Origin: an uncultured Opitutaceae bacterium
GTDB taxonomy: Bacteria > Verrucomicrobiota > Verrucomicrobiia > Opitutales > Opitutaceae
Length of the DNA stretch: 64,000 nucleotides
Assembly (NCBI GenBank): GCA_903916755.1
Contig: CAIWXW010000109.1
Span: forward strand, 1 to 64,000
Direction: 5' to 3'
Shown here: positions 1 through 64,000 of the stretch, in pieces
Position numbering within the stretch: position 1 is the stretch's first letter
How the letters are laid out: each line of letters opens with the position of its first letter
Program-made: the position numbers and the translations under genes
Notes under the pieces: generated by a model
What the model was told of the DNA's origin: nothing
Seen by the model: the letters and a program-made list of their open reading frames with translations, nothing else
Databases searched by the model: none

Positions 1-75
1 CACGATGCTCTTGCCTCCGTCCGCGTCCCGCAGGATGCGGACTTTCTCCTCTGTGCTGTAGCGTTTACCTTTCAT
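1..75 (-). CDS. IS3-family transposase OrfA, N-terminal fragment (runs off the left window edge)
   Basis: Reverse complement of 1-75 reads MKGKRYSTEEKVRILRDADGGKSIV, the typical IS3 OrfA N-terminus. Confidence 0.75.
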   Translation of the reverse strand, partial: MKGKRYSTEEKVRILRDADGGKSIV

Positions 76-105
76 GGTCTGGGTCCTTTCTATTGGACCA
101 GACCA
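75..105. repeat. Near-perfect inverted repeat at the IS edge / orfA start
   Basis: tggtctgggtcc-tttctatt-ggaccagacca: arms complementary apart from one unpaired base. Confidence 0.5.
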
Positions 106-189
106 ACTCTTCAAGTGGCTCGAATCGGCGGGATCACGTCATGGGGTATCTCGGGCTGGAAGAGGACGAGGTGGAGCACGGCGCCGGCG

Positions 190-666
190 TCAGCTGCGGC
201 GGGACTTCACGACTTTCGTCACCTCGCGCAGCTGCGTCTTCTTCTTCACGTCGTCCCGCTTGTCGTAGTTCTTCTTGCCGGTGCAGAGGGCCACCTCGAC
301 CTTGATCAGGGCCTCCTTGAAATACATCCGCAGGGGCACCAGCGCCCGCCCGCCCGCCTTGAGCGCCATCGCGATCTTCCGGATCTGGTGGGTGTGGAGC
401 AGCAGCTTCCGCGGCCGGCGCGGATCATGGTTCTGGGTGTTGCCGAAGGCGTAGGGGTCGATGTGCGCGTTGTGCAGCCAGAGTTCGCCCCGCTCCAGCC
501 GGCCAAAGGAGTCGCTGATCTGGGCCTGGCCGCCGCGGACGGACTTGACCTCGGTGCCGAGCAGCTGGATGCCCGCCTCGAAGCGCTCGTCGACAAAGTA
601 GTCGCGCAGCGCCTTCGAATTGCGGATCTCGGTGTGCCGCGAGGCGTCTTTTTTCGGCGGGGGCAT
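190..666 (-). CDS. smpB: SsrA-binding protein SmpB
   Basis: 158 aa; SmpB features (IRNSKALRDYFVDERFEAGIQLLGTEVKSVR, AHIDPY, RKLLLH, GKKNYDKR). Confidence 0.96.
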   Translation of the reverse strand: MPPPKKDASRHTEIRNSKALRDYFVDERFEAGIQLLGTEVKSVRGGQAQISDSFGRLERGELWLHNAHIDPYAFGNTQNHDPRRPRKLLLHTHQIRKIAMALKAGGRALVPLRMYFKEALIKVEVALCTGKKNYDKRDDVKKKTQLREVTKVVKSRRS

Positions 667-710
667 GCGTTCCTTACCGGAAAGGTAACCCCCTTCCGCC
701 CGCTCCGAAA

Positions 711-740
711 GTAAAAATCAACCGGCCCAGGTTAGGCCGG
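711..740 (-). terminator. Possible intrinsic terminator of rpoZ overlapping its stop codon
   Basis: On minus strand: CCGGCC-taacctg-GGCCGG followed by ttgattttta. Confidence 0.4.
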
Positions 741-944
741 GACGACGTCGTCGCCCGCGTCGTAGCTGATCTTGTCCTCGATGATCTCGCGCAGGGCGAT
801 ATCCTCGGTCGTCAGCTTCTCAAGCGACTCCACCAGCGCGCGGTTGCCGCGGCGCAGCTGCTTGACCCGGCGGGACACGACATTGATCAGGATGTTCGGA
901 TCCTGGATTTTCAAGAGGGCCTGTTTGATGTAGTCGTCGCGCAT
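732..944 (-). CDS. rpoZ: DNA-directed RNA polymerase omega subunit
   Basis: 70 aa, MRDDYIKQALLKIQDPNILINVVSRRVKQLRRGNRALV...ALREIIEDKI. Confidence 0.88.
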   Translation of the reverse strand: MRDDYIKQALLKIQDPNILINVVSRRVKQLRRGNRALVESLEKLTTEDIALREIIEDKISYDAGDDVVPA

Positions 945-1058
945 GGTCGGAAGGGATCTAACGTGGAAAAGGGTCAGAATGACCCGCGGGAGCCCGTCCG
1001 GTCAAGGGGAAAGGCAGGCGGAGCTTGTCGTCCGGGTGGGACCCGATTGGCTGTCCCC

Positions 1059-1379
1059 ATGCTCCTCGCCTGGACCACGGTGGCGCAACGCCCGGATGCC
1101 GAACGCCTCGCCGACCAGGTGGTCGAGCGCCAGCTGGCCGCCTGCGTCCAGATCGACGGGCCAGTCGTTTCCCACTACCGCTGGCAGGACCAGGTCGAGC
1201 GGACTCAGGAATTTCGGCTCTGTTTCAAGTTCCTGCCCGAGCAGCTCCTGGCGCTGGAAGCCTTTGTCCTGTCCCATCATCCGTACGAGACGCCCGAGTG
1301 GATCGTGGTCGCCGCCGAACGGGTTTCGGAAAAGTACTTGTCTTGGGCCCGGGCGAGCTCTACGAATCCGTCCCTTTAA
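1059..1379 (+). CDS. cutA: Divalent cation tolerance protein CutA
   Basis: CutA-like: AERLADQVVERQLAACVQIDGPVVSHYRWQ...EFRLCFKF...HPYETPEWIVV; in-frame ATG at 1059 preferred over the longer ORF. Confidence 0.88.
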   Translation: MLLAWTTVAQRPDAERLADQVVERQLAACVQIDGPVVSHYRWQDQVERTQEFRLCFKFLPEQLLALEAFVLSHHPYETPEWIVVAAERVSEKYLSWARASSTNPSL

Positions 1380-1407
1380 GCCCTCGAATCTCAATCATTT
1401 ATCTCCC

Positions 1408-1563
1408 ATGTCGCAGCATAAAAGCCTCCAAGGCGCCAACGGTATCGTTCGTAAGCGCAACGTCCTCAAGCGGTTCGAACGCGTTGACCTGCTGAAAAAG
1501 CGCGGCCAATGGAAAGCGGGCGACCGCATCGTCGGCCTCCGCAAGACGAAGCCGGACATTTGA
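1408..1563 (+). CDS. Small basic protein (51 aa), Chlamydia/Verrucomicrobia type
   Basis: MSQHKSLQGANGIVRKRNVLKRFERVDLLKKRGQWKAGDRIVGLRKTKPDI; highly basic and followed by a strong terminator. Confidence 0.82.
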   Translation: MSQHKSLQGANGIVRKRNVLKRFERVDLLKKRGQWKAGDRIVGLRKTKPDI

Positions 1564-1586
1564 TCGGCCGGGAGAACCCTCTTTAA

Positions 1587-1618
1587 GGCAGGCAGCTCCC
1601 CGCTGCCTGCCTTTTTTT
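1587..1618 (+). terminator. Intrinsic terminator after the small basic protein gene
   Basis: GGCAGGCAG-ctccccg-CTGCCTGCC-TTTTTTT, perfect 9-bp stem plus T7. Confidence 0.92.
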
Positions 1619-1623
1619 ACCCC

Positions 1624-2280
1624 ATGACCCTGACCGTCCTCGCGAAGCACCTGATCGACCTCGTCCTGCACATCGACCGGCATCTGCAGGTCGTGATCGC
1701 CCACTACGGCATCTGGACGTACGCCATCCTCTTCGTCATCATCTTCGCCGAGACCGGCTTTGTGGTGACGCCTTTCCTCCCGGGCGACTCCCTCCTCTTT
1801 GCCGCGGGCGCCCTGTGCGTCGGCAGCGTCCTCAACGTCCATCTCCTCGTCGCCCTGCTGGCGGTGGCGGCGGTGACCGGCAACCTGCTCAATTATGCGG
1901 TGGGCGCGGCGCTGGGCCCCAAGGTCTTCCGCCAGGACGATTCCTGGTTGCTTCGGCGCAAGCATCTCGACCAGGCGCATGCCTTCTTTGAGAAGTTCGG
2001 CGGCCGCTCGGTGATCCTGTCGCGCTTCATGCCGATCATCCGGACCTTCATCCCGTTCGTGGCCGGCGTCGGCCGGATGCCCTATGGGCGCTTCTTCGCC
2101 TTCAACCTGATCGGCGGCTGCGCCTGGATCGCGCTCCTGACCTACCTGGGATATTTCTTCGGCGGCACCGCGGTGGTGCAGAAGAACTTCAGCCTGGTGA
2201 TCGTCGCGATCATCGTGATCTCGCTGCTCCCGATCGCGGTCGAGGGCTTCCGCGCCTGGCGGGCGCCGAAGCGGGCCTGA
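1624..2280 (+). CDS. DedA family membrane protein
   Basis: 218 aa; [68 protein letters not shown]. Confidence 0.93.
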
Positions 2281-2371
2281 GCCGGGTCGGGCGCGATGTT
2301 ATCGGGCTGGCCTTTTCCGGCCAGACGGTTCGATTGATCGACAGCGGCCCGTTTCCCGGATCGCCGCGCGC

Positions 2372-4003
2372 ATGGCGAAAAAATACCCGTCCCAAACCGT
2401 CCTGGTCGTCGCCAGCGGAGACCTGCGGGCCTCCGCCAACGAAGTTTGCTGGCCCGCGCAGCGGGCCCTGGAGCGGACGCTCGGCGCCCAGATCGTCCGC
2501 TTGGGCTACCGCCCGCTCCGGGGCCACCCGTACAAGCCGAAGGAAAGGCATGGCTTCATCTCATCCCAGCGGGAGGGGATGGCCATTTTCGCCGGCCTCG
2601 ATCCTGATCTTCCCCTCATCGTGGCCGAGGCCGTGTGGCAATACTCCCACCACGTGCTGGCCGGATTGATCAGCCACCGGGGGCCCATCCTGACGGTGGC
2701 AAACTGGAGCGGCCGCTGGCCGGGCCTGGTCGGCATGCTCAACCTCAACGGCTCCCTCGCCAAAGCCGGGGTCAAGTACAGCACCCTGTGGAGCGAGGAC
2801 TTTGGCGATGAATACTTCCTGAGCCGGCTCGCGAGCTGGCTGAAGACCGGCCGCGTGCGCCATGGTGCCGCCCAGGTCCGGCCGCTCGCCCGGGCGCGGA
2901 TTCCCGCGCGCGCGCGGCGCGTCGCGCAGGCGATCGCCGCCGACCTCCGGCTCAACAAGTCGATCCTGGGCGTCTTCGACGAGGGCTGCATGGGCATGTA
3001 CAATGCGATCATCCCCGACGAGCTGCTGTTTCCGCTCGGGGTCCACAAGGAACGCCTGTCGCAATCGGCGCTTTACTATGCCGTCACCCAAGTGGGCGAC
3101 CGCGAGGCGCGGGCCGTTTACCGCTGGCTGCGAAACAAAGGCATGCGCTTCCACACGGGGCCGGACGAGCAGGCCGACCTCACCACCCGGCAGATTCTCG
3201 CCCAATGCAAGACCTACATCGCCGCCGTTCGCCTGGCCGATGAATTCGGGTGCGAGGCCATCGGCATCCAGTATCAACAGGGCCTCAAGGACCTGCTGCC
3301 CGCTTCGGACCTGGCGGAGGGCCTTCTGAACAATTCCGATCGGCCGCCGGTCCGGAACCGCGCGGGCCGCGTGATCCGCGCGGGCCGGCCGATCCCCCAC
3401 TTCAACGAGGTCGACGAATGCGCCGGCCTCGACGGCGTCCTCACGCAGCGCGTTCACACCGCGCTTCGCCAGCCGGTGGAGAACACCCTCCACGACCTGC
3501 GTTGGGGTGACTGGGATCGGAGCGGCAGCACCGACCAGTACGTCTGGGTGCTGCTGATATCGGGCAGCGCGCCGCCGGAGCACCATATCGGCGGATTCCG
3601 GGGCACGGACTCGTTCCGCCAGCCGCCGATGTATTTCCGCCTCGGCGGCGGCACGGTGCGCGGGATCGCCAAGCCGGGCGAAATCGTCTGGAGCCGCATT
3701 TTTGTGCAGGGCGGTAGGCTCAAGATGGATCTGGGCCGGGCGCGGGCCGTCGCGTTGCCCGCGGCCGAAACGGAACGCCGCTGGCGGGAAACGACCCCGC
3801 AGTGGCCCATCATGCACGCGGTCACCTATGGCGTGACCCGGGACCAGATGATGGCCCGCCACAAGGCGAACCACATCCAGGTGGCCTACGCCCGCGATGC
3901 CGCCGGCGCGGACCTGGCGCTCTATGCCAAGGCCGCCCTGGCCGAGGAGCTTGGGCTCGACGTCGCGCTTTGCGGCACGCGCGCGGATGGGAGCCGGTTC
4001 TGA
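2372..4003 (+). CDS. L-fucose/L-arabinose isomerase-like protein
   Basis: 543 aa; fold-like segments [67 protein letters not shown]; family call from general resemblance. Confidence 0.6.
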
Positions 4004-4072
4004 TGCCGGCCCCGCGCCGGGGCAAAAACGGGTGACCCGGCACTCTGCGCCGTGGCTGCTGTCTGTCGCGGG

Positions 4073-4318
4073 ATGAACCTCCTCCCCGCTTCAATCCTCG
4101 GCGACGTCGTCGTGACTTCCGACACCACCGGCCTGGTCATCAATGTCGTGATCCTGGCCCTCATCCTGGCGGTCGCGTTCTGGATCATCGGCAAGATGGC
4201 CGCGCCTGAGCCGCTGGGCCTGATCCTGCGGGTCATTGTGGGCGTCCTCGGCCTGATTTGGCTGCTGAACCTGCTCGGGGCCGTCGGCGGGCACCCCTTT
4301 GTGATCTATCACAGCTAG
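4073..4318 (+). CDS. Small membrane protein
   Basis: ATG at 4073; 81 aa with two hydrophobic helices. Confidence 0.6.
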   Translation: MNLLPASILGDVVVTSDTTGLVINVVILALILAVAFWIIGKMAAPEPLGLILRVIVGVLGLIWLLNLLGAVGGHPFVIYHS

Positions 4319-4408
4319 GCGGCCAAGCCGCCCGGGAGTGCGCGGGCGGGAGTTGGAGAGGGGCTGCGATTTGGCGCCCCGCGCTCGCCCGCCGGCGGGA
4401 ATGCGAGG

Positions 4409-4429
4409 GCGGCCGGCCTGGCCGGCCGC
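4409..4429. repeat. Perfect 10-bp inverted repeat with 1-nt centre
   Basis: GCGGCCGGCC-T-GGCCGGCCGC, intergenic. Confidence 0.6.
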
Positions 4430-4503
4430 TATGACCTTGAAGCCTGCAGGGAGGCCGCCAATCATGGCTTTTCCCTGTTCTGCCTGCGTCCGCCTCTCCT
4501 TCC

Positions 4504-6003
4504 ATGAAGCATTCCTCCCACGTCGAAAACCCCGATGTCATCCTGATTGGCAGCGGCGTCATGTCCGCCAATCTGGGCGCCATGCTGAAGCGGCTTGAGC
4601 CGTCGCTTTCGCTGCAGGTCTACGAGGTGACCGAGGACCTGGCGCAAGAGAGTTCCCACGGCTGGAACAACGCTGGGACCGGCCACGCCGGCATCTGCGA
4701 GCTCAGCTACACGCCCAAGCGCGAGGCGGACGGATCCGTCGATGTCGCCAGGGTCATCGCGATATTCGAGCAGTTCGAGCAGTCCAAGCAGTTCTGGAGC
4801 TACGCCGTCGCCGCCGGGATGATCGACCAGCCGAAGGACTTCATCAACCCCGTCGCGCACATCAGCTTCGTGCATGGCGAGGAGGAGGTCGATTTTCTCC
4901 GGGCCCGCCATGCCGGCATGGCCGCGCACCACTTCTTCCAGGGCATGGAGTATACGACCGACGGCGCCACCATCGGCCGGTGGGCGCCCCTCCTGATGAA
5001 GGACCGCACCGTGTTTCCCGTGGCCGCGACCAAGATGGACAGCGGGACCGATGTGAACTTCGGCGTCATTTCGCGGAAACTCCTGGGCTGGCTCGAAAAG
5101 CAGCCCGGCTGCGGCATCGCCTCGAACCACCGGGTCGTGGACCTCGTGAAGGACGGCGCCGGCTGGGAGGTCAGCGCGCGGGACCTCGCCACCGGCGAGA
5201 TCCGGAAGAACCGGGCCAAGTTCGTCTTCGTCGGCGCCGGCGGCGGCAGCCTGCACCTCCTCCAGAAATCCGGCATCGCGGAGAGCAAGGGCCTCGGGGG
5301 TTTCCCGATCGGCGGCCAGTGGCTCGTCTGCGACAACCCGGAGATCGTGAAGCAGCACCAAGCCAAGGTCTATGGCCAGGCCCTCGCCGCCGCCCCGACC
5401 ATGGCGGTCCCGCACCTCGACACCCGCGTCCTCGACGGCAAGAAGACCCTGCTCTTCGGGCCCTTCGCCGCCTGGACCACCAAGTTCCTGCACAAGAAGG
5501 GCAGCTGGACCGATCTCCCGGGCTCGATCAAGCCCGACAACCTGGCGACGATGATCAAGATCGCCATCCACAACCTGCCGCTCGTCCGCTACCTCGTGCA
5601 GCAAGGCACCCAGAGCATGAAGGACCGCATGGAGGTCCTGCACATCTTCTACCCGGGCGCGAAGGCCGAGGATTGGAAGCTGATTGACGCCGGCATTCGC
5701 GTGCAGGCGATCAAGAAGACCGACGGCGAGGCCGGCATCGTGCACTACGGCACGGAGGTCATCACCAATTCCGACCGCTCCATCTCGGCCCTCCTCGGCG
5801 CCTCACCCGGCGCCTCGGTCTCGGTCAACATCGTCCTCGAGGTCGTGAAGATGTGCTTCCCACACCTGCTCGCCAGCGAGGCCGGCCTGGCGCGGATGAA
5901 GGAAATGATCCCGGGCTACGATGAAGACTTCAAGCGGCCGGAGAAGGCCGAGCGCTTCCGGGAGCTGCAGCGTGGGGTGAATCAGATTCTGCAGTTGGGC
6001 TAG
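4504..6003 (+). CDS. mqo: Malate:quinone oxidoreductase
   Basis: 499 aa; DVILIGSGVMSANLGAMLKRLEP, SSHGWNNAGTGHAGICELSYTP, LLGASPGASVSV. Confidence 0.97.
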   Translation: MKHSSHVENPDVILIGSGVMSANLGAMLKRLEPSLSLQVYEVTEDLAQESSHGWNNAGTGHAGICELSYTPKREADGSVDVARVIAIFEQFEQSKQFWSYAVAAGMIDQPKDFINPVAHISFVHGEEEVDFLRARHAGMAAHHFFQGMEYTTDGATIGRWAPLLMKDRTVFPVAATKMDSGTDVNFGVISRKLLGWLEKQPGCGIASNHRVVDLVKDGAGWEVSARDLATGEIRKNRAKFVFVGAGGGSLHLLQKSGIAESKGLGGFPIGGQWLVCDNPEIVKQHQAKVYGQALAAAPTMAVPHLDTRVLDGKKTLLFGPFAAWTTKFLHKKGSWTDLPGSIKPDNLATMIKIAIHNLPLVRYLVQQGTQSMKDRMEVLHIFYPGAKAEDWKLIDAGIRVQAIKKTDGEAGIVHYGTEVITNSDRSISALLGASPGASVSVNIVLEVVKMCFPHLLASEAGLARMKEMIPGYDEDFKRPEKAERFRELQRGVNQILQLG

Positions 6004-6241
6004 GCCCGAGGCTGACTCCCTTTCGTTCGGCGCCGGTCACCGGAACCCCTGCGGTCCTGGTCTAAAGGCAAAATTGTTTATGGAAAATTGGGCGGAAACC
6101 TATTGCTGCAACTCATTGGAATGATGATTCATAGGCGACGTTTCTCACCCGAACTTTCCTAGACTGCCGTTTGGGGGCCTCCCTGGAGAGGCCGCCGGAA
6201 ATCCGCACCCAAAATCCATTTGGACCGTCCTGCCTCATGGC

Positions 6242-7645
6242 ATGAAATCCCCTCTCATCCCCGCTCCGAAATCCCTGGCGCCGGCCCTGGCGGGCGCCGC
6301 GGGCCTGCTTCTGGCACTGATCGGGCCCGCGCCCCTGCGCGCGGATTCCTGGATCGCAGGCGAGGAGACCAGCGACGCCTCCTCCATGTTTCCGGACCTC
6401 AACGAGGCGACGGAGCAGGGGATGGCCCCCGTGCAGGCCAATGTCCCCCACCCGCCCAAATCGTGGATCGATGCCGACACGGGGCACCGGGTCATCCGGC
6501 TGACGGACGAGCCGGGCTCGGCCAGCCTGTATTTCAACATCAACTCCTACTCGCCCGATGGCAAAAAGATGGTCTACACCACTTCCGACCAAGGCATCGG
6601 CGTCCTGGATCTGGCCACGCATGAGGCCCGGATCCTGGTCCACGGGCCGCTGAGCGGGGGCGTCGGGGCGGTGGTGGTGGGACATAAGACCCCGACCGCC
6701 TACTACAACCGCGGCACGAGCGATCCCAACATCAAGGAACTCTGGGGCGTCGACCTCAATACGGGCGACACCCGCAAGATCTGCACCCTGCCAAAGCGCG
6801 GGGGCATCGAGTCGATCAACGCCGACGAAACCCTCGGCGTCGGCAGCTACATCGTCGGCAACGGCTCGGACTACAATCACAACGCCCCGGCCACGGCGGC
6901 CCGGAAGGGCCATTACGCCCTCGAGGAGCCGGTGGACAAGGTGCAGATGATGCGCCGCCGCCTGGCCGCCCACTACCCGATGGTCATGTTCACCCTCGAC
7001 CTGGCCACGGGGCAGACCCACGAGATCCTCCATAGCACGGAGTGGCTCAGCCACCTGCAATTCTCCCCCACCGATCCCCACCTGCTCATGTATGCCCACC
7101 AAGGCATGTGGTGGCTGGTGCAGAAGCAGTGGCTGATCCGCACCGACGGCAGCGACAACCATCAGTTCGACAACGACCGCATCCTGGAGATGGAGGGCAC
7201 GGGCCACCAGTGGTGGGACGCCCAGGGCAACATCTGGTACGACCAGCGGCTGGCGCCGGAGGTGGGCTTCATCTCGGGCTACAACGTAAAGAGCGGGGAG
7301 CGCATCTGGTATCACTACCAGCACAGCGAGCAGAGCATCCATTTCAGCCGCTCGCCCGACGGCTCGCTCTTCTGCGGCGACGGCAGCCAGGCTCCGGGCG
7401 CCCAGTGGATCTATCTCTTCCATCCCGTGCGGCTGAAGGACGACCATTCCCAGCACGCCGAGGGCACGACCCTGATCCACACCGGCTATTTCCGCTCGGA
7501 GAAGCTGGTCAACATGGCCAAGCAGAATTACCGCCTCGAGCCCAATCCCACCTTTACCCCCGACATGAAGTACGTCGTCTTCCGCTCGAACATGTTCGGC
7601 TCGACCTACGCCTTCGCCGTCGAGGTGGCCAAGGCCTCGAACTGA
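6242..7645 (+). CDS. Oligogalacturonate lyase-like (PL22-type) beta-propeller protein
   Basis: Signal peptide, then TGHRVIRLTDEPGSASLYFNINSYSPDGKKMVYTT and SPDGSLFCGDG; 467 aa. Confidence 0.75.
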   Translation: MKSPLIPAPKSLAPALAGAAGLLLALIGPAPLRADSWIAGEETSDASSMFPDLNEATEQGMAPVQANVPHPPKSWIDADTGHRVIRLTDEPGSASLYFNINSYSPDGKKMVYTTSDQGIGVLDLATHEARILVHGPLSGGVGAVVVGHKTPTAYYNRGTSDPNIKELWGVDLNTGDTRKICTLPKRGGIESINADETLGVGSYIVGNGSDYNHNAPATAARKGHYALEEPVDKVQMMRRRLAAHYPMVMFTLDLATGQTHEILHSTEWLSHLQFSPTDPHLLMYAHQGMWWLVQKQWLIRTDGSDNHQFDNDRILEMEGTGHQWWDAQGNIWYDQRLAPEVGFISGYNVKSGERIWYHYQHSEQSIHFSRSPDGSLFCGDGSQAPGAQWIYLFHPVRLKDDHSQHAEGTTLIHTGYFRSEKLVNMAKQNYRLEPNPTFTPDMKYVVFRSNMFGSTYAFAVEVAKASN

Positions 7646-7848
7646 ATCAACCCGTTCTCGCGGGCCAGGGCGCACTTCACCCTCCTGCCCCGCGGTCCGT
7701 CAATTGAGGGCCGCCTCAGCCTGACAGGGTGGATTTGCGCTGAATTGCGCCTCGGTTGACAGGAACCTGGCAGGAATTTTCGCGCTAAGGCCGGGTGCTT
7801 GGTTGGTCTGAACCCCCAGGATGCCTCGCCGTGTGAGCGGAGATCGCC

Positions 7849-9183
7849 ATGGCCTTCTCGGATTCCCTTCATACCCTTGGCCGCACCTCCCTGCCCATGA
7901 AGCTGTTCGATCTGGCCGCCGCCCTCGTCACCCTCGCTGCGGTCTTTGGCTATATCAACTACCGCTGGCTGCGACTCCCGGCAACGATCGGAGTGCTGAC
8001 CCTGGCGCTCCTGGCCTCGGGCGCGGCGCTTTTGCTGGACGTGCTGGTTCCTTCCGCCGGGGTGCGGGAGGCAGCGACGTCGCTGCTCCATGGGGTCGAT
8101 TTTCACGCGGCGCTGATGCATGGGATGCTCTGCTTCCTTCTTTTTGCCGGCGCGCTGCACGTGGATTTTGGCGACATGCGGGCCAACGGCTGGGGCGTGG
8201 CTGTCCTTTCGACGGCGGGTGTGTTGATCTCGACCGTGCTCATCGGCCTGGGATTAAGCCTGGTCCTGGGAATGATCCACCAGCCCCTGCCCCTGATGGT
8301 CTGCCTGGTCTTTGGGGCGCTCATCTCGCCGACCGATCCCGTCGCCGTCCTGGGCTTGCTGAGAGATCTGCGGGCGCCACGCGACATGACGGCGCTGATG
8401 GCCGGCGAATCCCTGTTCAATGACGGGGTTGGGGTGGTGGTCTTTGTCGGATGCGCCGGACTCGCGGGAATCGGTTCGCCCCAGGAGGCCCGCATCGTTC
8501 CCGATTTTGCCCATCTCGCCTTGTTCTTCATCCGGCAGGTGGGTGGCGGCTTGATGCTCGGCGCGGTCATCGGGTACTTGGGCTACCGTGCATTGAAAAG
8601 CATCGATTATCATCCGCTGGAGCTTCTGATCACGTTCGCGCTGGTCATGTTTGTCTATGGCCTCTCTTTTGCCTGCCAGACTTCCGGCCCCCTCGCGGTG
8701 GTCGTCGCCGGCATCATCGTCGGCAACCCCGGGCGGAAATGGGCGATGAGTCCGAATACCCGCCTCTACCTCGATGCCTTCTGGAGCATGACCGATGAGA
8801 TTCTCAATGCGGTCCTCTTCCTGCTTTTGGGGCTGCAGGCGCTGGCCATCCCGTGGCGACCGGGAATGCTTTGGGCCGGGCTTATGATCGTGCCCGTCGT
8901 CCTGCTCGCCCGTCTGGTTTCCATCGTCGCGCCGATGGCCGTGGTTCCATTGTCGAACGCGCGCCCGGGCTTGGCGGCGATGCTCACCTGGGGCGGCCTG
9001 CGCGGGGGAATTTCGGTGGCCCTGCTGCTGTCGCTCACGGATTTTCCGGGCAAGGAGCTGCTGTTCGAGGTCACCTATATCGTCGTGGTCTTTTCGATCC
9101 TGGTGCAGGGCACAACCATGCCCCGCCTCCTGTCCCGCTGCGGATGGACCGCCGGCGGCCCGGCCCCGGGTGTTTCGCGATGA
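7849..9183 (+). CDS. Cation:proton antiporter (CPA1/NhaP family)
   Basis: 444 aa polytopic; ALISPTDPVAVLGLLRDLRAP, AGESLFNDGVGVVVF, TWGGLRGGISVALLLSL. Confidence 0.93.
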   Translation: MAFSDSLHTLGRTSLPMKLFDLAAALVTLAAVFGYINYRWLRLPATIGVLTLALLASGAALLLDVLVPSAGVREAATSLLHGVDFHAALMHGMLCFLLFAGALHVDFGDMRANGWGVAVLSTAGVLISTVLIGLGLSLVLGMIHQPLPLMVCLVFGALISPTDPVAVLGLLRDLRAPRDMTALMAGESLFNDGVGVVVFVGCAGLAGIGSPQEARIVPDFAHLALFFIRQVGGGLMLGAVIGYLGYRALKSIDYHPLELLITFALVMFVYGLSFACQTSGPLAVVVAGIIVGNPGRKWAMSPNTRLYLDAFWSMTDEILNAVLFLLLGLQALAIPWRPGMLWAGLMIVPVVLLARLVSIVAPMAVVPLSNARPGLAAMLTWGGLRGGISVALLLSLTDFPGKELLFEVTYIVVVFSILVQGTTMPRLLSRCGWTAGGPAPGVSR

Positions 9184-9265
9184 GCGCGCGCGCGGCGAGC
9201 CAGCCGGTCTGCGGGAAATTGCCGGGGCGCCGTCAGCGCGGACCCGGCGGGCTCCTTCCAAGGCG

Positions 9266-10585
9266 ATGAAAAAGGTTCTCATCGTATCACCTCATTTTCC
9301 CCCGGTGAACGCCCCGGACATGCAGCGGACGCGCACCGTGCTGCCCTATCTGGAGCTCCATGGGTGGGAGGCGACGGTCCTGGCGGTCGGTCCAGACTGG
9401 GTCGAAGGGGCCGTGATCGATGAGCTGCTGCTGAAGACGATTCCCGCCTCGATCCGGGTGGTGCGGGCCGGAGGTCTCAAGGCGCGGTGGACCAGGCTGG
9501 CGGGTTTTGGCAATCTCTGGCTGCGGTGCGGCCGGGCGTTGGCCGCCGCCGGAGACCGGCTCCTCCAGTCCGAGTCCTTCGACCTGGTATTTTTCAGCAC
9601 GACCCAATTTGGATTCTTCCGCCTGGGTCCCCGGTGGCGGAGGCAATTCGGGGTTCCCTACGTGCTGGACTATCAGGATCCCTGGATCAGTCCCTACTAT
9701 CACGAGAACAAAGTGCGGCCCCCGGGAGGATACGCCAAGTTTGCGCTCAGCCAATGGACAGCCCGCCGGATCGAACCCGACGTGCTCCGCCATGCCTCCG
9801 GAGTCGTCACCGTCTCGGCCGCCTATGGCGCCATGCTGAAAAGGCAGTACCCGTGGTTCCAGCCCGAGAACATCCTGCTCCTGCCTTTTGGCGTCGCTGA
9901 AACCGATTTTGCCGTCTTGGGCGACCACCGGCCGGTCCGGCCGCTCATCGCCTTCGGCGATGGGAATCTCCACTATGTCTATGCCGGACGCTGCGGACCC
10001 GACATGCGTATCGCGCTCACCTCCCTGTTCCGGGCCTTCAAGGCCTACAAGACACGCAACCCGGAGGAGGCCGCGAAAGTGCGATTCCACTTCATTGGCA
10101 CCGACTATGCCCCGCCGCCCCTGGGCCGGGACTGGGCCCTCCCGATCGCGCGGGAGGAAAACGTGACGGAATTTGTCAGCGAGCACCGCTACCGGGTGCC
10201 CTATTTCGATGCCTTGTATTATCTCAAAAACGCCGACGCCCTTCTCGGCATCGGCTCGAACGATCCCACCTACAGCGCATCCAAGTTTTTCCCCTACCTG
10301 CTCGCCCGTCGGCCGTTCCTCTTCATCTTCCACGAGAACAGCCCGGTGATCGCCTTCGCGAAGAAATTGGGCATAACGAGCTTTTTCACCTTTCGGACGG
10401 TCGCCGACATTCCCTCCCTGGCCGACGAGCTGGAGCAGCGTTGGTTTCTAAACCACAGCTGGAAGCACCCGCCCACCCTCGACCTGGAAACGTTCCGACC
10501 ATACACCGCGCAGCTGCTCACGGCAAAATTGGCGGAAACGTTCGATCGTGCGAGCGAGGGGGCGCCGCGTCCAGCCGAGCAATGA
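9266..10585 (+). CDS. Glycosyltransferase-like protein
   Basis: MKKVLIVSPHFPPVNAPDMQRTRTVLPYLELHGWEATVL start and an aromatic-rich central domain; ATG at 9266. Confidence 0.65.
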   Translation: MKKVLIVSPHFPPVNAPDMQRTRTVLPYLELHGWEATVLAVGPDWVEGAVIDELLLKTIPASIRVVRAGGLKARWTRLAGFGNLWLRCGRALAAAGDRLLQSESFDLVFFSTTQFGFFRLGPRWRRQFGVPYVLDYQDPWISPYYHENKVRPPGGYAKFALSQWTARRIEPDVLRHASGVVTVSAAYGAMLKRQYPWFQPENILLLPFGVAETDFAVLGDHRPVRPLIAFGDGNLHYVYAGRCGPDMRIALTSLFRAFKAYKTRNPEEAAKVRFHFIGTDYAPPPLGRDWALPIAREENVTEFVSEHRYRVPYFDALYYLKNADALLGIGSNDPTYSASKFFPYLLARRPFLFIFHENSPVIAFAKKLGITSFFTFRTVADIPSLADELEQRWFLNHSWKHPPTLDLETFRPYTAQLLTAKLAETFDRASEGAPRPAEQ

Positions 10586-10615
10586 GACCGCCGATGGGGG
10601 TGCTTCGTCTGGGTT

Positions 10616-10643
10616 GAGATTGGTGCAGATGCCGGGAGTCGAA
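10616..10643. repeat. Direct repeat copy 1: displaced 3' end of tRNA-Arg (putative att remnant)
   Basis: GAGATTGGTGCAGATGCCGGGAGTCGAA, identical to 11712-11739. Confidence 0.9.
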
Positions 10644-10838
10644 ACCGGCACAACTAGGTTTTATAATTAACTCTGAATCAGACCCATCTGGAATTTCGAT
10701 CGGATGGGAGAGTCGGTCAACTTGGCAGGGCACGGCAGGATTTTGCACCAAGTGGCATGAATGTTGACAGGAATCGGACAGGAATTTCTGGGCATGGGCC
10801 TCCGGGGTCCAAAGGCTCAATATCAAATGCCGATCGGG

Positions 10839-11174
10839 CTAAGCGAAGTACTGTTCCAGAGCGTCAATCAGGACCGGAATATCCATGGTCGCCGTCTTCC
10901 ACACCTGATCGAGATCAACCTCTCCATAATCGTGGGCGATAATGTTCCGCATCCCTCTCATACCGCGAAACGGTATTTTCGGGAAAAGAGCCTGTGTCTC
11001 CGGAGATACGCGGCTGGCAGCCTCGCCAACGATCTCAATGCGTCGCAGCACGGCGTCCTGCTTCTCCATGTTGGCCACGAAGGACTCCTCAGTCATTCCA
11101 GCGATGTACGCCCGGATCTGGCGAGACGAGTCCAGCATGTCGCGCAGCAATCCCGCTTGCTTCTCATCGGGCAT
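10839..11174 (-). CDS. hepT: HepT-like HEPN toxin (type VII TA)
   Basis: 111 aa with RNIIAHDY (RX4HXY) motif; 11-nt overlap with upstream mntA. Confidence 0.9.
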   Translation of the reverse strand: MPDEKQAGLLRDMLDSSRQIRAYIAGMTEESFVANMEKQDAVLRRIEIVGEAASRVSPETQALFPKIPFRGMRGMRNIIAHDYGEVDLDQVWKTATMDIPVLIDALEQYFA

Positions 11175-11493
11175 AGAGGGTGACGGGATTTGCGAGAATG
11201 GCCCGTCGGCGGTAGGGATTGCGGCTTCGTTCGACGGCACGTCGGCTGAGCAGGTCCACGTGGCAACCAAGGCGGTCTTCCAAGTCTTCTTTCAAAGCAC
11301 CCATCTCAACCAGGCCGGCATTTGCACCCGGCAGATATTCAACCATAAGATCAACGTCGCTGTTCGAACGGGCTTCTCCTCGCGCGACCGAACCAAATAC
11401 CTCCATGCGCGCGATCGGAAGCTCCGCGCACACGGCACGCAAGACTGCGCGCAGAGTGTCGAATGATACGGACGATGACGGCGATTCTTGCAC
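11164..11493 (-). CDS. mntA: MntA-like minimal nucleotidyltransferase antitoxin
   Basis: GSVARGEARSNSDVDL = GSX10DXD motif; probable GTG start at 11493. Confidence 0.87.
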   Translation of the reverse strand: MQESPSSSVSFDTLRAVLRAVCAELPIARMEVFGSVARGEARSNSDVDLMVEYLPGANAGLVEMGALKEDLEDRLGCHVDLLSRRAVERSRNPYRRRAILANPVTLYAR

Positions 11494-11711
11494 GCATCGA
11501 CATTGCGACGAATCGCCGGCTTTGGCAACGCGACAATGAAGCCCAATCGGCGGCCTAATTTTCCTAACCGCAAGAACTCCGCGCGCGGGACGGCGAGGGA
11601 GCCAGCCGCCATCTCGAAATTCTCCAGACCTGGTCCTCACGCTAAGCCTCGACCAACATTGTCGCTCTGACTCGAGTCGATTAGAGACCCGTTTGCCGTC
11701 GCGGTCGCGAC

Positions 11712-11739
11712 GAGATTGGTGCAGATGCCGGGAGTCGAA
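11712..11739. repeat. Direct repeat copy 2, covering the 3' end of tRNA-Arg (putative att site)
   Basis: GAGATTGGTGCAGATGCCGGGAGTCGAA, identical to 10616-10643. Confidence 0.9.
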
Positions 11740-11791
11740 CCCGGATCGATGGCTTCGGAGGCCACAACACTATCCATTGTGCTACATCTGC
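11717..11791 (-). tRNA. tRNA-Arg(CCG), CCA encoded
   Basis: GCAGATG/CATCTGC acceptor stem, anticodon loop CTCCGAA, T-arm CCGGGTTCGACTCCCGG, 3' ACCA. Confidence 0.93.
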
Positions 11792-11832
11792 AAAAAACGG
11801 AGGGCCATCAAAGCCGGTTCAACCGGCTCCCG

Positions 11833-13002
11833 TCAAGACAGCTGATGCCCGTGCTGCACGACGGAGTCGCGGCCCTGGTTTAGCCGGTCCAGGACGCCGG
11901 CCAGCCGGCGGCGCTTTTCGTCGTTCTGGGCGAACATCTCGAGCTGGGCGCCAGCCCCCTCGACGCCCGAGAGCCGGGCGCTGACCAGGCGGAGGGGGCG
12001 CCGCTTGCGCCAGGCCGCCCGCAGGAGCGGCTCGACCAGGGGATAAAATGGCGCCTCGAGGTCCGTGGCGGTGTCGAGGGTGCGGCCATGCGACTCCTGG
12101 CTGAAATCGGGATAGCGCACCTTGATCGTGAGCGTGCGCACGCGCTTCCCGTCGGAGCGGATCTTCGCCATCAGCTCGTCGATCATGCCCTTGGCCACGC
12201 GCTCGATCGTCCCGAAGTCGGAAACGTCCTCCCCGAAGGTCTGCTGCTGGGAGTAGCTCTTCGCATCCTCTTCCCCGGTCTCCACGGGCCGGTCGTCCTC
12301 GCCCCGGGCGCGGGCGAGCATGCCCTCCCAGTCCGAACCGAGGACCGCTTCCAGCTCCCGGGGGGAGCGGACGAAGAGGTCACGGACGACTCTGAGGCCC
12401 TCTTCCGCCAGCATGGCCTCGGTCTTGGGGCCCACCCCGGGCAGCTTGCCCAAGGAGAGCGGCGCCAGGAAGGCCGCTTCGGCCCCCGGCAGGACGATCT
12501 CGAAGCCGCGCGGCTTGCGCAGTTTCGAGGCGATCTGCGCGACCAGCTTGTTTGACGCGATGCCCCAGGAGGTCGGTATCTCCAGCTCATGCCATATCCG
12601 CTGCTGCAGGGCGCGGACGGTGGCCTCGATCTGGCCAACCGTCGTCAGTCCGCAGGGCGCGAGGTCGAGGTAACCCTCATCGATCGAATTGCGCTGCACG
12701 ACCGGCGTCACCGTCTCGCAGAGGTCGAACATTTGCTTCGACACCTTGCCGTAGAGGCCGGAGGTGTGCGGGATCATGATCAGGTCCGGGCAGACCCTGA
12801 GCGCGCGCGAGGTCGGCATCGGCGTGTACACGCCGACCGCCCTCGCCTCATAGCTGGCGGAGGATATGATGCCCCGCTCCCGGCCCCCGACGGCGCATTT
12901 CCGACCGCGGAGCTCCGGCCGCAGCGCCTGTTCGCACGACACGAAAAACGCGTCGGCGTCGAGGTGAACGATGGTCGGCAGCCCGGGCATGGCCGAAGCC
13001 AA
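11833..13002 (-). CDS. dinB: DNA polymerase IV (Y-family)
   Basis: 389 aa; IVHLDADAFFVSCEQALRPELRGRKCAVGG, SYEARAVGVYTPMPTSRA, NSIDEGYLDL. Confidence 0.95.
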   Translation of the reverse strand: MASAMPGLPTIVHLDADAFFVSCEQALRPELRGRKCAVGGRERGIISSASYEARAVGVYTPMPTSRALRVCPDLIMIPHTSGLYGKVSKQMFDLCETVTPVVQRNSIDEGYLDLAPCGLTTVGQIEATVRALQQRIWHELEIPTSWGIASNKLVAQIASKLRKPRGFEIVLPGAEAAFLAPLSLGKLPGVGPKTEAMLAEEGLRVVRDLFVRSPRELEAVLGSDWEGMLARARGEDDRPVETGEEDAKSYSQQQTFGEDVSDFGTIERVAKGMIDELMAKIRSDGKRVRTLTIKVRYPDFSQESHGRTLDTATDLEAPFYPLVEPLLRAAWRKRRPLRLVSARLSGVEGAGAQLEMFAQNDEKRRRLAGVLDRLNQGRDSVVQHGHQLS

Positions 13003-13036
13003 AGGCCGGGCGCGCGCGGGGGGAAGGCGAAAGCGC

Positions 13037-13213
13037 CTACTTCCGCTTGGCGGCCGACTTTCCCTTGGCGCCGCCGTCCTGCTTGTTGACCGTCGCCCAG
13101 GCGCGGGCGGCGGCGGTCTTGGGGCTGATGCCCTTCTTCTCGTAGCTGGTCTCGATGTGAGCCGCCTCGCGTTTCTGCTTGGGCGAATAGCTGGCTTTGC
13201 TTCCTTGTGGCAT
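13037..13213 (-). CDS. Small basic protein with Lys/Ala-rich C-terminal tail
   Basis: 58 aa MPQGSKASYSPKQKREAAHIETSYEKKGISPKTAAARAWATVNKQDGGAKGKSAAKRK. Confidence 0.7.
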   Translation of the reverse strand: MPQGSKASYSPKQKREAAHIETSYEKKGISPKTAAARAWATVNKQDGGAKGKSAAKRK

Positions 13214-13349
13214 GGTGGGAGTTATTTGGGTTTGAGGCGCAGCCGCCGGACCTTCCCCACGGTCACGTGGGCCCCTGGTTTGTTCCATGTCCGGCGGTCT
13301 CCGATTCAGGGATTGTCGAGACGCCGGACTTGCCGCAAGTTGGGCCGAT

Positions 13350-15062
13350 ATGACCGTTGGAACCGAGGAGGGCGCAGCGCCGGCACCGAGCGACTTTATC
13401 CGCGACATTGTCGCCCGTGATGTTGCGGAAAAACGCTATCCGCAAATCGTTACGCGATTCCCGCCGGAGCCTAACGGCTATCTTCACATCGGCCACGCCA
13501 AGTCGATCTGTCTCAATTTCGGGATCGCCCGCGAAAACGCCGGACGCTGCAACCTGCGGCTCGACGACACCAACCCGGTCAAGGAGGACGTCGAGTACGT
13601 CGCCTCGATCATCGCCGACGTCACCTGGCTCATCGACGGCTGGGCGGACCAGGTCCTCGGCCTCAAGCCCGCGACGACCGAACCCTATCACGCCAGCGAC
13701 TACTTCGGGCCGCTCTACGACTTCGCGGTCGAACTGATCAAGAAAGGCAAAGCCTATGTCTGCGACCTGAGCCCCGAGGAGACCGAGAAATACCGCGGCG
13801 CCCCCGACCGCCCCGGCCAGGACAGCCCGTTCCGGAACCGGCCGGTGGCCGAGAACCTCGACCTCTTTCAGCGGATGAAGGCGGGGGAATTCCCCGATGG
13901 GGCGCGCACGCTCCGCGCCAAGATCGACATGGCCGCGCCGAACATGTGGCTGCGCGACCCCCTGCTCTACCGCATCCGGCACGTCGAGCACCACCAGACC
14001 GGCGCCACCTGGTGCATCTATCCCCTTTACGACTACGCGCATTGCCTGAGCGACTACCTCGAGGGCATCACCCACAGCATCTGCACCCTCGAGTTCGAGG
14101 TGCACCGCCCGCTCTACGACTGGATCCTCGAGCAGCTTAATCTGCCCAGGCCGCTTCCGCACCAGTACGAGTTCGCGAAGCTGAACCTCGGCTACACCGT
14201 CGTCAGCAAGCGCAAGCTGCTGCAGCTGGTCCAGGAGGGCATCGTGGCCGGCTGGGACGATCCCCGGCTGCCCACCCTTTCGGGGCTGCGCCGCCGCGGC
14301 GTGCCCGCCAGCGCCCTGCGCCGCTTCGCCGCCAGCATCGGCGTCACCCGCTATGACAGCGTCACGGACGTCGCGCTCTTCGAGCACGCGATCCGCGAGG
14401 AGCTGAACGGCGCCGCGCTGCGCCGGCTGGCGGTCCTGCGGCCGATCAAGCTGGTCCTGACCAACATTCCGGCCGGCGAGACGCTCTCGGTCGAGGCGGT
14501 CAACCATCCGGCCGATGCCGCCGCCGGCGTGCGCCCGCTGGCCTTCACCCGCGAGATCTTCATCGAGAGCGATGACTTCATGGAGGTCCCGCCCAACAAG
14601 TATTTTCGGCTCCGGCCGGGCGGCGAGGTGCGGCTTAAGTACGCCTGCATCATCAAGTGCGACGAGGTGGTGAAGGACGCCGCCGGGGCGATCGTGGAGC
14701 TGCGCTGCACCGCCGACCTCGACTCCCGCAAGGGAGGGCCCAACGCCGACCGGAAGATCAAGGGCACGATCCATTGGGTCAGCGCCACTGCCTGCATCGA
14801 GGCGCCCGCCCGCCTCTATGACCGCCTCTTCACGGTCGCCGAACCGGATGCCGAGGGCGCCTTCAAGACGCACATCAATCCCCATTCGCTGGAGACGGTG
14901 ACCGCCAGGCTGGAGGCCTCGCTGCGCGACGCCCAGCCGGGCCAAAGCTACCAGTTCGAGCGGCTCGGCTACTTCACGCTCGATGCCGCCGACGCCCGCC
15001 CGGGCCAGCCCGTCTTCAACCGCACGCTGACCCTCAAGGACGCGTGGACGGCGAAGGCCTGA
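13350..15062 (+). CDS. glnS: Glutaminyl-tRNA synthetase
   Basis: RFPPEPNGYLHIGHAKSICLNFGIA (HIGH), VVSKRKLLQLV (KMSKS-like), WGDDPRLPTLSGLRRRG-type segment; ATG at 13350 likely. Confidence 0.97.
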   Translation: MTVGTEEGAAPAPSDFIRDIVARDVAEKRYPQIVTRFPPEPNGYLHIGHAKSICLNFGIARENAGRCNLRLDDTNPVKEDVEYVASIIADVTWLIDGWADQVLGLKPATTEPYHASDYFGPLYDFAVELIKKGKAYVCDLSPEETEKYRGAPDRPGQDSPFRNRPVAENLDLFQRMKAGEFPDGARTLRAKIDMAAPNMWLRDPLLYRIRHVEHHQTGATWCIYPLYDYAHCLSDYLEGITHSICTLEFEVHRPLYDWILEQLNLPRPLPHQYEFAKLNLGYTVVSKRKLLQLVQEGIVAGWDDPRLPTLSGLRRRGVPASALRRFAASIGVTRYDSVTDVALFEHAIREELNGAALRRLAVLRPIKLVLTNIPAGETLSVEAVNHPADAAAGVRPLAFTREIFIESDDFMEVPPNKYFRLRPGGEVRLKYACIIKCDEVVKDAAGAIVELRCTADLDSRKGGPNADRKIKGTIHWVSATACIEAPARLYDRLFTVAEPDAEGAFKTHINPHSLETVTARLEASLRDAQPGQSYQFERLGYFTLDAADARPGQPVFNRTLTLKDAWTAKA

Positions 15063-15102
15063 GGCTTGCCAGCAAAAGCGCCCGTCTGGTTCAATTCCCG
15101 CC

Positions 15103-15705
15103 TTGAAGCCAAGCATTGTCACCCTCGACCTGGAAGGTGTCCTCGTCCCCGAGATCTGGATCGCCGTCGCGGAGCGCACCGGCCTCGCGGCCCTGCGCCG
15201 GACCACCCGGGAAGAGCCGGACTATGACAAGCTGATGCGCTACCGCCTGGAGATCCTGGACCGCGAGGGCATCACCCTCTCGAAGATCCAGGACGTGATC
15301 CGGGGCCTGGCGCCCCTGCCCGGGGCCGCGGAGTTCCTGGCGACCCTCCGGGCGGAGACCCAGGTCATCATCCTTTCCGACACATTCGAGCAGTTCGCCG
15401 CGCCGCTTATGCGGCAGCTGGGCTGGCCCACCCTTCTCTGCCACCAGCTGACCGTCGAGCAGGACCGGATCACCGGCTACCGCCTCCGCCAGCCGGACCA
15501 GAAGCGCGAGGCCGTGAAGGCCCTGCAAGGCCTGCGCTACGCCGTCATTGCCGCGGGCGACTCCTTCAACGACACGACCATGCTCGCCCAGGCCGACCAC
15601 GGCTTCTTCTTCCGCGCGCCCGACGCCATCAGCACGCAGTTCCCGCAGTTCCCCACGGTCCGCGAGTACGCGGACCTGCTCAGATCGATCCGCCAGCGGC
15701 TGTAG
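15103..15705 (+). CDS. thrH: ThrH-type phosphoserine phosphatase/phosphoserine:homoserine phosphotransferase
   Basis: HAD protein of 200 aa: [40 protein letters not shown] start. Confidence 0.88.
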
Positions 15706-17038
15706 CCAGGAATCGGTCCAGCCGCGGGCGGACCCGGTCGGGACCCAGGACGCGGAGCAGGCTGAAGAAACTTGGGCCCACGTTCGTCCCGGAGACGGCC
15801 AGCCGGCCAACGTGGACGTAATCGCCCAGGCCGAGGCCCTGGCGCGCCGCCAGGGCCTGCACCGCCGCCTCCAGCGTGGCGTCGCTCGAGAAATCAGCCG
15901 TGGCGAGGGTCGCGATCAATTCGCGCAGACGGGCGACCGGGTCGCCCTTGGCCATGACCTTTTCCCGCACCTTCGGGTCGATGCCGAAGTCCTCCGTGAA
16001 AAAATACGCGGTGTAGGCGGGCAGTTCCTCGATCGCCTTCACCTTGGGCTGGCCGAGCAGCATGATTTCCCGGAAATAGGCGGGGTCGGCCGCGAGCGGG
16101 TCGATGCGGGCGGCGCCTTCGGCCGCCGGGCCGGCGGCCAGCCGGGCAAAATAGGCGCGGGCCTGCTCGACATAGGCGTCGGGCGGCAGTTCGACCAGGT
16201 AGGTCCAGTTCATGTGGGCCAGCTTTTTCTCGTCGAAGCGGGCGTTGCTCTGGTTGACCCCCGGCAGGTCAAAGAGCCGCACGATCTCGGCCAGGGGCAT
16301 CTTCTCCCGGTTGTCGCCGGGGTTCCAGCCGAGGAGGCAGAGGAAGTTGACCAGGGCCTCGGGCAGGATGCCCCGGCGCTGGTACTCCTCGATCAGGGCT
16401 CCCTGGTCGCGTTTGGACATCTTGCCCGGGCCGTTCTGCTTCAGGATCAGCGGGATATGCGCATAGACGGGCAGCGGGGCGCCGAAGGCCTTGAAGAGTT
16501 CCGTGTGCTTGCTCGTGTTCGAGAGGTGGTCCTCGCCGCGGATCACGTGGGTGATGCCCATGGCGATGTCGTCGACCACGTTCACAAAATGAAACACCGG
16601 GCTGCCGCCCGACCGCACGATGACAAAATCCTTCTCCTCCGTCCGCTCCACCCGTCCGCGGATGCCGTCCTCGATGACCTGCGGCTCGCCCGAGATCCGG
16701 AAGAAGACCGCCCCCTCCTTCTCGTAGGCGCGGCCGGAGGCCATCAACTTCTCAAGATAGGCCCGGTAGATGTCGCCCCGCTCGCTCTGGCGGTAGGGCC
16801 CATGCGCGCCTCCGACCCGCGGACCCTCGTCCCAATTGAGGCCCAGCCAGCTCAGGCTGTTATAGATCACGTCCAGGAAGGCCTCGCTGTTGCGGGCCTG
16901 GTCGGTGTCCTCGATCCGGAGGACGAAGACGCCGCCGGTATGCCGGGCATAAAGCCAGTTGAAGAGCGCCGTGCGGGCGCTGCCGATGTGGAAGAACCCC
17001 GTCGGACTGGGGGCGAAACGAACGCGGACCTGGGACAT
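15680..17038 (-). CDS. gltX: Glutamyl-tRNA synthetase
   Basis: [43 protein letters not shown]. Confidence 0.97.
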
Positions 17039-17096
17039 GGGATGAAGGGAGGATATCGGCCTGACAGGGAGCCGACGACGATACTAGGCTAGTCCG

Positions 17097-17891
17097 GTGG
17101 ATTCCGCTCCCGCTGTCAAAGACTCCCGCCCGCCGGAAATCGATGCTGCCGCCGTCGTGGCCCGGCTCGTGGCCGCCGCCCGGGCGGCCGGCGCCGACGT
17201 CGAGACCTTTGGCGCGGCGGCGGGCTGTCCCCTGATCGCCATCACCCGGCGAACGCCCGGTCCCCGGCCCCGCATCTACCTCTCCGCCGGCATCCACGGG
17301 GACGAGCCGGCTCCGCCCCTGGCCCTCCTGGAGATGCTCGAGGCCGGGATCTTCGACGAGCGCGCCCATTGGTTCATCTGCCCCCTCCTCAATCCCGCCG
17401 GCTTCCGCCGGCGGGCGCGCGAGAACGCGGCGGGGCTGGACCTCAACCGCGACTACCGCGAAACCCAGTCGGCCGAGATCGCGGCCCACATTTCCTGGCT
17501 GCGCCGGCAGCCTAATTTCAACCTCACGCTCTGCGTCCACGAGGACTGGGAATCGAAGGGCTACTACCTTTACGAGCTGAACCCGCAGGAACGGCCGAGC
17601 CTGGCGGAGGCCATGCTCGCGGCCGTGGCCCGCGTGTGCCCCATCGACCCCAGCGGCATGATCGACGGCCGGCTGGCCCTGCGGGGCATCATCCGGCCGG
17701 TGGGCGAACCGTGGGACCGCCCGCAATGGCCCGAGGCGATCTATCTGCGGGCCCACCACGCGAATCTGGGCTACACCATCGAATCGCCCTCCTCCTTTCC
17801 GCTGGCCCAGCGGGTGGCCGCGCACCGGGCGGCGCTCGAGACCGCGCTCGAACTCACCTGCGGAAAACCCGCGGGCGCTGGCACGCTTTAG
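17097..17891 (+). CDS. M14-family metallocarboxypeptidase (MpaA-like)
   Basis: GIHGDEPAPPLALLEML (HxxE), GLDLNRDYRETQSAE, LCVHEDWES; GTG start. Confidence 0.78.
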   Translation: MDSAPAVKDSRPPEIDAAAVVARLVAAARAAGADVETFGAAAGCPLIAITRRTPGPRPRIYLSAGIHGDEPAPPLALLEMLEAGIFDERAHWFICPLLNPAGFRRRARENAAGLDLNRDYRETQSAEIAAHISWLRRQPNFNLTLCVHEDWESKGYYLYELNPQERPSLAEAMLAAVARVCPIDPSGMIDGRLALRGIIRPVGEPWDRPQWPEAIYLRAHHANLGYTIESPSSFPLAQRVAAHRAALETALELTCGKPAGAGTL

Positions 17892-18132
17892 GCTGCGAAG
17901 TTAGGGGTAAAGCTCGGGCCTTTTGCGCCGAGTTAAGTTGCAAAGCAGTCTTAGAGGACCAGCCTTTTCTTACGGTTTGATGAAAGATTTTCCCGAGTTG
18001 GAAGATCGGGCCGCCCCGGCGGCTTACCTCCTCACCACAGGGCGCGAGGACGCCCCAGAGGAGTCTCAAAAATTTAGGGCCGACGCGACGCCGGCCCCAA
18101 TTGCGGCAAAACCTGCAGGCAGTCATCACCAC

Positions 18133-18501
18133 ATGAATCGTTCCCATCATCGCGAGCTCATCGTCTCCGGCATTCATTTCGAACTGACCCCGTCGCTGAA
18201 AACCTACGTCCAGGAAAAGGCGGACCGACTTTTCCGCCATGAGGAGAAGATAATCCGGATGCGCGTGGAGCTCGAATGTGATCCAAAAGAGGCGGTCGCC
18301 ACGCGGTTCAAGGCCAAGGGGCACATTCTCATCCATGGGCCCGATCTCAACGCCGTCGTTGAGTCCGACGAATGCCACAAGGCGGTTTCGCTCCTGGTCG
18401 ACAAGCTCGACCGGATGCTCCGGCGGCGCGCCCGCTGGCAGAAGGTGAAGCGGCGCCGTTCGCCCGCGCCGGCGTTCGACGCCTTCGCCGCCGCCTTTTA
18501 G
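18133..18501 (+). CDS. hpf: Ribosome hibernation-promoting factor / sigma-54 modulation protein
   Basis: LIVSGIHFELTPSLKTYVQEKADRLFRHEEKIIRMRVELE...GHILIHGPDLNAVVESDECHKAVSLLVDKLDRML. Confidence 0.9.
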   Translation: MNRSHHRELIVSGIHFELTPSLKTYVQEKADRLFRHEEKIIRMRVELECDPKEAVATRFKAKGHILIHGPDLNAVVESDECHKAVSLLVDKLDRMLRRRARWQKVKRRRSPAPAFDAFAAAF

Positions 18502-20825
18502 GGGGCCAGCATCAGGGCACCGGCCGGCTGCGCATCCAGGCGCGCGAGGTTCTCGCGCGCATTCGCGTAGTCCGGCCTGAGCTGGACGGCGATTGCGAAC
18601 TCCTTGCGGGCCTCCGCGCGCCGCTGCAGGTGCAGGAGGGCCGAGCCGAGGTTGTTGTGCACCTCCGGCGCATTGAAGGTGACGAGCAGCGCCTGCTCGT
18701 ACTGGACCACCGCCTCCACGAACTGGTTGTCCCGGGCCAGGACGATGCCGAGATTGTTGCGCGCGTCGACGCTGTCCGGCTGCATCGCGATCACCTCGCG
18801 GTACTGGGTCTCGGCTTCCTCGAGCCGGTCGAGGGTGGCGAGGGCGTTGGCGAGGTTGAGCCGGGCCTCCGTGAAACGGGGCCGCAGCCACACCGCCTGC
18901 TGGTACTCCCGGACCGATTCCAGCGGCCGGCCGGACCGGAAGAGCGCGCTTCCCAGGTTGTTGTACGCCTCCGCATAGTTGGGGCGCTGCCGGACCGCCC
19001 GCCCGAACTCCGCCATCGCCTCGGCGGGCCGGTTGAGCCCGAGCAGCGCGTTGCCGAGATTGTTGTGCAGCTCCGGGATATCGAATCCCTCGCGCTGGGC
19101 CTCGCGATACTCGTGCAGCGCCTCGGGCAGCCGGCCCAGCCGCGCCAGGGCGTTGCCGTAGTTGAACCGCACTTCGTGGTATTCCGGCAGCCGCTGCAGG
19201 ATGGCCTCAAATTCCACCACCGCACCCTTCACGTCGTCGTCGCGCGCGAGCGCCACCCCGAGGTTATTGTGCGCATCGGCGTAAAACTCCGGCTTGAGCG
19301 CGATGGCCTTCCGGTACTCCGCCTCGGCCTCCTGGTTTTTTCCCGCCGCCGCCAGGGCCGTGCCGTAGTTGTTGTGCCCTTCGGCGAAATCCGGCTTTCG
19401 CCGGAGGGCCTCCCGGTACTGGGCCACCGCGGCATCCCGTTGGCCGCTGGCCAGCAGCACGTTGCCTAGATTGCTGCGGGCAAAGACATTCCCCGGATTG
19501 TGGGCCACCGTGTCGCTCCAGATGGCCACCCCATCCCCGAAGATCTCGTTCCGGCGCGCCGTCACGACGCCGAGGATCAGCGCCAGGGCCCCCGTCCCGA
19601 CAATGATCACCTTGCGGCGCCGTTCGTCATCAGCGAACACCCGCGCCAGCAGGGCCGCCACCCCCACCCCGAGCAACGCCAGGAGGGGCGCCAGCGCCAG
19701 GTACATGCGATGCTCCGCGATCGTCTGACGGTTCCCCGGCACGATCGAGGTGGGAGCGAGGATGGCGAAGAACCAGAGGCCCGCGAAGCCCGCGGCGCGC
19801 AGCCCGATCGGGTCCCGGGCGCCGCGATGGAAGAAGGCGATGGCCGACAGGGCAAGCAGGCCGCCGGCCAGCAGCGCCTCCGGCCACACCGACCAGGCGT
19901 GCGCGACCCAGAGCGCCCCATAGTCAAAGACCTGCCCCTGCGGCCAGAAGGTCAGCCGGAGGTAGCGCCAAAGCGCGGGGAATTGCGTGATGAAGTAGTC
20001 CCACCAGCGGACGCCGATTCCAAACCCGGCGGTGCCATTGCGGCTCTTGGTCCCAAGAGCCAGCCAGGCCACCAGACCCAGGGTCGCGGCCAAGCCGAGG
20101 TAGTAGACTCGCCGGCGGCGCCAGGCGTCGCGAAAACTACCGGTGACGAAGGTCCGGTCGTACAGGAGCACGAAAAGCGGTGCGGAGACCGTGACTTCCT
20201 TCGTGCCCATGCCGGCGAGGCAGGCCAGCCACGAGACGGTCCACCAGGCGCCGCCCCCGCGGCCGCCCTCGACGCGCTCCACGCCCCGCACGAAGCCATA
20301 GAGGGTCAGCAGGTAGCACAGCGCCATCAGCGACTCGGCCCGCTGGATGAGGTAGGTGACCGACTCGGTCTGGAGCGGATGGAGCGCCCACAGGAGGGCC
20401 ACCGCTCCGGCCAGAAGCGCCGCATCTATCCCCGTTCGGGGATCACCCGGTGCGCCGGTGCGACCCAGCGTCCGGCGCAGCAAGCCGTAGAGCGTAAGGG
20501 CCGCCAGGAAATGAATCAGGAGGTTGCCGAGGTGATAGCTCCGGACGTCCAGCCCGCCGATCGCATAGTTGACCGCCAGCGAGAAATTAAGGACCGGCCG
20601 GCCGCTGACCGAGGTGTCAAAGGGCGGCGACGTGATCGCGGTCAGGGGCCAGAGCCGGCGGATCGAGCTGTTGCGCTCGATCGCCATCGTGTCGTCGAAG
20701 ACAAACGGCGCCCCGAGCGCCCCCCGGTACGCAAACCAGATCGCGGCGGCCAGAACGGCCGCGGCCAGCCAGCCGGCCCAGGCCGGCAGCGCGCGATCAG
20801 CGGGGGACTTCACGGAGCGAGCCAA
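18498..20825 (-). CDS. Membrane protein with C-terminal tandem TPR repeats (TMTC-like architecture)
   Basis: 775 aa; multiple N-terminal TM helices, then many TPR units (ARSNLGNVLLASGQRDAAVAQYREALRRKPDFAEGHNNYGTAL...). Confidence 0.82.
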   Translation of the reverse strand: MARSVKSPADRALPAWAGWLAAAVLAAAIWFAYRGALGAPFVFDDTMAIERNSSIRRLWPLTAITSPPFDTSVSGRPVLNFSLAVNYAIGGLDVRSYHLGNLLIHFLAALTLYGLLRRTLGRTGAPGDPRTGIDAALLAGAVALLWALHPLQTESVTYLIQRAESLMALCYLLTLYGFVRGVERVEGGRGGGAWWTVSWLACLAGMGTKEVTVSAPLFVLLYDRTFVTGSFRDAWRRRRVYYLGLAATLGLVAWLALGTKSRNGTAGFGIGVRWWDYFITQFPALWRYLRLTFWPQGQVFDYGALWVAHAWSVWPEALLAGGLLALSAIAFFHRGARDPIGLRAAGFAGLWFFAILAPTSIVPGNRQTIAEHRMYLALAPLLALLGVGVAALLARVFADDERRRKVIIVGTGALALILGVVTARRNEIFGDGVAIWSDTVAHNPGNVFARSNLGNVLLASGQRDAAVAQYREALRRKPDFAEGHNNYGTALAAAGKNQEAEAEYRKAIALKPEFYADAHNNLGVALARDDDVKGAVVEFEAILQRLPEYHEVRFNYGNALARLGRLPEALHEYREAQREGFDIPELHNNLGNALLGLNRPAEAMAEFGRAVRQRPNYAEAYNNLGSALFRSGRPLESVREYQQAVWLRPRFTEARLNLANALATLDRLEEAETQYREVIAMQPDSVDARNNLGIVLARDNQFVEAVVQYEQALLVTFNAPEVHNNLGSALLHLQRRAEARKEFAIAVQLRPDYANARENLARLDAQPAGALMLAP

Positions 20826-20885
20826 TCCGGCCCGGCCATCCGACTCAAGCCACGCGGGCCTGAATCGGCGGCGGCCGGCGCCCGC

Positions 20886-22181
20886 TCAATTGCCGTAGGG
20901 CCGTTCCGTCGTGGTCAGCTTCTCCTTCGGCACATCGAAGGCGGCGACGGGATCGGGATGGGCGGGGTCGAACTGCGGCGCATCCGGCGCCAGGTACTTG
21001 GCCAATTCGGGCACGCCCAGGCGGATGCCGCGGACGACGCACTTCGACAGTTCATAGCTGCCATAGTCCCCCTGGTGGGTCGTATCCGGGCCGCGCGGGG
21101 TCGGGGCAAAGATCGCCGGCGCCCCCTTGGGCCCCAGCGCCTCGTACAGCACCTTGCTCATGGCGTTCAGGTCGACCAGGGCCACCCCATCGTCCTTCGC
21201 CACCTTGCGCATCGCATCCGGAAAATCGCCCAGGGTGTTCGTGACCGTGTCCCCGTCGAACGCCAGCCGGTTCATCGGGGTCACCAGGACCAGCGTGGCG
21301 CCATGCGCCCGGGTTTCCGCCACGTAGCGGTGGAGGAAGGTGCTGTAGGAGGCGTAGGCCCCGGGATTCGGCCCGCGGTCGTGCTGGTCGTTGTGGCCGA
21401 ACTGGATGATCACGAAGTCGCCGGGCTTGATGAGGCTCATCAGCTTCGCCCAGCGGTTTTCCGAAATGAAGTCGCGCGCGGATTCCCCGGATTCGGCGTG
21501 ACTGGAGACGACGATGTCCGGTCCGAAGAAGCTCGTGATCATCTGGCCCCAGCTGTTGTGGGGTTCACGGGGCTGGTCGGTCATGGTGGAGTCACCGACC
21601 AGGTACAGGGTCGGCCGGTCCGTCACCGGCACGATCTCGACCGAGGCCACGCAGGGTCGCTGGTCGCAGAATTCCAGCGTGAGCTTGTCGTCCCAATCCC
21701 AGACCTCCGTCGACTTTTCCCGCGGTTTCAGCCGGACCTTGCCCCCCGGAAATTCCGGCCGGCGCAGCGCCACGGTGAAGGTCCGCGTGGCGAGTTCGCC
21801 CGCGGCGGTCCGCACGTGCAGCAGTTCGAGGCGGCGAAGCTCGGCCTTGACCGTGGTGAGGGCGGGGGCGGTGGGGTCGCCCAACGCCACCGTCACCTGG
21901 TACTCTCCTTCCGGCAGCGCCACCGAGAAGTAGAACGGCTGGCTGCCGGTGACGAAGCCGGACCCCGGCGGGCGGGCCACCGCCAGCGGGGTCGAGCCGG
22001 GTTCAAAGCCATAGCCCTTCGCGGCGGAATAGACCTCATGGGGGTCCACCGCCACGCTGCCGGCGGGGGCCGGTCCGGGTCCGAACGAGAATTTCCAGTG
22101 CGTCGCGTCGGCCGCGTGCACCGGGAGGAAGGCGGCCGCCAGCAGGCCGCCGAACAGGAAGGACTTGGTGGATGGGATCAT
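20886..22181 (-). CDS. SGNH/GDSL rhamnogalacturonan acetylesterase-like protein (CE12-type)
   Basis: Signal peptide; YLVGDSTMTDQ (block I), VIIQFGHNDQ (block III), DTTHQGDYGS; 431 aa. Confidence 0.85.
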   Translation of the reverse strand: MIPSTKSFLFGGLLAAAFLPVHAADATHWKFSFGPGPAPAGSVAVDPHEVYSAAKGYGFEPGSTPLAVARPPGSGFVTGSQPFYFSVALPEGEYQVTVALGDPTAPALTTVKAELRRLELLHVRTAAGELATRTFTVALRRPEFPGGKVRLKPREKSTEVWDWDDKLTLEFCDQRPCVASVEIVPVTDRPTLYLVGDSTMTDQPREPHNSWGQMITSFFGPDIVVSSHAESGESARDFISENRWAKLMSLIKPGDFVIIQFGHNDQHDRGPNPGAYASYSTFLHRYVAETRAHGATLVLVTPMNRLAFDGDTVTNTLGDFPDAMRKVAKDDGVALVDLNAMSKVLYEALGPKGAPAIFAPTPRGPDTTHQGDYGSYELSKCVVRGIRLGVPELAKYLAPDAPQFDPAHPDPVAAFDVPKEKLTTTERPYGN

Positions 22182-24784
22182 AAATTCAGCGGGGACTGCG
22201 GGTCGGCCGTGCCGGCAGCGGGATCGGCGGGGGCGATGCTGCGCAGGGAAACCTCGGCTGGCGCCAGGCCCGGGGAGGCGACCCGCACCGTGATCGCGCC
22301 GGTCTGGCCCGGCTTCGTCCGCACGATGGCCAGCGCCCGGCCGTTGAAGGCGTCGTGCTCCCGGGCCTGGAAGGGCTCGAGGCTGGTTGGATCGCCGTCG
22401 TCCACGGCGACGACCTCGGCCGGGCCGGTGACCGCGAAGGTGAGATGATTCTTAGCGCGGGGCGCGAGCACGCCCGCGGCGTCGAGAATGTCCGCCGAGA
22501 TGAAGGCCAGGTCCTGGCCGTCGGCCATGAGCGGCGTCCGGTCCGTCCGCAGCCTGAGCCGGGCCGCCGGGCCGGCCGTGCGCTCGATTTCCTGGGCCCA
22601 CGGCCGGCCGTCCTTATAGGCGACTACCTTCAATTCACCCGGCTGATAGAGGACGTCATCCCACCGGAGCCGGAATTGATCCGGCGCCTTCCGCTTCCGG
22701 CCCAGCGACCGGCCATTCAGAAAAAGCTCCGCCTCGTCGCCCGAGGTGTAGACATGCACCGGCGTGACCTGCCCCACCCGCTCCGGCCAGGTCCAGTGGG
22801 GCAGCAGGTGCGCCATGGGGAAATCGGGCCGCCACCGCGCCTGGTAGAGGTAGAAGCGGTCCTTGCGGAACCCGTCGAGGTCGATGATCCCGAAATACGA
22901 GCTCCGAGCGGTGTCGTCGGCCTTGCCGTAGGGTGTCGGCTCGCCCAGGTAGTCCCAGCCCGTCCAGACGAACTCGCCCGCGACGGACGGGTTTTCGGCC
23001 TGGCCCGTGAATTCCGCATCGGGCGTCGTGGCCCAGCGCGGGGCGAAGAGATCGTACGAGCTCATCTGGTGGCCGGCCACGTGGCCCCGTGACTTGTCGG
23101 CGACCAGCGGAAAGGCGTATTCGTCCCGCGAGCTGATGGTGGAGGCGGTCTCGCTGCCGAAGAGCGGCTGGAGCGGGTGCTCGGCGCGGAACCGCGCGTA
23201 TTCGCCCGGCTTGTAGTTGTAGCCGAAGACATCGACGGCGGTCTGGAAGCCGTTGGCGCGAGACTCCGTCTCGTTGTACGCCGCCGTGATGGGCCGCGTC
23301 CGGTCCTCCTCGCGCACGATGCCGGCGAGATGCTGGGCGAGCCGCCAGCCTTCCGGCTGCCGCTGCTCCCCGATCTCGTTGCCGATGCTCCAGAGGATGA
23401 CCGAGGGATGGTTGCGGTCGCGCCGGACCAGGGCCCGGAGGTCCTTCTCATGCCAGTCGGGAAACAGCAGGTGGTAGTCGTTCGGGCGCTTGCCGCTCGC
23501 CCAGCAGTCGAACGATTCGTCCATGACCAGCATCCCCAGCCGGTCGCAGAGGTCGAGGAGCTCGGGCGCGGGAGGATTATGGCTCGTGCGGATGGCGTTG
23601 CAGCCCATCTCGCGCAGCAGCTCAACCTGGCGCTCGAGCGCGCGGCCGTTGAGCGCGGTGCCCAGGGGCCCGAGATCGGCATGGTCGCAGACGCCGTTGA
23701 TCGGCACGCGCATGCCGTTGAGCAGGAAGCCGTGGTCAGCCGTGAAGGCGATCGTGCGGATGCCAAAGGGACTCTCGTAGACGTCGGCCACGTCCCCGCC
23801 CACGCGGACGGTCGTCACCGCAAGGTAACGCTGCGGATGGGCCAGGCTCCAGAGCTTGGGCTGCGGCACGGTGAGAACCTGCTCGCTCAAGCCCTGGCGG
23901 CCCGCCGCCAGATGGACCTTGGGCCCGGCCGAGACCGCCACCGGCTCGCCGACGCGGCGGCCGGGGAAGCTGTATTCGTAGATGGCGGTCGACACCTGCG
24001 CGTCGACGGCGTTCGCGAGCGGGTTCTTGAGCATCACCTGGATGTCGACCGCGGCGGCGGCGGCGGTCACCGACGGGGTGGTCACAAAGGTGCCCCAGTG
24101 GGCCACGTGCACGGGCTCCATCTTCTCCAGCCAGACATTCCGATAGATGCCGCCGCCCGGATACCAGCGGGAGGACAGCGGAGGGTTGTCGAGCCGGATG
24201 GCCAGGACGTTGTCCCCGCCCGGCCTGAGGTAGGGCGTCAAGTCCAGCTGGAAGGAGGCATAGCCATAGGGCCAGCCGCCAACGAAGCGGCCGTTGAGCC
24301 AGACCAGGGGGTAGGCCATGGCGCCATCGATATCCAGGTAGATCCGCTTCCCCTGGTCCGCCGCGGTGACGGCAAAATGCTTCCGGTACCAGCCCACGCC
24401 CCACCAGGGCAGCCGGCCGGTGGCGCTGTCGTACTCGACCTTGAAAGGACCCTCGACCCCCCAGTCGTGGGGCAGGTCGAGCGCGCGCCAGGCAGTGTCG
24501 TCGAAGGCGGGCTGGGTGTAGGCCACGTCGCCGCCCAGGTTGCCCTCCGGCCGCGGCGGCTTCGGGGCGGCGGCGTTCAGGAATTCATTGCCGGTGGCGG
24601 CGAACCAGGCCTTGGTCGCCGGATAGGCCAGCGCGCCGGACGTGCCCGCGGGATCGCCGGCGGCGAAGCGCCAGCCGAGGTCGAGTGAAACCCGCTCGCG
24701 GGGTCCGGGATCGGCGGCGGCGGCCGCGGCGGCCGCGCCGAGGAGCAGCAGGATACAGCCGAAGGAACGCGGCTTCATGGGCAA
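22178..24784 (-). CDS. Glycoside hydrolase family 2 beta-galactosidase-like
   Basis: 868 aa; RALDLPHDWGVEGPF, GVCDHADLGPLG, IRTSHNPPAPELLDLCDRLGMLVMDESFDCW, WSIGNEIGEQ. Confidence 0.92.
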   Translation of the reverse strand: MPMKPRSFGCILLLLGAAAAAAAADPGPRERVSLDLGWRFAAGDPAGTSGALAYPATKAWFAATGNEFLNAAAPKPPRPEGNLGGDVAYTQPAFDDTAWRALDLPHDWGVEGPFKVEYDSATGRLPWWGVGWYRKHFAVTAADQGKRIYLDIDGAMAYPLVWLNGRFVGGWPYGYASFQLDLTPYLRPGGDNVLAIRLDNPPLSSRWYPGGGIYRNVWLEKMEPVHVAHWGTFVTTPSVTAAAAAVDIQVMLKNPLANAVDAQVSTAIYEYSFPGRRVGEPVAVSAGPKVHLAAGRQGLSEQVLTVPQPKLWSLAHPQRYLAVTTVRVGGDVADVYESPFGIRTIAFTADHGFLLNGMRVPINGVCDHADLGPLGTALNGRALERQVELLREMGCNAIRTSHNPPAPELLDLCDRLGMLVMDESFDCWASGKRPNDYHLLFPDWHEKDLRALVRRDRNHPSVILWSIGNEIGEQRQPEGWRLAQHLAGIVREEDRTRPITAAYNETESRANGFQTAVDVFGYNYKPGEYARFRAEHPLQPLFGSETASTISSRDEYAFPLVADKSRGHVAGHQMSSYDLFAPRWATTPDAEFTGQAENPSVAGEFVWTGWDYLGEPTPYGKADDTARSSYFGIIDLDGFRKDRFYLYQARWRPDFPMAHLLPHWTWPERVGQVTPVHVYTSGDEAELFLNGRSLGRKRKAPDQFRLRWDDVLYQPGELKVVAYKDGRPWAQEIERTAGPAARLRLRTDRTPLMADGQDLAFISADILDAAGVLAPRAKNHLTFAVTGPAEVVAVDDGDPTSLEPFQAREHDAFNGRALAIVRTKPGQTGAITVRVASPGLAPAEVSLRSIAPADPAAGTADPQSPLNL

Positions 24785-24817
24785 GGACCCGCGGGGGACG
24801 AGGGGTGCCAGGGACGG

Positions 24818-26551
24818 TTAGCGGTAACGATAGAGCTTCACGCGCTGGAGGGTCGGCGCGTCGCCCATGAATTTGAGGCCGCTGCCGGACTGGTTCGCCG
24901 CGGCGGCCTCGTCGAGGTGATAGTTCAGGAGAATGTCGTCGCCGTTGAGCACGCGGGTCGGTACCCACCGGCCGTCCGCGTAGCGGCCCGACTCCACCCG
25001 CGCGAGGCCGGCGATCGGGGCGCCCGGCGTGTTCGGCGCAAAGGTCACCTGCACATCAAAGCCCGCCACCACGAACTCGGAGGGGCCGAGCCCGACCACC
25101 AGGGCATAGCCGAAGGGCGGGACCTGGCTGGGATTGCGGAGATTCCGGCGCAGGTCGACCTTGATATTGAAGTCGCCCAGGGCGATCTCCTCGCTCTGCC
25201 GGCCGGCGGCCGTGAGCGCCACCGCGGAAATCGCCCCGCGAGCCTGGGCGTCGAGGATCGCCGGCGTCATGTCCCGCAGGAGCGCGTAGCCCCGGGGCAG
25301 CGGCTGCGCGGTGACATCGCCGGGACCGGCCTCGCCCGCGTCCGGGCGGAGCGCGACCAGGCGCCCCGGGTTATCGATTCCGAACGGAGAATAGCCAATG
25401 CCCTGGTGCCGGCCGATGGCATAGAAGGCGTTCGCCACCCCGCCGGCGTCGCCCCGGGACTCGGGGACGAAGAGCGGGTTGCCGTTCTGGTTGAACCGCG
25501 CCACCCACTCGGCAAAGTTGGGCAGGTAGATGTCGGGGGCGTTGATGTCGATGTGGGGCGCCCCGGCGCGCCAAATGTCGAGCACGTGCGGTTCCGGGCC
25601 GCCGCTGGGATAGTCGCCCGCGCCCTTGTCCTCGGGCTGGATGATCCAGGTGTTGGTGAAGACCGGAATGGGATAGACGGCCTTCCCCGCCGCCGCGATC
25701 TGGTCCATGTAGCGGGCGTAGTTCCAGGCCATGAAGATCTCGTCGGTGACCAGCCCCGTTTTCTTGTCCGCCGTCTCCGCGCCAAAGACCTCCTGCCAGG
25801 TGCCCGCGGGCTTGCCGCCCGCGGCCTCCCAGACCTGGCTCAGCGCCGGCCGCAGGTGATCGCCATGGCGGGCCAGGTAGCCCATCAGGGCGTCGGGCAC
25901 GGGACCCGCGAAGGCCGCCTCGGCGGCCGGGGAGCGGTCCCGCGCATCCCCGAGGATCCCGACCTCGTTTTCGAGCTGGATCATGAGGGTCGTGTGCTGC
26001 TCGCCGTCGACCGCGCGCAGGTGACGCATGAACGCCGCATAGGCGCGCAGGTCCGCGTCGCGATTGACGGCACTGAGGGTCGACAGCACCTCGATGGATT
26101 TTCCGCTCCGGAGCCGGACGCGGGGAAACCGCGCCTGGTTCTCCTTCACCCAGTCCGGCACGAAGCTCGAGATGCCGTTCTTCCAGCTGCCGAACCAGAT
26201 CAGGATCACGTGCAGGCGGTTCTGGCGGGCGGAGGCGAGGGCCTGGTCCACCAGGGTGAAATCGTACCGTCCCTCGGCCGGCTCGGTCAGGGCCCAGGAG
26301 ACGCCGACCAGCACGGTGTTGAGGTTCATCCGGGCGAGGCGCGGCCAGACCGGCGCCATGTACTCCGCGCTGGACGAGGCGGTGTTGGCCAGCTCGCCGC
26401 CCAGCACCAGGAAGGGATGGCCGTCGACCACGAGCTGCGTGGCGGCGCCCCGGCGCTCCAGATGGGGGGCCGAATTGGAGTCGGCCCAGACCAAGGGGGC
26501 GCAGAGCGCGAGGGTGAGCGCGGCCGCGAGGCCGGGGGTGGATTTGATCAT
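24818..26551 (-). CDS. GH35-like beta-galactosidase (GanA-like, secreted)
   Basis: Signal peptide; PFLVLGGELANTASSSAEYMAPVWPRLARMNLNTVLVGVSW, IQLENEVGILG; ATG at 26551 (ATGA overlap with the upstream gene). Confidence 0.85.
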   Translation of the reverse strand: MIKSTPGLAAALTLALCAPLVWADSNSAPHLERRGAATQLVVDGHPFLVLGGELANTASSSAEYMAPVWPRLARMNLNTVLVGVSWALTEPAEGRYDFTLVDQALASARQNRLHVILIWFGSWKNGISSFVPDWVKENQARFPRVRLRSGKSIEVLSTLSAVNRDADLRAYAAFMRHLRAVDGEQHTTLMIQLENEVGILGDARDRSPAAEAAFAGPVPDALMGYLARHGDHLRPALSQVWEAAGGKPAGTWQEVFGAETADKKTGLVTDEIFMAWNYARYMDQIAAAGKAVYPIPVFTNTWIIQPEDKGAGDYPSGGPEPHVLDIWRAGAPHIDINAPDIYLPNFAEWVARFNQNGNPLFVPESRGDAGGVANAFYAIGRHQGIGYSPFGIDNPGRLVALRPDAGEAGPGDVTAQPLPRGYALLRDMTPAILDAQARGAISAVALTAAGRQSEEIALGDFNIKVDLRRNLRNPSQVPPFGYALVVGLGPSEFVVAGFDVQVTFAPNTPGAPIAGLARVESGRYADGRWVPTRVLNGDDILLNYHLDEAAAANQSGSGLKFMGDAPTLQRVKLYRYR

Positions 26552-27681
26552 TTTAATTGGACGTCCCAGACCTTCGAGCGGCGCGCCGTGCCGGCCGGAC
26601 CGGCGACGGTGAGCACGACGACCAGGTTGGCCGGCTCCTTGTACGCATGGATCGGGTTCTGCTCCGTCGAGGTCGTGCCGTCGCCGAAGTCCCACTTCCA
26701 GGATGTGACCGGGCCCACCGAGAGGTCCTTGAAGGCGACCAGCCGGCGGTCCATGTCCACGACCTTCCAGGACCATTGGGCGCCGACGGCGGGAAGGAAC
26801 TGCGGCTCGAGCGGCATCAGCCGGAAGGCGCAGAGTTCCGAGGCGTCGCCGTACATCGTGTAGTGCCGGGAAAGATTCCAGAAATGCAGATGATGGTTGT
26901 TGGTCGCGTTGCCGTATTCCATCAGGGCCCAGGACAGGCCGATGATCTTGTTCTCGCTCAGGACGGACTCGACCGCCCGCTGCGGGCCCTCGGGGCCCGC
27001 GTAGTCGAAGGGCGTGACCCAGAATTCGAGGGTCAGCTTCCCACCCTGCCCCGGATGGAAGTCATAGCGGGTCGCGGCGTTGGCATAGGGGAACTCCTTG
27101 ATCCACGTGGCCGCGTCCCAGGCCATGCACCAGTCCTTGTCCAGGGCCGGGGTGAAGATGTGGTAGTTCTGGGCGTGGACGCCCTGGATGGCCCAATGGG
27201 CCTCGGCGACGCTGATCCGGCTGTCGGGCAGCGCCCGGGACGCGCCCACGTGCTCGGGGGTCCAGAATTCGGCGTGGCCCTTGTCGATCATCGGCCCGCC
27301 CGAGGCGTCGCCGTCCACCACGATTTCGAAGGTGTCCTGCCGCAGCCCCGGGCTCGCGAAATCCCACTTGGGCTTCGTGGCCTCATAGAGAAAATAGAGG
27401 CGGTTCAGCCCCTTGACCCAGCCCACCTTCACCTTGACCACGCAATCCTTGGGGTCGGGCGGCAGGTGGGCACCCTCCACGTCGCGCAGCCGGCTGCCAT
27501 CGACGACATAGGAGTCGGGCACCATCGCCCAGTCGCTCGCATCGCCATCGACGCGCGGGATCTGATCCGGCGGGAATTGGAAGACCTTGAAGGTGACGTC
27601 GGGCTGGTCAAAGGCCGCCGCCGGCCGGAGGCCGATGGCCGCCAGGGCGAGCGCTGCGCAGAGGATTCGGGAGGGGCTCAT
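26548..27681 (-). CDS. Secreted protein, N-terminal CBM9-like and C-terminal PKD domain (paralog A)
   Basis: Signal peptide; IPRVDGDASDWAMVPDS; WKWDFGDGTTSTEQNPIHAYKEPANLVVVLTVAG. Confidence 0.8.
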   Translation of the reverse strand: MSPSRILCAALALAAIGLRPAAAFDQPDVTFKVFQFPPDQIPRVDGDASDWAMVPDSYVVDGSRLRDVEGAHLPPDPKDCVVKVKVGWVKGLNRLYFLYEATKPKWDFASPGLRQDTFEIVVDGDASGGPMIDKGHAEFWTPEHVGASRALPDSRISVAEAHWAIQGVHAQNYHIFTPALDKDWCMAWDAATWIKEFPYANAATRYDFHPGQGGKLTLEFWVTPFDYAGPEGPQRAVESVLSENKIIGLSWALMEYGNATNNHHLHFWNLSRHYTMYGDASELCAFRLMPLEPQFLPAVGAQWSWKVVDMDRRLVAFKDLSVGPVTSWKWDFGDGTTSTEQNPIHAYKEPANLVVVLTVAGPAGTARRSKVWDVQLK

Positions 27682-27695
27682 GGGGAAAAAGGGGT

Positions 27696-28826
27696 TCACT
27701 TGAGGGCGATGTCCCAGACCTTCGCACGGCGGGCGTGGCCGGCCGGGCCGTCGACGTCGAGAATGACGACAAAGTTGCCCGGCCGCTTGTAGGCGTGCAG
27801 CGGGTATTGCTCCGTCGAGCTCGTGCCGTCGCCGAAGTCCCACTTCCAGGACGTGACCTGGCCCACCGAGAGATCCTTGAAGGCGACGAGCCGGCGGTCC
27901 ATGTCCACGACCTTCCAGGACCATTGGGCGCCGATGGCGGGAAGGAACTGCGGCTCGAGCGGCATCAGCCGGAAGGCGCAGAGCTGCGAGGCGTCGCCGT
28001 ACATCGTGTGGTGCCGGGACAGGTTCCAGAAATGGTGCCGATCACCGGGCGTGTCGCCGAAATCGATGACCGCCCAGGACAGGCCGATGATCTTGTTCTC
28101 GCTCAGGACGGACTCGACCGCGCGCTGCGGGCCCTCGGGGCCCGCGTAGTCGAAGGGCGTGATCCAGAATTCGAGGGTCAATTTGCCCGCCTCACCCGCG
28201 CGGAAGTTATAACGCGTGGCCGCATTGGCGTAGGGCAGCTCCTTCACCCAGGTCGGGGCGCCCCAGGAGATGCACCAGTCCTTCCCCGCAGCGGGCGTGA
28301 AAATGTGATAGTTCTGGGCCTGGACCCCGTGAATGGTCCAATGAGCCTGGTCCACGCTGATCCGCGGATCGACGGCCGGATTGGCATTGGCGCCCGACGC
28401 GGTCGGCTTGGAGTCGCCCCGGCCCCGGGAAACGAGGGGTCCGCCGGAGGCGTCGCCATCCACCACCACCTCGAAGATGTCACCCGGAAGGCCGGTCGAC
28501 GCAAAGTCCCAGTGGCCCTTGTCCGCCTGATACAGGAAGAACAGCCGGTTCAGGCCCTTGACCCAGCCCACCTTCACCTTGAGGGAAAAGGTCTTGGGAT
28601 CGGGGTGCCCGTGCTGGCCCCCGTCCTCGATCAGCTTGCTCGCGTCGACGGCGTAGGAGTCGGGCACCATCGCCCAGTCGCCGGCGTCGCCGTCGATGCG
28701 CGGAATCTGGTCCGGGGGAAACTGGAAGACCTTGAAGGTGACGTCGGGCCGGTCGAGGGCGAGCGCGGGGCGCAGGGCGGCGGCGGACAGCGCCAGGGCC
28801 GCCAGGAGGATGCGGGGAGTATTCAT
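27696..28826 (-). CDS. Secreted protein, N-terminal CBM9-like and C-terminal PKD domain (paralog B)
   Basis: IPRIDGDAGDWAMVPDS; WKWDFGDGTSSTEQYPLHAYKRPGNFVVILDVDG; clearly homologous to 26548-27681. Confidence 0.8.
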   Translation of the reverse strand: MNTPRILLAALALSAAALRPALALDRPDVTFKVFQFPPDQIPRIDGDAGDWAMVPDSYAVDASKLIEDGGQHGHPDPKTFSLKVKVGWVKGLNRLFFLYQADKGHWDFASTGLPGDIFEVVVDGDASGGPLVSRGRGDSKPTASGANANPAVDPRISVDQAHWTIHGVQAQNYHIFTPAAGKDWCISWGAPTWVKELPYANAATRYNFRAGEAGKLTLEFWITPFDYAGPEGPQRAVESVLSENKIIGLSWAVIDFGDTPGDRHHFWNLSRHHTMYGDASQLCAFRLMPLEPQFLPAIGAQWSWKVVDMDRRLVAFKDLSVGQVTSWKWDFGDGTSSTEQYPLHAYKRPGNFVVILDVDGPAGHARRAKVWDIALK

Positions 28827-29016
28827 GGGGACGTCCGGAAAGGGGGCCGGAACAGCAGGAGGGGAGCGTACTTGCGCCCGACTGCGGCGCGAAGTGAAGC
28901 ATCCGACCGTCAGACAGTCCAGCGCCGTCCGCGCCCAACGGTCGGGCAGAGCCGGCTTGAATTTTTCGCCGGCCAAGCATTGCCTCGCGTCCCCCGCCCC
29001 CGAACGCTTGCCCCCC

Positions 29017-29970
29017 ATGATCTACCGCCCTCTCGGTCGCACGGGACTCCAGGTCTCCGCCCTCAGCTTTGGCGCCTCGTCGCTGGGCGGGGCCTTTCGC
29101 GCCATCGACGAGGGGGAGGGTATTCGCGCGGTCCATACCGCTCTCGAGCTTGGCATCAACCTGATCGACACCTCCCCCTTCTATGGCGTGACCAAGTCGG
29201 AGACGATCCTGGGCCGGGCGCTGAAGGGGGTGCCCCGCGACCGGTATTTCCTGAGCACCAAGGTGGGGCAGTACGACGCCGGCGTCTTTGATTTCTCGGC
29301 CGCGCGGATCGTCCGAAGCCTCGACGAGAGCTGCGCCCGGCTGGGGGTCGACTATGTCGACATCCTGCAGTGCCACGACATCGAGTTTGTGAGCCTCGAC
29401 CAAATCGTGAGCGAAACCCTGCCGGCCATGGTTGAGCTGCGCCAGCGGGGCCGGATCGGCGCCATCGGGCTCACCGGCCTGCCGCTGAAGATATTTCCCG
29501 CCGTGATCGACCGGGTTCCCGCCGGCACCGTCGACGTGATCCTCTCGTTCTGCCACTACGAGCTGAACGACACGTCGCTGACGACCCTCCTGCCGTATCT
29601 CCGGCAGCACGGGGTCGGCGTGATCAGCGCCGCGCCCACCGGCATGGGCCTCCTGTCCGAGCGGCCGGCGCCGTCCTGGCATCCGGCCCCGCCGGCCATT
29701 GTCGCCGGCTGCCGGAAGGCGGCCGAACTCTGCCGCGCGCGCGGCGGGGACATCGTCAAGCTGGCCATCCAGTTCGCCGTGGCCCAGCCGGAGATCGCGA
29801 CGACGGTGATCGGGTCCGCCAGCCCCGAGAACATGCGCAAGAATGTCGCCTTCGCGGCGGAGCCGATCGATGCCGGCCTCATGGCCGAGGTGCTGGCCGC
29901 CCTGGAGCCGATCCGGAACCACAACTACACGCGCGGCCGGCCCGAAAATCGCGACCCCCTGTTTCCGTGA
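29017..29970 (+). CDS. Aldo/keto reductase (L-galactose/L-fucose dehydrogenase-like)
   Basis: MIYRPLGRTGLQVSALSFGASSLGGAF, GINLIDTSPFYG, VDYVDILQCHDIEFV. Confidence 0.85.
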   Translation: MIYRPLGRTGLQVSALSFGASSLGGAFRAIDEGEGIRAVHTALELGINLIDTSPFYGVTKSETILGRALKGVPRDRYFLSTKVGQYDAGVFDFSAARIVRSLDESCARLGVDYVDILQCHDIEFVSLDQIVSETLPAMVELRQRGRIGAIGLTGLPLKIFPAVIDRVPAGTVDVILSFCHYELNDTSLTTLLPYLRQHGVGVISAAPTGMGLLSERPAPSWHPAPPAIVAGCRKAAELCRARGGDIVKLAIQFAVAQPEIATTVIGSASPENMRKNVAFAAEPIDAGLMAEVLAALEPIRNHNYTRGRPENRDPLFP

Positions 29971-30020
29971 CAATTTCCTCGGCTCGGCCCGGCCGATCCG
30001 TCTGCATCTTCCCGCCCCCT

Positions 30021-30965
30021 ATGAAGTTGTCCCCCTCCCCCGCCTGCCGGTCCGCCCTGGCCCTTGGCCTCGCGCTCGCCCACCCCGCCCTCGCCCTCAC
30101 CGTCGGCTTTTCCCAAGTCGGCGCGGAAAGCGGCTGGCGGACGGCCAACACCAGCTCAATCAAGGCGGAGGCGGCCAAGCGGCAGGTGACCCTGCGCTTC
30201 TCCGATGCCCAGCAGAAGCAGGAGAACCAGATCAAGGCGCTCCGCTCCTTCGTCGCGCAGGGGGTCGATGTGATCGCCTTCTCCCCGGTCGTCGAGACCG
30301 GCTGGGAGCCGGTCCTCCGGGAAATCAAGCAGGCGGGGATTCCGGTCGTCCTGACCGACCGAGCGGTCGCCGTCTCCGATCCCGGCCTTTTCGCCACCTT
30401 CATCGGCTCGGACTTTGTCGAGGAGGGCCGCCGGGCGGGTCGCTGGCTCGCGCAGAAGACCGGCGGGAAGGCCGTCATCGCCGAATTGGTCGGCACTCCC
30501 GGGTCGGCTCCGGCCATCGACCGCAAGAAGGGCTTCGAGGAAATCCTCGGCGCCCATCCCGAAATGAAGATCGTCCTTTCGCAGAGCGGCGACTTTACCC
30601 GGGCCAAGGGCAAGGAGGTCATGGAGGCCTTCCTCAAGTCGCCGCAGGGCCGCCAGGTGACCGCGCTGTTCGCCCACAACGACGACATGGCGCTCGGCGC
30701 CATCCAGGCGATCGAGGAGGCCGGGCTCAAGCCCGGGCAGGACATCATCATCGTCTCGATTGACGGGGTCCGTGACGCCTTCGTGGCGATGGCCGCCGGC
30801 AAGCTCAACTGCTCCGTGGAGTGCAATCCGCTGATTGGGCCGCAGCTCTTCGATCTGGCCGCGGCCGTGGCCGCCGGCCAGCCCGTCCCCCACCGCGTCC
30901 CCGTGGCGGAAGGCGTCTACGACCAGTCGCAGGCGGCGGCGGCGCTGCCGAACCGCCAGTACTGA
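30021..30965 (+). CDS. ytfQ: Sugar ABC transporter substrate-binding protein (YtfQ-like)
   Basis: Signal peptide; LTVGFSQVGAESGWRTANTSSIKAEA, ALFAHNDDMALGAIQAIEEAG. Confidence 0.88.
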   Translation: MKLSPSPACRSALALGLALAHPALALTVGFSQVGAESGWRTANTSSIKAEAAKRQVTLRFSDAQQKQENQIKALRSFVAQGVDVIAFSPVVETGWEPVLREIKQAGIPVVLTDRAVAVSDPGLFATFIGSDFVEEGRRAGRWLAQKTGGKAVIAELVGTPGSAPAIDRKKGFEEILGAHPEMKIVLSQSGDFTRAKGKEVMEAFLKSPQGRQVTALFAHNDDMALGAIQAIEEAGLKPGQDIIIVSIDGVRDAFVAMAAGKLNCSVECNPLIGPQLFDLAAAVAAGQPVPHRVPVAEGVYDQSQAAAALPNRQY

Positions 30966-30976
30966 GCCGGTCTGCG

Positions 30977-32500
30977 ATGAGCCTGCCTGTCCTCGAGGCT
31001 CGCGGCATCACCAAGCGTTTCGCCGGGGTCACCGCGCTTGACGGAGTTGATTTTAACGCCCGGGCCGGCGAGGTCCACGCCCTGATGGGCGAAAACGGCG
31101 CCGGCAAAAGCACGCTGATCAAGGTCCTGACCGGCGCCTACGCGCGGGACGAGGGCACGGTCCGGGTCGGGGGGGAGCCGATCGCCCCGCGGTGCACCGG
31201 GGACGCCGAGGCGGCCGGCATCGCGACGGTGTACCAGGAGGTGAACCTCATCCCGGACCTCTCGGTCGCCGAGAACATCGGCCTCGGCCGCCAGCCGCTC
31301 CGCTGGGGATGCATCCACTGGCGCGCGGTCCGGGACCGGGCCCGCCGGGCCCTGGCGCGGCTCGGCCTGACCCTCGACGTCGACCAGCCCCTTTCCACCT
31401 GCTCGATCGCCGTGCAGCAGCTGGTCGCCGTGGCGCGCGCCCTCGACGTGTCCGCCCGGGTGCTGATCCTCGACGAGCCGACCTCGAGCCTCGACGAGCG
31501 CGAGGTCGGCGAGCTCTTCGCGGTGATCCGCCGGCTCCGCGCCGACGGCATGGCGATCGTCCTCGTCACCCATTTCCTCGATCAGGTCTACGCCATCTCC
31601 GACCGGATCACGGTGCTCCGCAACGGCCGACTGGTCGGTGAATTCGCGGCGGCCGACCTCCCGCGGCTCGAGCTGGTCTCGCACATGCTCGGCCGGCCCT
31701 GCGACGAGCTGCCGGCGGCCGGCCGGGCCGCCGCCAGCCTCCCGCCGCCGGGGGCGCCTCTCCTCGCGGTCCGCGATTTCGGGCGAAAGAATGTCCTGCG
31801 TCCGCTCGATCTCCACGTGCACGCGGGCGAAGTCCTGGGCCTGGCCGGGCTGCTCGGTTCGGGCCGCACGGAGCTGGCGCGCCTCCTCTTCGGCATCGAC
31901 CGCCCCGATTGCGGCGAAATGAAGGTCGCCGGCCACCTGACCAAGATCCGCTCGCCCGGAGCCTCGCTCCGGCTCCGCTTCGGCTTCACTCCCGAAGACC
32001 GCAAGACGCAGGCCCTCCTGCCCAACCTCAGCGTCCGCGAAAACCTGATTGTTGCCCTCCAGGTCCGCCGCGGCCTCTGGCGCCGGGTGCCGCGGGCCGA
32101 GCAGGACCAGCTGACCGCGCGCTTCATCCAGGCCCTGGGTATCAAGGCGAGCGGGCCCGAACAGGCGATCAAGCACCTGAGCGGCGGCAACCAGCAGAAG
32201 GTGCTGCTCGCGCGCTGGCTCGCGACCGAGCCCCGGCTCCTGATCCTGGACGAGCCGACCCGCGGGATCGACGTCGGCGCGCAGGCCGACCTGGAGCGGC
32301 TGCTGGCCGAACTGCGCGCCCAGGGCCTTGCCCTGATCTTCATCAGTTCCGAGATCTCCGAACTGGTCCGCAACAGCCAGCGGATCATCGTGCTCCGCGA
32401 CCATGCCAAGGTCGCGGAACTGGCAGGAGGCGAGGTCGAGGAATCCACCGTGATGCGGGCCATCGCCGACGAGGGCGGCGCCCCTCCCCCCCATGGGTAG
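30977..32500 (+). CDS. ytfR: Sugar ABC transporter ATP-binding protein, two ABC cassettes (YtfR-like)
   Basis: LMGENGAGKSTLIKVLTG, LILDEPTSSLDERE, LSGGNQQKVLLARWLATEPRLLILDEPTRGIDVGAQ. Confidence 0.93.
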   Translation: MSLPVLEARGITKRFAGVTALDGVDFNARAGEVHALMGENGAGKSTLIKVLTGAYARDEGTVRVGGEPIAPRCTGDAEAAGIATVYQEVNLIPDLSVAENIGLGRQPLRWGCIHWRAVRDRARRALARLGLTLDVDQPLSTCSIAVQQLVAVARALDVSARVLILDEPTSSLDEREVGELFAVIRRLRADGMAIVLVTHFLDQVYAISDRITVLRNGRLVGEFAAADLPRLELVSHMLGRPCDELPAAGRAAASLPPPGAPLLAVRDFGRKNVLRPLDLHVHAGEVLGLAGLLGSGRTELARLLFGIDRPDCGEMKVAGHLTKIRSPGASLRLRFGFTPEDRKTQALLPNLSVRENLIVALQVRRGLWRRVPRAEQDQLTARFIQALGIKASGPEQAIKHLSGGNQQKVLLARWLATEPRLLILDEPTRGIDVGAQADLERLLAELRAQGLALIFISSEISELVRNSQRIIVLRDHAKVAELAGGEVEESTVMRAIADEGGAPPPHG

Positions 32501-33533
32501 CTGGATCCATCTGGTGTTCTGGTTGCTCTTCGCCGCCGGCCTCTGGGCCGCGCGCGGGCGGACGGTCTTCTGGCCGCTGCTGGCGCTGGGCCTGCTGCTG
32601 CTGTTCAACGAGCTCTTCACGCCGGGTTTCTTTGCCCTCGAGGTGCGCGGCGGCCACCTCTACGGCACGCGGATCGACATCCTCAACGAGGGCGCCAAAA
32701 TCATGCTCCTCGGCCTCGGCCTGACGCTGGTGATCGCAACGGGCGGCGTCGACCTGTCCGTCGGCGCCACGATGGCGATCGCCGGCGCGGTCGCGGCCCA
32801 GGCCCTGGTGGCGGCGCATCTTTCCCCTGGCCTGGCCATTCTGGCGGCGCTCGTGGCTGCCGCCCTCGCGGGCGCCTGGAACGGGCTCCTCGTCGCTGTC
32901 CTGCGGATCCCGCCGATCGTCGCCACTCTCATCCTGATGGTGGCCGGCCGGGGCATCGCCCAGCTGATCACCGGCGGCCAGATCATCACCTTCGCCGATC
33001 CCGTCCTCGGGTACCTGGGCAATGGCTGGTTCCTCGGCCTGCCCTTCACGCTGACCGTGGTCCTGCTGGCGTTTGGCCTGACCGCCCTGCTCACGCGCCG
33101 GACGGCCCTCGGACTCTTCATCGAGGCGATCGGCGAGAGCGAGACCGCCAGCCGCTACACCGGATTGCCGGCGCGGACGGTGAAGTTTTTCGTGTACGTT
33201 TTCTCCGGCGTGTGCGCCGGGGTCGCCGGGCTGATCGCCGCCGGCAACATCCATAGCGCGGATGCCAACCATGCCGGGCTCTACCTCGAGCTGGATGCCA
33301 TCATCGCGGCGGTGGTCGGCGGGACCTCGCTGGCGGGCGGGCGCTTCTACCTCGCCGGGGCCCTCGTCGGGGCCCTGCTCATGCAGACGCTCACCACCAC
33401 CCTGTACGCCCTCAATGTCAGTGCCGACGTGGCGACCGTGCCGAAGGCGCTGGTCATCCTCGCCGCCTGCCTCCTGCAGTCGCCGCAGTTCCGCGCCCGG
33501 CTGACCCGGCGCAAATCACCGGGGGCCGCGTGA
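32493..33533 (+). CDS. ytfT: Sugar ABC transporter permease (YtfT-like)
   Basis: GGVDLSVGATMAIAGA, VGGTSLAGG; overlaps the ATPase gene. Confidence 0.9.
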   Translation: MGSWIHLVFWLLFAAGLWAARGRTVFWPLLALGLLLLFNELFTPGFFALEVRGGHLYGTRIDILNEGAKIMLLGLGLTLVIATGGVDLSVGATMAIAGAVAAQALVAAHLSPGLAILAALVAAALAGAWNGLLVAVLRIPPIVATLILMVAGRGIAQLITGGQIITFADPVLGYLGNGWFLGLPFTLTVVLLAFGLTALLTRRTALGLFIEAIGESETASRYTGLPARTVKFFVYVFSGVCAGVAGLIAAGNIHSADANHAGLYLELDAIIAAVVGGTSLAGGRFYLAGALVGALLMQTLTTTLYALNVSADVATVPKALVILAACLLQSPQFRARLTRRKSPGAA

Positions 33534-34501
33534 AGGCGCGTCTGCCGCAGCAGCAGATCCCGGTCGCCGCCTCGCTGGCGGTGCTGCTGCTCCTCTACGG
33601 CGGCGGCTGTGCCCTGTTTCCCCATTTCGGCTCGCTGCGGGTGCTGATCAACCTCTTCGGCGACAACGCCTTTCTCGGCATCGCGGCCGTGGGCACGACC
33701 TTCGTGATCCTCTCGGGCGGAATCGACCTGTCGGTGGGTTCGGTCGTCGCCTTCACCGGCATCCTGGTCGCGCGGCTCGTGGCCCAAGGGGTCGCGCCGC
33801 CGGCCGCGCTGGCGATCGCGCTGCTGTTGGGCGCCCTGTTCGGCGGGCTGATGGGGCTGCTGATCCAGGCATTCGACCTTCCCCCTTTTCTGGTGACGCT
33901 CGGCGGCATGTTCCTCGCGCGGGGGCTTGGGTTCATGGTCCATGCGGAATCGATCGCGATCACCCATCCCTTCTACGACGGCTTCATTGCGCAGACGCTG
34001 GCCATCCGCGTGTCGTCGCGGCTTTCGATCCCGTTCACCGCCGTCTGTCTGGTGGCGGTGGTGGCCGGCGCCACCGCGCTCGCCCGCTGGACGCCCTTCG
34101 GGCGCAATGTCTATGCGCTGGGCTCGAACGAAGCTTCGGCCCGGCTGATGGGGCTGCCGGTCGCGCGGACGAAGGTGGGGGTTTACGCGCTGGCCGGATT
34201 TCTCTCCGCACTCGGGGGATGCGTGGCGACCTTCTACATGCAGTCGGGCAATCCCGCGTCGTTCGTGGGCCTCGAGCTCGATGCCATCGCGGCGGCGGTG
34301 ATCGGCGGCACCATCCTGCGCGGCGGAGTCGGCTTTATCCCCGGGACGCTGGTCGGCGTCCTCATCCTGGGACTGATCCAGACGCTCATCACCTTCCAGG
34401 GAGACCTGAACACCTGGTGGACCCGGATCATCATCGGGGCGCTCCTCTTCCTGTTCATCCTCCTGCAGGAAATGATTTCGCGGTTCGCCCGGCGGTCCTA
34501 G
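33530..34501 (+). CDS. yjfF: Sugar ABC transporter permease (YjfF-like)
   Basis: SGGIDLSVGSVVAFTGI, NVYALGSNEASARLMGLPV; ATGA-type overlap with preceding permease. Confidence 0.9.
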   Translation: MKARLPQQQIPVAASLAVLLLLYGGGCALFPHFGSLRVLINLFGDNAFLGIAAVGTTFVILSGGIDLSVGSVVAFTGILVARLVAQGVAPPAALAIALLLGALFGGLMGLLIQAFDLPPFLVTLGGMFLARGLGFMVHAESIAITHPFYDGFIAQTLAIRVSSRLSIPFTAVCLVAVVAGATALARWTPFGRNVYALGSNEASARLMGLPVARTKVGVYALAGFLSALGGCVATFYMQSGNPASFVGLELDAIAAAVIGGTILRGGVGFIPGTLVGVLILGLIQTLITFQGDLNTWWTRIIIGALLFLFILLQEMISRFARRS

Positions 34502-34586
34502 GAAGGCCATGGCGCGGTTGCTATCCTTGTGATCAACGCCGGCAAAGGCAAATGACCCCCTCAACCCGGCCTTCACCCTACCACCG

Positions 34587-34826
34587 ATGCATGCCAGCAC
34601 CCTGCAGATCCTGGAAAAGCGATTCGCGGCCGAAGACGCCCGTGCCATCGCGGAGGCGATCGAGGAGGAGACCGGCCCTTCGAGGTTAGTGACAAACGAA
34701 TCGCTCAAGGCGCAATTGGCCGAACTGGAAGCCCGCCTCTTCACCCAGATCGCGGCCCTGGGCCTAAGCGGGGCGGGGTTGATCGTGACGGCTACTTTCT
34801 TTCTCGTTCTCAACCTGAGAAAATAG
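34587..34826 (+). CDS. Small coiled-coil plus C-terminal TM protein
   Basis: 79 aa: charged N-terminus and LGLSGAGLIVTATFFLVLNL helix. Confidence 0.55.
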   Translation: MHASTLQILEKRFAAEDARAIAEAIEEETGPSRLVTNESLKAQLAELEARLFTQIAALGLSGAGLIVTATFFLVLNLRK

Positions 34827-34902
34827 GCCGGCTCGGCCCAATTCTCGAAGAACGGCTGTTTCCAGAAGGCGTCTTCAAGTAGCAAATGACTTGACCCGTC
34901 TG

Positions 34903-34923
34903 GTACCTTGCATAACAAGGTAC
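34903..34923. promoter_or_regulatory. Candidate PadR operator (perfect inverted repeat)
   Basis: GTACCTTG-cataa-CAAGGTAC ends 2 bp before the padR-like ATG; TTGACC box 6 bp upstream. Confidence 0.7.
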
Positions 34924-34925
34924 TG

Positions 34926-35306
34926 ATGGCCGAAAGCGCGGAAGACCCTTTCGACAACTGGACCGTGCAGGCGCGCAAGGGAGTGCTTGAACTCTGCATC
35001 CTGAACGCACTCGAGCGGCAGGAGCGCTATGGGTACGAGCTCGTTAAGACCCTGGGGGCCCTGCCGGGCCTCGGCGTGACCGAGGGAACGATCTATCCCC
35101 TTCTTTCGCGGCTACGGGCCCAGGGCCTGGTAACCACACGTCTGGAACAGTCCGTGGAAGGACCGATGAGAAAATACTATGCCCTGACGCCCACGGGGCG
35201 GGCCAGCGTCGGCCCGATGAATGGCTATATTTCGGATCTTTTGTCCGCCTGCCGTGAAATCAGAAGACGCCCCTCATCCCATGATCACCTGGACCCACTC
35301 CGCTGA
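34926..35306 (+). CDS. PadR-family transcriptional regulator
   Basis: RKGVLELCILNALERQERYGYELVKTL, TEGTIYPLLSRLRAQGLV. Confidence 0.92.
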   Translation: MAESAEDPFDNWTVQARKGVLELCILNALERQERYGYELVKTLGALPGLGVTEGTIYPLLSRLRAQGLVTTRLEQSVEGPMRKYYALTPTGRASVGPMNGYISDLLSACREIRRRPSSHDHLDPLR

Positions 35307-36066
35307 CGCCGCGCTCTCCCAGCACAACCAATCCACCCGCGGCCAGTTGATGGCCAGCGGCGCCGATCCTGATGAAGTGGCGGCCGACCTCCGGCGCCAC
35401 GTCGAAGAGGAGCTCAGCGCGGGCGGGATTCATGTCGTCACGAAGGACGATGTTCACCGCGTGCTCGCCCGCCTGGGCGTGCTGGGTGCCTCCCTACCCG
35501 CCCGGGTGCCCGCGCGGATTCCAAGGCGGAAGGGCGCGATCGCGCTCGGCGCGGCTTTGGTCCTCGCCCTTTCGGCCACATGGGCGGTGCATCATCTTCG
35601 CGGCCGAGCGGATCCCTCCGCCGCGACCAACTTTCCCTACTCCGTCCCTTTCGAGGTCGGGACGGCCACATTTCTTCCCGGGGATCTCATTGTCATCGAT
35701 CAGGTTTCCGGCACCGCTCCCACCCTCTATCCCGGGCAGCGTTACTGCGTCACGGGCCACTACACGCTCGGGTCCGCCGATGAGGCCGATCTGGCCTGCT
35801 TTTTGACCAGCCTCTCGGCGGCCACCGGGAGGACGCCGACATTTCCCGAACAGCACATCAGGGTTCACCGCGGCTCGGGGTCATTCCGTCTCATCAAGAC
35901 GATGGAGCAGGACGGCTACTCCACCTTGAAACCGTGGCCATCGGCCGCGCCGATCTGGACCGGGAGATCCTGGACCGGAACAACACCGCCGCCGTGCGCT
36001 CGCTCCTGGGGCCGGACGGGGGCACCGCGGTCATGGGCGAGGTTCGCCGCGCGACCGACAAGCTGA
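35281..36066 (+). pseudogene. PadR-linked membrane protein with probable truncated/replaced C-terminus
   Basis: N-terminal cytosolic domain (ADPDEVAADLRRHVEEELSAGG) and TM helix; after about 35915 the protein turns into low-complexity text overlapping the CHASE3 frame. Confidence 0.5.
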
Positions 36067-36758
36067 ATGAAGAGGAAACCGCCCTGCTGGAAACCCGGGA
36101 CCGGGAGTCGTTTCGGCAGGCCCGGACGATCCGTTGGACCGTCTGGGCGGGAGTGGCCATCGATCTGCTGCTGCTGGCCGGCTGCGCCTGGGTAATCGCC
36201 GACGACATCCGGGCCCGCCGCGCGGCGGCCCAGGTCTTGGAGACGGCCAACGCCCAGCTCGAGGCCAAGGTGACAGAGCGGACGGCGGACCTGGCGGCGG
36301 CCAACCGGCAGCTTTCGACCGATCTGCTTGAGCGCGACTGGGCCAACCAGGCTCTCGAGCATCAGGTCCGCTACAACCAGGTCATCATCAATGCGGTCGC
36401 CGACCTGGCCTTCGTGCTCACCAAGGCGCTGAACATCTCGCGGATAAATCCCGCGGTGATCCAGCTGACCGGGCGGGAGGCGCTCGAACTCGTGAACCAG
36501 CCCCTGGCCAGCGTGGCCCAGCTCGCGGATCCCCCGGGAGACACGGGTCCCGCCCTGGCGGATCCCATGGCCCGCGCGCTGACCGACGGATACGACCTCC
36601 GTGACCAGCCGGCGGTGATCGCCGACAAGCTCGGTCGGAAAATCCCCGGGCGCCTGTCGCTCTTTCCGCTGCGGGACCAAAACAAGGTGATCGGCGGAGT
36701 GGCGATCTTCCACGTGGTTGCGCTGCCTGGAATCCCGGACCGAAAAACACCTTTATGA
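35934..36758 (+). CDS. Truncated CHASE3-TM-coiled-coil-PAS sensor without kinase domain
   Basis: C-terminal half of CHASE3 (RADLDREILDRNNTAAVRSLLGPDGGTAVMGEVRRATDKLNEEETALLETRDRES), TM, PAS; no H-box or HATPase; ATGA overlap with next gene. Confidence 0.65.
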   Translation: MAIGRADLDREILDRNNTAAVRSLLGPDGGTAVMGEVRRATDKLNEEETALLETRDRESFRQARTIRWTVWAGVAIDLLLLAGCAWVIADDIRARRAAAQVLETANAQLEAKVTERTADLAAANRQLSTDLLERDWANQALEHQVRYNQVIINAVADLAFVLTKALNISRINPAVIQLTGREALELVNQPLASVAQLADPPGDTGPALADPMARALTDGYDLRDQPAVIADKLGRKIPGRLSLFPLRDQNKVIGGVAIFHVVALPGIPDRKTPL

Positions 36759-37123
36759 AGAAGCATATTCTAATCGTCGACGACGAGCTGGCGATCCGCA
36801 CCCTTTTGACGCAGTTCCTGACGGGCCAGGGTTATCGCGTGACCGCCACCTCCACGCCGGCCGAGGCCCGCAAGGCCGTGCTGCGGGACCCGCCGCACCT
36901 GGTGATATCCGACCTGCAGCTGGAGGATTCCGACGGCCTCGACATGATCGCGCGGATGAAATCCGATCTGCCCGACGTCCCCATGATGCTGCTCACCGGC
37001 GTGCTCTTCGATGCGCGGGTGATCGAGGAGATCCTAAGCCACAAGGTCTCTTGCTACCTGCCCAAGACCACCTCGCTGAGCGAGATCGGGGTGGAAGTGC
37101 AGCGTCTGATCGGCCCGCCCTGA
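36755..37123 (+). CDS. Stand-alone response regulator receiver domain
   Basis: ILIVDDELAIRTLLTQFL, VISDLQLEDSDGLDMI, MLLTG, CYLPK. Confidence 0.92.
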   Translation: MKKHILIVDDELAIRTLLTQFLTGQGYRVTATSTPAEARKAVLRDPPHLVISDLQLEDSDGLDMIARMKSDLPDVPMMLLTGVLFDARVIEEILSHKVSCYLPKTTSLSEIGVEVQRLIGPP

Positions 37124-37157
37124 CGGGGGCGCTTTAGGGGGCCAGTCCTCGACGCCG

Positions 37158-37544
37158 TCATCCCGCGATCCGTCCCACATGACGGTGGGCTTCGGCGGCA
37201 AGATCGGCCCACCGCCGATGATTGCCCTCCAGGGCGATCCATTCCTTCATCAGTCTGCCGGGCCTGGGCTCGAAGCATTTTCCCGCGCCGAGCCCCACCA
37301 ATTCGGCCACCCGCTGCTTCGGCAGTTTCGCCACGAACTGTCCCCCGGAGGAGATCAGGGCGAAGAGCTTGCCATTGACCTTGAGGGCGCCCGAACCGAA
37401 TCCCCGGCCGGCGCCGAGTTCGACCCCGGGTGCGGCCGCGAACTGGGCGGCGATGCGCCGAAATTTCTCCCGCGCCCCGGAGTCCGGTTCCGGCGTCCGA
37501 GGCGGCGATCCTTCCGACTGGCCGCGCTTGCCTTGCTTCGTCAT
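37158..37544 (-). CDS. TfoX N-terminal domain-like protein
   Basis: GRGFGSGALKVNGKLFALISSGGQFVAKLPKQRVAELVGLGAGKCFEP. Confidence 0.72.
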   Translation of the reverse strand: MTKQGKRGQSEGSPPRTPEPDSGAREKFRRIAAQFAAAPGVELGAGRGFGSGALKVNGKLFALISSGGQFVAKLPKQRVAELVGLGAGKCFEPRPGRLMKEWIALEGNHRRWADLAAEAHRHVGRIAG

Positions 37545-37748
37545 CGCCCAGCATCAAAGACCCGGCAGGCCGCCGTGTCGAAAGATTACCTGGCCTGACG
37601 CCCCCGGGCGGTGGCCGATCATGAACCCTCCGCCCAAAGCCGGCCGCGGACGGGAACCGGCAACGCGATGCCTGTCCAGCGCGGAATCTTAACGAAAATG
37701 GTTCCGCGCCCAGCATCCAGGGCTTCCTGCCGCGCCTCGATTATCAGA

Positions 37749-37824
37749 TGGTGGACCGGATCGGGATTAAACCGACGACCTCCTCGTTGCGAACGAGGCG
37801 CTCTATCAACTGAGCTACCGGCCC
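37749..37824 (-). tRNA. tRNA-Ala(CGC), CCA encoded
   Basis: GGGCCGG/CCGGTCC acceptor, D-arm TAGCTCAGTTGATAGAGC, anticodon loop TTCGCAA. Confidence 0.9.
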
Positions 37825-37874
37825 GAGTGAAGGGAAAATCTTGGAAATCCCCCGCCCCCAAGTCCACACGAATT

Positions 37875-37991
37875 TCACTTCCGCTTCAGCCAGTAGAAAA
37901 TGAAGGGGGCGGCCACAAAGAGCGCCATGACCAGGTAAAGGATCAGCTGGGCGCGGAAGGCCTTCGCCTTTTCGGCTTCGGTGGGTTCCAT
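37875..37991 (-). CDS. 38-aa single-TM membrane protein
   Basis: MEPTEAEKAKAFRAQLILYLVMALFVAAPFIFYWLKRK; absent from the supplied ORF track. Confidence 0.6.
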   Translation of the reverse strand: MEPTEAEKAKAFRAQLILYLVMALFVAAPFIFYWLKRK

Positions 37992-38001
37992 ATCGACCGG
38001 C

Positions 38002-38412
38002 ATGAAACACCAACACTGGCTGGTAAAGCAAGAACCCGAGTCCTACGCCTGGGAGGACTTCGTGCGCGACAAGAAGACGGCGTGGGAGGGCGTGCGCAAC
38101 TACGCGGCCCGCAACCACCTGAAGGCCATGAGCGTGGGAGACCGCGTCCTCTTTTATGCCAGCGGGGGACCCAAGGAAGTCGTCGGCACGGCCGAGGTCA
38201 CCAAGGCCGCTTTTCCGGACGCGACGGCGGACGAACCCGGCTGGGTCGCGGTGGAACTGAAGGCCGGCAGGAAACTCGCCCGGCCGGTGACCCTGGCCGA
38301 GATCAAGACCACACCGGCCCTCGCCCAGGTCCCGCTCATCCGCCAGGGACGCCTGTCAGTCATGCCCGTGACCGCGGCGGAATACGACCTGATCGTGAAG
38401 CTGGGCGGCTGA
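38002..38412 (+). CDS. EVE domain protein
   Basis: HWLVKQEPESYAWEDFVRDKKTAWEGVRNYAARNHLKAMSVGDRVLFYASGG. Confidence 0.93.
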   Translation: MKHQHWLVKQEPESYAWEDFVRDKKTAWEGVRNYAARNHLKAMSVGDRVLFYASGGPKEVVGTAEVTKAAFPDATADEPGWVAVELKAGRKLARPVTLAEIKTTPALAQVPLIRQGRLSVMPVTAAEYDLIVKLGG

Positions 38413-38483
38413 GCAGGCCTCGGCCCCGTAAAGACTGGCCACCGCCGGCACGTTTTGGTCTGTTGCCAGCGGAGCCCCCCCCC

Positions 38484-39332
38484 ATGCCGATTGACCAACT
38501 CACGATCCTTGCCCCTGGCCTCCTGGGGGGCTCGGTGGCCCTCGCCGCCCGCGCGAAGGGTTCGGCCAAGCGCATCGTGATCTGGGCTCGCCGCCCCGAG
38601 GTCCGGCAGGCCTTGCTCGACGCCAAGCTGGGCGACGTCATTGCCGAATCTCCCGAGGCCGCCGCCGCGGAGGCCCAGCTCGTGGTGATCGCGTCCCCCG
38701 TTGACGCCATTGCGGCCTTGGCCCGCCAGGTGGCGGGGCATCTCCCCCACGGGGCGGTCTTGACGGACGTGGGCAGCGTCAAGAGCGACATTGCCCGCGA
38801 CGGCCATGCCGCCCTCCGTGGCCGGGGTCACTTTGTCGGCGCGCATCCCATGGCCGGCTCGGAAAGGACGGGCTGGGAGCACGGCAGCGCGACCCTTTTT
38901 GAGGGCCGCACCTGCTTTGTGACGCCGCTGCCGGAAACCGATCCGCGGGCGATCAAGACCGTGGCCGATTTCTGGCGGAGCCTGGGCGCCAAGGTCGTAA
39001 ACGTGACCCCGGCCGACCACGACCGGATCGTCGCCCACATCAGCCACCTGCCGCAGGTGCTCGCGTCCAGCCTCGGCGCCTTTCTCGCGGCCAAGGATCC
39101 CGCCTGGCGGGACTACGCCGGCAATGGCCTGCGCGACACGACGCGCATCGCCGGCAGCGATCCCGAGCTCTGGCGGACCATCCTGCAGCAGAACCGGACG
39201 GAGATCCTGGCCAGCCTGCAGAATTTCCAGGGCGAGCTCGCGAGCTTCGAGCAGGCGCTCGCGCGGCAGGACTGGGACGCCGTGACCTCGGTCCTGGCGC
39301 GCGGGAAGCAATTCCGGGACGGCTTCCGCTGA
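38484..39332 (+). CDS. tyrA: Prephenate dehydrogenase
   Basis: ILAPGLLGGSVALAARAKG, VLTDVGSVKSDI, FVGAHPMAGSERTGWEH, HDRIVAHISHLPQ. Confidence 0.93.
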   Translation: MPIDQLTILAPGLLGGSVALAARAKGSAKRIVIWARRPEVRQALLDAKLGDVIAESPEAAAAEAQLVVIASPVDAIAALARQVAGHLPHGAVLTDVGSVKSDIARDGHAALRGRGHFVGAHPMAGSERTGWEHGSATLFEGRTCFVTPLPETDPRAIKTVADFWRSLGAKVVNVTPADHDRIVAHISHLPQVLASSLGAFLAAKDPAWRDYAGNGLRDTTRIAGSDPELWRTILQQNRTEILASLQNFQGELASFEQALARQDWDAVTSVLARGKQFRDGFR

Positions 39333-39334
39333 AC

Positions 39335-39766
39335 ATGGTCTTCCAGGAGGAAAAGGTCGGTTTCCTGGTCAGCACCGATCCCGCCCTCCTGCAGATTGAT
39401 TTCATCCACCGCACCCTGAACCAGACCTACTGGGCCAGTCAGCGCACCCGGGCCGTGGTCGAGGCCTCGATCCGCCATTCGGTCTGTTTCGGCGTCTACG
39501 AGGTCGCAACCAAGCGCCAGGTGGGCTTTGCCCGGATCGTGACCGACCATGCCACCTTTTGCTGGGTTTGCGACGTCGTGGTCGACGCCGGTTTTCGCCA
39601 GAGGGGGCTGGGCAAGCGGTTGATGGCTGCCGTTGCGGCCCACCCCAGCATGCAGGAGTCGGTCGCCCTGCTCGGCACGCGGGACGCGCACGGGCTCTAC
39701 GAGCAGTTTGGTTTCGTCCGCTGGGAAGCGATGAAAAGATCGAACCTAGCGCCCCCGTCGTCATAA
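39335..39766 (+). CDS. GNAT-family N-acetyltransferase
   Basis: VVDAGFRQRGLGKRLMAAVAAHP acetyl-CoA-binding motif. Confidence 0.9.
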   Translation: MVFQEEKVGFLVSTDPALLQIDFIHRTLNQTYWASQRTRAVVEASIRHSVCFGVYEVATKRQVGFARIVTDHATFCWVCDVVVDAGFRQRGLGKRLMAAVAAHPSMQESVALLGTRDAHGLYEQFGFVRWEAMKRSNLAPPSS

Positions 39767-39813
39767 CGTTTTGCTTGGCGCGCGCGGCCGACTGCACGAC
39801 GCTGGTTTTCTCC

Positions 39814-41169
39814 ATGCCGCTTGCGGATCCCCTCCCCCTTCTCCCCTTTACGCGCCCGGTGCGCGGCGAGGTCGAGCTGCCGGGCTCGAAGAGCATCACC
39901 AACCGCGCCCTCCTGCTCGCGGCCCTGTGCCCCGGCGCCACCACGCTGACCGGCGCCCTGTTCAGCGAGGACACCAAGCTCATGGCCGAGGCGCTGCGCC
40001 GCCTCGGGTTCGCGGTCCAAGAGGACAAGAAGCAGAAGCAGATCTATGTCGAGGGCCGCGGCGGCGAGATCCCGGCGCCGGAGGCCGACCTTTTTGTGGG
40101 CCTCGCCGGAACGGCCGCCCGCTTCCTCACCGCCCTCTGCGCCGCGGCCCACCGCGGCATCTACCGGCTGGATGGGGTCCCGCAGATGCGGCGACGCCCC
40201 ATGAGGGGCCTGATCGACGCCCTGCGCGCCCTGGGCGCGGACGTCCGTTGCCTCGGCGAGGAGGGCTTTCTCCCGGTCGAGATCCGCGCCGCCGGCCTCC
40301 GGGGCGGACGCGTAACGGTCGACGCCAGCGAAAGCAGCCAGATCCTTTCCGCCCTCATGATGGTGGCCCCCCTGGCCGACGCCCCCGTCACCGCCGCCGT
40401 GGCGGAAGGCCTGCGGCAGCCCTTCGTCATCATGACCGCCCGCCAGATGCGGGACTTCGGGGTGGCTGGGGCCGACCAAGGTCCGGCCCCGCTCACCTTC
40501 GCCATTCCGCGGGCGTCCTACCGCTCGCCCGGGACCTACGCGATCGAGCCCGATGCCACTGCCGCCAGCTACTTCCTCGCGCTTCCCTTGGTCACCGGCG
40601 GCGAGCTCACCCTTCCGCACCTTCGCGGCCCGGGCCAGGGGCTGCAGGGCGACACCCAGTTCATGGAGGTCCTGAAGAAGGCCGGCCTGGAGGAGTCCTT
40701 CCTCGACCACCCCAGGGCCGTGCGCAGCCGGATGAAGCCGGGAGCCGACCGCCAGGCCGTGCAGGAGGATTTCAGCGAGTTCTCGGACACCTTCCTCACT
40801 CTCGCCGCCCTGGCGCCCCTCCTGCGGGGGCCGACCAAGATCACCGGCATCGCACACACCCGCAGGCAGGAGACCGACCGGGTCGGCAACATGGCGAAGG
40901 AGCTGCGCAAGCTGGGCCAGGAGGTCCTCGAAACCGAGGACTCGCTCGAAATCCACCCCCGCCCGCTGCCCCGCCGGGCCCAGCCGATCGAGATCGAGAC
41001 CTACGGCGACCATCGCTTCGCCATGAGCTTCGGCATCCTCGGCTGCCACGATCTCCACGGGACCGGCCAGCCCTGGCTGGCGGTCCGCAATCCGGGCTGC
41101 TGCGCCAAGACCTTTCCCCACTTTTTCGACGTGCTCGAATCCCTCCGCCAAAAGTCCCTCGAAGCCTGA
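39814..41169 (+). CDS. aroA: 3-phosphoshikimate 1-carboxyvinyltransferase
   Basis: ELPGSKSITNRALLLAALCPG, GTAARFLTALC, DHRFAMSFGI; ATG at 39814. Confidence 0.96.
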   Translation: MPLADPLPLLPFTRPVRGEVELPGSKSITNRALLLAALCPGATTLTGALFSEDTKLMAEALRRLGFAVQEDKKQKQIYVEGRGGEIPAPEADLFVGLAGTAARFLTALCAAAHRGIYRLDGVPQMRRRPMRGLIDALRALGADVRCLGEEGFLPVEIRAAGLRGGRVTVDASESSQILSALMMVAPLADAPVTAAVAEGLRQPFVIMTARQMRDFGVAGADQGPAPLTFAIPRASYRSPGTYAIEPDATAASYFLALPLVTGGELTLPHLRGPGQGLQGDTQFMEVLKKAGLEESFLDHPRAVRSRMKPGADRQAVQEDFSEFSDTFLTLAALAPLLRGPTKITGIAHTRRQETDRVGNMAKELRKLGQEVLETEDSLEIHPRPLPRRAQPIEIETYGDHRFAMSFGILGCHDLHGTGQPWLAVRNPGCCAKTFPHFFDVLESLRQKSLEA

Positions 41170-41840
41170 TGGCCCCCGCCCCCTTCATCATCGTGGCCAT
41201 CGACGGCGGCGCCGCGGCCGGCAAATCCTCCGCCGCGCGCGCCCTCAGCGAGCGCTTCAACCTCCTGCACGCCGACACCGGCTCCTATTACCGCGCCGTC
41301 ACCGCGGCCCTTTTGGGGCGCCAGGTGGCCCCCACGGATCTCACGGCGGTGCAGGCGGCGCTGCCCGCCCTGCGCCTGACCACCCGCATCGAGGGCAAGT
41401 CGGCGCGGATGGAGATCGACGGCCAGCCGCCCGGCAACGAGATCCGCAGCGCGGCGGTCAATGACGCCGTGTCGCACTTCGCCGCGATCCCCGAGGTGCG
41501 GGATTCGCTGCTGGCCTACCAGCGCGGCCAGGCCGACGCCGCCCGCGCGCACGGCTTCGCCGGCCTGGTCATGGAGGGCCGCGACATCGGCTCGGTCATC
41601 TTCCCCGACGCGACCTTCCGGTTTTTCCTCTTCGCCGATCCGGCCGAGCGCGCCAAGCGCCGCGCCCGCGAGGGCCAGCAGGACACGGTCGCCGAGCGCG
41701 ACCGCATCGACTCCTCCCGCAAGACCGCCCCCCTCACCTGTCCCGTCGGCGCCTTCTCCCTCGACACCACGCTCCTCACCCTCCACCAGGTCGTCGAACG
41801 GATCGCGGCGCCGATCGCGGCGCTGCTGGCCGCCCCATGA
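41169..41840 (+). CDS. cmk: Cytidylate kinase
   Basis: VAIDGGAAAGKSSAARALSERFNLLHADTGSYYRAVT, GLVMEGRDIGSVIFPDA; overlaps the aroA stop. Confidence 0.95.
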   Translation: MAPAPFIIVAIDGGAAAGKSSAARALSERFNLLHADTGSYYRAVTAALLGRQVAPTDLTAVQAALPALRLTTRIEGKSARMEIDGQPPGNEIRSAAVNDAVSHFAAIPEVRDSLLAYQRGQADAARAHGFAGLVMEGRDIGSVIFPDATFRFFLFADPAERAKRRAREGQQDTVAERDRIDSSRKTAPLTCPVGAFSLDTTLLTLHQVVERIAAPIAALLAAP

Positions 41841-42496
41841 GCCGCGGCTATCCCCATCTCGAGATGGAGCCGGTGTACGGCTTCTGCCACGCGGTCATCG
41901 AGATGATCTCCGACGCCTTCTTCCGCGGGGACACCGCCGGCATCGAGAACTTGCCGCCGCGTGGCGGCTACATCGTGGCGGCCAACCATGCCAGCCACCT
42001 CGATCCGCCGATCGTCGGGCTGCATCTGCCCCGGCAGGTCTGCTTCTTCGCCCGCAAGACCCTCTGGAAGCCCGGCTTCGCCTCCTGGTGGCTCGACGCG
42101 GTGGGGTGCATTCCGGTGGACCGGGACGGCGGCACGGACGTGACCGCGATCAAGCGGGTGCTCCAGGCCCTGAAGCAGGAGAAGGTGATCATCCTTTTCC
42201 CGGAGGGGACGCGTTCCCCCGATGGCCGGCTGCAGCGCCCGAAGCCCGGCGTGGGGCTGCTGGCCTGCCGGGCGCGCGTGCCGGTCATTCCCGCCCGCAT
42301 CTTCGGCTCATCCGAGGCGATGGGGCGCAGCGACAAGGTCCGGCTGGGCTCGCCGGTCGCCGTGACGTACGGCAAGGCCCTGCAGCCGGCCGACTACGAT
42401 GATCCCTCGGCCGGCAAGGAGCGCTACGCGCGGGCGGCCGAGCGGATCATGGCGGCCATCGCGCAGCTCGAGCCGCCCCCCGTCACGGTCATTTAG
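41837..42496 (+). CDS. plsC: 1-acyl-sn-glycerol-3-phosphate acyltransferase
   Basis: YIVAANHASHLDPPIV (HX4D), IILFPEGTRSPDG. Confidence 0.93.
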   Translation: MSRGYPHLEMEPVYGFCHAVIEMISDAFFRGDTAGIENLPPRGGYIVAANHASHLDPPIVGLHLPRQVCFFARKTLWKPGFASWWLDAVGCIPVDRDGGTDVTAIKRVLQALKQEKVIILFPEGTRSPDGRLQRPKPGVGLLACRARVPVIPARIFGSSEAMGRSDKVRLGSPVAVTYGKALQPADYDDPSAGKERYARAAERIMAAIAQLEPPPVTVI

Positions 42497-43464
42497 GCCA
42501 GGCCGCAGGCCTTGCGCGCGCGCTGGAGCACGGCATCGGCCACCGCCCGCGCCCGTTCCGCTCCCTCCTGGAGGATGCGTTCCACCTGCCCCAGGTCCGC
42601 GGCCAGTTCGGCGCGGCGCACCCGGGCGGCGGCAAAGGTGTTCCAATAGTGCTCGAAGAGCGCCTTCTTCAGGTCGCCATAGCCGAGCCCGCCCGCGCGG
42701 AGCCGGCTCTCATAGTCGGTCGCCACCTCGGCCGGCGCCACCAGTTTGAGCAGCTGGATGGCGAGATTCTGGTCGGCATCCGGCTTCGGCTCGGCGGGAG
42801 TCCGGCTGTCCATCACGATCCCCATGATCTTCTTGCGCAGGGCCCTCTCGTCGCCGAAGAGCTCGATCGTGTTGCCGTAGCTCTTGCTCATCTTCTGGCC
42901 GTCCAGGCCCGGCACGACAGCGCTGCCCTCGTGGATCTGCGGCTCGGGCACGACCAGCGTCTCGCCGTAGGTGAGGTTGAACTTGATGGCGATATCCCGG
43001 GCCATCTCCAGGTGCTGCTTCTGGTCGCGGCCGACCGGCACGACGTTCGTGTCGAAGAGGAGGATATCCGCGGCCATGAGGACCGGGTAGGCGTAGAGCC
43101 CGAAGTTGGGCGCGATTTCCTTGGCCACCTTGTCCTTGAAGCTGGTGGCGCGATCCAGGAGGCCCTTCGGGGTCACCGTGCCGAGGATCCAGGCCAGCTC
43201 CGTCACCTCCGGCACGTCGCTCTGCCGCCAGAACACGCTCCGCGCCGGATCCAGCCCGCAGGCCAGCCAGTCCAGGGCCACGCCGAGGGTGTTCCGCCGG
43301 CGCTCCGCCGCGTCAAAGAGCGCGGTCATCGAATGGTAGTCCGCGATGAAGTAGAAGCTGTTGCCCGCCCCCTGGGCCTCGATCGCGGGCCGCATGGCCC
43401 CGAAGAAGTTGCCGAGGTGCAGGGTGCCGGTCGGCTGGATTCCGGTCAGGGTGCGGGAGCTCAT
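42493..43464 (-). CDS. trpS: Tryptophanyl-tRNA synthetase
   Basis: TLTGIQPTGTLHLGNFFGAMRP, IADYHSMT, DGQKMSKSYGNTI. Confidence 0.96.
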   Translation of the reverse strand: MSSRTLTGIQPTGTLHLGNFFGAMRPAIEAQGAGNSFYFIADYHSMTALFDAAERRRNTLGVALDWLACGLDPARSVFWRQSDVPEVTELAWILGTVTPKGLLDRATSFKDKVAKEIAPNFGLYAYPVLMAADILLFDTNVVPVGRDQKQHLEMARDIAIKFNLTYGETLVVPEPQIHEGSAVVPGLDGQKMSKSYGNTIELFGDERALRKKIMGIVMDSRTPAEPKPDADQNLAIQLLKLVAPAEVATDYESRLRAGGLGYGDLKKALFEHYWNTFAAARVRRAELAADLGQVERILQEGAERARAVADAVLQRARKACGLA

Positions 43465-44141
43465 GGGCGGCGGGCGATCAGCGACACCGTCTGGCGCGCC
43501 TTTGCGATGGTGTCGGCGGGCAGGCACCCGCTGAAGGAAAGGGTGGGCATGACGAGCGAGCGCCGGCCGAGGATCGTGCCCGGATTGAGGACGGCGTTGC
43601 AGCCGACCTCGGCTCCGTCGCCGATGATGGCGCCGAACTTGCGCAGGCCCGTCTCGTAATTGGCGTCCGGGCCCCGCACCACGATGTCCCCGCGATCCAG
43701 GCGGAGGTTGGAGCAGATGGCGCCGGCCCCAAGGTGGGCCTTGGTGCCCAGGATGGAGTCCCCCACGTAGTTGTAGTGGGCGGTCTCGACCTGGTCCAGG
43801 AGGAGGCAATTCTTGTACTCGCTGGCGTTGCCGAGGACGCAGCCGGCGCCGGCGATGACGTGGCCGCGGATCTGGGCGCCCGCCCGGATCTCGCAGTCCG
43901 GCCCGACCCAGGCCGGCCCGGTGATGACCGCGTAGGGCGGCAGCTTGACCGACGGGTGAAGGTAGACTTTTCCGGTGAGGGCGACGCCGGGCGGCACCGC
44001 CGGCGGCGGCCCGTCGAAACGCCAGGAAGAGAGGGCCGAACCGATCCGCTTCAGCCATTCCCAGGGCGCCACGTCCGCCGGGAAGTGCGCCGCGAAGGGC
44101 GCCAGCGAGGGCGGAAGGTGGAAGAAGTCGGAGGCTTTCAT
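43461..44141 (-). CDS. Left-handed beta-helix acyltransferase/nucleotidyltransferase-like protein
   Basis: Hexapeptide repeats (GPDCEIRAGAQIRGHVIAGAGCVLG, GAIIGDGAEVGCNAVLNPGTILG). Confidence 0.82.
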   Translation of the reverse strand: MKASDFFHLPPSLAPFAAHFPADVAPWEWLKRIGSALSSWRFDGPPPAVPPGVALTGKVYLHPSVKLPPYAVITGPAWVGPDCEIRAGAQIRGHVIAGAGCVLGNASEYKNCLLLDQVETAHYNYVGDSILGTKAHLGAGAICSNLRLDRGDIVVRGPDANYETGLRKFGAIIGDGAEVGCNAVLNPGTILGRRSLVMPTLSFSGCLPADTIAKARQTVSLIARRP

Positions 44142-44232
44142 GCAGCGTCGCTAACTTCCATAGATGAAGGGGGTTCGGGAGCCAAGACTAGAGAAAACGC
44201 CGGCGGACGCCGAGGACGGTCCAGGGTGCTTT

Positions 44233-44955
44233 TCAGCTGATCAGCAACAGGCGGGGCGGACGGCCCGGGATGGTTTCCGGCGCCCGGTGCACACACGGGG
44301 GAACCGGGCTGCCCGGATAGTCCACCGCGATGCGCCAGAGGTTGCCCAGGCCGAAGCCAAAGGGCCGGGCACCCGGCACCGGGGCATAGTGCAGGTCGTA
44401 GCACTGGTCGTGCAGGTACTCGAGAAAAGAGGCGTCATCCGGGCCGCCATGGGCCTGCAACAGCTGGGCGCGGATCTCGGGCAGGTCGACCCACCGCCGC
44501 GCCTCCTCATTGCGCAGCCCCTCCGAGGCGGCCTCCGTGTAGCTGCACAAATATGTGTCGGTCTCCACCGTGGCGCTGTCGGCGTGGAAGGAATAGACAT
44601 CGGTCGGCACCACGCCCGGCTCCTCGTCGCGGGGATAGCATCGGATGCAGTCTAGGACCGGGGCGAGCCCGTGGGCCCGCAGCCGCTCCTGGTCGGCGAT
44701 CAGGATGGCAACCGCCGCGCGTCCGGCGGCCTCCAGGGGCAGCGCCCGGAGGGTGGCGTCATCCAGGGTGGTGATGTCCTCCCGGGCCGCCAGCTGCGCC
44801 ACCACCGCGGTGAAGTCGCCCGTCAGGGCGCGCGGCCAGCACAGGGCGTTCACACCCGCGCCAAAGGGGGTCGACACCAGTTCCGCGAAGCTCCCCACAA
44901 CCTTTACCCGCGCGTAGCCGGGCGGCGGGTCGAAAAGCGGGGGAGTCAGGTTCAT
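44233..44955 (-). CDS. Conserved hypothetical protein
   Basis: 240 aa with codon-like composition; contains SFHADSATVETDTYLC and terminal PPCVHRAPE; family not assigned. Confidence 0.6.
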   Translation of the reverse strand: MNLTPPLFDPPPGYARVKVVGSFAELVSTPFGAGVNALCWPRALTGDFTAVVAQLAAREDITTLDDATLRALPLEAAGRAAVAILIADQERLRAHGLAPVLDCIRCYPRDEEPGVVPTDVYSFHADSATVETDTYLCSYTEAASEGLRNEEARRWVDLPEIRAQLLQAHGGPDDASFLEYLHDQCYDLHYAPVPGARPFGFGLGNLWRIAVDYPGSPVPPCVHRAPETIPGRPPRLLLIS

Positions 44956-45084
44956 GCGGTCGGTTCACAAGGGGCGAACCGGCGAGCAGGTCAAGGCCGA
45001 CTCGGGCCGCGGCGCCCGGCGCCGATTCCGTCGTGGCTGGGCAGGAAAAAGCCGCTGGAAATGATTCCAGCGGCTTCTCCGAAA

Positions 45085-45160
45085 TGGAGCGGGCGAAGAG
45101 ACTCGAACTCTCGACGTCTACCTTGGCAAGGTAGTGCTCTACCAACTGAGCTACGCCCGC
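45085..45160 (-). tRNA. tRNA-Gly(GCC), CCA encoded
   Basis: GCGGGCG/CGCCCGC acceptor, anticodon stem-loop CTACC-TTGCCAA-GGTAG, T-arm GAGAGTTCGAGTCTC. Confidence 0.95.
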
Positions 45161-45212
45161 AAAAAAGGGAGAGTTAGTGCTAAACCCCGGCTCCCCCGGG
45201 TCAACTGCAATT

Positions 45213-46595
45213 TTACTTGTCCGTGACGTCCAGTTCCGGCCACTGCCCGAGCTTGCGGTGCAGGGTCCGCCGGCTGATCCCCATGAATTCCGCGGCCCGG
45301 GTCCGGTTGCCACGGGCCTTGATCAGGGACTCGCGCAGGAGCCGCTTCTCATTTTCCTCGACCGAGAGCTGGTTCACGGGCGGCGCCGGGGCGCCGGAGG
45401 CCGAAACCGGCCCGGGGCCGGCCCGGAACTTGGGATCCAGGTCGTATTCCGTCAGGCTGCCGCCGCGGCGGGTCACCACCGCGTTCTCGCAGAAGTTCCG
45501 TAGCTCCCGCACATTGCCCGGCCAGGCATAGCCCTGGAGGGTCCGCAGGGCGCCGGACTCGATCGTCGGGGCCGGCGTGCCGTTCTCCTCGGCAAAGATC
45601 TTCAGGTAGTGCGCGAGGAGCAGCGGCACGTCGTCCGGGCGCTGGCGCAGCGGCGGGAGGATCAGCCGCACGACATTGAGCCGGAAAAAGAGGTCCTCGC
45701 GGAAACGCCCCTCCTTGACCATCTCCGACAGGGTCCGGTTGGTCGCGGCCACCAGCCGGACGTCGAGATCGATCGGCTTGGATCCCCCCACCCGCTCGAT
45801 CGACTTGGTCTCCAGGAAGCGCAGCAGCTTCACCTGGGTCGTGGGGGAGATGTCACTGATCACGTCCAGAAACAGGGTTCCGCCGTCAGCCGACTCGAAC
45901 CGGCCGATGCGCCGCTCGGCCGCGCCGGTGAAGGCCCCCTTCTCGTGGCCGAAGATTTCGCTCTCGAGCAAGTTTTCCGACAGGGCGGCGCAGTGGACCG
46001 CGATGAAGGGCCCCCGGGCCCGCGGGCTGGCCTGGTGGATCGCCTGGGCGATCAGCTCCTTGCCGGTGCCCGATTCGCCCTCGATCAGAATCGTGGCCTT
46101 GGAGGGGGCCACCAGCTTCACCTGGTCGACGATGCTCTGCAGCGCCGGCGAATGGCCGACGATGCCGGCAAAGCTGAACTTCTCGTCGAGCCGCTCATGC
46201 AGGTGCGTGACCTCGACCTCCAGGGTCCGCGTCTTGAGCGCCCGCTGGATCAGGACCTCGAGGCGCTCGATGTTGACCGGCTTGGTCAGGAAATCGACCG
46301 CCCCGCGCTTCATGGCCTCGACCGCCGTCTCGATGTTGCCGTAGGCCGTCATCATCAGGACGGCGGGCTTCTGCGGCAGGCCCAGGGCCTTGTCGATCAC
46401 CTTGAGGCCCGATTTGCCGGGCATCCGCAGATCCGTCACGATGACGTCAAACGGCTGCGAATCCATCAGGTTGAACGCCTCGTCGGCGCTCGCCGCCACG
46501 CTCACGTCGTAGTTCTCCGCCAGCGCCTGCTGGAGGCCCTCGCGGGTGTGTTTCTCGTCGTCGACGATGAGGACGCTGGGGACCATCGGCCTCAT
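45213..46595 (-). CDS. Sigma-54-dependent NtrC-family response regulator
   Basis: REC; Walker A GESGTGKE; GAFTGA; HTH RGNRTRAAEFMGISRRTLHRKL; Walker B reads LFLDVISD. Confidence 0.95.
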   Translation of the reverse strand: MRPMVPSVLIVDDEKHTREGLQQALAENYDVSVAASADEAFNLMDSQPFDVIVTDLRMPGKSGLKVIDKALGLPQKPAVLMMTAYGNIETAVEAMKRGAVDFLTKPVNIERLEVLIQRALKTRTLEVEVTHLHERLDEKFSFAGIVGHSPALQSIVDQVKLVAPSKATILIEGESGTGKELIAQAIHQASPRARGPFIAVHCAALSENLLESEIFGHEKGAFTGAAERRIGRFESADGGTLFLDVISDISPTTQVKLLRFLETKSIERVGGSKPIDLDVRLVAATNRTLSEMVKEGRFREDLFFRLNVVRLILPPLRQRPDDVPLLLAHYLKIFAEENGTPAPTIESGALRTLQGYAWPGNVRELRNFCENAVVTRRGGSLTEYDLDPKFRAGPGPVSASGAPAPPVNQLSVEENEKRLLRESLIKARGNRTRAAEFMGISRRTLHRKLGQWPELDVTDK

Positions 46596-46659
46596 TCACG
46601 CGGCGGGGCCGCGGGGGGTCAAGCCCGGGTCCCTCCCGGGCGGGCCATGGGGGAAAAGC

Positions 46660-47316
46660 CTAGGGCGCCGCAGCGGCCGGGGGCGCGCCCTTGGGGGCCG
46701 CCAGGCGCTGCACGGCGGGCGCGAGATTAACCAGATAGAGGCTCGGCGGGGGCACGCTGTCGACGAGGGCGAGGAATTTTTCCCGCCGCAGGCGGAGCAG
46801 GTCCAGAACCTTGGCCTGCTGGTCGGGCGTGAGTTTGATCTCCTTGTTCAGGGCATCCGCCTTCAGCTGCAAAGCCACGTTGCGAAACATGTTCATCAGC
46901 GGGCGCTGCAGCAGCCCGTTGATCTGCTCGTCGGTCAGAAGCGAGGTGTCTTCGGGACGGGGCGCCCGGGCCGCCGCCGCCGCGAGGTGGGCCTGGTGGG
47001 TGGCATTCTGCTCGGGCGTCAGGATGGCCGAGAGGTTCCGCTCGAAGTCCGCGTTGATCTCGTTCATCCGCGCATGGTAGTTGTCCATCTGCGGCTTGAG
47101 CTGCTCGATCTGCGCCGCCAGCTCGGCCCGGTTCAGGACGCGCTCGTGAGCCACGGGAATCGCCGTCGCGCCCGCGGGCTTGGCGGCCGAGAACTCGCCG
47201 CCGAACTGCTCGGGCGGGCGCGGCAGGGGCTGGGTGTGGTCGACCCAGATACGCACGCCATAGCCGGCCGCAAAGGCCAGGACCGACAGGGAAGCTATGG
47301 CGAGGAACTGTCTCAT
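46660..47316 (-). CDS. Periplasmic metal-sensor/Spy-like helical protein
   Basis: N-terminal TM anchor; LTPEQNATHQAHL and LTPDQQAKVLDLLRLRREKF repeats. Confidence 0.65.
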   Translation of the reverse strand: MRQFLAIASLSVLAFAAGYGVRIWVDHTQPLPRPPEQFGGEFSAAKPAGATAIPVAHERVLNRAELAAQIEQLKPQMDNYHARMNEINADFERNLSAILTPEQNATHQAHLAAAAARAPRPEDTSLLTDEQINGLLQRPLMNMFRNVALQLKADALNKEIKLTPDQQAKVLDLLRLRREKFLALVDSVPPPSLYLVNLAPAVQRLAAPKGAPPAAAAP

Positions 47317-47600
47317 TGGGCCTGACTCAAATCATCCGCCGACGAGGAGGCAATCTCCTGCCAATCGGCGAGCGTGCGCTGGTCCTGGACCTGGGTGACG
47401 CGGGAATGGACGACGATGACAACGACGGCGCAGGCCGCGGCGGTGGCGGCCCCGAGGAGGAACTGACCGAGGACAGAGGGGGCGGCTTCGACGCTCACGC
47501 GCGCCATGCGCAGGACGCGGTCGGCGAAGCCGGGAGAGAGGCGCGAAGCCGCGTGGGCTTGCCGGTCGCGCCAGTGGCGGGTTTCTAGGTCAGGATTCAT
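47313..47600 (-). CDS. Small single-TM protein (candidate anti-sigma factor)
   Basis: 95 aa; cytosolic N-terminus, then FLLGAATAAACAVVVIVV TM; overlaps both neighbours. Confidence 0.6.
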   Translation of the reverse strand: MNPDLETRHWRDRQAHAASRLSPGFADRVLRMARVSVEAAPSVLGQFLLGAATAAACAVVVIVVHSRVTQVQDQRTLADWQEIASSSADDLSQAQ

Positions 47601-48138
47601 GGTGTGGTTGGTAGTATTGGCGTAGCTGCTCTCGTGCCCGGTGGAGGCGGGCCTTAACTGCGGCTACGGTGATGGAAAGGGCATCGGCGATCTCAGCATG
47701 GCTGCGGCCTTCCTGGACCAGGGCCAGGAGCGCGCGGTCCTGCGGCCGCAGCTGGCCGAGGGCGTGACGGAGGGCATCGAGCTCCTCGGTGTCGACCGCG
47801 CCGGGCGGCTCCGGGACGTCCTCATGCTCGGGCGCGAACGGCATGAAGATCCGGCGCAGCTTCTGGCGGCGGAGGTGGTCGATGCAGGTGTTGCGGGCGA
47901 GGCGAAAGAGCCAGGATTCGAACTGGGCCGGCGCCTGGAGGCGTTCCAGGGCGCGGACCATCTTGATGAAGATTTGCTGGGCGAGATCCTCCACCGAATC
48001 GCTCCGGTTGGTGATGGCATAGACGAACCCGGCGATCCGATGCTGATAGCTGACAATGAGTTCACGCTGAGCCGCCTCGTTCCCTTTTTGGGCCCGGCGG
48101 ACGAGTTCGACCAGCTCGGTCGGTTCAGTTGAATCCAT
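47590..48138 (-). CDS. ECF-type RNA polymerase sigma factor
   Basis: DSVEDLAQQIFIKMVRALERLQAPAQFESWLFRLARNTCIDHLRRQKLRR; RSHAEIADALSITVAAVKARLHRAREQLR. Confidence 0.93.
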   Translation of the reverse strand: MDSTEPTELVELVRRAQKGNEAAQRELIVSYQHRIAGFVYAITNRSDSVEDLAQQIFIKMVRALERLQAPAQFESWLFRLARNTCIDHLRRQKLRRIFMPFAPEHEDVPEPPGAVDTEELDALRHALGQLRPQDRALLALVQEGRSHAEIADALSITVAAVKARLHRAREQLRQYYQPHHES

Positions 48139-48295
48139 GCGTGAGGCATTGCGTAACCGGCATAGACGTAGGTCCAACCGGAAAGATGCGCAATTCCCCA
48201 TTGGCCGATCTCTCACTTTCAAGCAACATTTCGTTGAAAAACGCGTCCCACCGGGCTCGCCTCTTTCCGCTCAACCCTCCAAGGTCCCCTCTTCC

Positions 48296-48916
48296 ATGCT
48301 CATCCCCGCTCCCCGGATCCGTTCGTTCCTCGGCCTCACCGCCGCCGCCCTGCTCCTGGCCGCCCTCGCGGTCGGCGAAACCGGCTGCGGCTCGCGCCCA
48401 AAGGCGGATGCGTTTGACGAGGCGGTGGCCGGCGGCGAGCGACCCGTGGCGATGAAGGGCGACTCCCTCTTTTTCGACGGGCAGATCGCGGCCACCGTGA
48501 CCATCAGCCGCGGCGTCGGCCATGGCGCCCGCACACCCAAGAAGGGCGCCTTCGGGGGCGAGGAGCGGATGGACTCGGACGAGGTCACCGCCTATGTGCG
48601 CGCCCGCGGCGCCCTCGGCAGCCCGCTGCCGCCGGTCACCGTCCGGCTGAAGCTGGAGAACAAGGGCGCCACGGCCGTCCAGGTCGACATCATGGAGTCC
48701 AACTCCGACCTCGGGAATTTCGCGGTGCGGCCGGAAATCCTGAGCCTGGCGCCCGGCCAGTCGGGCGAGCCCGACCCGATGATCTCGCAGCTGGGCGTCA
48801 CCTCCGACGACATTCCGGTCAAGATCACCCTGAAGATGAACGGGAAGACCGAATCCCACGCCATCGCCGTCAAGAGCGTGGTGATGCCCCCGGGCTCCCC
48901 GGCCCCCGGCAGCTAG
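48296..48916 (+). CDS. Predicted secreted/lipoprotein-like hypothetical protein
   Basis: N-terminal hydrophobic segment ending ...LAVGETGCGSRP; Ig-like VTVRLKLENKGATAVQVDIMESNS. Confidence 0.6.
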   Translation: MLIPAPRIRSFLGLTAAALLLAALAVGETGCGSRPKADAFDEAVAGGERPVAMKGDSLFFDGQIAATVTISRGVGHGARTPKKGAFGGEERMDSDEVTAYVRARGALGSPLPPVTVRLKLENKGATAVQVDIMESNSDLGNFAVRPEILSLAPGQSGEPDPMISQLGVTSDDIPVKITLKMNGKTESHAIAVKSVVMPPGSPAPGS

Positions 48917-50085
48917 CTGGGCAGCATCCGGACCCGGCGATCCTTCCGGGGAAACTGCAGGGTCACCAGCGTGCCCACGCCCTCCTTGCTCTCGATGCCC
49001 ACGTGGCCTCCGTGCTCGCGCATGATCCGCTGGACGATCATCAGCCCCAGGCCGTGTCCGCCCGGCTTGGTGGTGTGGTAGGGCTCGAAGATCCGCAGCA
49101 GGTCCTCCTGGCGGATGCCTGAGCCGGTGTCGCCAAAGAGCAGGTAGACGGAGTCATCGTCCGCGCGGGAGCGGATCCGCAGGACTCCGCCGGCCTGCAT
49201 CGCCTCCAGGGCGTTCTTCGTCAGGTTGAAGAAGACCTGCTTCAGCTGGTTGCGGTCCGCCAGGATGGGCGGCAGCGACGCCGAGGCGGCCGATTCCACC
49301 GTGACGCCCCGATCGGCGAACTCGTTGGCCTGGAAGCGCAGCACCTCCGCCAGCACCTCCGCCAGGTCCGTTTCCGCGAGGTCGGGCGCGCGCGGCCGGA
49401 TCGCCTCGAGGAAGTGGCTGATGATGCCGTCGAGCCGGCGGACTTCGTCCTGGCAGACGGCGAGCGACTCCGAGAATTCCTTGGCGGCGGCGCCCGCCTT
49501 CAGCTTCTTCAGCTTCCGCTCCAGCAGCTGGAGATGGATGGTGAGCGAATTGAGGGGGTTGCCGAGTTCATGGGCCACGCCCGCCGCGAGGAGCAGGATC
49601 GACGAAGTGCGCTCGTCCTCAATCCGGCGCTCGGTCGTGCGCTTGTCCAGGGTGATGTCGGTCAGGATCGCGGCATAGCGTCGCTCCCCGCCCGGTTCCT
49701 CGCCCGGGAAGGGCACGAGGTAGAGCCGGATCGAGCGCGGCTCCGGATAGCTCAGCTCGAATTCCCGGGTCAGGACCTCCGTGGCCTCCGCCCGCAGGGT
49801 CTCGACGGTGAGCCGCAGGCCCGGCACCAGACGCCAGAGAATCTGCCCGGCGATCTCGCTTTCACCCAGGCCCAGGAGGCGCAGCGCCGACCCGTTGGCG
49901 TATTCGACCGTGCCGTCCGCCTCGAGGACGAGAATCCCCTCCTGCAGCGCGTGGAAGATGTCCTCGAAGAGCCCGCGCTCCCGCGCCAGCCGCTGCACCA
50001 GGTTGGCCAGGTTGACGGAGTCCAGCGTGCCAATGCGGCCGAGGACGCGATCAAGGGAATGGGGTTTCTTGCCGGCCATGGCCAA
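48913..50085 (-). CDS. PAS-containing sensor histidine kinase (NtrB-like)
   Basis: GVAHELGNPLNSLTIHLQLLERKL (H box), QVFFNLTKNALEAM (N box), DTGSGIRQEDL, GHGLGLMIVQRI. Confidence 0.94.
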   Translation of the reverse strand: MAMAGKKPHSLDRVLGRIGTLDSVNLANLVQRLARERGLFEDIFHALQEGILVLEADGTVEYANGSALRLLGLGESEIAGQILWRLVPGLRLTVETLRAEATEVLTREFELSYPEPRSIRLYLVPFPGEEPGGERRYAAILTDITLDKRTTERRIEDERTSSILLLAAGVAHELGNPLNSLTIHLQLLERKLKKLKAGAAAKEFSESLAVCQDEVRRLDGIISHFLEAIRPRAPDLAETDLAEVLAEVLRFQANEFADRGVTVESAASASLPPILADRNQLKQVFFNLTKNALEAMQAGGVLRIRSRADDDSVYLLFGDTGSGIRQEDLLRIFEPYHTTKPGGHGLGLMIVQRIMREHGGHVGIESKEGVGTLVTLQFPRKDRRVRMLPS

Positions 50086-50868
50086 TCAGGTGCTCTCTTC
50101 GATTTCCGCGGTTTCCGCGAGCAATTCCATCTGAGCGGGATCCAGCCGGCCGGCGAGCAGTTTGCGCAGGAAGAGGTCCCGGTGGTGGGGGCTGCGGCCG
50201 AGCCGCAGGATCGCGGCGCGATGCTCCTCGGTCGCGTAACCCTTGTGCTGGGCGAAGCCGTAGCCGGGCACCCGCGCGTCGAGCTCCTGCATCAGCCGGT
50301 CGCGCTGGACCTTGGCCACCACCGAGGCCATCGCGATGCACAGCGACCGCGCGTCCCCGTTCACCAGATGGGTGTGCGGATAGGGGAACCGGCGCAGCGC
50401 CAGGCCGTCCACCAGGATGCGGCAGGAGACAGTCGGCTTGAAATCCCGACGGGCCTCGAGGGCGGAAAAAAGGTCCGGCTCGGTCTTCCGCTCGAAATCC
50501 TCCGGCGCATAAATCCCCTCCAGCGCCCGCCGCATCGCCAGCTTGGTGGCCCCCAGGATGTTGAACTGCTCGATCTCCTCCACGCCGGCCAAGCCGAAGT
50601 GGGCGTGGATCTGGCCCTGGTTGGCCAGCGCCTCGAATTCGATCCAGAGCTGCTCTCGCTCCGGCGCCGCGATCTGCTTCGAGTCGTTGACCCGGCCCGA
50701 CTTGGTCAGGGCCCAGCGACCCTCCAGGAATTCACGGGTGACGAGGACGGCGGCGGCCACGACCGGGCCGGCCAGGGCGCCCCGCCCCGCCTCGTCGACG
50801 CCGATCAGGCTGGCAACCCCCTCGATCTGGCGGAGGTCGAAGGCGCGGAGCTGGCGGCGCTTGGGCAT
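50086..50868 (-). CDS. rnhB: Ribonuclease HII
   Basis: LIGVDEAGRGALAGPVVAAAVLV, NDSKQIAAPERE, KVQRDRLMQELDARVPGYGFAQHKGYATEEH. Confidence 0.95.
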   Translation of the reverse strand: MPKRRQLRAFDLRQIEGVASLIGVDEAGRGALAGPVVAAAVLVTREFLEGRWALTKSGRVNDSKQIAAPEREQLWIEFEALANQGQIHAHFGLAGVEEIEQFNILGATKLAMRRALEGIYAPEDFERKTEPDLFSALEARRDFKPTVSCRILVDGLALRRFPYPHTHLVNGDARSLCIAMASVVAKVQRDRLMQELDARVPGYGFAQHKGYATEEHRAAILRLGRSPHHRDLFLRKLLAGRLDPAQMELLAETAEIEEST

Positions 50869-50881
50869 CGCTTGGCGCCCC

Positions 50882-51898
50882 TCAGCCGCCCCACTCGATC
50901 CGGGCCTTGGGCTCGGGGAGCGGCAGCTCCGCCAGCAGCCCGGCGGCCGAGACGACCTCGTAGGCGGTCCGGAAATGGAGCTTGGCGAAGTCCCCCAGCG
51001 CCCGGACCCCGAACTTGGCGATGATCTCGCGGGCCTGGTCCTTCACCAGCGGGCCCGCACCCTTCTGGAGCTTGGCGCCGAAGCGGAGCGACAACTCGTG
51101 CATCTGCCGGACATACTCGGCCCGGGCCACCACGGAAGCCGCGGCCACCACGGGGTCCTCCTCGGCCTTGGTCCGCATCCGCAGCTCGAAGTTCTTCTGG
51201 CCCTTCTTGGCCAGTTCGCGCTGGACCAGGGGCTGCTCGCTGAACTGGTCGAGGAGGCCCCACGGCACCGGGATCTGGGCCAGGGCCTGCGAGACCGCCG
51301 TGGCGTGCAGCCAGCCCAGGAGCCGGTTCAGGCTGGCCCCCTTCTTCGCCATGAGCTCGTTGTACTTGGTCATCCCGCAAAGGCAGGTCCGGACCGCGAC
51401 ACCCGGCGTGTCGCGGATCATCCGGTCGAACTTCATGATCTGGGGCTCGGCGATCTTCTTCGAGTCCTTCACGCCCGCCGCGATCCACTGCTCGATCGCC
51501 GGCTTGCCGGCGATCACCGTGGCGGCCACGACCGGGCCAAAGAAGTCGCCCTTGCCGCTTTCGTCCAAGCCCGCGTGGGACTCGAACCAGTCGGGATGGA
51601 GCACCTCGTCGTAGCCGAGCTTCGGCGCCAGCGTGATCTCGGGCTCGAGGGTGTCGCGCACGAACTCCTCGGTGCCTTTTCCCGCCACGACCACCTTGCC
51701 GCTGATATAGGCCGTCAGATTGGTCTTCAGGTGGTCGGCCTTGAAGGCATAGCGCGCATACGCGACCTCGAAGGGCGTCCAACCCCGCTCCTGGAGTATC
51801 CCCTGCAGCTTCTGCATCTGGGCGTCGTCCAATTTCACAGTGTAGGAGGAAAGCTTCTTCGGCTTATCCTCTTCGGCGGTTTTCTTCGGGATCGGCAA
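50882..51898 (-). CDS. rnhC: Ribonuclease HIII
   Basis: N-terminal substrate-binding region; GLDESGKGDFFGPVVAATVIAG; DPVVAAASVVARAEYVRQM; start uncertain (TTG at 51898 proposed). Confidence 0.9.
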   Translation of the reverse strand: MPIPKKTAEEDKPKKLSSYTVKLDDAQMQKLQGILQERGWTPFEVAYARYAFKADHLKTNLTAYISGKVVVAGKGTEEFVRDTLEPEITLAPKLGYDEVLHPDWFESHAGLDESGKGDFFGPVVAATVIAGKPAIEQWIAAGVKDSKKIAEPQIMKFDRMIRDTPGVAVRTCLCGMTKYNELMAKKGASLNRLLGWLHATAVSQALAQIPVPWGLLDQFSEQPLVQRELAKKGQKNFELRMRTKAEEDPVVAAASVVARAEYVRQMHELSLRFGAKLQKGAGPLVKDQAREIIAKFGVRALGDFAKLHFRTAYEVVSAAGLLAELPLPEPKARIEWGG

Positions 51899-51997
51899 GC
51901 CGAGCAGAACCGCAAAATGGCCGAAAAAAGGCAATTTTATCCATGCCGGGGAGCCGGAGCCGCAAATACCTTGCGCCGCCCGCGCGTCTTCGCGGCC

Positions 51998-53050
51998 ATG
52001 GAGGGGATGCCGCATTCCGCTGAAGACCTCCTCGCGCGCCGGACCCCATTCCAGGAGGCGCTGGCGGCGTGGTACCGGCGCGAGGCGCGGGTGCTCCCCT
52101 GGCGGACCGCGCCCTCGCTCTACAAGACCGTGGTCAGCGAATTCATGCTCCAGCAGACGCAGGTGAAGACCGTTCTCCCCTACTTCGCCCGCTGGCACCA
52201 GGCCCTGCCGGATTTCGGGGCCCTGGCGGCGGCGCCCGAAGCAGTGGTCCTCAAGCTTTGGGAGGGACTCGGATACTATTCGCGCGCGCGCAATCTGCGG
52301 CGGCTGGCGCAGGTCCTGGTCGCCCTCCCGGAAATTCCGCGCACGACGGCCGGCTGGCTGGCCCTGCCGGGCGTCGGTCCCTATACCGCCGCCGCCGTGA
52401 CCAGCATCGGGTTCGGGCTGCCGGCCGCCTGCGTGGATGGGAACGTCGTCCGGATCCTCGCCCGGCTGACGGCCGACCACCGGGAATTCCGGGACAGCGC
52501 CACCGCGGCCAAGGCCTTCGCGCCCCTCGCCCAGCAACTCGTGCCGGCTCGCGGCGCGGGCGACCACAACCAGGCGATGATGGAGCTCGGCGCCACCGTC
52601 TGCGTCCGCCAGAATCCCCTCTGCGACCGCTGCCCGGTCTTCCGCTTCTGCGCAGCCGGCCGGGCGGGAAAGCCCGAGGCGTATCCGCGCCTGGCCACCC
52701 GCCCGATTGAGAAACAGACCGTGGTGCGCATCTGGTGCGAGTCGAAGGGCGCCCTGCTGCTGCACCGGGCGCAGGCCGGCGCTCGCCGGCTCGCCGGGCA
52801 GCACGAGCTGCCCACCGCCGAGCAGGCGGGGCTCGTCCCCGCCGCCATCGCGCAAGGCCCGCTCCTGGCCCGGAAGAAACGGGCGATCACGCGGTTTCAG
52901 ATCGTTGAATCCATCCACCGGGCGGCCCCGCCGCGCCGCCTCCCTCCGGATCTGATCTGGGCCCCGCTGGGCGAATTGGACCAGTTGGTGCTCTCCGGCC
53001 CCCATCGGCGCTGGATCGGGGAAATCCTGCGGCGGCCGGCGCGCGACTAG
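51998..53050 (+). CDS. mutY: A/G-specific adenine glycosylase
   Basis: LPWRTAPSLYKTVVSEFMLQQTQVKTVLPYF, ALPGVGPYTAAAVTSIGFG, CX6CX2CX5C cluster (CVRQNPLCDRCPVFRFC). Confidence 0.95.
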   Translation: MEGMPHSAEDLLARRTPFQEALAAWYRREARVLPWRTAPSLYKTVVSEFMLQQTQVKTVLPYFARWHQALPDFGALAAAPEAVVLKLWEGLGYYSRARNLRRLAQVLVALPEIPRTTAGWLALPGVGPYTAAAVTSIGFGLPAACVDGNVVRILARLTADHREFRDSATAAKAFAPLAQQLVPARGAGDHNQAMMELGATVCVRQNPLCDRCPVFRFCAAGRAGKPEAYPRLATRPIEKQTVVRIWCESKGALLLHRAQAGARRLAGQHELPTAEQAGLVPAAIAQGPLLARKKRAITRFQIVESIHRAAPPRRLPPDLIWAPLGELDQLVLSGPHRRWIGEILRRPARD

Positions 53051-54000
53051 ATAAGCCCGCGCTGGCGCATCAGCTCCTCGAGCCGTTCCTTGGAAAGGCG
53101 GAGGTCGTCGGCCGTGGTCCGCGGGCCGAGTTCGAGGATCAGCAGGTGGTAGGGCCGCCAGAATTCGCTGATCATCGCGAAGTCGACCCGACCCGAGCCG
53201 ATGGGCTGGTGGTCGCTGCCCGCGGCGTTGACGTCGTGCAGGTGGAAGCCGAGGAGCCGGCCGGCGTTGTCGGTCAGCTGCTTGCGCTGATCCAGGAGGC
53301 CCAGGTCCTGCTTGATCTCGGCATGGCCGGTATCGTGCCAATAGCCCGCCGGCGCGCCCGCGGGCAACCCCGCCAGGAATTCCGGAAAGTCGGCATCAAC
53401 GGGGAGCTCCTCGAACTTTTCGCGGTTCTCAAACCCGAGCATGATTTTCTTCTCGGCCGCGTAGCCCAAGACCTTGTTCACGCTATCCCGGGTGTTCTGC
53501 CAGGAGCGGCCCATCCGCCGCCGCAGCTTGGCCACCGCCTTCTGGAGCAGCGCGTCGTATTTCTTGTCCCCCTTCCGGGCGGCGCCCGGGTTCGCCTGCA
53601 GGTAGGCCTGGAGGCGGCGAACCGGATTAAACCAGAGGAAAAAGGTGCTCCCCAGGTGGCAGACCACCACGCGGGCCTTTACCTGCGCGCCAAAGTCGAT
53701 GGTCCGCTTGGTCTGCAGGTACCACTGCTCCCGTTCGGTCGAATCCACCGCCGAGGGCTCGTAGAGGTTGGGCGCCGCCTGGGTGACGCCGGCCGGCAGC
53801 GGGCAGAAATTGTGGACCGAACTGATCTGGATCAGCCCCTCCTCAACCGCCTTTAAGATACCGGGCACCAATGTGATGCGTATCCCATGGCTCAGCTCGA
53901 TATGGGTGAAACCCAGGGCCGCCATTTCCTCCACCATGGCAAATCCGTCGGTATGCCGGTGGGAACACCAGGCCGTGGACAGCGCCAACGTCGGTTTCAT
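53047..54000 (-). CDS. Sugar phosphate isomerase/epimerase (TIM-barrel, xylose isomerase-like)
   Basis: TLALSTAWCSHRHTDGFAMVEEMAALGFTHIELSHG, GYWHDTGHAEIKQDLGL, FHLHDVNAAGSDHQPIGSGRVDF. Confidence 0.85.
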   Translation of the reverse strand: MKPTLALSTAWCSHRHTDGFAMVEEMAALGFTHIELSHGIRITLVPGILKAVEEGLIQISSVHNFCPLPAGVTQAAPNLYEPSAVDSTEREQWYLQTKRTIDFGAQVKARVVVCHLGSTFFLWFNPVRRLQAYLQANPGAARKGDKKYDALLQKAVAKLRRRMGRSWQNTRDSVNKVLGYAAEKKIMLGFENREKFEELPVDADFPEFLAGLPAGAPAGYWHDTGHAEIKQDLGLLDQRKQLTDNAGRLLGFHLHDVNAAGSDHQPIGSGRVDFAMISEFWRPYHLLILELGPRTTADDLRLSKERLEELMRQRGLI

Positions 54001-54031
54001 AGACGCTAAAGCCTGAAAAACAATTGGTTAT

Positions 54032-54065
54032 AAAAAAACGCGGCTCGAATTATTCGGGCCGCGTT
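54032..54065 (-). terminator. Intrinsic terminator of rpsU
   Basis: On minus strand AACGCGGCCCGAA-taa-TTCGAGCCGCGTT followed by TTTTTTATA. Confidence 0.85.
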
Positions 54066-54089
54066 CGGAAAATGGACGATCTGGGGCGC

Positions 54090-54287
54090 TCAGCTTTCGT
54101 AGCGGCGGCGCAGCATGGCGGTGAAGGCCATGACCTTATCCTTGCGGCGGCGCTTCTCGCACGGCTTCTCAAAGTAGCGCTTGGCGCGCGTGCCTTTGAT
54201 GATGTTCTCGCGATCGAGCTTCTTCTTCATGCGGCGAAGCGCGCGGTCGATGGGCTCGTTCTTACGGATCTTGAGTTCGATGGACAT
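54090..54287 (-). CDS. rpsU: 30S ribosomal protein S21
   Basis: 65 aa MSIELKIRKNEPIDRALRRMKKKLDRENIIKGTRAKRYFEKPCEKRRRKDKVMAF. Confidence 0.96.
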   Translation of the reverse strand: MSIELKIRKNEPIDRALRRMKKKLDRENIIKGTRAKRYFEKPCEKRRRKDKVMAFTAMLRRRYES

Positions 54288-54487
54288 AGGGCGGCAGACG
54301 TTAGTGAAAAATGAAGGGTGGATTAGGCCCTCCGGAATCGCCCGCGTCAATGGGAATTTGGCGGCTCCCGGTTGCTTCCGACCGGCACCCCGCTTCCCTA
54401 GCCTCCGCCGTGGCTCCTCCGCCCGCCGGCCGGCTGATTGGCTATTGCCAACCGGCGCGGGGCCCTTGGCAATAAACGCGCCCGCCC

Positions 54488-57400
54488 TTGCCTGCCCCCG
54501 ACCAAAATTTCGTCCATCTGCACGTCCACAGCGACTATAGCCTGCTGGATGGGGCCTGCCGCATCGACCGGCTGATGGACCGGGCGGCGCAGCTGGGCAT
54601 GAAGGCCCTGGCGCTGACGGACCACGGCAACCTCTATGGGGCGATCGAGTTCTACGGGGCCGCGAAGGCCAAGGGGCTGAAGCCGCTGATCGGCTGCGAG
54701 CTCTACCTGGTGGAAGGCTCCCGGCTCGAGCGCCACGGCCGCTCAGACGAGGGCAAGAGCATCTTTCACCTGGGCATGATCGCCCGCAATCTCGAGGGGT
54801 ATCAGAATCTGCTGAAGCTGGTCTCGGACGCCCACCTCCGGGGCTTTTACTACAAGCCCCGGACGGATTTTCCGACCCTGGCGAAGCACGCCAAGGGCCT
54901 GATTGGATTCACCGGCTGCCTGGCGTCGCTCGTGCCCCAGCATCTGCTGCATGACCGCCTGCCCGAGGCGCGCGAGGCGATGGGCCGCTTCGTCGACATC
55001 TTCGGCCGCGAGAACTACTTCGTCGAGATCCAGGACCACGGGATTCCGGAACAGCGGAAGATCATCCCGGGGCTGCTCAAGCTGGCCGAGGAATTCCAGC
55101 TGAAGGTCATCTGCTCGAACGACGTCCACTACGTGCACAACTGCGACGCCGGCCCGCACGACGCGATGCTCTGCATCCAGACCGGCGCCAAGATCGAGGA
55201 TGAGAAGCGGATGCGCTTCGACGGCTCGCAATTCTACCTGAAGTCGCGCGACGAGATGGCCCAGGTCTTCGCCGAGCTCCCGGAATCGGTCGTCAACACC
55301 CAGGCGGTGGCCGAGATGTGCGAACTGGCGATCCCCTTCCCCAAGGGGAGCGAGCGCTATCCGAAATATCCCCTGCCGCCGGAGGTCACGACGGACCGCG
55401 CCGGCTACCTGCACGAGCTCTGCGTCGCGGGCCTCAAGCGCCGCTACGGGGTCGACTATGCGACGCCGGCCGCCTTCGCCGATCCGGCGCTCGCGCGGAC
55501 CCTGGTCGAGCGGCTCGACTATGAATTGTCGGTCATCGGGAAGACCGGGTTCATCGACTATTTCCTCGTGGTCTGGGACTTCATCGCCTGGGCCAAGAAC
55601 CAGGGCATCCCCGTCGGGCCCGGCCGCGGCTCGGGCGCCGGCTGCATCGTCGCGTACCTTCTCGGGATCACCAATCTCGACCCGTTGCGCTTCAAGCTGC
55701 TCTTCGAGCGCTTCCTTAATCCCGAGCGCGTCTCGCCGCCCGACTTCGACATCGACTTCTGCATGCGGCGCCGCAGCCGGGTGATCGACTACGTCCGCCA
55801 GAAATACGGCAATGACTGCGTCGCGAACATCATCACCTATGGCACCCTGGGGGCCAAGATGGTGATCCGCGACGTCTCGCGGGTCCACAACCTGCCCTAC
55901 GCCGAGGCCGACCGGCTGGCGAAGATGATCCCGGACGAGCTGAACATCTCGCTCACGGACGCGCAGAAAAAATCGACCGAGCTGCGGGAGGAGGTGGAGA
56001 AAAATCCGGTCGCGCGGAAGATCTTCGACCAGGCTCTGGTCCTCGAGGGCATGGTGCGCAACACCGGCAAGCACGCCGCGGGCATCCTGATCACCGACCG
56101 GCCCCTCGACGAATTCGTGCCGCTGACGCTGCAGGAGGGCGACGTCACCGTGCAGTTCGACATGAACGCGGTGGGCAAGCTCGGCCTGCTGAAGATGGAC
56201 TTTCTCGGGCTGAAGACCCTGACCGTCATCTCGGACGCGACCGACAACATCCGGCTGACGGCGGACCCGCAGTTCGACCTGGAGACGGTCCCGTTCGACG
56301 ACGCGCGGACCTATGCCCTGCTCAACACCGGCCGGACCACCGGCGTGTTCCAGCTGGAATCAAGCGGCATGCAGGCCCTTTGCCGGCAGATCAGCCTCGC
56401 CACCATTGACGAGATCGTCGCCCTGATCGCGCTCTACCGCCCGGGACCGATGGAATGGATCCCCGACTACATCCGCGGCAAGAAGGATCCCTCCACGGTC
56501 AAATTTCCGCATCCGCTCCTCGAGGAGGTGTGCCGCGAGACCTACGGCGTGATGGTCTACCAGGAGCAGGTCATGGAGGCGGCGAAGATCATCGCCGGCT
56601 ATACCCTCGGCGGCGCGGACATGCTCCGCAAGGCCATGGGCAAGAAGGACGCCGAGGCGATGGCGCGGGAGCGGATCAACTTCGTCGAGGGGGCCAAGCG
56701 GGTGAACAATCTCGACGAGAAGACCGCCAACTCCGTCTTCGACATCCTGAACAAGTTCGCGGGCTATGGCTTCAACAAGGCCCACTCGGCCGCGTATGCC
56801 GTCCTCAGCTACCAGACGGGCTACCTCAAGGCGAACTACCCCGTCCAGTTCATGGCGGCCATGCTCTCGAGCGAGCTGGGGAATTCCGAAAAGGTGGCGC
56901 ACTTCATCGCCGAGTGCGAGGCGATGGGCCTGCGCGTCCTCGGGCCGGACGTGAACGAGTCCGGCGAAAACTTCACCCCGGTGGCGAAGCGCGACGACAC
57001 CCCGGCGCCGGGCACCATCCGCTTCGGCCTCGCCGGCATCAAGGGCGTCGGCGAGCAGGCCGCGCAGCGGATTCTGGCCGAACGCGAGGCCGGCGGGCCC
57101 TACCGCCACTTCCACGATTTCCTGCTCCGGGCCGACGCGCGGGCCATCAACAAGCGCGTGGTCGAAAATCTCGTGGCCGCGGGCGCGTTTGATTTCAGCG
57201 GGGGCCCCGCGCGAGGAGCTGTTTGCCCAGGTCGACGCCGCCCTTTCCGCCCTGGGCGAACTGCAGCGCAAATATCCGGGCCTGCGCAAGGAGGCGGCGG
57301 GCGCCCCCAAGGCGGAAGCAGCCGCGGAAACCATGCTCTTCGATCTCGGCGCGGAGGCGGGGGCCGCCGCGGTGCCCGAGCGCGCCGTCCTGGCGGCCGA

Positions 57401-58247
57401 GTTTGCGGATCTCCTGCGGCATACCCGGCGCCCCGCTGCCGCCGTCGTCACGGCCAACGGTCGCCACGACGAGCACGCGGTTTTGGATTTCGGCACGGCC
57501 CATGCCGCCAAGCCCAGCCCGGGCTCGGCCAAGGGCGCCGCGCCCGCCGAGCGCCGGCTGACCGCGGCCAACCGGCTGCAGTACGAGAAGGAGCTGCTGG
57601 GCTTCTACGTCTCCGGCCATCCCCTCCACGCGTTCGGCGGATTGACCGACGCCCTCGACACCTTCCCGGCGGCGGAACTTCTGCTCCAGCCCGACCGCAC
57701 GGAGTTCCGCCTCTGCGGGATCCCGGGCGAACTCGCCAAAAAGCTGTCGAAGAAGGACAACCGCCCCTGGGTCGCCTTCAATCTCGCGACCCTGAAGTCG
57801 ACGGTGGCGCTGAATCTCTTTGCCGACGCCTTTGCCGCCTATGGACCCAACCTGGCGGAAAACGTCCCGGTGGTCGTCCTGGGGAACATCATCGCCGGTT
57901 CCGACGGCGCGCGCCTCAACGTCAAGGAATGCTATGCCCTGGAGCCGGCCGTGCCGGGCCTCATGCGCAAGGTGACCTGGATCCTGCGCCCGGAGCACCC
58001 CGAGGCGCCGGATTTCCTGCGGCTGATGCGCGAGGCGATCAACCGCCATCCGGGCGAGAGCCAGGTGGAATTCGCCTTCGCGTTCCCGGACCGGGCGACG
58101 CCGGTGGCGGAGGCGAGCACCGCCCTCGGCTGGCGGGTGACCGCGGCGACCTTCCAGGAGCTGCAGGGGCATCCCGCCCTGGCGGGCGTGACGGTCGAGC
58201 CGAAGAAGCTCGAACTGAAGCAGGACCGCCGCTGGAGCCGAAAATGA
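54488..58247 (+). CDS. dnaE: DNA polymerase III alpha subunit, interrupted by an apparent +1 frameshift near 57200-57204
   Basis: [22 protein letters not shown] (PHP), [46 protein letters not shown]-terminal part ([14 protein letters not shown]...[13 protein letters not shown]...) is in a different frame. Confidence 0.93.
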
Positions 58248-59032
58248 AACCGGCGCCGGCGAAGATCTCGCGGGAGACCGTCCGCGCCGACTTCAACGAC
58301 CCCGCCACGGTCATCCATTACGCGCGGGCCGCGCACACGTTGGGGCTTTGGGCCTCCGAGCGGATACTGATCCAGCAGTTTTTCCCGTCGACCGAGCTGC
58401 ACCTGCTCGAGGCCGGGTGCGGCGCCGGCCGCGTCGCGCTGGCCCTCTGGCAGCTGGGCTACCGCCGGCTGACCGCCTTCGATTTTGCCGAGGAACTGCT
58501 CGACCAGGCCCGCAGCCTGGCCGCCGAGCGGGGCGCCGGCGCCATCCGTTTCCTCCATGCCGACGCCACCTGCCTCGAGGCCGGACCCGAGCGGCCCGAT
58601 CCGCCCGCCGGGGGCTTCGACGGGGCCCTGTTCCTGTTCAACGGGCTGATGCAGATCCCCGGGCGCGAGCAGCGCCGCGCCGCGCTGCGCGAGCTGCACC
58701 GCTGCTGCCGGACGGAAGCCCCGCTGCTCTTCACGACCCACGACCGCACATCCTCCGCCCTCGAGCGCAAGCTCTGGATTATGGAGGCGCGCCGCTGGGC
58801 GGACGGCACGCAGGACCCGCGGTTGCTGGAGTTCGGCGACCGGTACTTCTCGGACGAGACCGGGAACACCTTCATGCATCTGCCCGTGCGCTCGGAGATC
58901 CTCGCGGACCTCGCGGCCACGGGCTGGCGGTACGCCTTCGACGCGATGCGACGCGAAATCGCGGTGGAATCCGCCGCGGTCCGGGATTTCTCCGACGAGA
59001 ACCGCTTCTGGGTCGCACGGCGCGCGGGCTAG
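58244..59032 (+). CDS. SAM-dependent class I methyltransferase
   Basis: [42 protein letters not shown] at 58244 overlaps the dnaE stop (ATGA). Confidence 0.85.
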
Positions 59033-59217
59033 GCGGGGGGGTGGCCGTCGGAGCCCAGCCCAAGACCGGCACCGCATCCGGCCGCGCCGGCGGCACCCGC
59101 CCCCCTCCGCCTCGGACCGCCCCCCTGAGCTAACCTGTTTCCGCCCATAGGGCTAGCCCCCCAGCCCGGCGGCGGGAGCCCGGCCGTCCCATTCTTGCCA
59201 TCCCCCGGAGATGCTCT

Positions 59218-60075
59218 ATGCTCCGCCCTCCGATGTTTGCCGACCTCACCGACCGCCAATGGCTGTGGCTAGCTGCGGCGTGCTATCTAGCCGGCTTCCT
59301 CCGCGGCACAGCCGCGATCCTGCGCGGGGAGCGGCCGTCCGGCGGCATGATGTATGGCATCATCGGCCTCGCCTATGTTCTGCAATTCCTCGGCCTGTAC
59401 CTGCGCGGACGGACGGACGGCGGTTGCCCCCTGGGCAATGCCTTCGAGATCCTGCAATTCGTGGCCTGGTCGGCGATCACGCTCTATCTCGTGGTCGGCG
59501 TGACGTTCCGTTCCAGTCTGCTGGGCTTCCTGACCGCGGGGCTGGCGGCCGTGCTCACCCTCGCCTCCCTCGCCGTCCCGGCCTGGGACGCGACCCGCCA
59601 CGCCCACATCTTCGGCCACAACCCCTGGATCGAGCTGCATGCCGCGATCGCCCTTTTCAGCTACGGGGTTTTCGGGCTGCTGGCCCTCACCTCGCTGCTT
59701 TTCCTGCTGCGCCATTATTCGCTCAAATCGAAGCACCTCGACGGCTGGTTCACCCTGCTTCCCTCCATCGTGGATATCGACCACATCGGCCTGCGGCTGC
59801 TCACGGTGGGCGTCGCGCTCCTGAGCGCCTCGCTCGCGGTGGGAACCGTCTATTGGCTGCGCGACACCGGCACGGTCGACCGGGGCACCCTCTTCGTCAC
59901 GGTGGCCGTATGGGCCGCCTACGCGCTGGCCCTCGGCCTGCGGCTGGGCGGGCGGCTGCGGGCCAAGCGCTTTGCCTGGACCTGCCTCGCCCTTTTTGTC
60001 GCGGCGCTCCTCTCCATCGGTCCGGTGAACGCCAGCCGCCATCCGCCCCTCGCCACCCAGGAGGCCCCTCGATGA
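59218..60075 (+). CDS. CcsA/HemX-like cytochrome c assembly membrane protein
   Basis: 285 aa polytopic; GGCPLGNAFEILQFVAWSAITLYL, NPWIELHAAIALFSYGVFGLLAL; upstream of hemA. Confidence 0.8.
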   Translation: MLRPPMFADLTDRQWLWLAAACYLAGFLRGTAAILRGERPSGGMMYGIIGLAYVLQFLGLYLRGRTDGGCPLGNAFEILQFVAWSAITLYLVVGVTFRSSLLGFLTAGLAAVLTLASLAVPAWDATRHAHIFGHNPWIELHAAIALFSYGVFGLLALTSLLFLLRHYSLKSKHLDGWFTLLPSIVDIDHIGLRLLTVGVALLSASLAVGTVYWLRDTGTVDRGTLFVTVAVWAAYALALGLRLGGRLRAKRFAWTCLALFVAALLSIGPVNASRHPPLATQEAPR

Positions 60076-61157
60076 GCGGCCTGGGCCTGTTCCTGATCGG
60101 GGCGACCCATCACACCGCGCCCCTGGAGGTGCGGGAGAAGCTCGCGCTCGATCCCGCCGGCGAGGCCGCGCTCGGCGCCGAGCTGGCCGGACTCGGGGAC
60201 CTGCGGGAATTCGCGGTCCTCAGCACCTGCAACCGGGTGGAGTTCTATGGCGTGGCGGCCGAGCCCGGCGCGGCCGGGCGGGTCCAGGCGGCCTTCTGCG
60301 CCCGGCAGCAGTTCGCGCCCGCCGACTTCGAGAAATTTAGGCTGAGCCTGGATGGCCGCGAGGCGGTCCAGCACCTTTTCGAGGTGTCCGCCGGGCTCGA
60401 TTCCCAGATGCTGGGCGAAACCGAGATCTTCGGCCAGGTGAAGGCGGCGTACGCCGCCGCCCAGGCCCGCGGCACGACCAGCGCCCTCCTCAACCGGATT
60501 TTCCAAAAGGCCTTCCAGGCCGCGAAGCACGTGCGGAGCCATACGGCGATCACCGTGGGCCAGGTCAGCGTCGCCAACGTGGCCGTCGACCTCGCCCAGA
60601 ACATCTTCGGCGACCTGGCCCAGGCCCGCATCCTGGTCCTTGGAGCCGGCGAGATCGGCGAAAAGACCGCCCGCGCCTTCCAGAGCCGGGGCGCCGGAAC
60701 CCTCACCGTTTCGAGCCGCACCGGCGAGCGCGCCATGGACCTGGCGGCCCGGCTGGGCGGCAGCGCCCTTCCCTTCGAGCAGCGCGAGACCCGGCTGGCG
60801 GAATTCGACATCGTGGTCTGCTCGACCGCCGCCCCGCACACCGTGCTCTCGCGGGCGGCGGCCGTGGCCGCGATGCGGCGCCGGCCGACGCGCCCCCTGT
60901 TCTTCATCGACCTGGCCCTGCCGCGCGACGTGGATCCCGCCGTGGCCGCGATCGACAATGTCTTCTGCTATGATCTCGACGATCTCGCCGGCATTGCCGA
61001 AAAAAACCGGGTGGCCCGCGCCGCGGAAATCACCCGCTGCCGGACGCTTCTGACCGAGCGGGCCGACAGTCTGTGGCGCCAGGTCGAGCCCCTGCTGGCG
61101 GCCGATCGCGGCCCCGCGGGGGCGCCCGCCCTCCGGCCGACCCGGCATCCCGCCTAG
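60072..61157 (+). CDS. hemA: Glutamyl-tRNA reductase
   Basis: [64 protein letters not shown]. Confidence 0.96.
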
Positions 61158-63439
61158 GCGGTGGCCAATCCCGGCTTGGCGCGCCCCATGGCCGCGCCGA
61201 TCTCCTCCGGCTTGATCGGCTTGCTCACGTAGTCGTCCATTCCGGCGGCCAGGCAGAGCTCGCGGTCGCCGTACATCGCGTTGGCGGTGAGGGCGATGAT
61301 CCAGGGACGGTGCGCCGGGTTGGCCTGGCGGATCTGCCGGGTGGCCTCAAGCCCGTCGACCTCCGGCATGTGCACGTCCATGAGCACAATGTCGTAGGGC
61401 TGGCGGCCGAGCGCCTCGAGCGCCTCCCGCCCGTTGGCGGCGAGGTCCGCGCGGTAGCCCAGCTTGGCCAGCATGAAGAGCGCGACCTTCTGGTTCACCA
61501 CGTTGTCCTCGGCGATCAGCACGCGCTCCGGATGCAGCACGGGCGCCGCGACGAGATCCGACGGCTGGAACCCGGGGGCATCGTCCGCCCCGTGCGCCTG
61601 CAGCGCCTCCACCAGCGCCTCCAGGAGCTGCGCCGACTTGGTCGGCTTAAACAGGTGCGAGGCGAAGAGCGAGCGATCGATCACGAGTTCTCCCTGGCCA
61701 ACCGATGAGAGCATGATCAGCGGCAGCTGGGCGGCGTCCCGCAGCCGGCGGATTTCCACCGCGAGCATGCCTCCGTCCATCGCCGGCATCTGCATGTCGA
61801 CCACGGCGACATCAAAGGCCTCGTTGGCCCGCAGCCAGCCGAGGGCCTCCTCGCCGGAGGAGGCGGCCCGCGCGGCCATGTCCCAGCCCGCGGCCAGCCG
61901 GGTGAGAATCCGGCGGCTGGTCGCGTTGTCGTCGACCACCAGGAGGCGCTTGCCCGCCAAGTGTCCCAGGCCCGTGCCCAGGTACGGCCGGGGCCTGGGT
62001 GGCACCGACTCGACCGCCAGGGTGAAGAAGAAGGTTGAGCCCACCCCGACCTGGCTCTCGACCCACATGCGGCCGCCCATGATCTCCACGAGGCGCCGGC
62101 TGATGACCAGCCCGAGGCCCGTGCCGCCGAAGCGCCGGGTCGTGGAGGCGTCCACCTGGGAGAAGGACTGGAAGAGTCGGCCCATGGCCTCGGGCGGGAT
62201 GCCGATGCCCGTGTCGCGCACGGCGAAGACGAGCTCGGTGCGCCCCTCCTTGGGCGGCTGGGCGCGCACGCTCAGCACGACCTCGCCCCGCTCGGTGAAC
62301 TTCACCGCGTTGCCGAGCAGGTTGACAATGATCTGCCGCAGCCGGGTCACGTCGCCCAGCACCTGGCCGGGCACGCCATCGGCGATCTCGTAGAGGAGGT
62401 CGAGCTGCTTGGCGGAAAACTGCGGCGCCAGCAGGTCGAGGGCGCCCTCGATGCAGTCGCGCAGGCTGAAGACCTCCCGCTCGATCTCGAGCCGCCCGGA
62501 CTCGATCTTCGAGAAATCCAGGATGTCGTTGATGATGGTGAGCAGCACCTCGCCGCTGTGCCGGATGGTCTCGGCGTATTCCCGCTGCTCGGGGTCGAGC
62601 GGCGAATCCAGCAGCAGGCTGGTCATCCCGATGACGCCGTTCATCGGGGTCCGGATCTCGTGGCTCATCATGGCCAGGAACTGGCCCTTCGCCAGGTTCG
62701 CCCGCTCGGCGGCCTCTTTCGCGGCCTGCAGCTCCGCCGCCTGCCGGGCCAGCTCCCGCGCCGCATCCTCCTGCGTGCGCTTGACCTCCGTGATGTCCAC
62801 CACCGTGTTCACCTCCTTCATCGTGCCGGTGAGCGGATCGCGGTAGGCGTGCATGGTGAGCACGGCCCAGACGGTGCGGCCATCCGGGTGGAGATAGCGC
62901 TTCTCCATCGAAAACTGGTCGATCTCGCCGCGGTACATCCGCGCCTGCAGCTCCTGCTGCCTGGGCCGGTCGTCCGGATGACTGACCGCGACGTAGTTCG
63001 CGGTGTCACGGGAGCGGTGCGCGGGCACGCCGGTGATCCGCTCGTGCGCGGGATTCACCAGCCGCGTGTCACCCCGCTGGCCCTCGAGCCAGGAGAGGCC
63101 GACCGGGGCATGCTCGTAGATGTAGCGGAAGAGGCTTTCCTCGCGGGCCAGCTGCTCCTGGACCAGGCGCAGATCCGCCGTCATCCGCTCCGCCTCCTGC
63201 ACCGCCCGCTCCCGCGTCCGCAGCAGCTCCCGCACCAGCAGGGCCGCCAGTCCGGCCAGCAGCAGGCCGAGGCCGCCGGCAATCCAGGGCAGCAGTTCCA
63301 CCCAGCGCGCGCGGTCGCTCGCGCTGCGCAAAAGCCACCAGGCGGCGAACGAAGCCGCTGCGCCCGCGACGAAAGCAATCGCCGGGAGCAAGCGAGTCCA
63401 GCTCAGCCGACCGGAGCGAGGGGTCCCACCGGAAGACAT
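61154..63439 (-). CDS. Hybrid sensor histidine kinase (TM, PAS, HisKA, HATPase, two REC domains)
   Basis: [72 protein letters not shown]...[13 protein letters not shown]. Confidence 0.95.
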
Positions 63440-63520
63440 ATTGGGACCCAACCTAGGCGGCTTCGCCACCCGATGGCCAACCTCTTTTGCGCGCCCGCCC
63501 GAAGAAGAAGCCCGGTCCGA

Positions 63521-64000
63521 TCAGGCGGGGGCGAGCTGCCGCGCCAGCCACTCGCCCGGCGTCCGGCCCGCCGGCTGGCTGAGGAGGGCGCGCAGGCGCG
63601 CGGCCTGCGCCTGCGTCCGCGCGATCCGCGCCGGATCCGTGAGGCAGGACCGCAGTTCGGCGGCGAGCGCGGGGGCGGTCGCCGCCCCCTGGATGTACTC
63701 GGGATACATCGGCTCCCCGAGCAGGATGTTGGCGATGCCGAGATAGGGCACCTGCACGAGCCACCGGCCGATCCAATAGGTCAGCGGGTCGATGCGATAG
63801 GCGATGGCGCCGGGGATCCCCGCCAGGGCGCAGTGCAGCGACATGGTCCCGCTGGCGGTCAGGACCGCGGATGCCGCCACCGGCTCGCCGGTGGGCCGCA
63901 GCTCCACGCCGGCCGGAGGGCCGGCCGCGCGGAGGAGCGCGTGGATCTCCTCGCTGGGGTAGATCGCCACCGCAGGAAGGCCGCCCGCCGCGCGCTGGGC
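63521..64000 (-). CDS. lpxB: Lipid-A-disaccharide synthase, C-terminal part (runs off the right edge)
   Basis: TASGTMSLHCALAGIPGAIAYRIDPLTYWIGRWLVQVPYLGIANILLGEPMYPEYIQ. Confidence 0.88.
   Translation of the reverse strand, partial: AQRAAGGLPAVAIYPSEEIHALLRAAGPPAGVELRPTGEPVAASAVLTASGTMSLHCALAGIPGAIAYRIDPLTYWIGRWLVQVPYLGIANILLGEPMYPEYIQGAATAPALAAELRSCLTDPARIARTQAQAARLRALLSQPAGRTPGEWLARQLAPA

Follow-up and report, generated by a model that had tools for sequence, protein, structure and literature searches.

The 64,000-nucleotide window analysed here (contig CAIWXW010000109.1 of an uncultured Opitutaceae bacterium) carries, beside an intact tRNA-Arg(CCG) gene, a 1.1-kb islet that we interpret, at a probability of roughly 60%, as an integrase-less remnant, comparable to a cis-mobilizable element (CIME), of a tyrosine-recombinase integrative element that targeted the 3' end of this tRNA gene. 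It derives from a family of tRNA/tmRNA-targeting elements found across the order but has no integrase, and the landmark that links it to this family is an array of short iterons (10721–10791) lying just inside the displaced tRNA copy, which the preliminary description of the locus did not mention.

A toxin–antitoxin pair between two copies of a tRNA 3' end

The 28-bp direct repeat GAGATTGGTGCAGATGCCGGGAGTCGAA, reported previously for this locus, was recovered as exact copies at 10616-10643 and 11712-11739, separated by 1,096 bp from start to start and extending to 33 bp with one mismatch (10616–10648 versus 11712–11744). ARAGORN likewise agreed with the earlier reading that the second copy consists of the CCA end, acceptor strand and T-arm of tRNA-Arg(CCG) plus 5 bp of flank, and that the first copy has no tRNA body. 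A 23-nt pattern taken from the repeat, with at most one mismatch allowed, matches the 3.35-Mb assembly at these two positions and nowhere else. The displaced copy ends in an element-side core (..TCGAAACCGG, versus ..TCGAACCCGG at the tRNA itself, plus strand), and this core, as ..GAAATCGG/GAAACCGG, is found in other members of the iteron-array family. The GC content of the islet is 56.9%, against a window median of 68.1%, and only 0.3% of same-length windows from this region are lower.

Pfam matches to HepT and MntA fill the interval on the minus strand, and no integrase lies between the repeats, as had been described. The claim that the interval holds essentially only a toxin–antitoxin (TA) pair needs qualification: mntA and hepT are its sole genes, but 10698-10796 is occupied by a conserved iteron array (Table 1).

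HepT is an RNase toxin and MntA an adenylyltransferase that silences it, and in type VII systems toxicity is neutralised by polyadenylylation. The likely reading frames of the two genes overlap by 11 bp, both products score over the Pfam cut-offs (PF01934, PF01909), and the translations keep intact the RX4HXY motif of the HEPN toxin (RNIIAHDY) and the GSX10DXD motif of the MNT antitoxin (GSVARGEARSNSDVD), the two motifs that define type VII HepT/MntA (PMC7641770). By families, motifs and adjacent overlapping genes the pair thus belongs with that system; it departs from it in scoring under the curated NCBIfam equivalog cut-offs of 60 (HepT 42.6 bits, MntA 38.2 bits), in an activity predicted from sequence, and in being the sole cargo of an att-bounded islet.

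Table 1. Features of the tRNA-Arg(CCG) islet and its surroundings (window coordinates).
Feature	Position	Strand	Evidence
Second, weaker iteron array, same orientation	7731..7786	+	R1 E=3e-4; R2 E=1.8e-6 (outside R2 training)
Displaced tRNA-Arg 3' end (attR core)	10616..10648	-	Repeat match; 23-nt pattern search
P'-arm iteron array	10698..10796	+	R1 2.7e-20, R2 1.7e-18 (training member of both models)
hepT, predicted HEPN RNase toxin	10839..11174	-	PF01934 2.6e-25; NCBIfam HepT 4.7e-11; likely frame with start ATG 11174, stop 10839
mntA, predicted minimal nucleotidyltransferase antitoxin	11164..11493	-	PF01909 1.6e-12; PDB 1wot 5.5e-12; likely frame with start GTG 11493, stop 11164
tRNA-proximal islet end, without P-arm iterons and TCGTTGAYTAAAA-like core	11494..11711		Iteron/core comparison
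tRNA-Arg(CCG), intact, with the tRNA-side attachment site (attL) in its 3' part	11717..11791	-	ARAGORN; identical 28-bp repeat

An iteron array accompanies displaced RNA-gene ends

Comparison of the islet interior with 37 relatives gave short DNA matches only, and no exact empty site was recovered; the DNA that can be aligned is mostly 65-76% identical, with flanking synteny lost. The best of these short matches is the iteron array itself, the sole clear hits of the interior as a DNA query falling at 10734–10787 in three sister genomes and consisting of a run of ~10–11-bp iterons with a terminal GACAGGAATCGGACAGGAATT. The window's array comprises about six ~10-11-bp units, the last two being perfect copies of GACAGGAAT placed 11 bp apart. 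Such an array is preceded by a displaced tRNA-Arg(CCG) 3' end in the window and in sister genome G003, by that of tRNA-Gly(TCC) in G002 and G008, and by a tmRNA-like end in G001.

We searched 252 genomes of the family with a model built from array sequence alone (R1, 8 training sequences, E<=0.01), which gave matches in 34 genomes and 15 of 49 genera. Among the 21 independent matches (those outside the training set, with the second array of the window left out), 12 were preceded, at a distance of up to about 120 bp, by the tail of a tRNA or tmRNA (no more than 4 of 22 positions mismatched, in most cases 0–1), against 1/21 on the flipped strand and 6/126 in random windows of the same loci, some of these six being real tails or tRNAs. 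One independent match lies inside a tRNA-Arg(CCG) islet in G009 that had already been found through its repeat. Matches to a broader model (R2) reach other families of the order, with tmRNA, tRNA-Leu and tRNA-Ser tails beside several of them. The window islet has the layout of this family, an RNA-gene tail and then the array within about 130 bp.

The array is best understood as a set of putative binding sites for an integrase or an accessory protein; a role as TA operator was rejected, the array being downstream of the cargo genes in both the window and G003. In two species, homologous TIR-TPR proteins of about 650 aa are encoded beside the array and a tail of tRNA-Gly(TCC) type (L128 9338-11785, L094 5436-7650), possibly as a defence gene carried as cargo.

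The genome contains just one further array match, 2.9 kb from that of the islet and upstream of a Na+/H+ antiporter gene, which together with a glycosyltransferase gene separates the two arrays. No recognisable tRNA tail precedes this second array, and in five relatives the glycosyltransferase is not beside the antiporter. Tentatively, the second array may be what is left of an earlier tandem insertion at this site that extended to the islet.

Autonomous elements and their integrase

In related genera the GACAGGAAT iteron pair occurs together with a tyrosine recombinase in autonomous elements of 7–10 kb. A complete example of about 7.2 kb lies at ssrA in G226 (L136), reading tail, array, cargo, integrase and tmRNA, with the array at its distal end. 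It has in common with the islet the displaced RNA-gene tail followed by the same array, and differs from it in size, in P-arm iterons, in a 435-aa tyrosine recombinase that adjoins the tmRNA, and in a BT4734-like/primase-like protein. No relaxase or conjugation genes were recognised among the G226 genes examined, and the autonomous element examined showed no TA pair at its array end. Relatives of the G226 recombinase (47–74% identity) abut tmRNA, tRNA-Gly(CCC), tRNA-Arg(CCT) and tRNA-Arg(CCG), the last, in G109, being the target used in the window. There, one contig (C315) carries the integrase, two P-arm iterons and tRNA-Arg(CCG), and another (C219) the matching Arg tail and array; we infer that they are two halves of one element.

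At six of ten intact close-clade loci, two GACAGGAAT iterons stand ~52 and ~41 bp from the RNA gene, in the gap that separates it from the integrase start, a layout seen in none of the distant integrases examined. These P-arm iterons and a TCGTTGAYTAAAA-like core flank the RNA gene in autonomous elements, and by analogy with lambda-type att sites the iteron would serve the integrase, or an accessory protein, as an arm-type site. Three close-clade integrases at tRNA-Arg(CCT) (L179, L183, L185) lack GACAGGAAT P-arm iterons and may use a different arm sequence. Elsewhere, G007 has two tRNA-Arg(CCG) genes on separate contigs (L047, C139; L048, C57), one of them abutting a distant integrase (27% identity). 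Cerasicoccus maritimus (Verrucomicrobiota, Opitutia) is among the named carriers of integrase relatives. No close integrase turned up in viral contigs or phage records, where the similarity was only about 25% identity, to Akkermansia phages. The searches suggest that this integrase/iteron system is distributed across an order of Verrucomicrobiota-related bacteria, and we found no description of it in the literature searched.

Because the iteron array stands by displaced tails and the same iteron by integrase genes, one of them at tRNA-Arg(CCG), the repeat pair of the window is an attL/attR pair. The array ties the islet to autonomous tyrosine-recombinase elements and so bears out the original proposal of a minimal non-autonomous (or integrase-lost) element. 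The distal copy without a tRNA body could in principle reflect an ancient partial tRNA duplication, or a chance repeat, unrelated to mobile elements and to the gain of the TA pair, a case that the preliminary description had set against its own proposal. We regard it as highly improbable given that independent tRNA/tmRNA tails adjoin the same array in many genomes, that a single clade of integrases is found beside those kinds of RNA gene, and that the islet has an element-side core and foreign GC.

Compact cassettes in sister species

Integrase-less TA cassettes at tRNA-Arg(CCG) and tRNA-Gly(TCC) in sister species further support a non-autonomous element. At tRNA-Arg(CCG), which has gltX upstream in six sister genomes, the cargo is mntA-hepT in the window (1,096 bp), a PIN/antitoxin vapBC-like pair in G009 (1,072 bp; L051, named by PF01850 and position only, the antitoxin having no Pfam/NCBIfam match), and a histidine kinase with response regulators in G003 (4.8 kb). 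At tRNA-Gly(TCC), four genomes (G005, G008, G009, G011) carry a yefM-relE-like pair with an array; three others (G002, G004, G007) share the upstream gene and have no yefM-relE cassette in the sequence compared. Since the four cassettes sit at a single orthologous site and the distal tail is gone from three of them, they probably descend from one old insertion, vertically inherited. No exact empty site was found at tRNA-Gly(TCC) either, the genes past the distal end differing between cassette and cassette-free genomes. None of the small islets of the genus encodes a close-clade integrase, and neither the window islet nor the other small islets checked have P-arm iterons.

The other TA islets that we found carry other pairs, and the search for further tRNA-flanked hepT islets that the preliminary description had proposed found none: 0/29 family HepT homologues examined are tRNA-bounded or near an array, and HepT was rejected as a marker of such islets. 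In G003 (C44, L231 327-1501), an exact 23-nt tRNA-Gly(TCC) tail lies 1,174 bp from the intact tRNA, and the interval encloses a ThuA-like gene and no recognisable array.

This last interval, the 29 HepT homologues outside such islets, and the tendency of tRNA hotspots to collect unrelated DNA would all suit an ordinary degraded genomic island that acquired mntA-hepT separately, independently of the integrase system. We consider such an origin improbable, since the 1.1 kb accommodate array, displaced tail, TA pair and tRNA with hardly any sequence left over, and other TA pairs are found in the same arrangement.

Stranded remnant or mobile passenger

The two alternatives left side by side in the preliminary description, integrase loss and a minimal non-autonomous design, do not fare equally. 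A stranded remnant kept by its TA pair is most likely, because the integrase-side iterons are lacking and no close-clade integrase that could act in trans was found in any of 13 genomes of the genus. The islet's own genome likewise gave no match to the clade integrase, in an assembly that is 93% complete and could therefore miss one. On the remnant reading, such an integrase would once have joined attP to the tRNA 3' end, so that the tRNA was restored and its original tail came to lie at 10616, and later deletion would have removed the integrase, the P-arm and most of the cargo. The mntA-hepT pair would have been kept, probably because its loss exposes the cell to residual toxin; addiction is a plausible reason for such retention. 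The islet would now probably be immobile unless a related integrase entered the cell.

The islet resembles the cis-mobilizable elements, or CIMEs (PMC5704250), which derive from an ICE or IME and are mobilised in cis once accretion has taken place, in being bounded by putative attL and attR sites at a tRNA 3' end, with only mntA-hepT and no integration or transfer genes between its ends, and with possible tandem accretion, at which the second array alone hints. Its core repeats and P'-array are retained; it differs from a CIME in the missing tRNA-side (P) arm and in measuring only 1.1 kb with a single TA pair. As to an ICE/IME origin, autonomous relatives carry an integrase and a primase-like gene, and the parent-type element examined showed no ICE/IME transfer module. 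Integrase-less ssrA islands of Dehalococcoides have also been proposed as CIMEs (PMC3146451); they are comparable as tandem islands with ssrA 3'-end repeats for boundaries, some of them devoid of an integration module, and they differ in their serine recombinase, bacterial group and reductive dehalogenase genes. In G209 (L186 9357-10838), an integrase-less element at ssrA has a degenerate integrase immediately past its tail, apparently as a tandem accretion.

Against a remnant stand the good preservation of the P'-array and the recurrence of similarly compact cassettes with TA pairs of different families; pure decay would not obviously predict either. The missing empty site, the incomplete assembly and the TA pair not seen at the array end of the autonomous element also weigh against it. 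A specialised class of non-autonomous cassettes is in our view on balance doubtful; here one-armed, TA-only units would move as minimal circles, and integrases supplied by autonomous relatives would integrate them in trans, recognising the P'-array as the arm. In its favour, compact islets recur at tRNA-Arg(CCG) and tRNA-Gly(TCC) with mntA-hepT, vapBC and yefM-relE; P-arm iterons are missing from all of them, most keep the array, and the degenerate integrase of G209 adjoins an integrase-less element at ssrA. That no close-clade integrase was found in the 13 genomes of the genus speaks against it, as does the single orthologous site of the four yefM-relE cassettes, three of them tail-less, which is what vertical inheritance and decay would give; moreover, we saw no case of near-identical cassettes at two separate sites. 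That such one-armed cassettes spread between tRNA/tmRNA sites in trans, borrowing an integrase from larger resident elements in the way that integron cassettes rely on one encoded separately, seems unlikely to us.

A stranded remnant remains our preferred reading. Tail, core and iteron array together provide a defined attachment-site signature for recognising islets without an integrase. That different TA pairs have repeatedly survived on their own between attachment-site remnants makes it directly testable whether such pairs preserve mobile elements that are dying or travel as minimal passengers.
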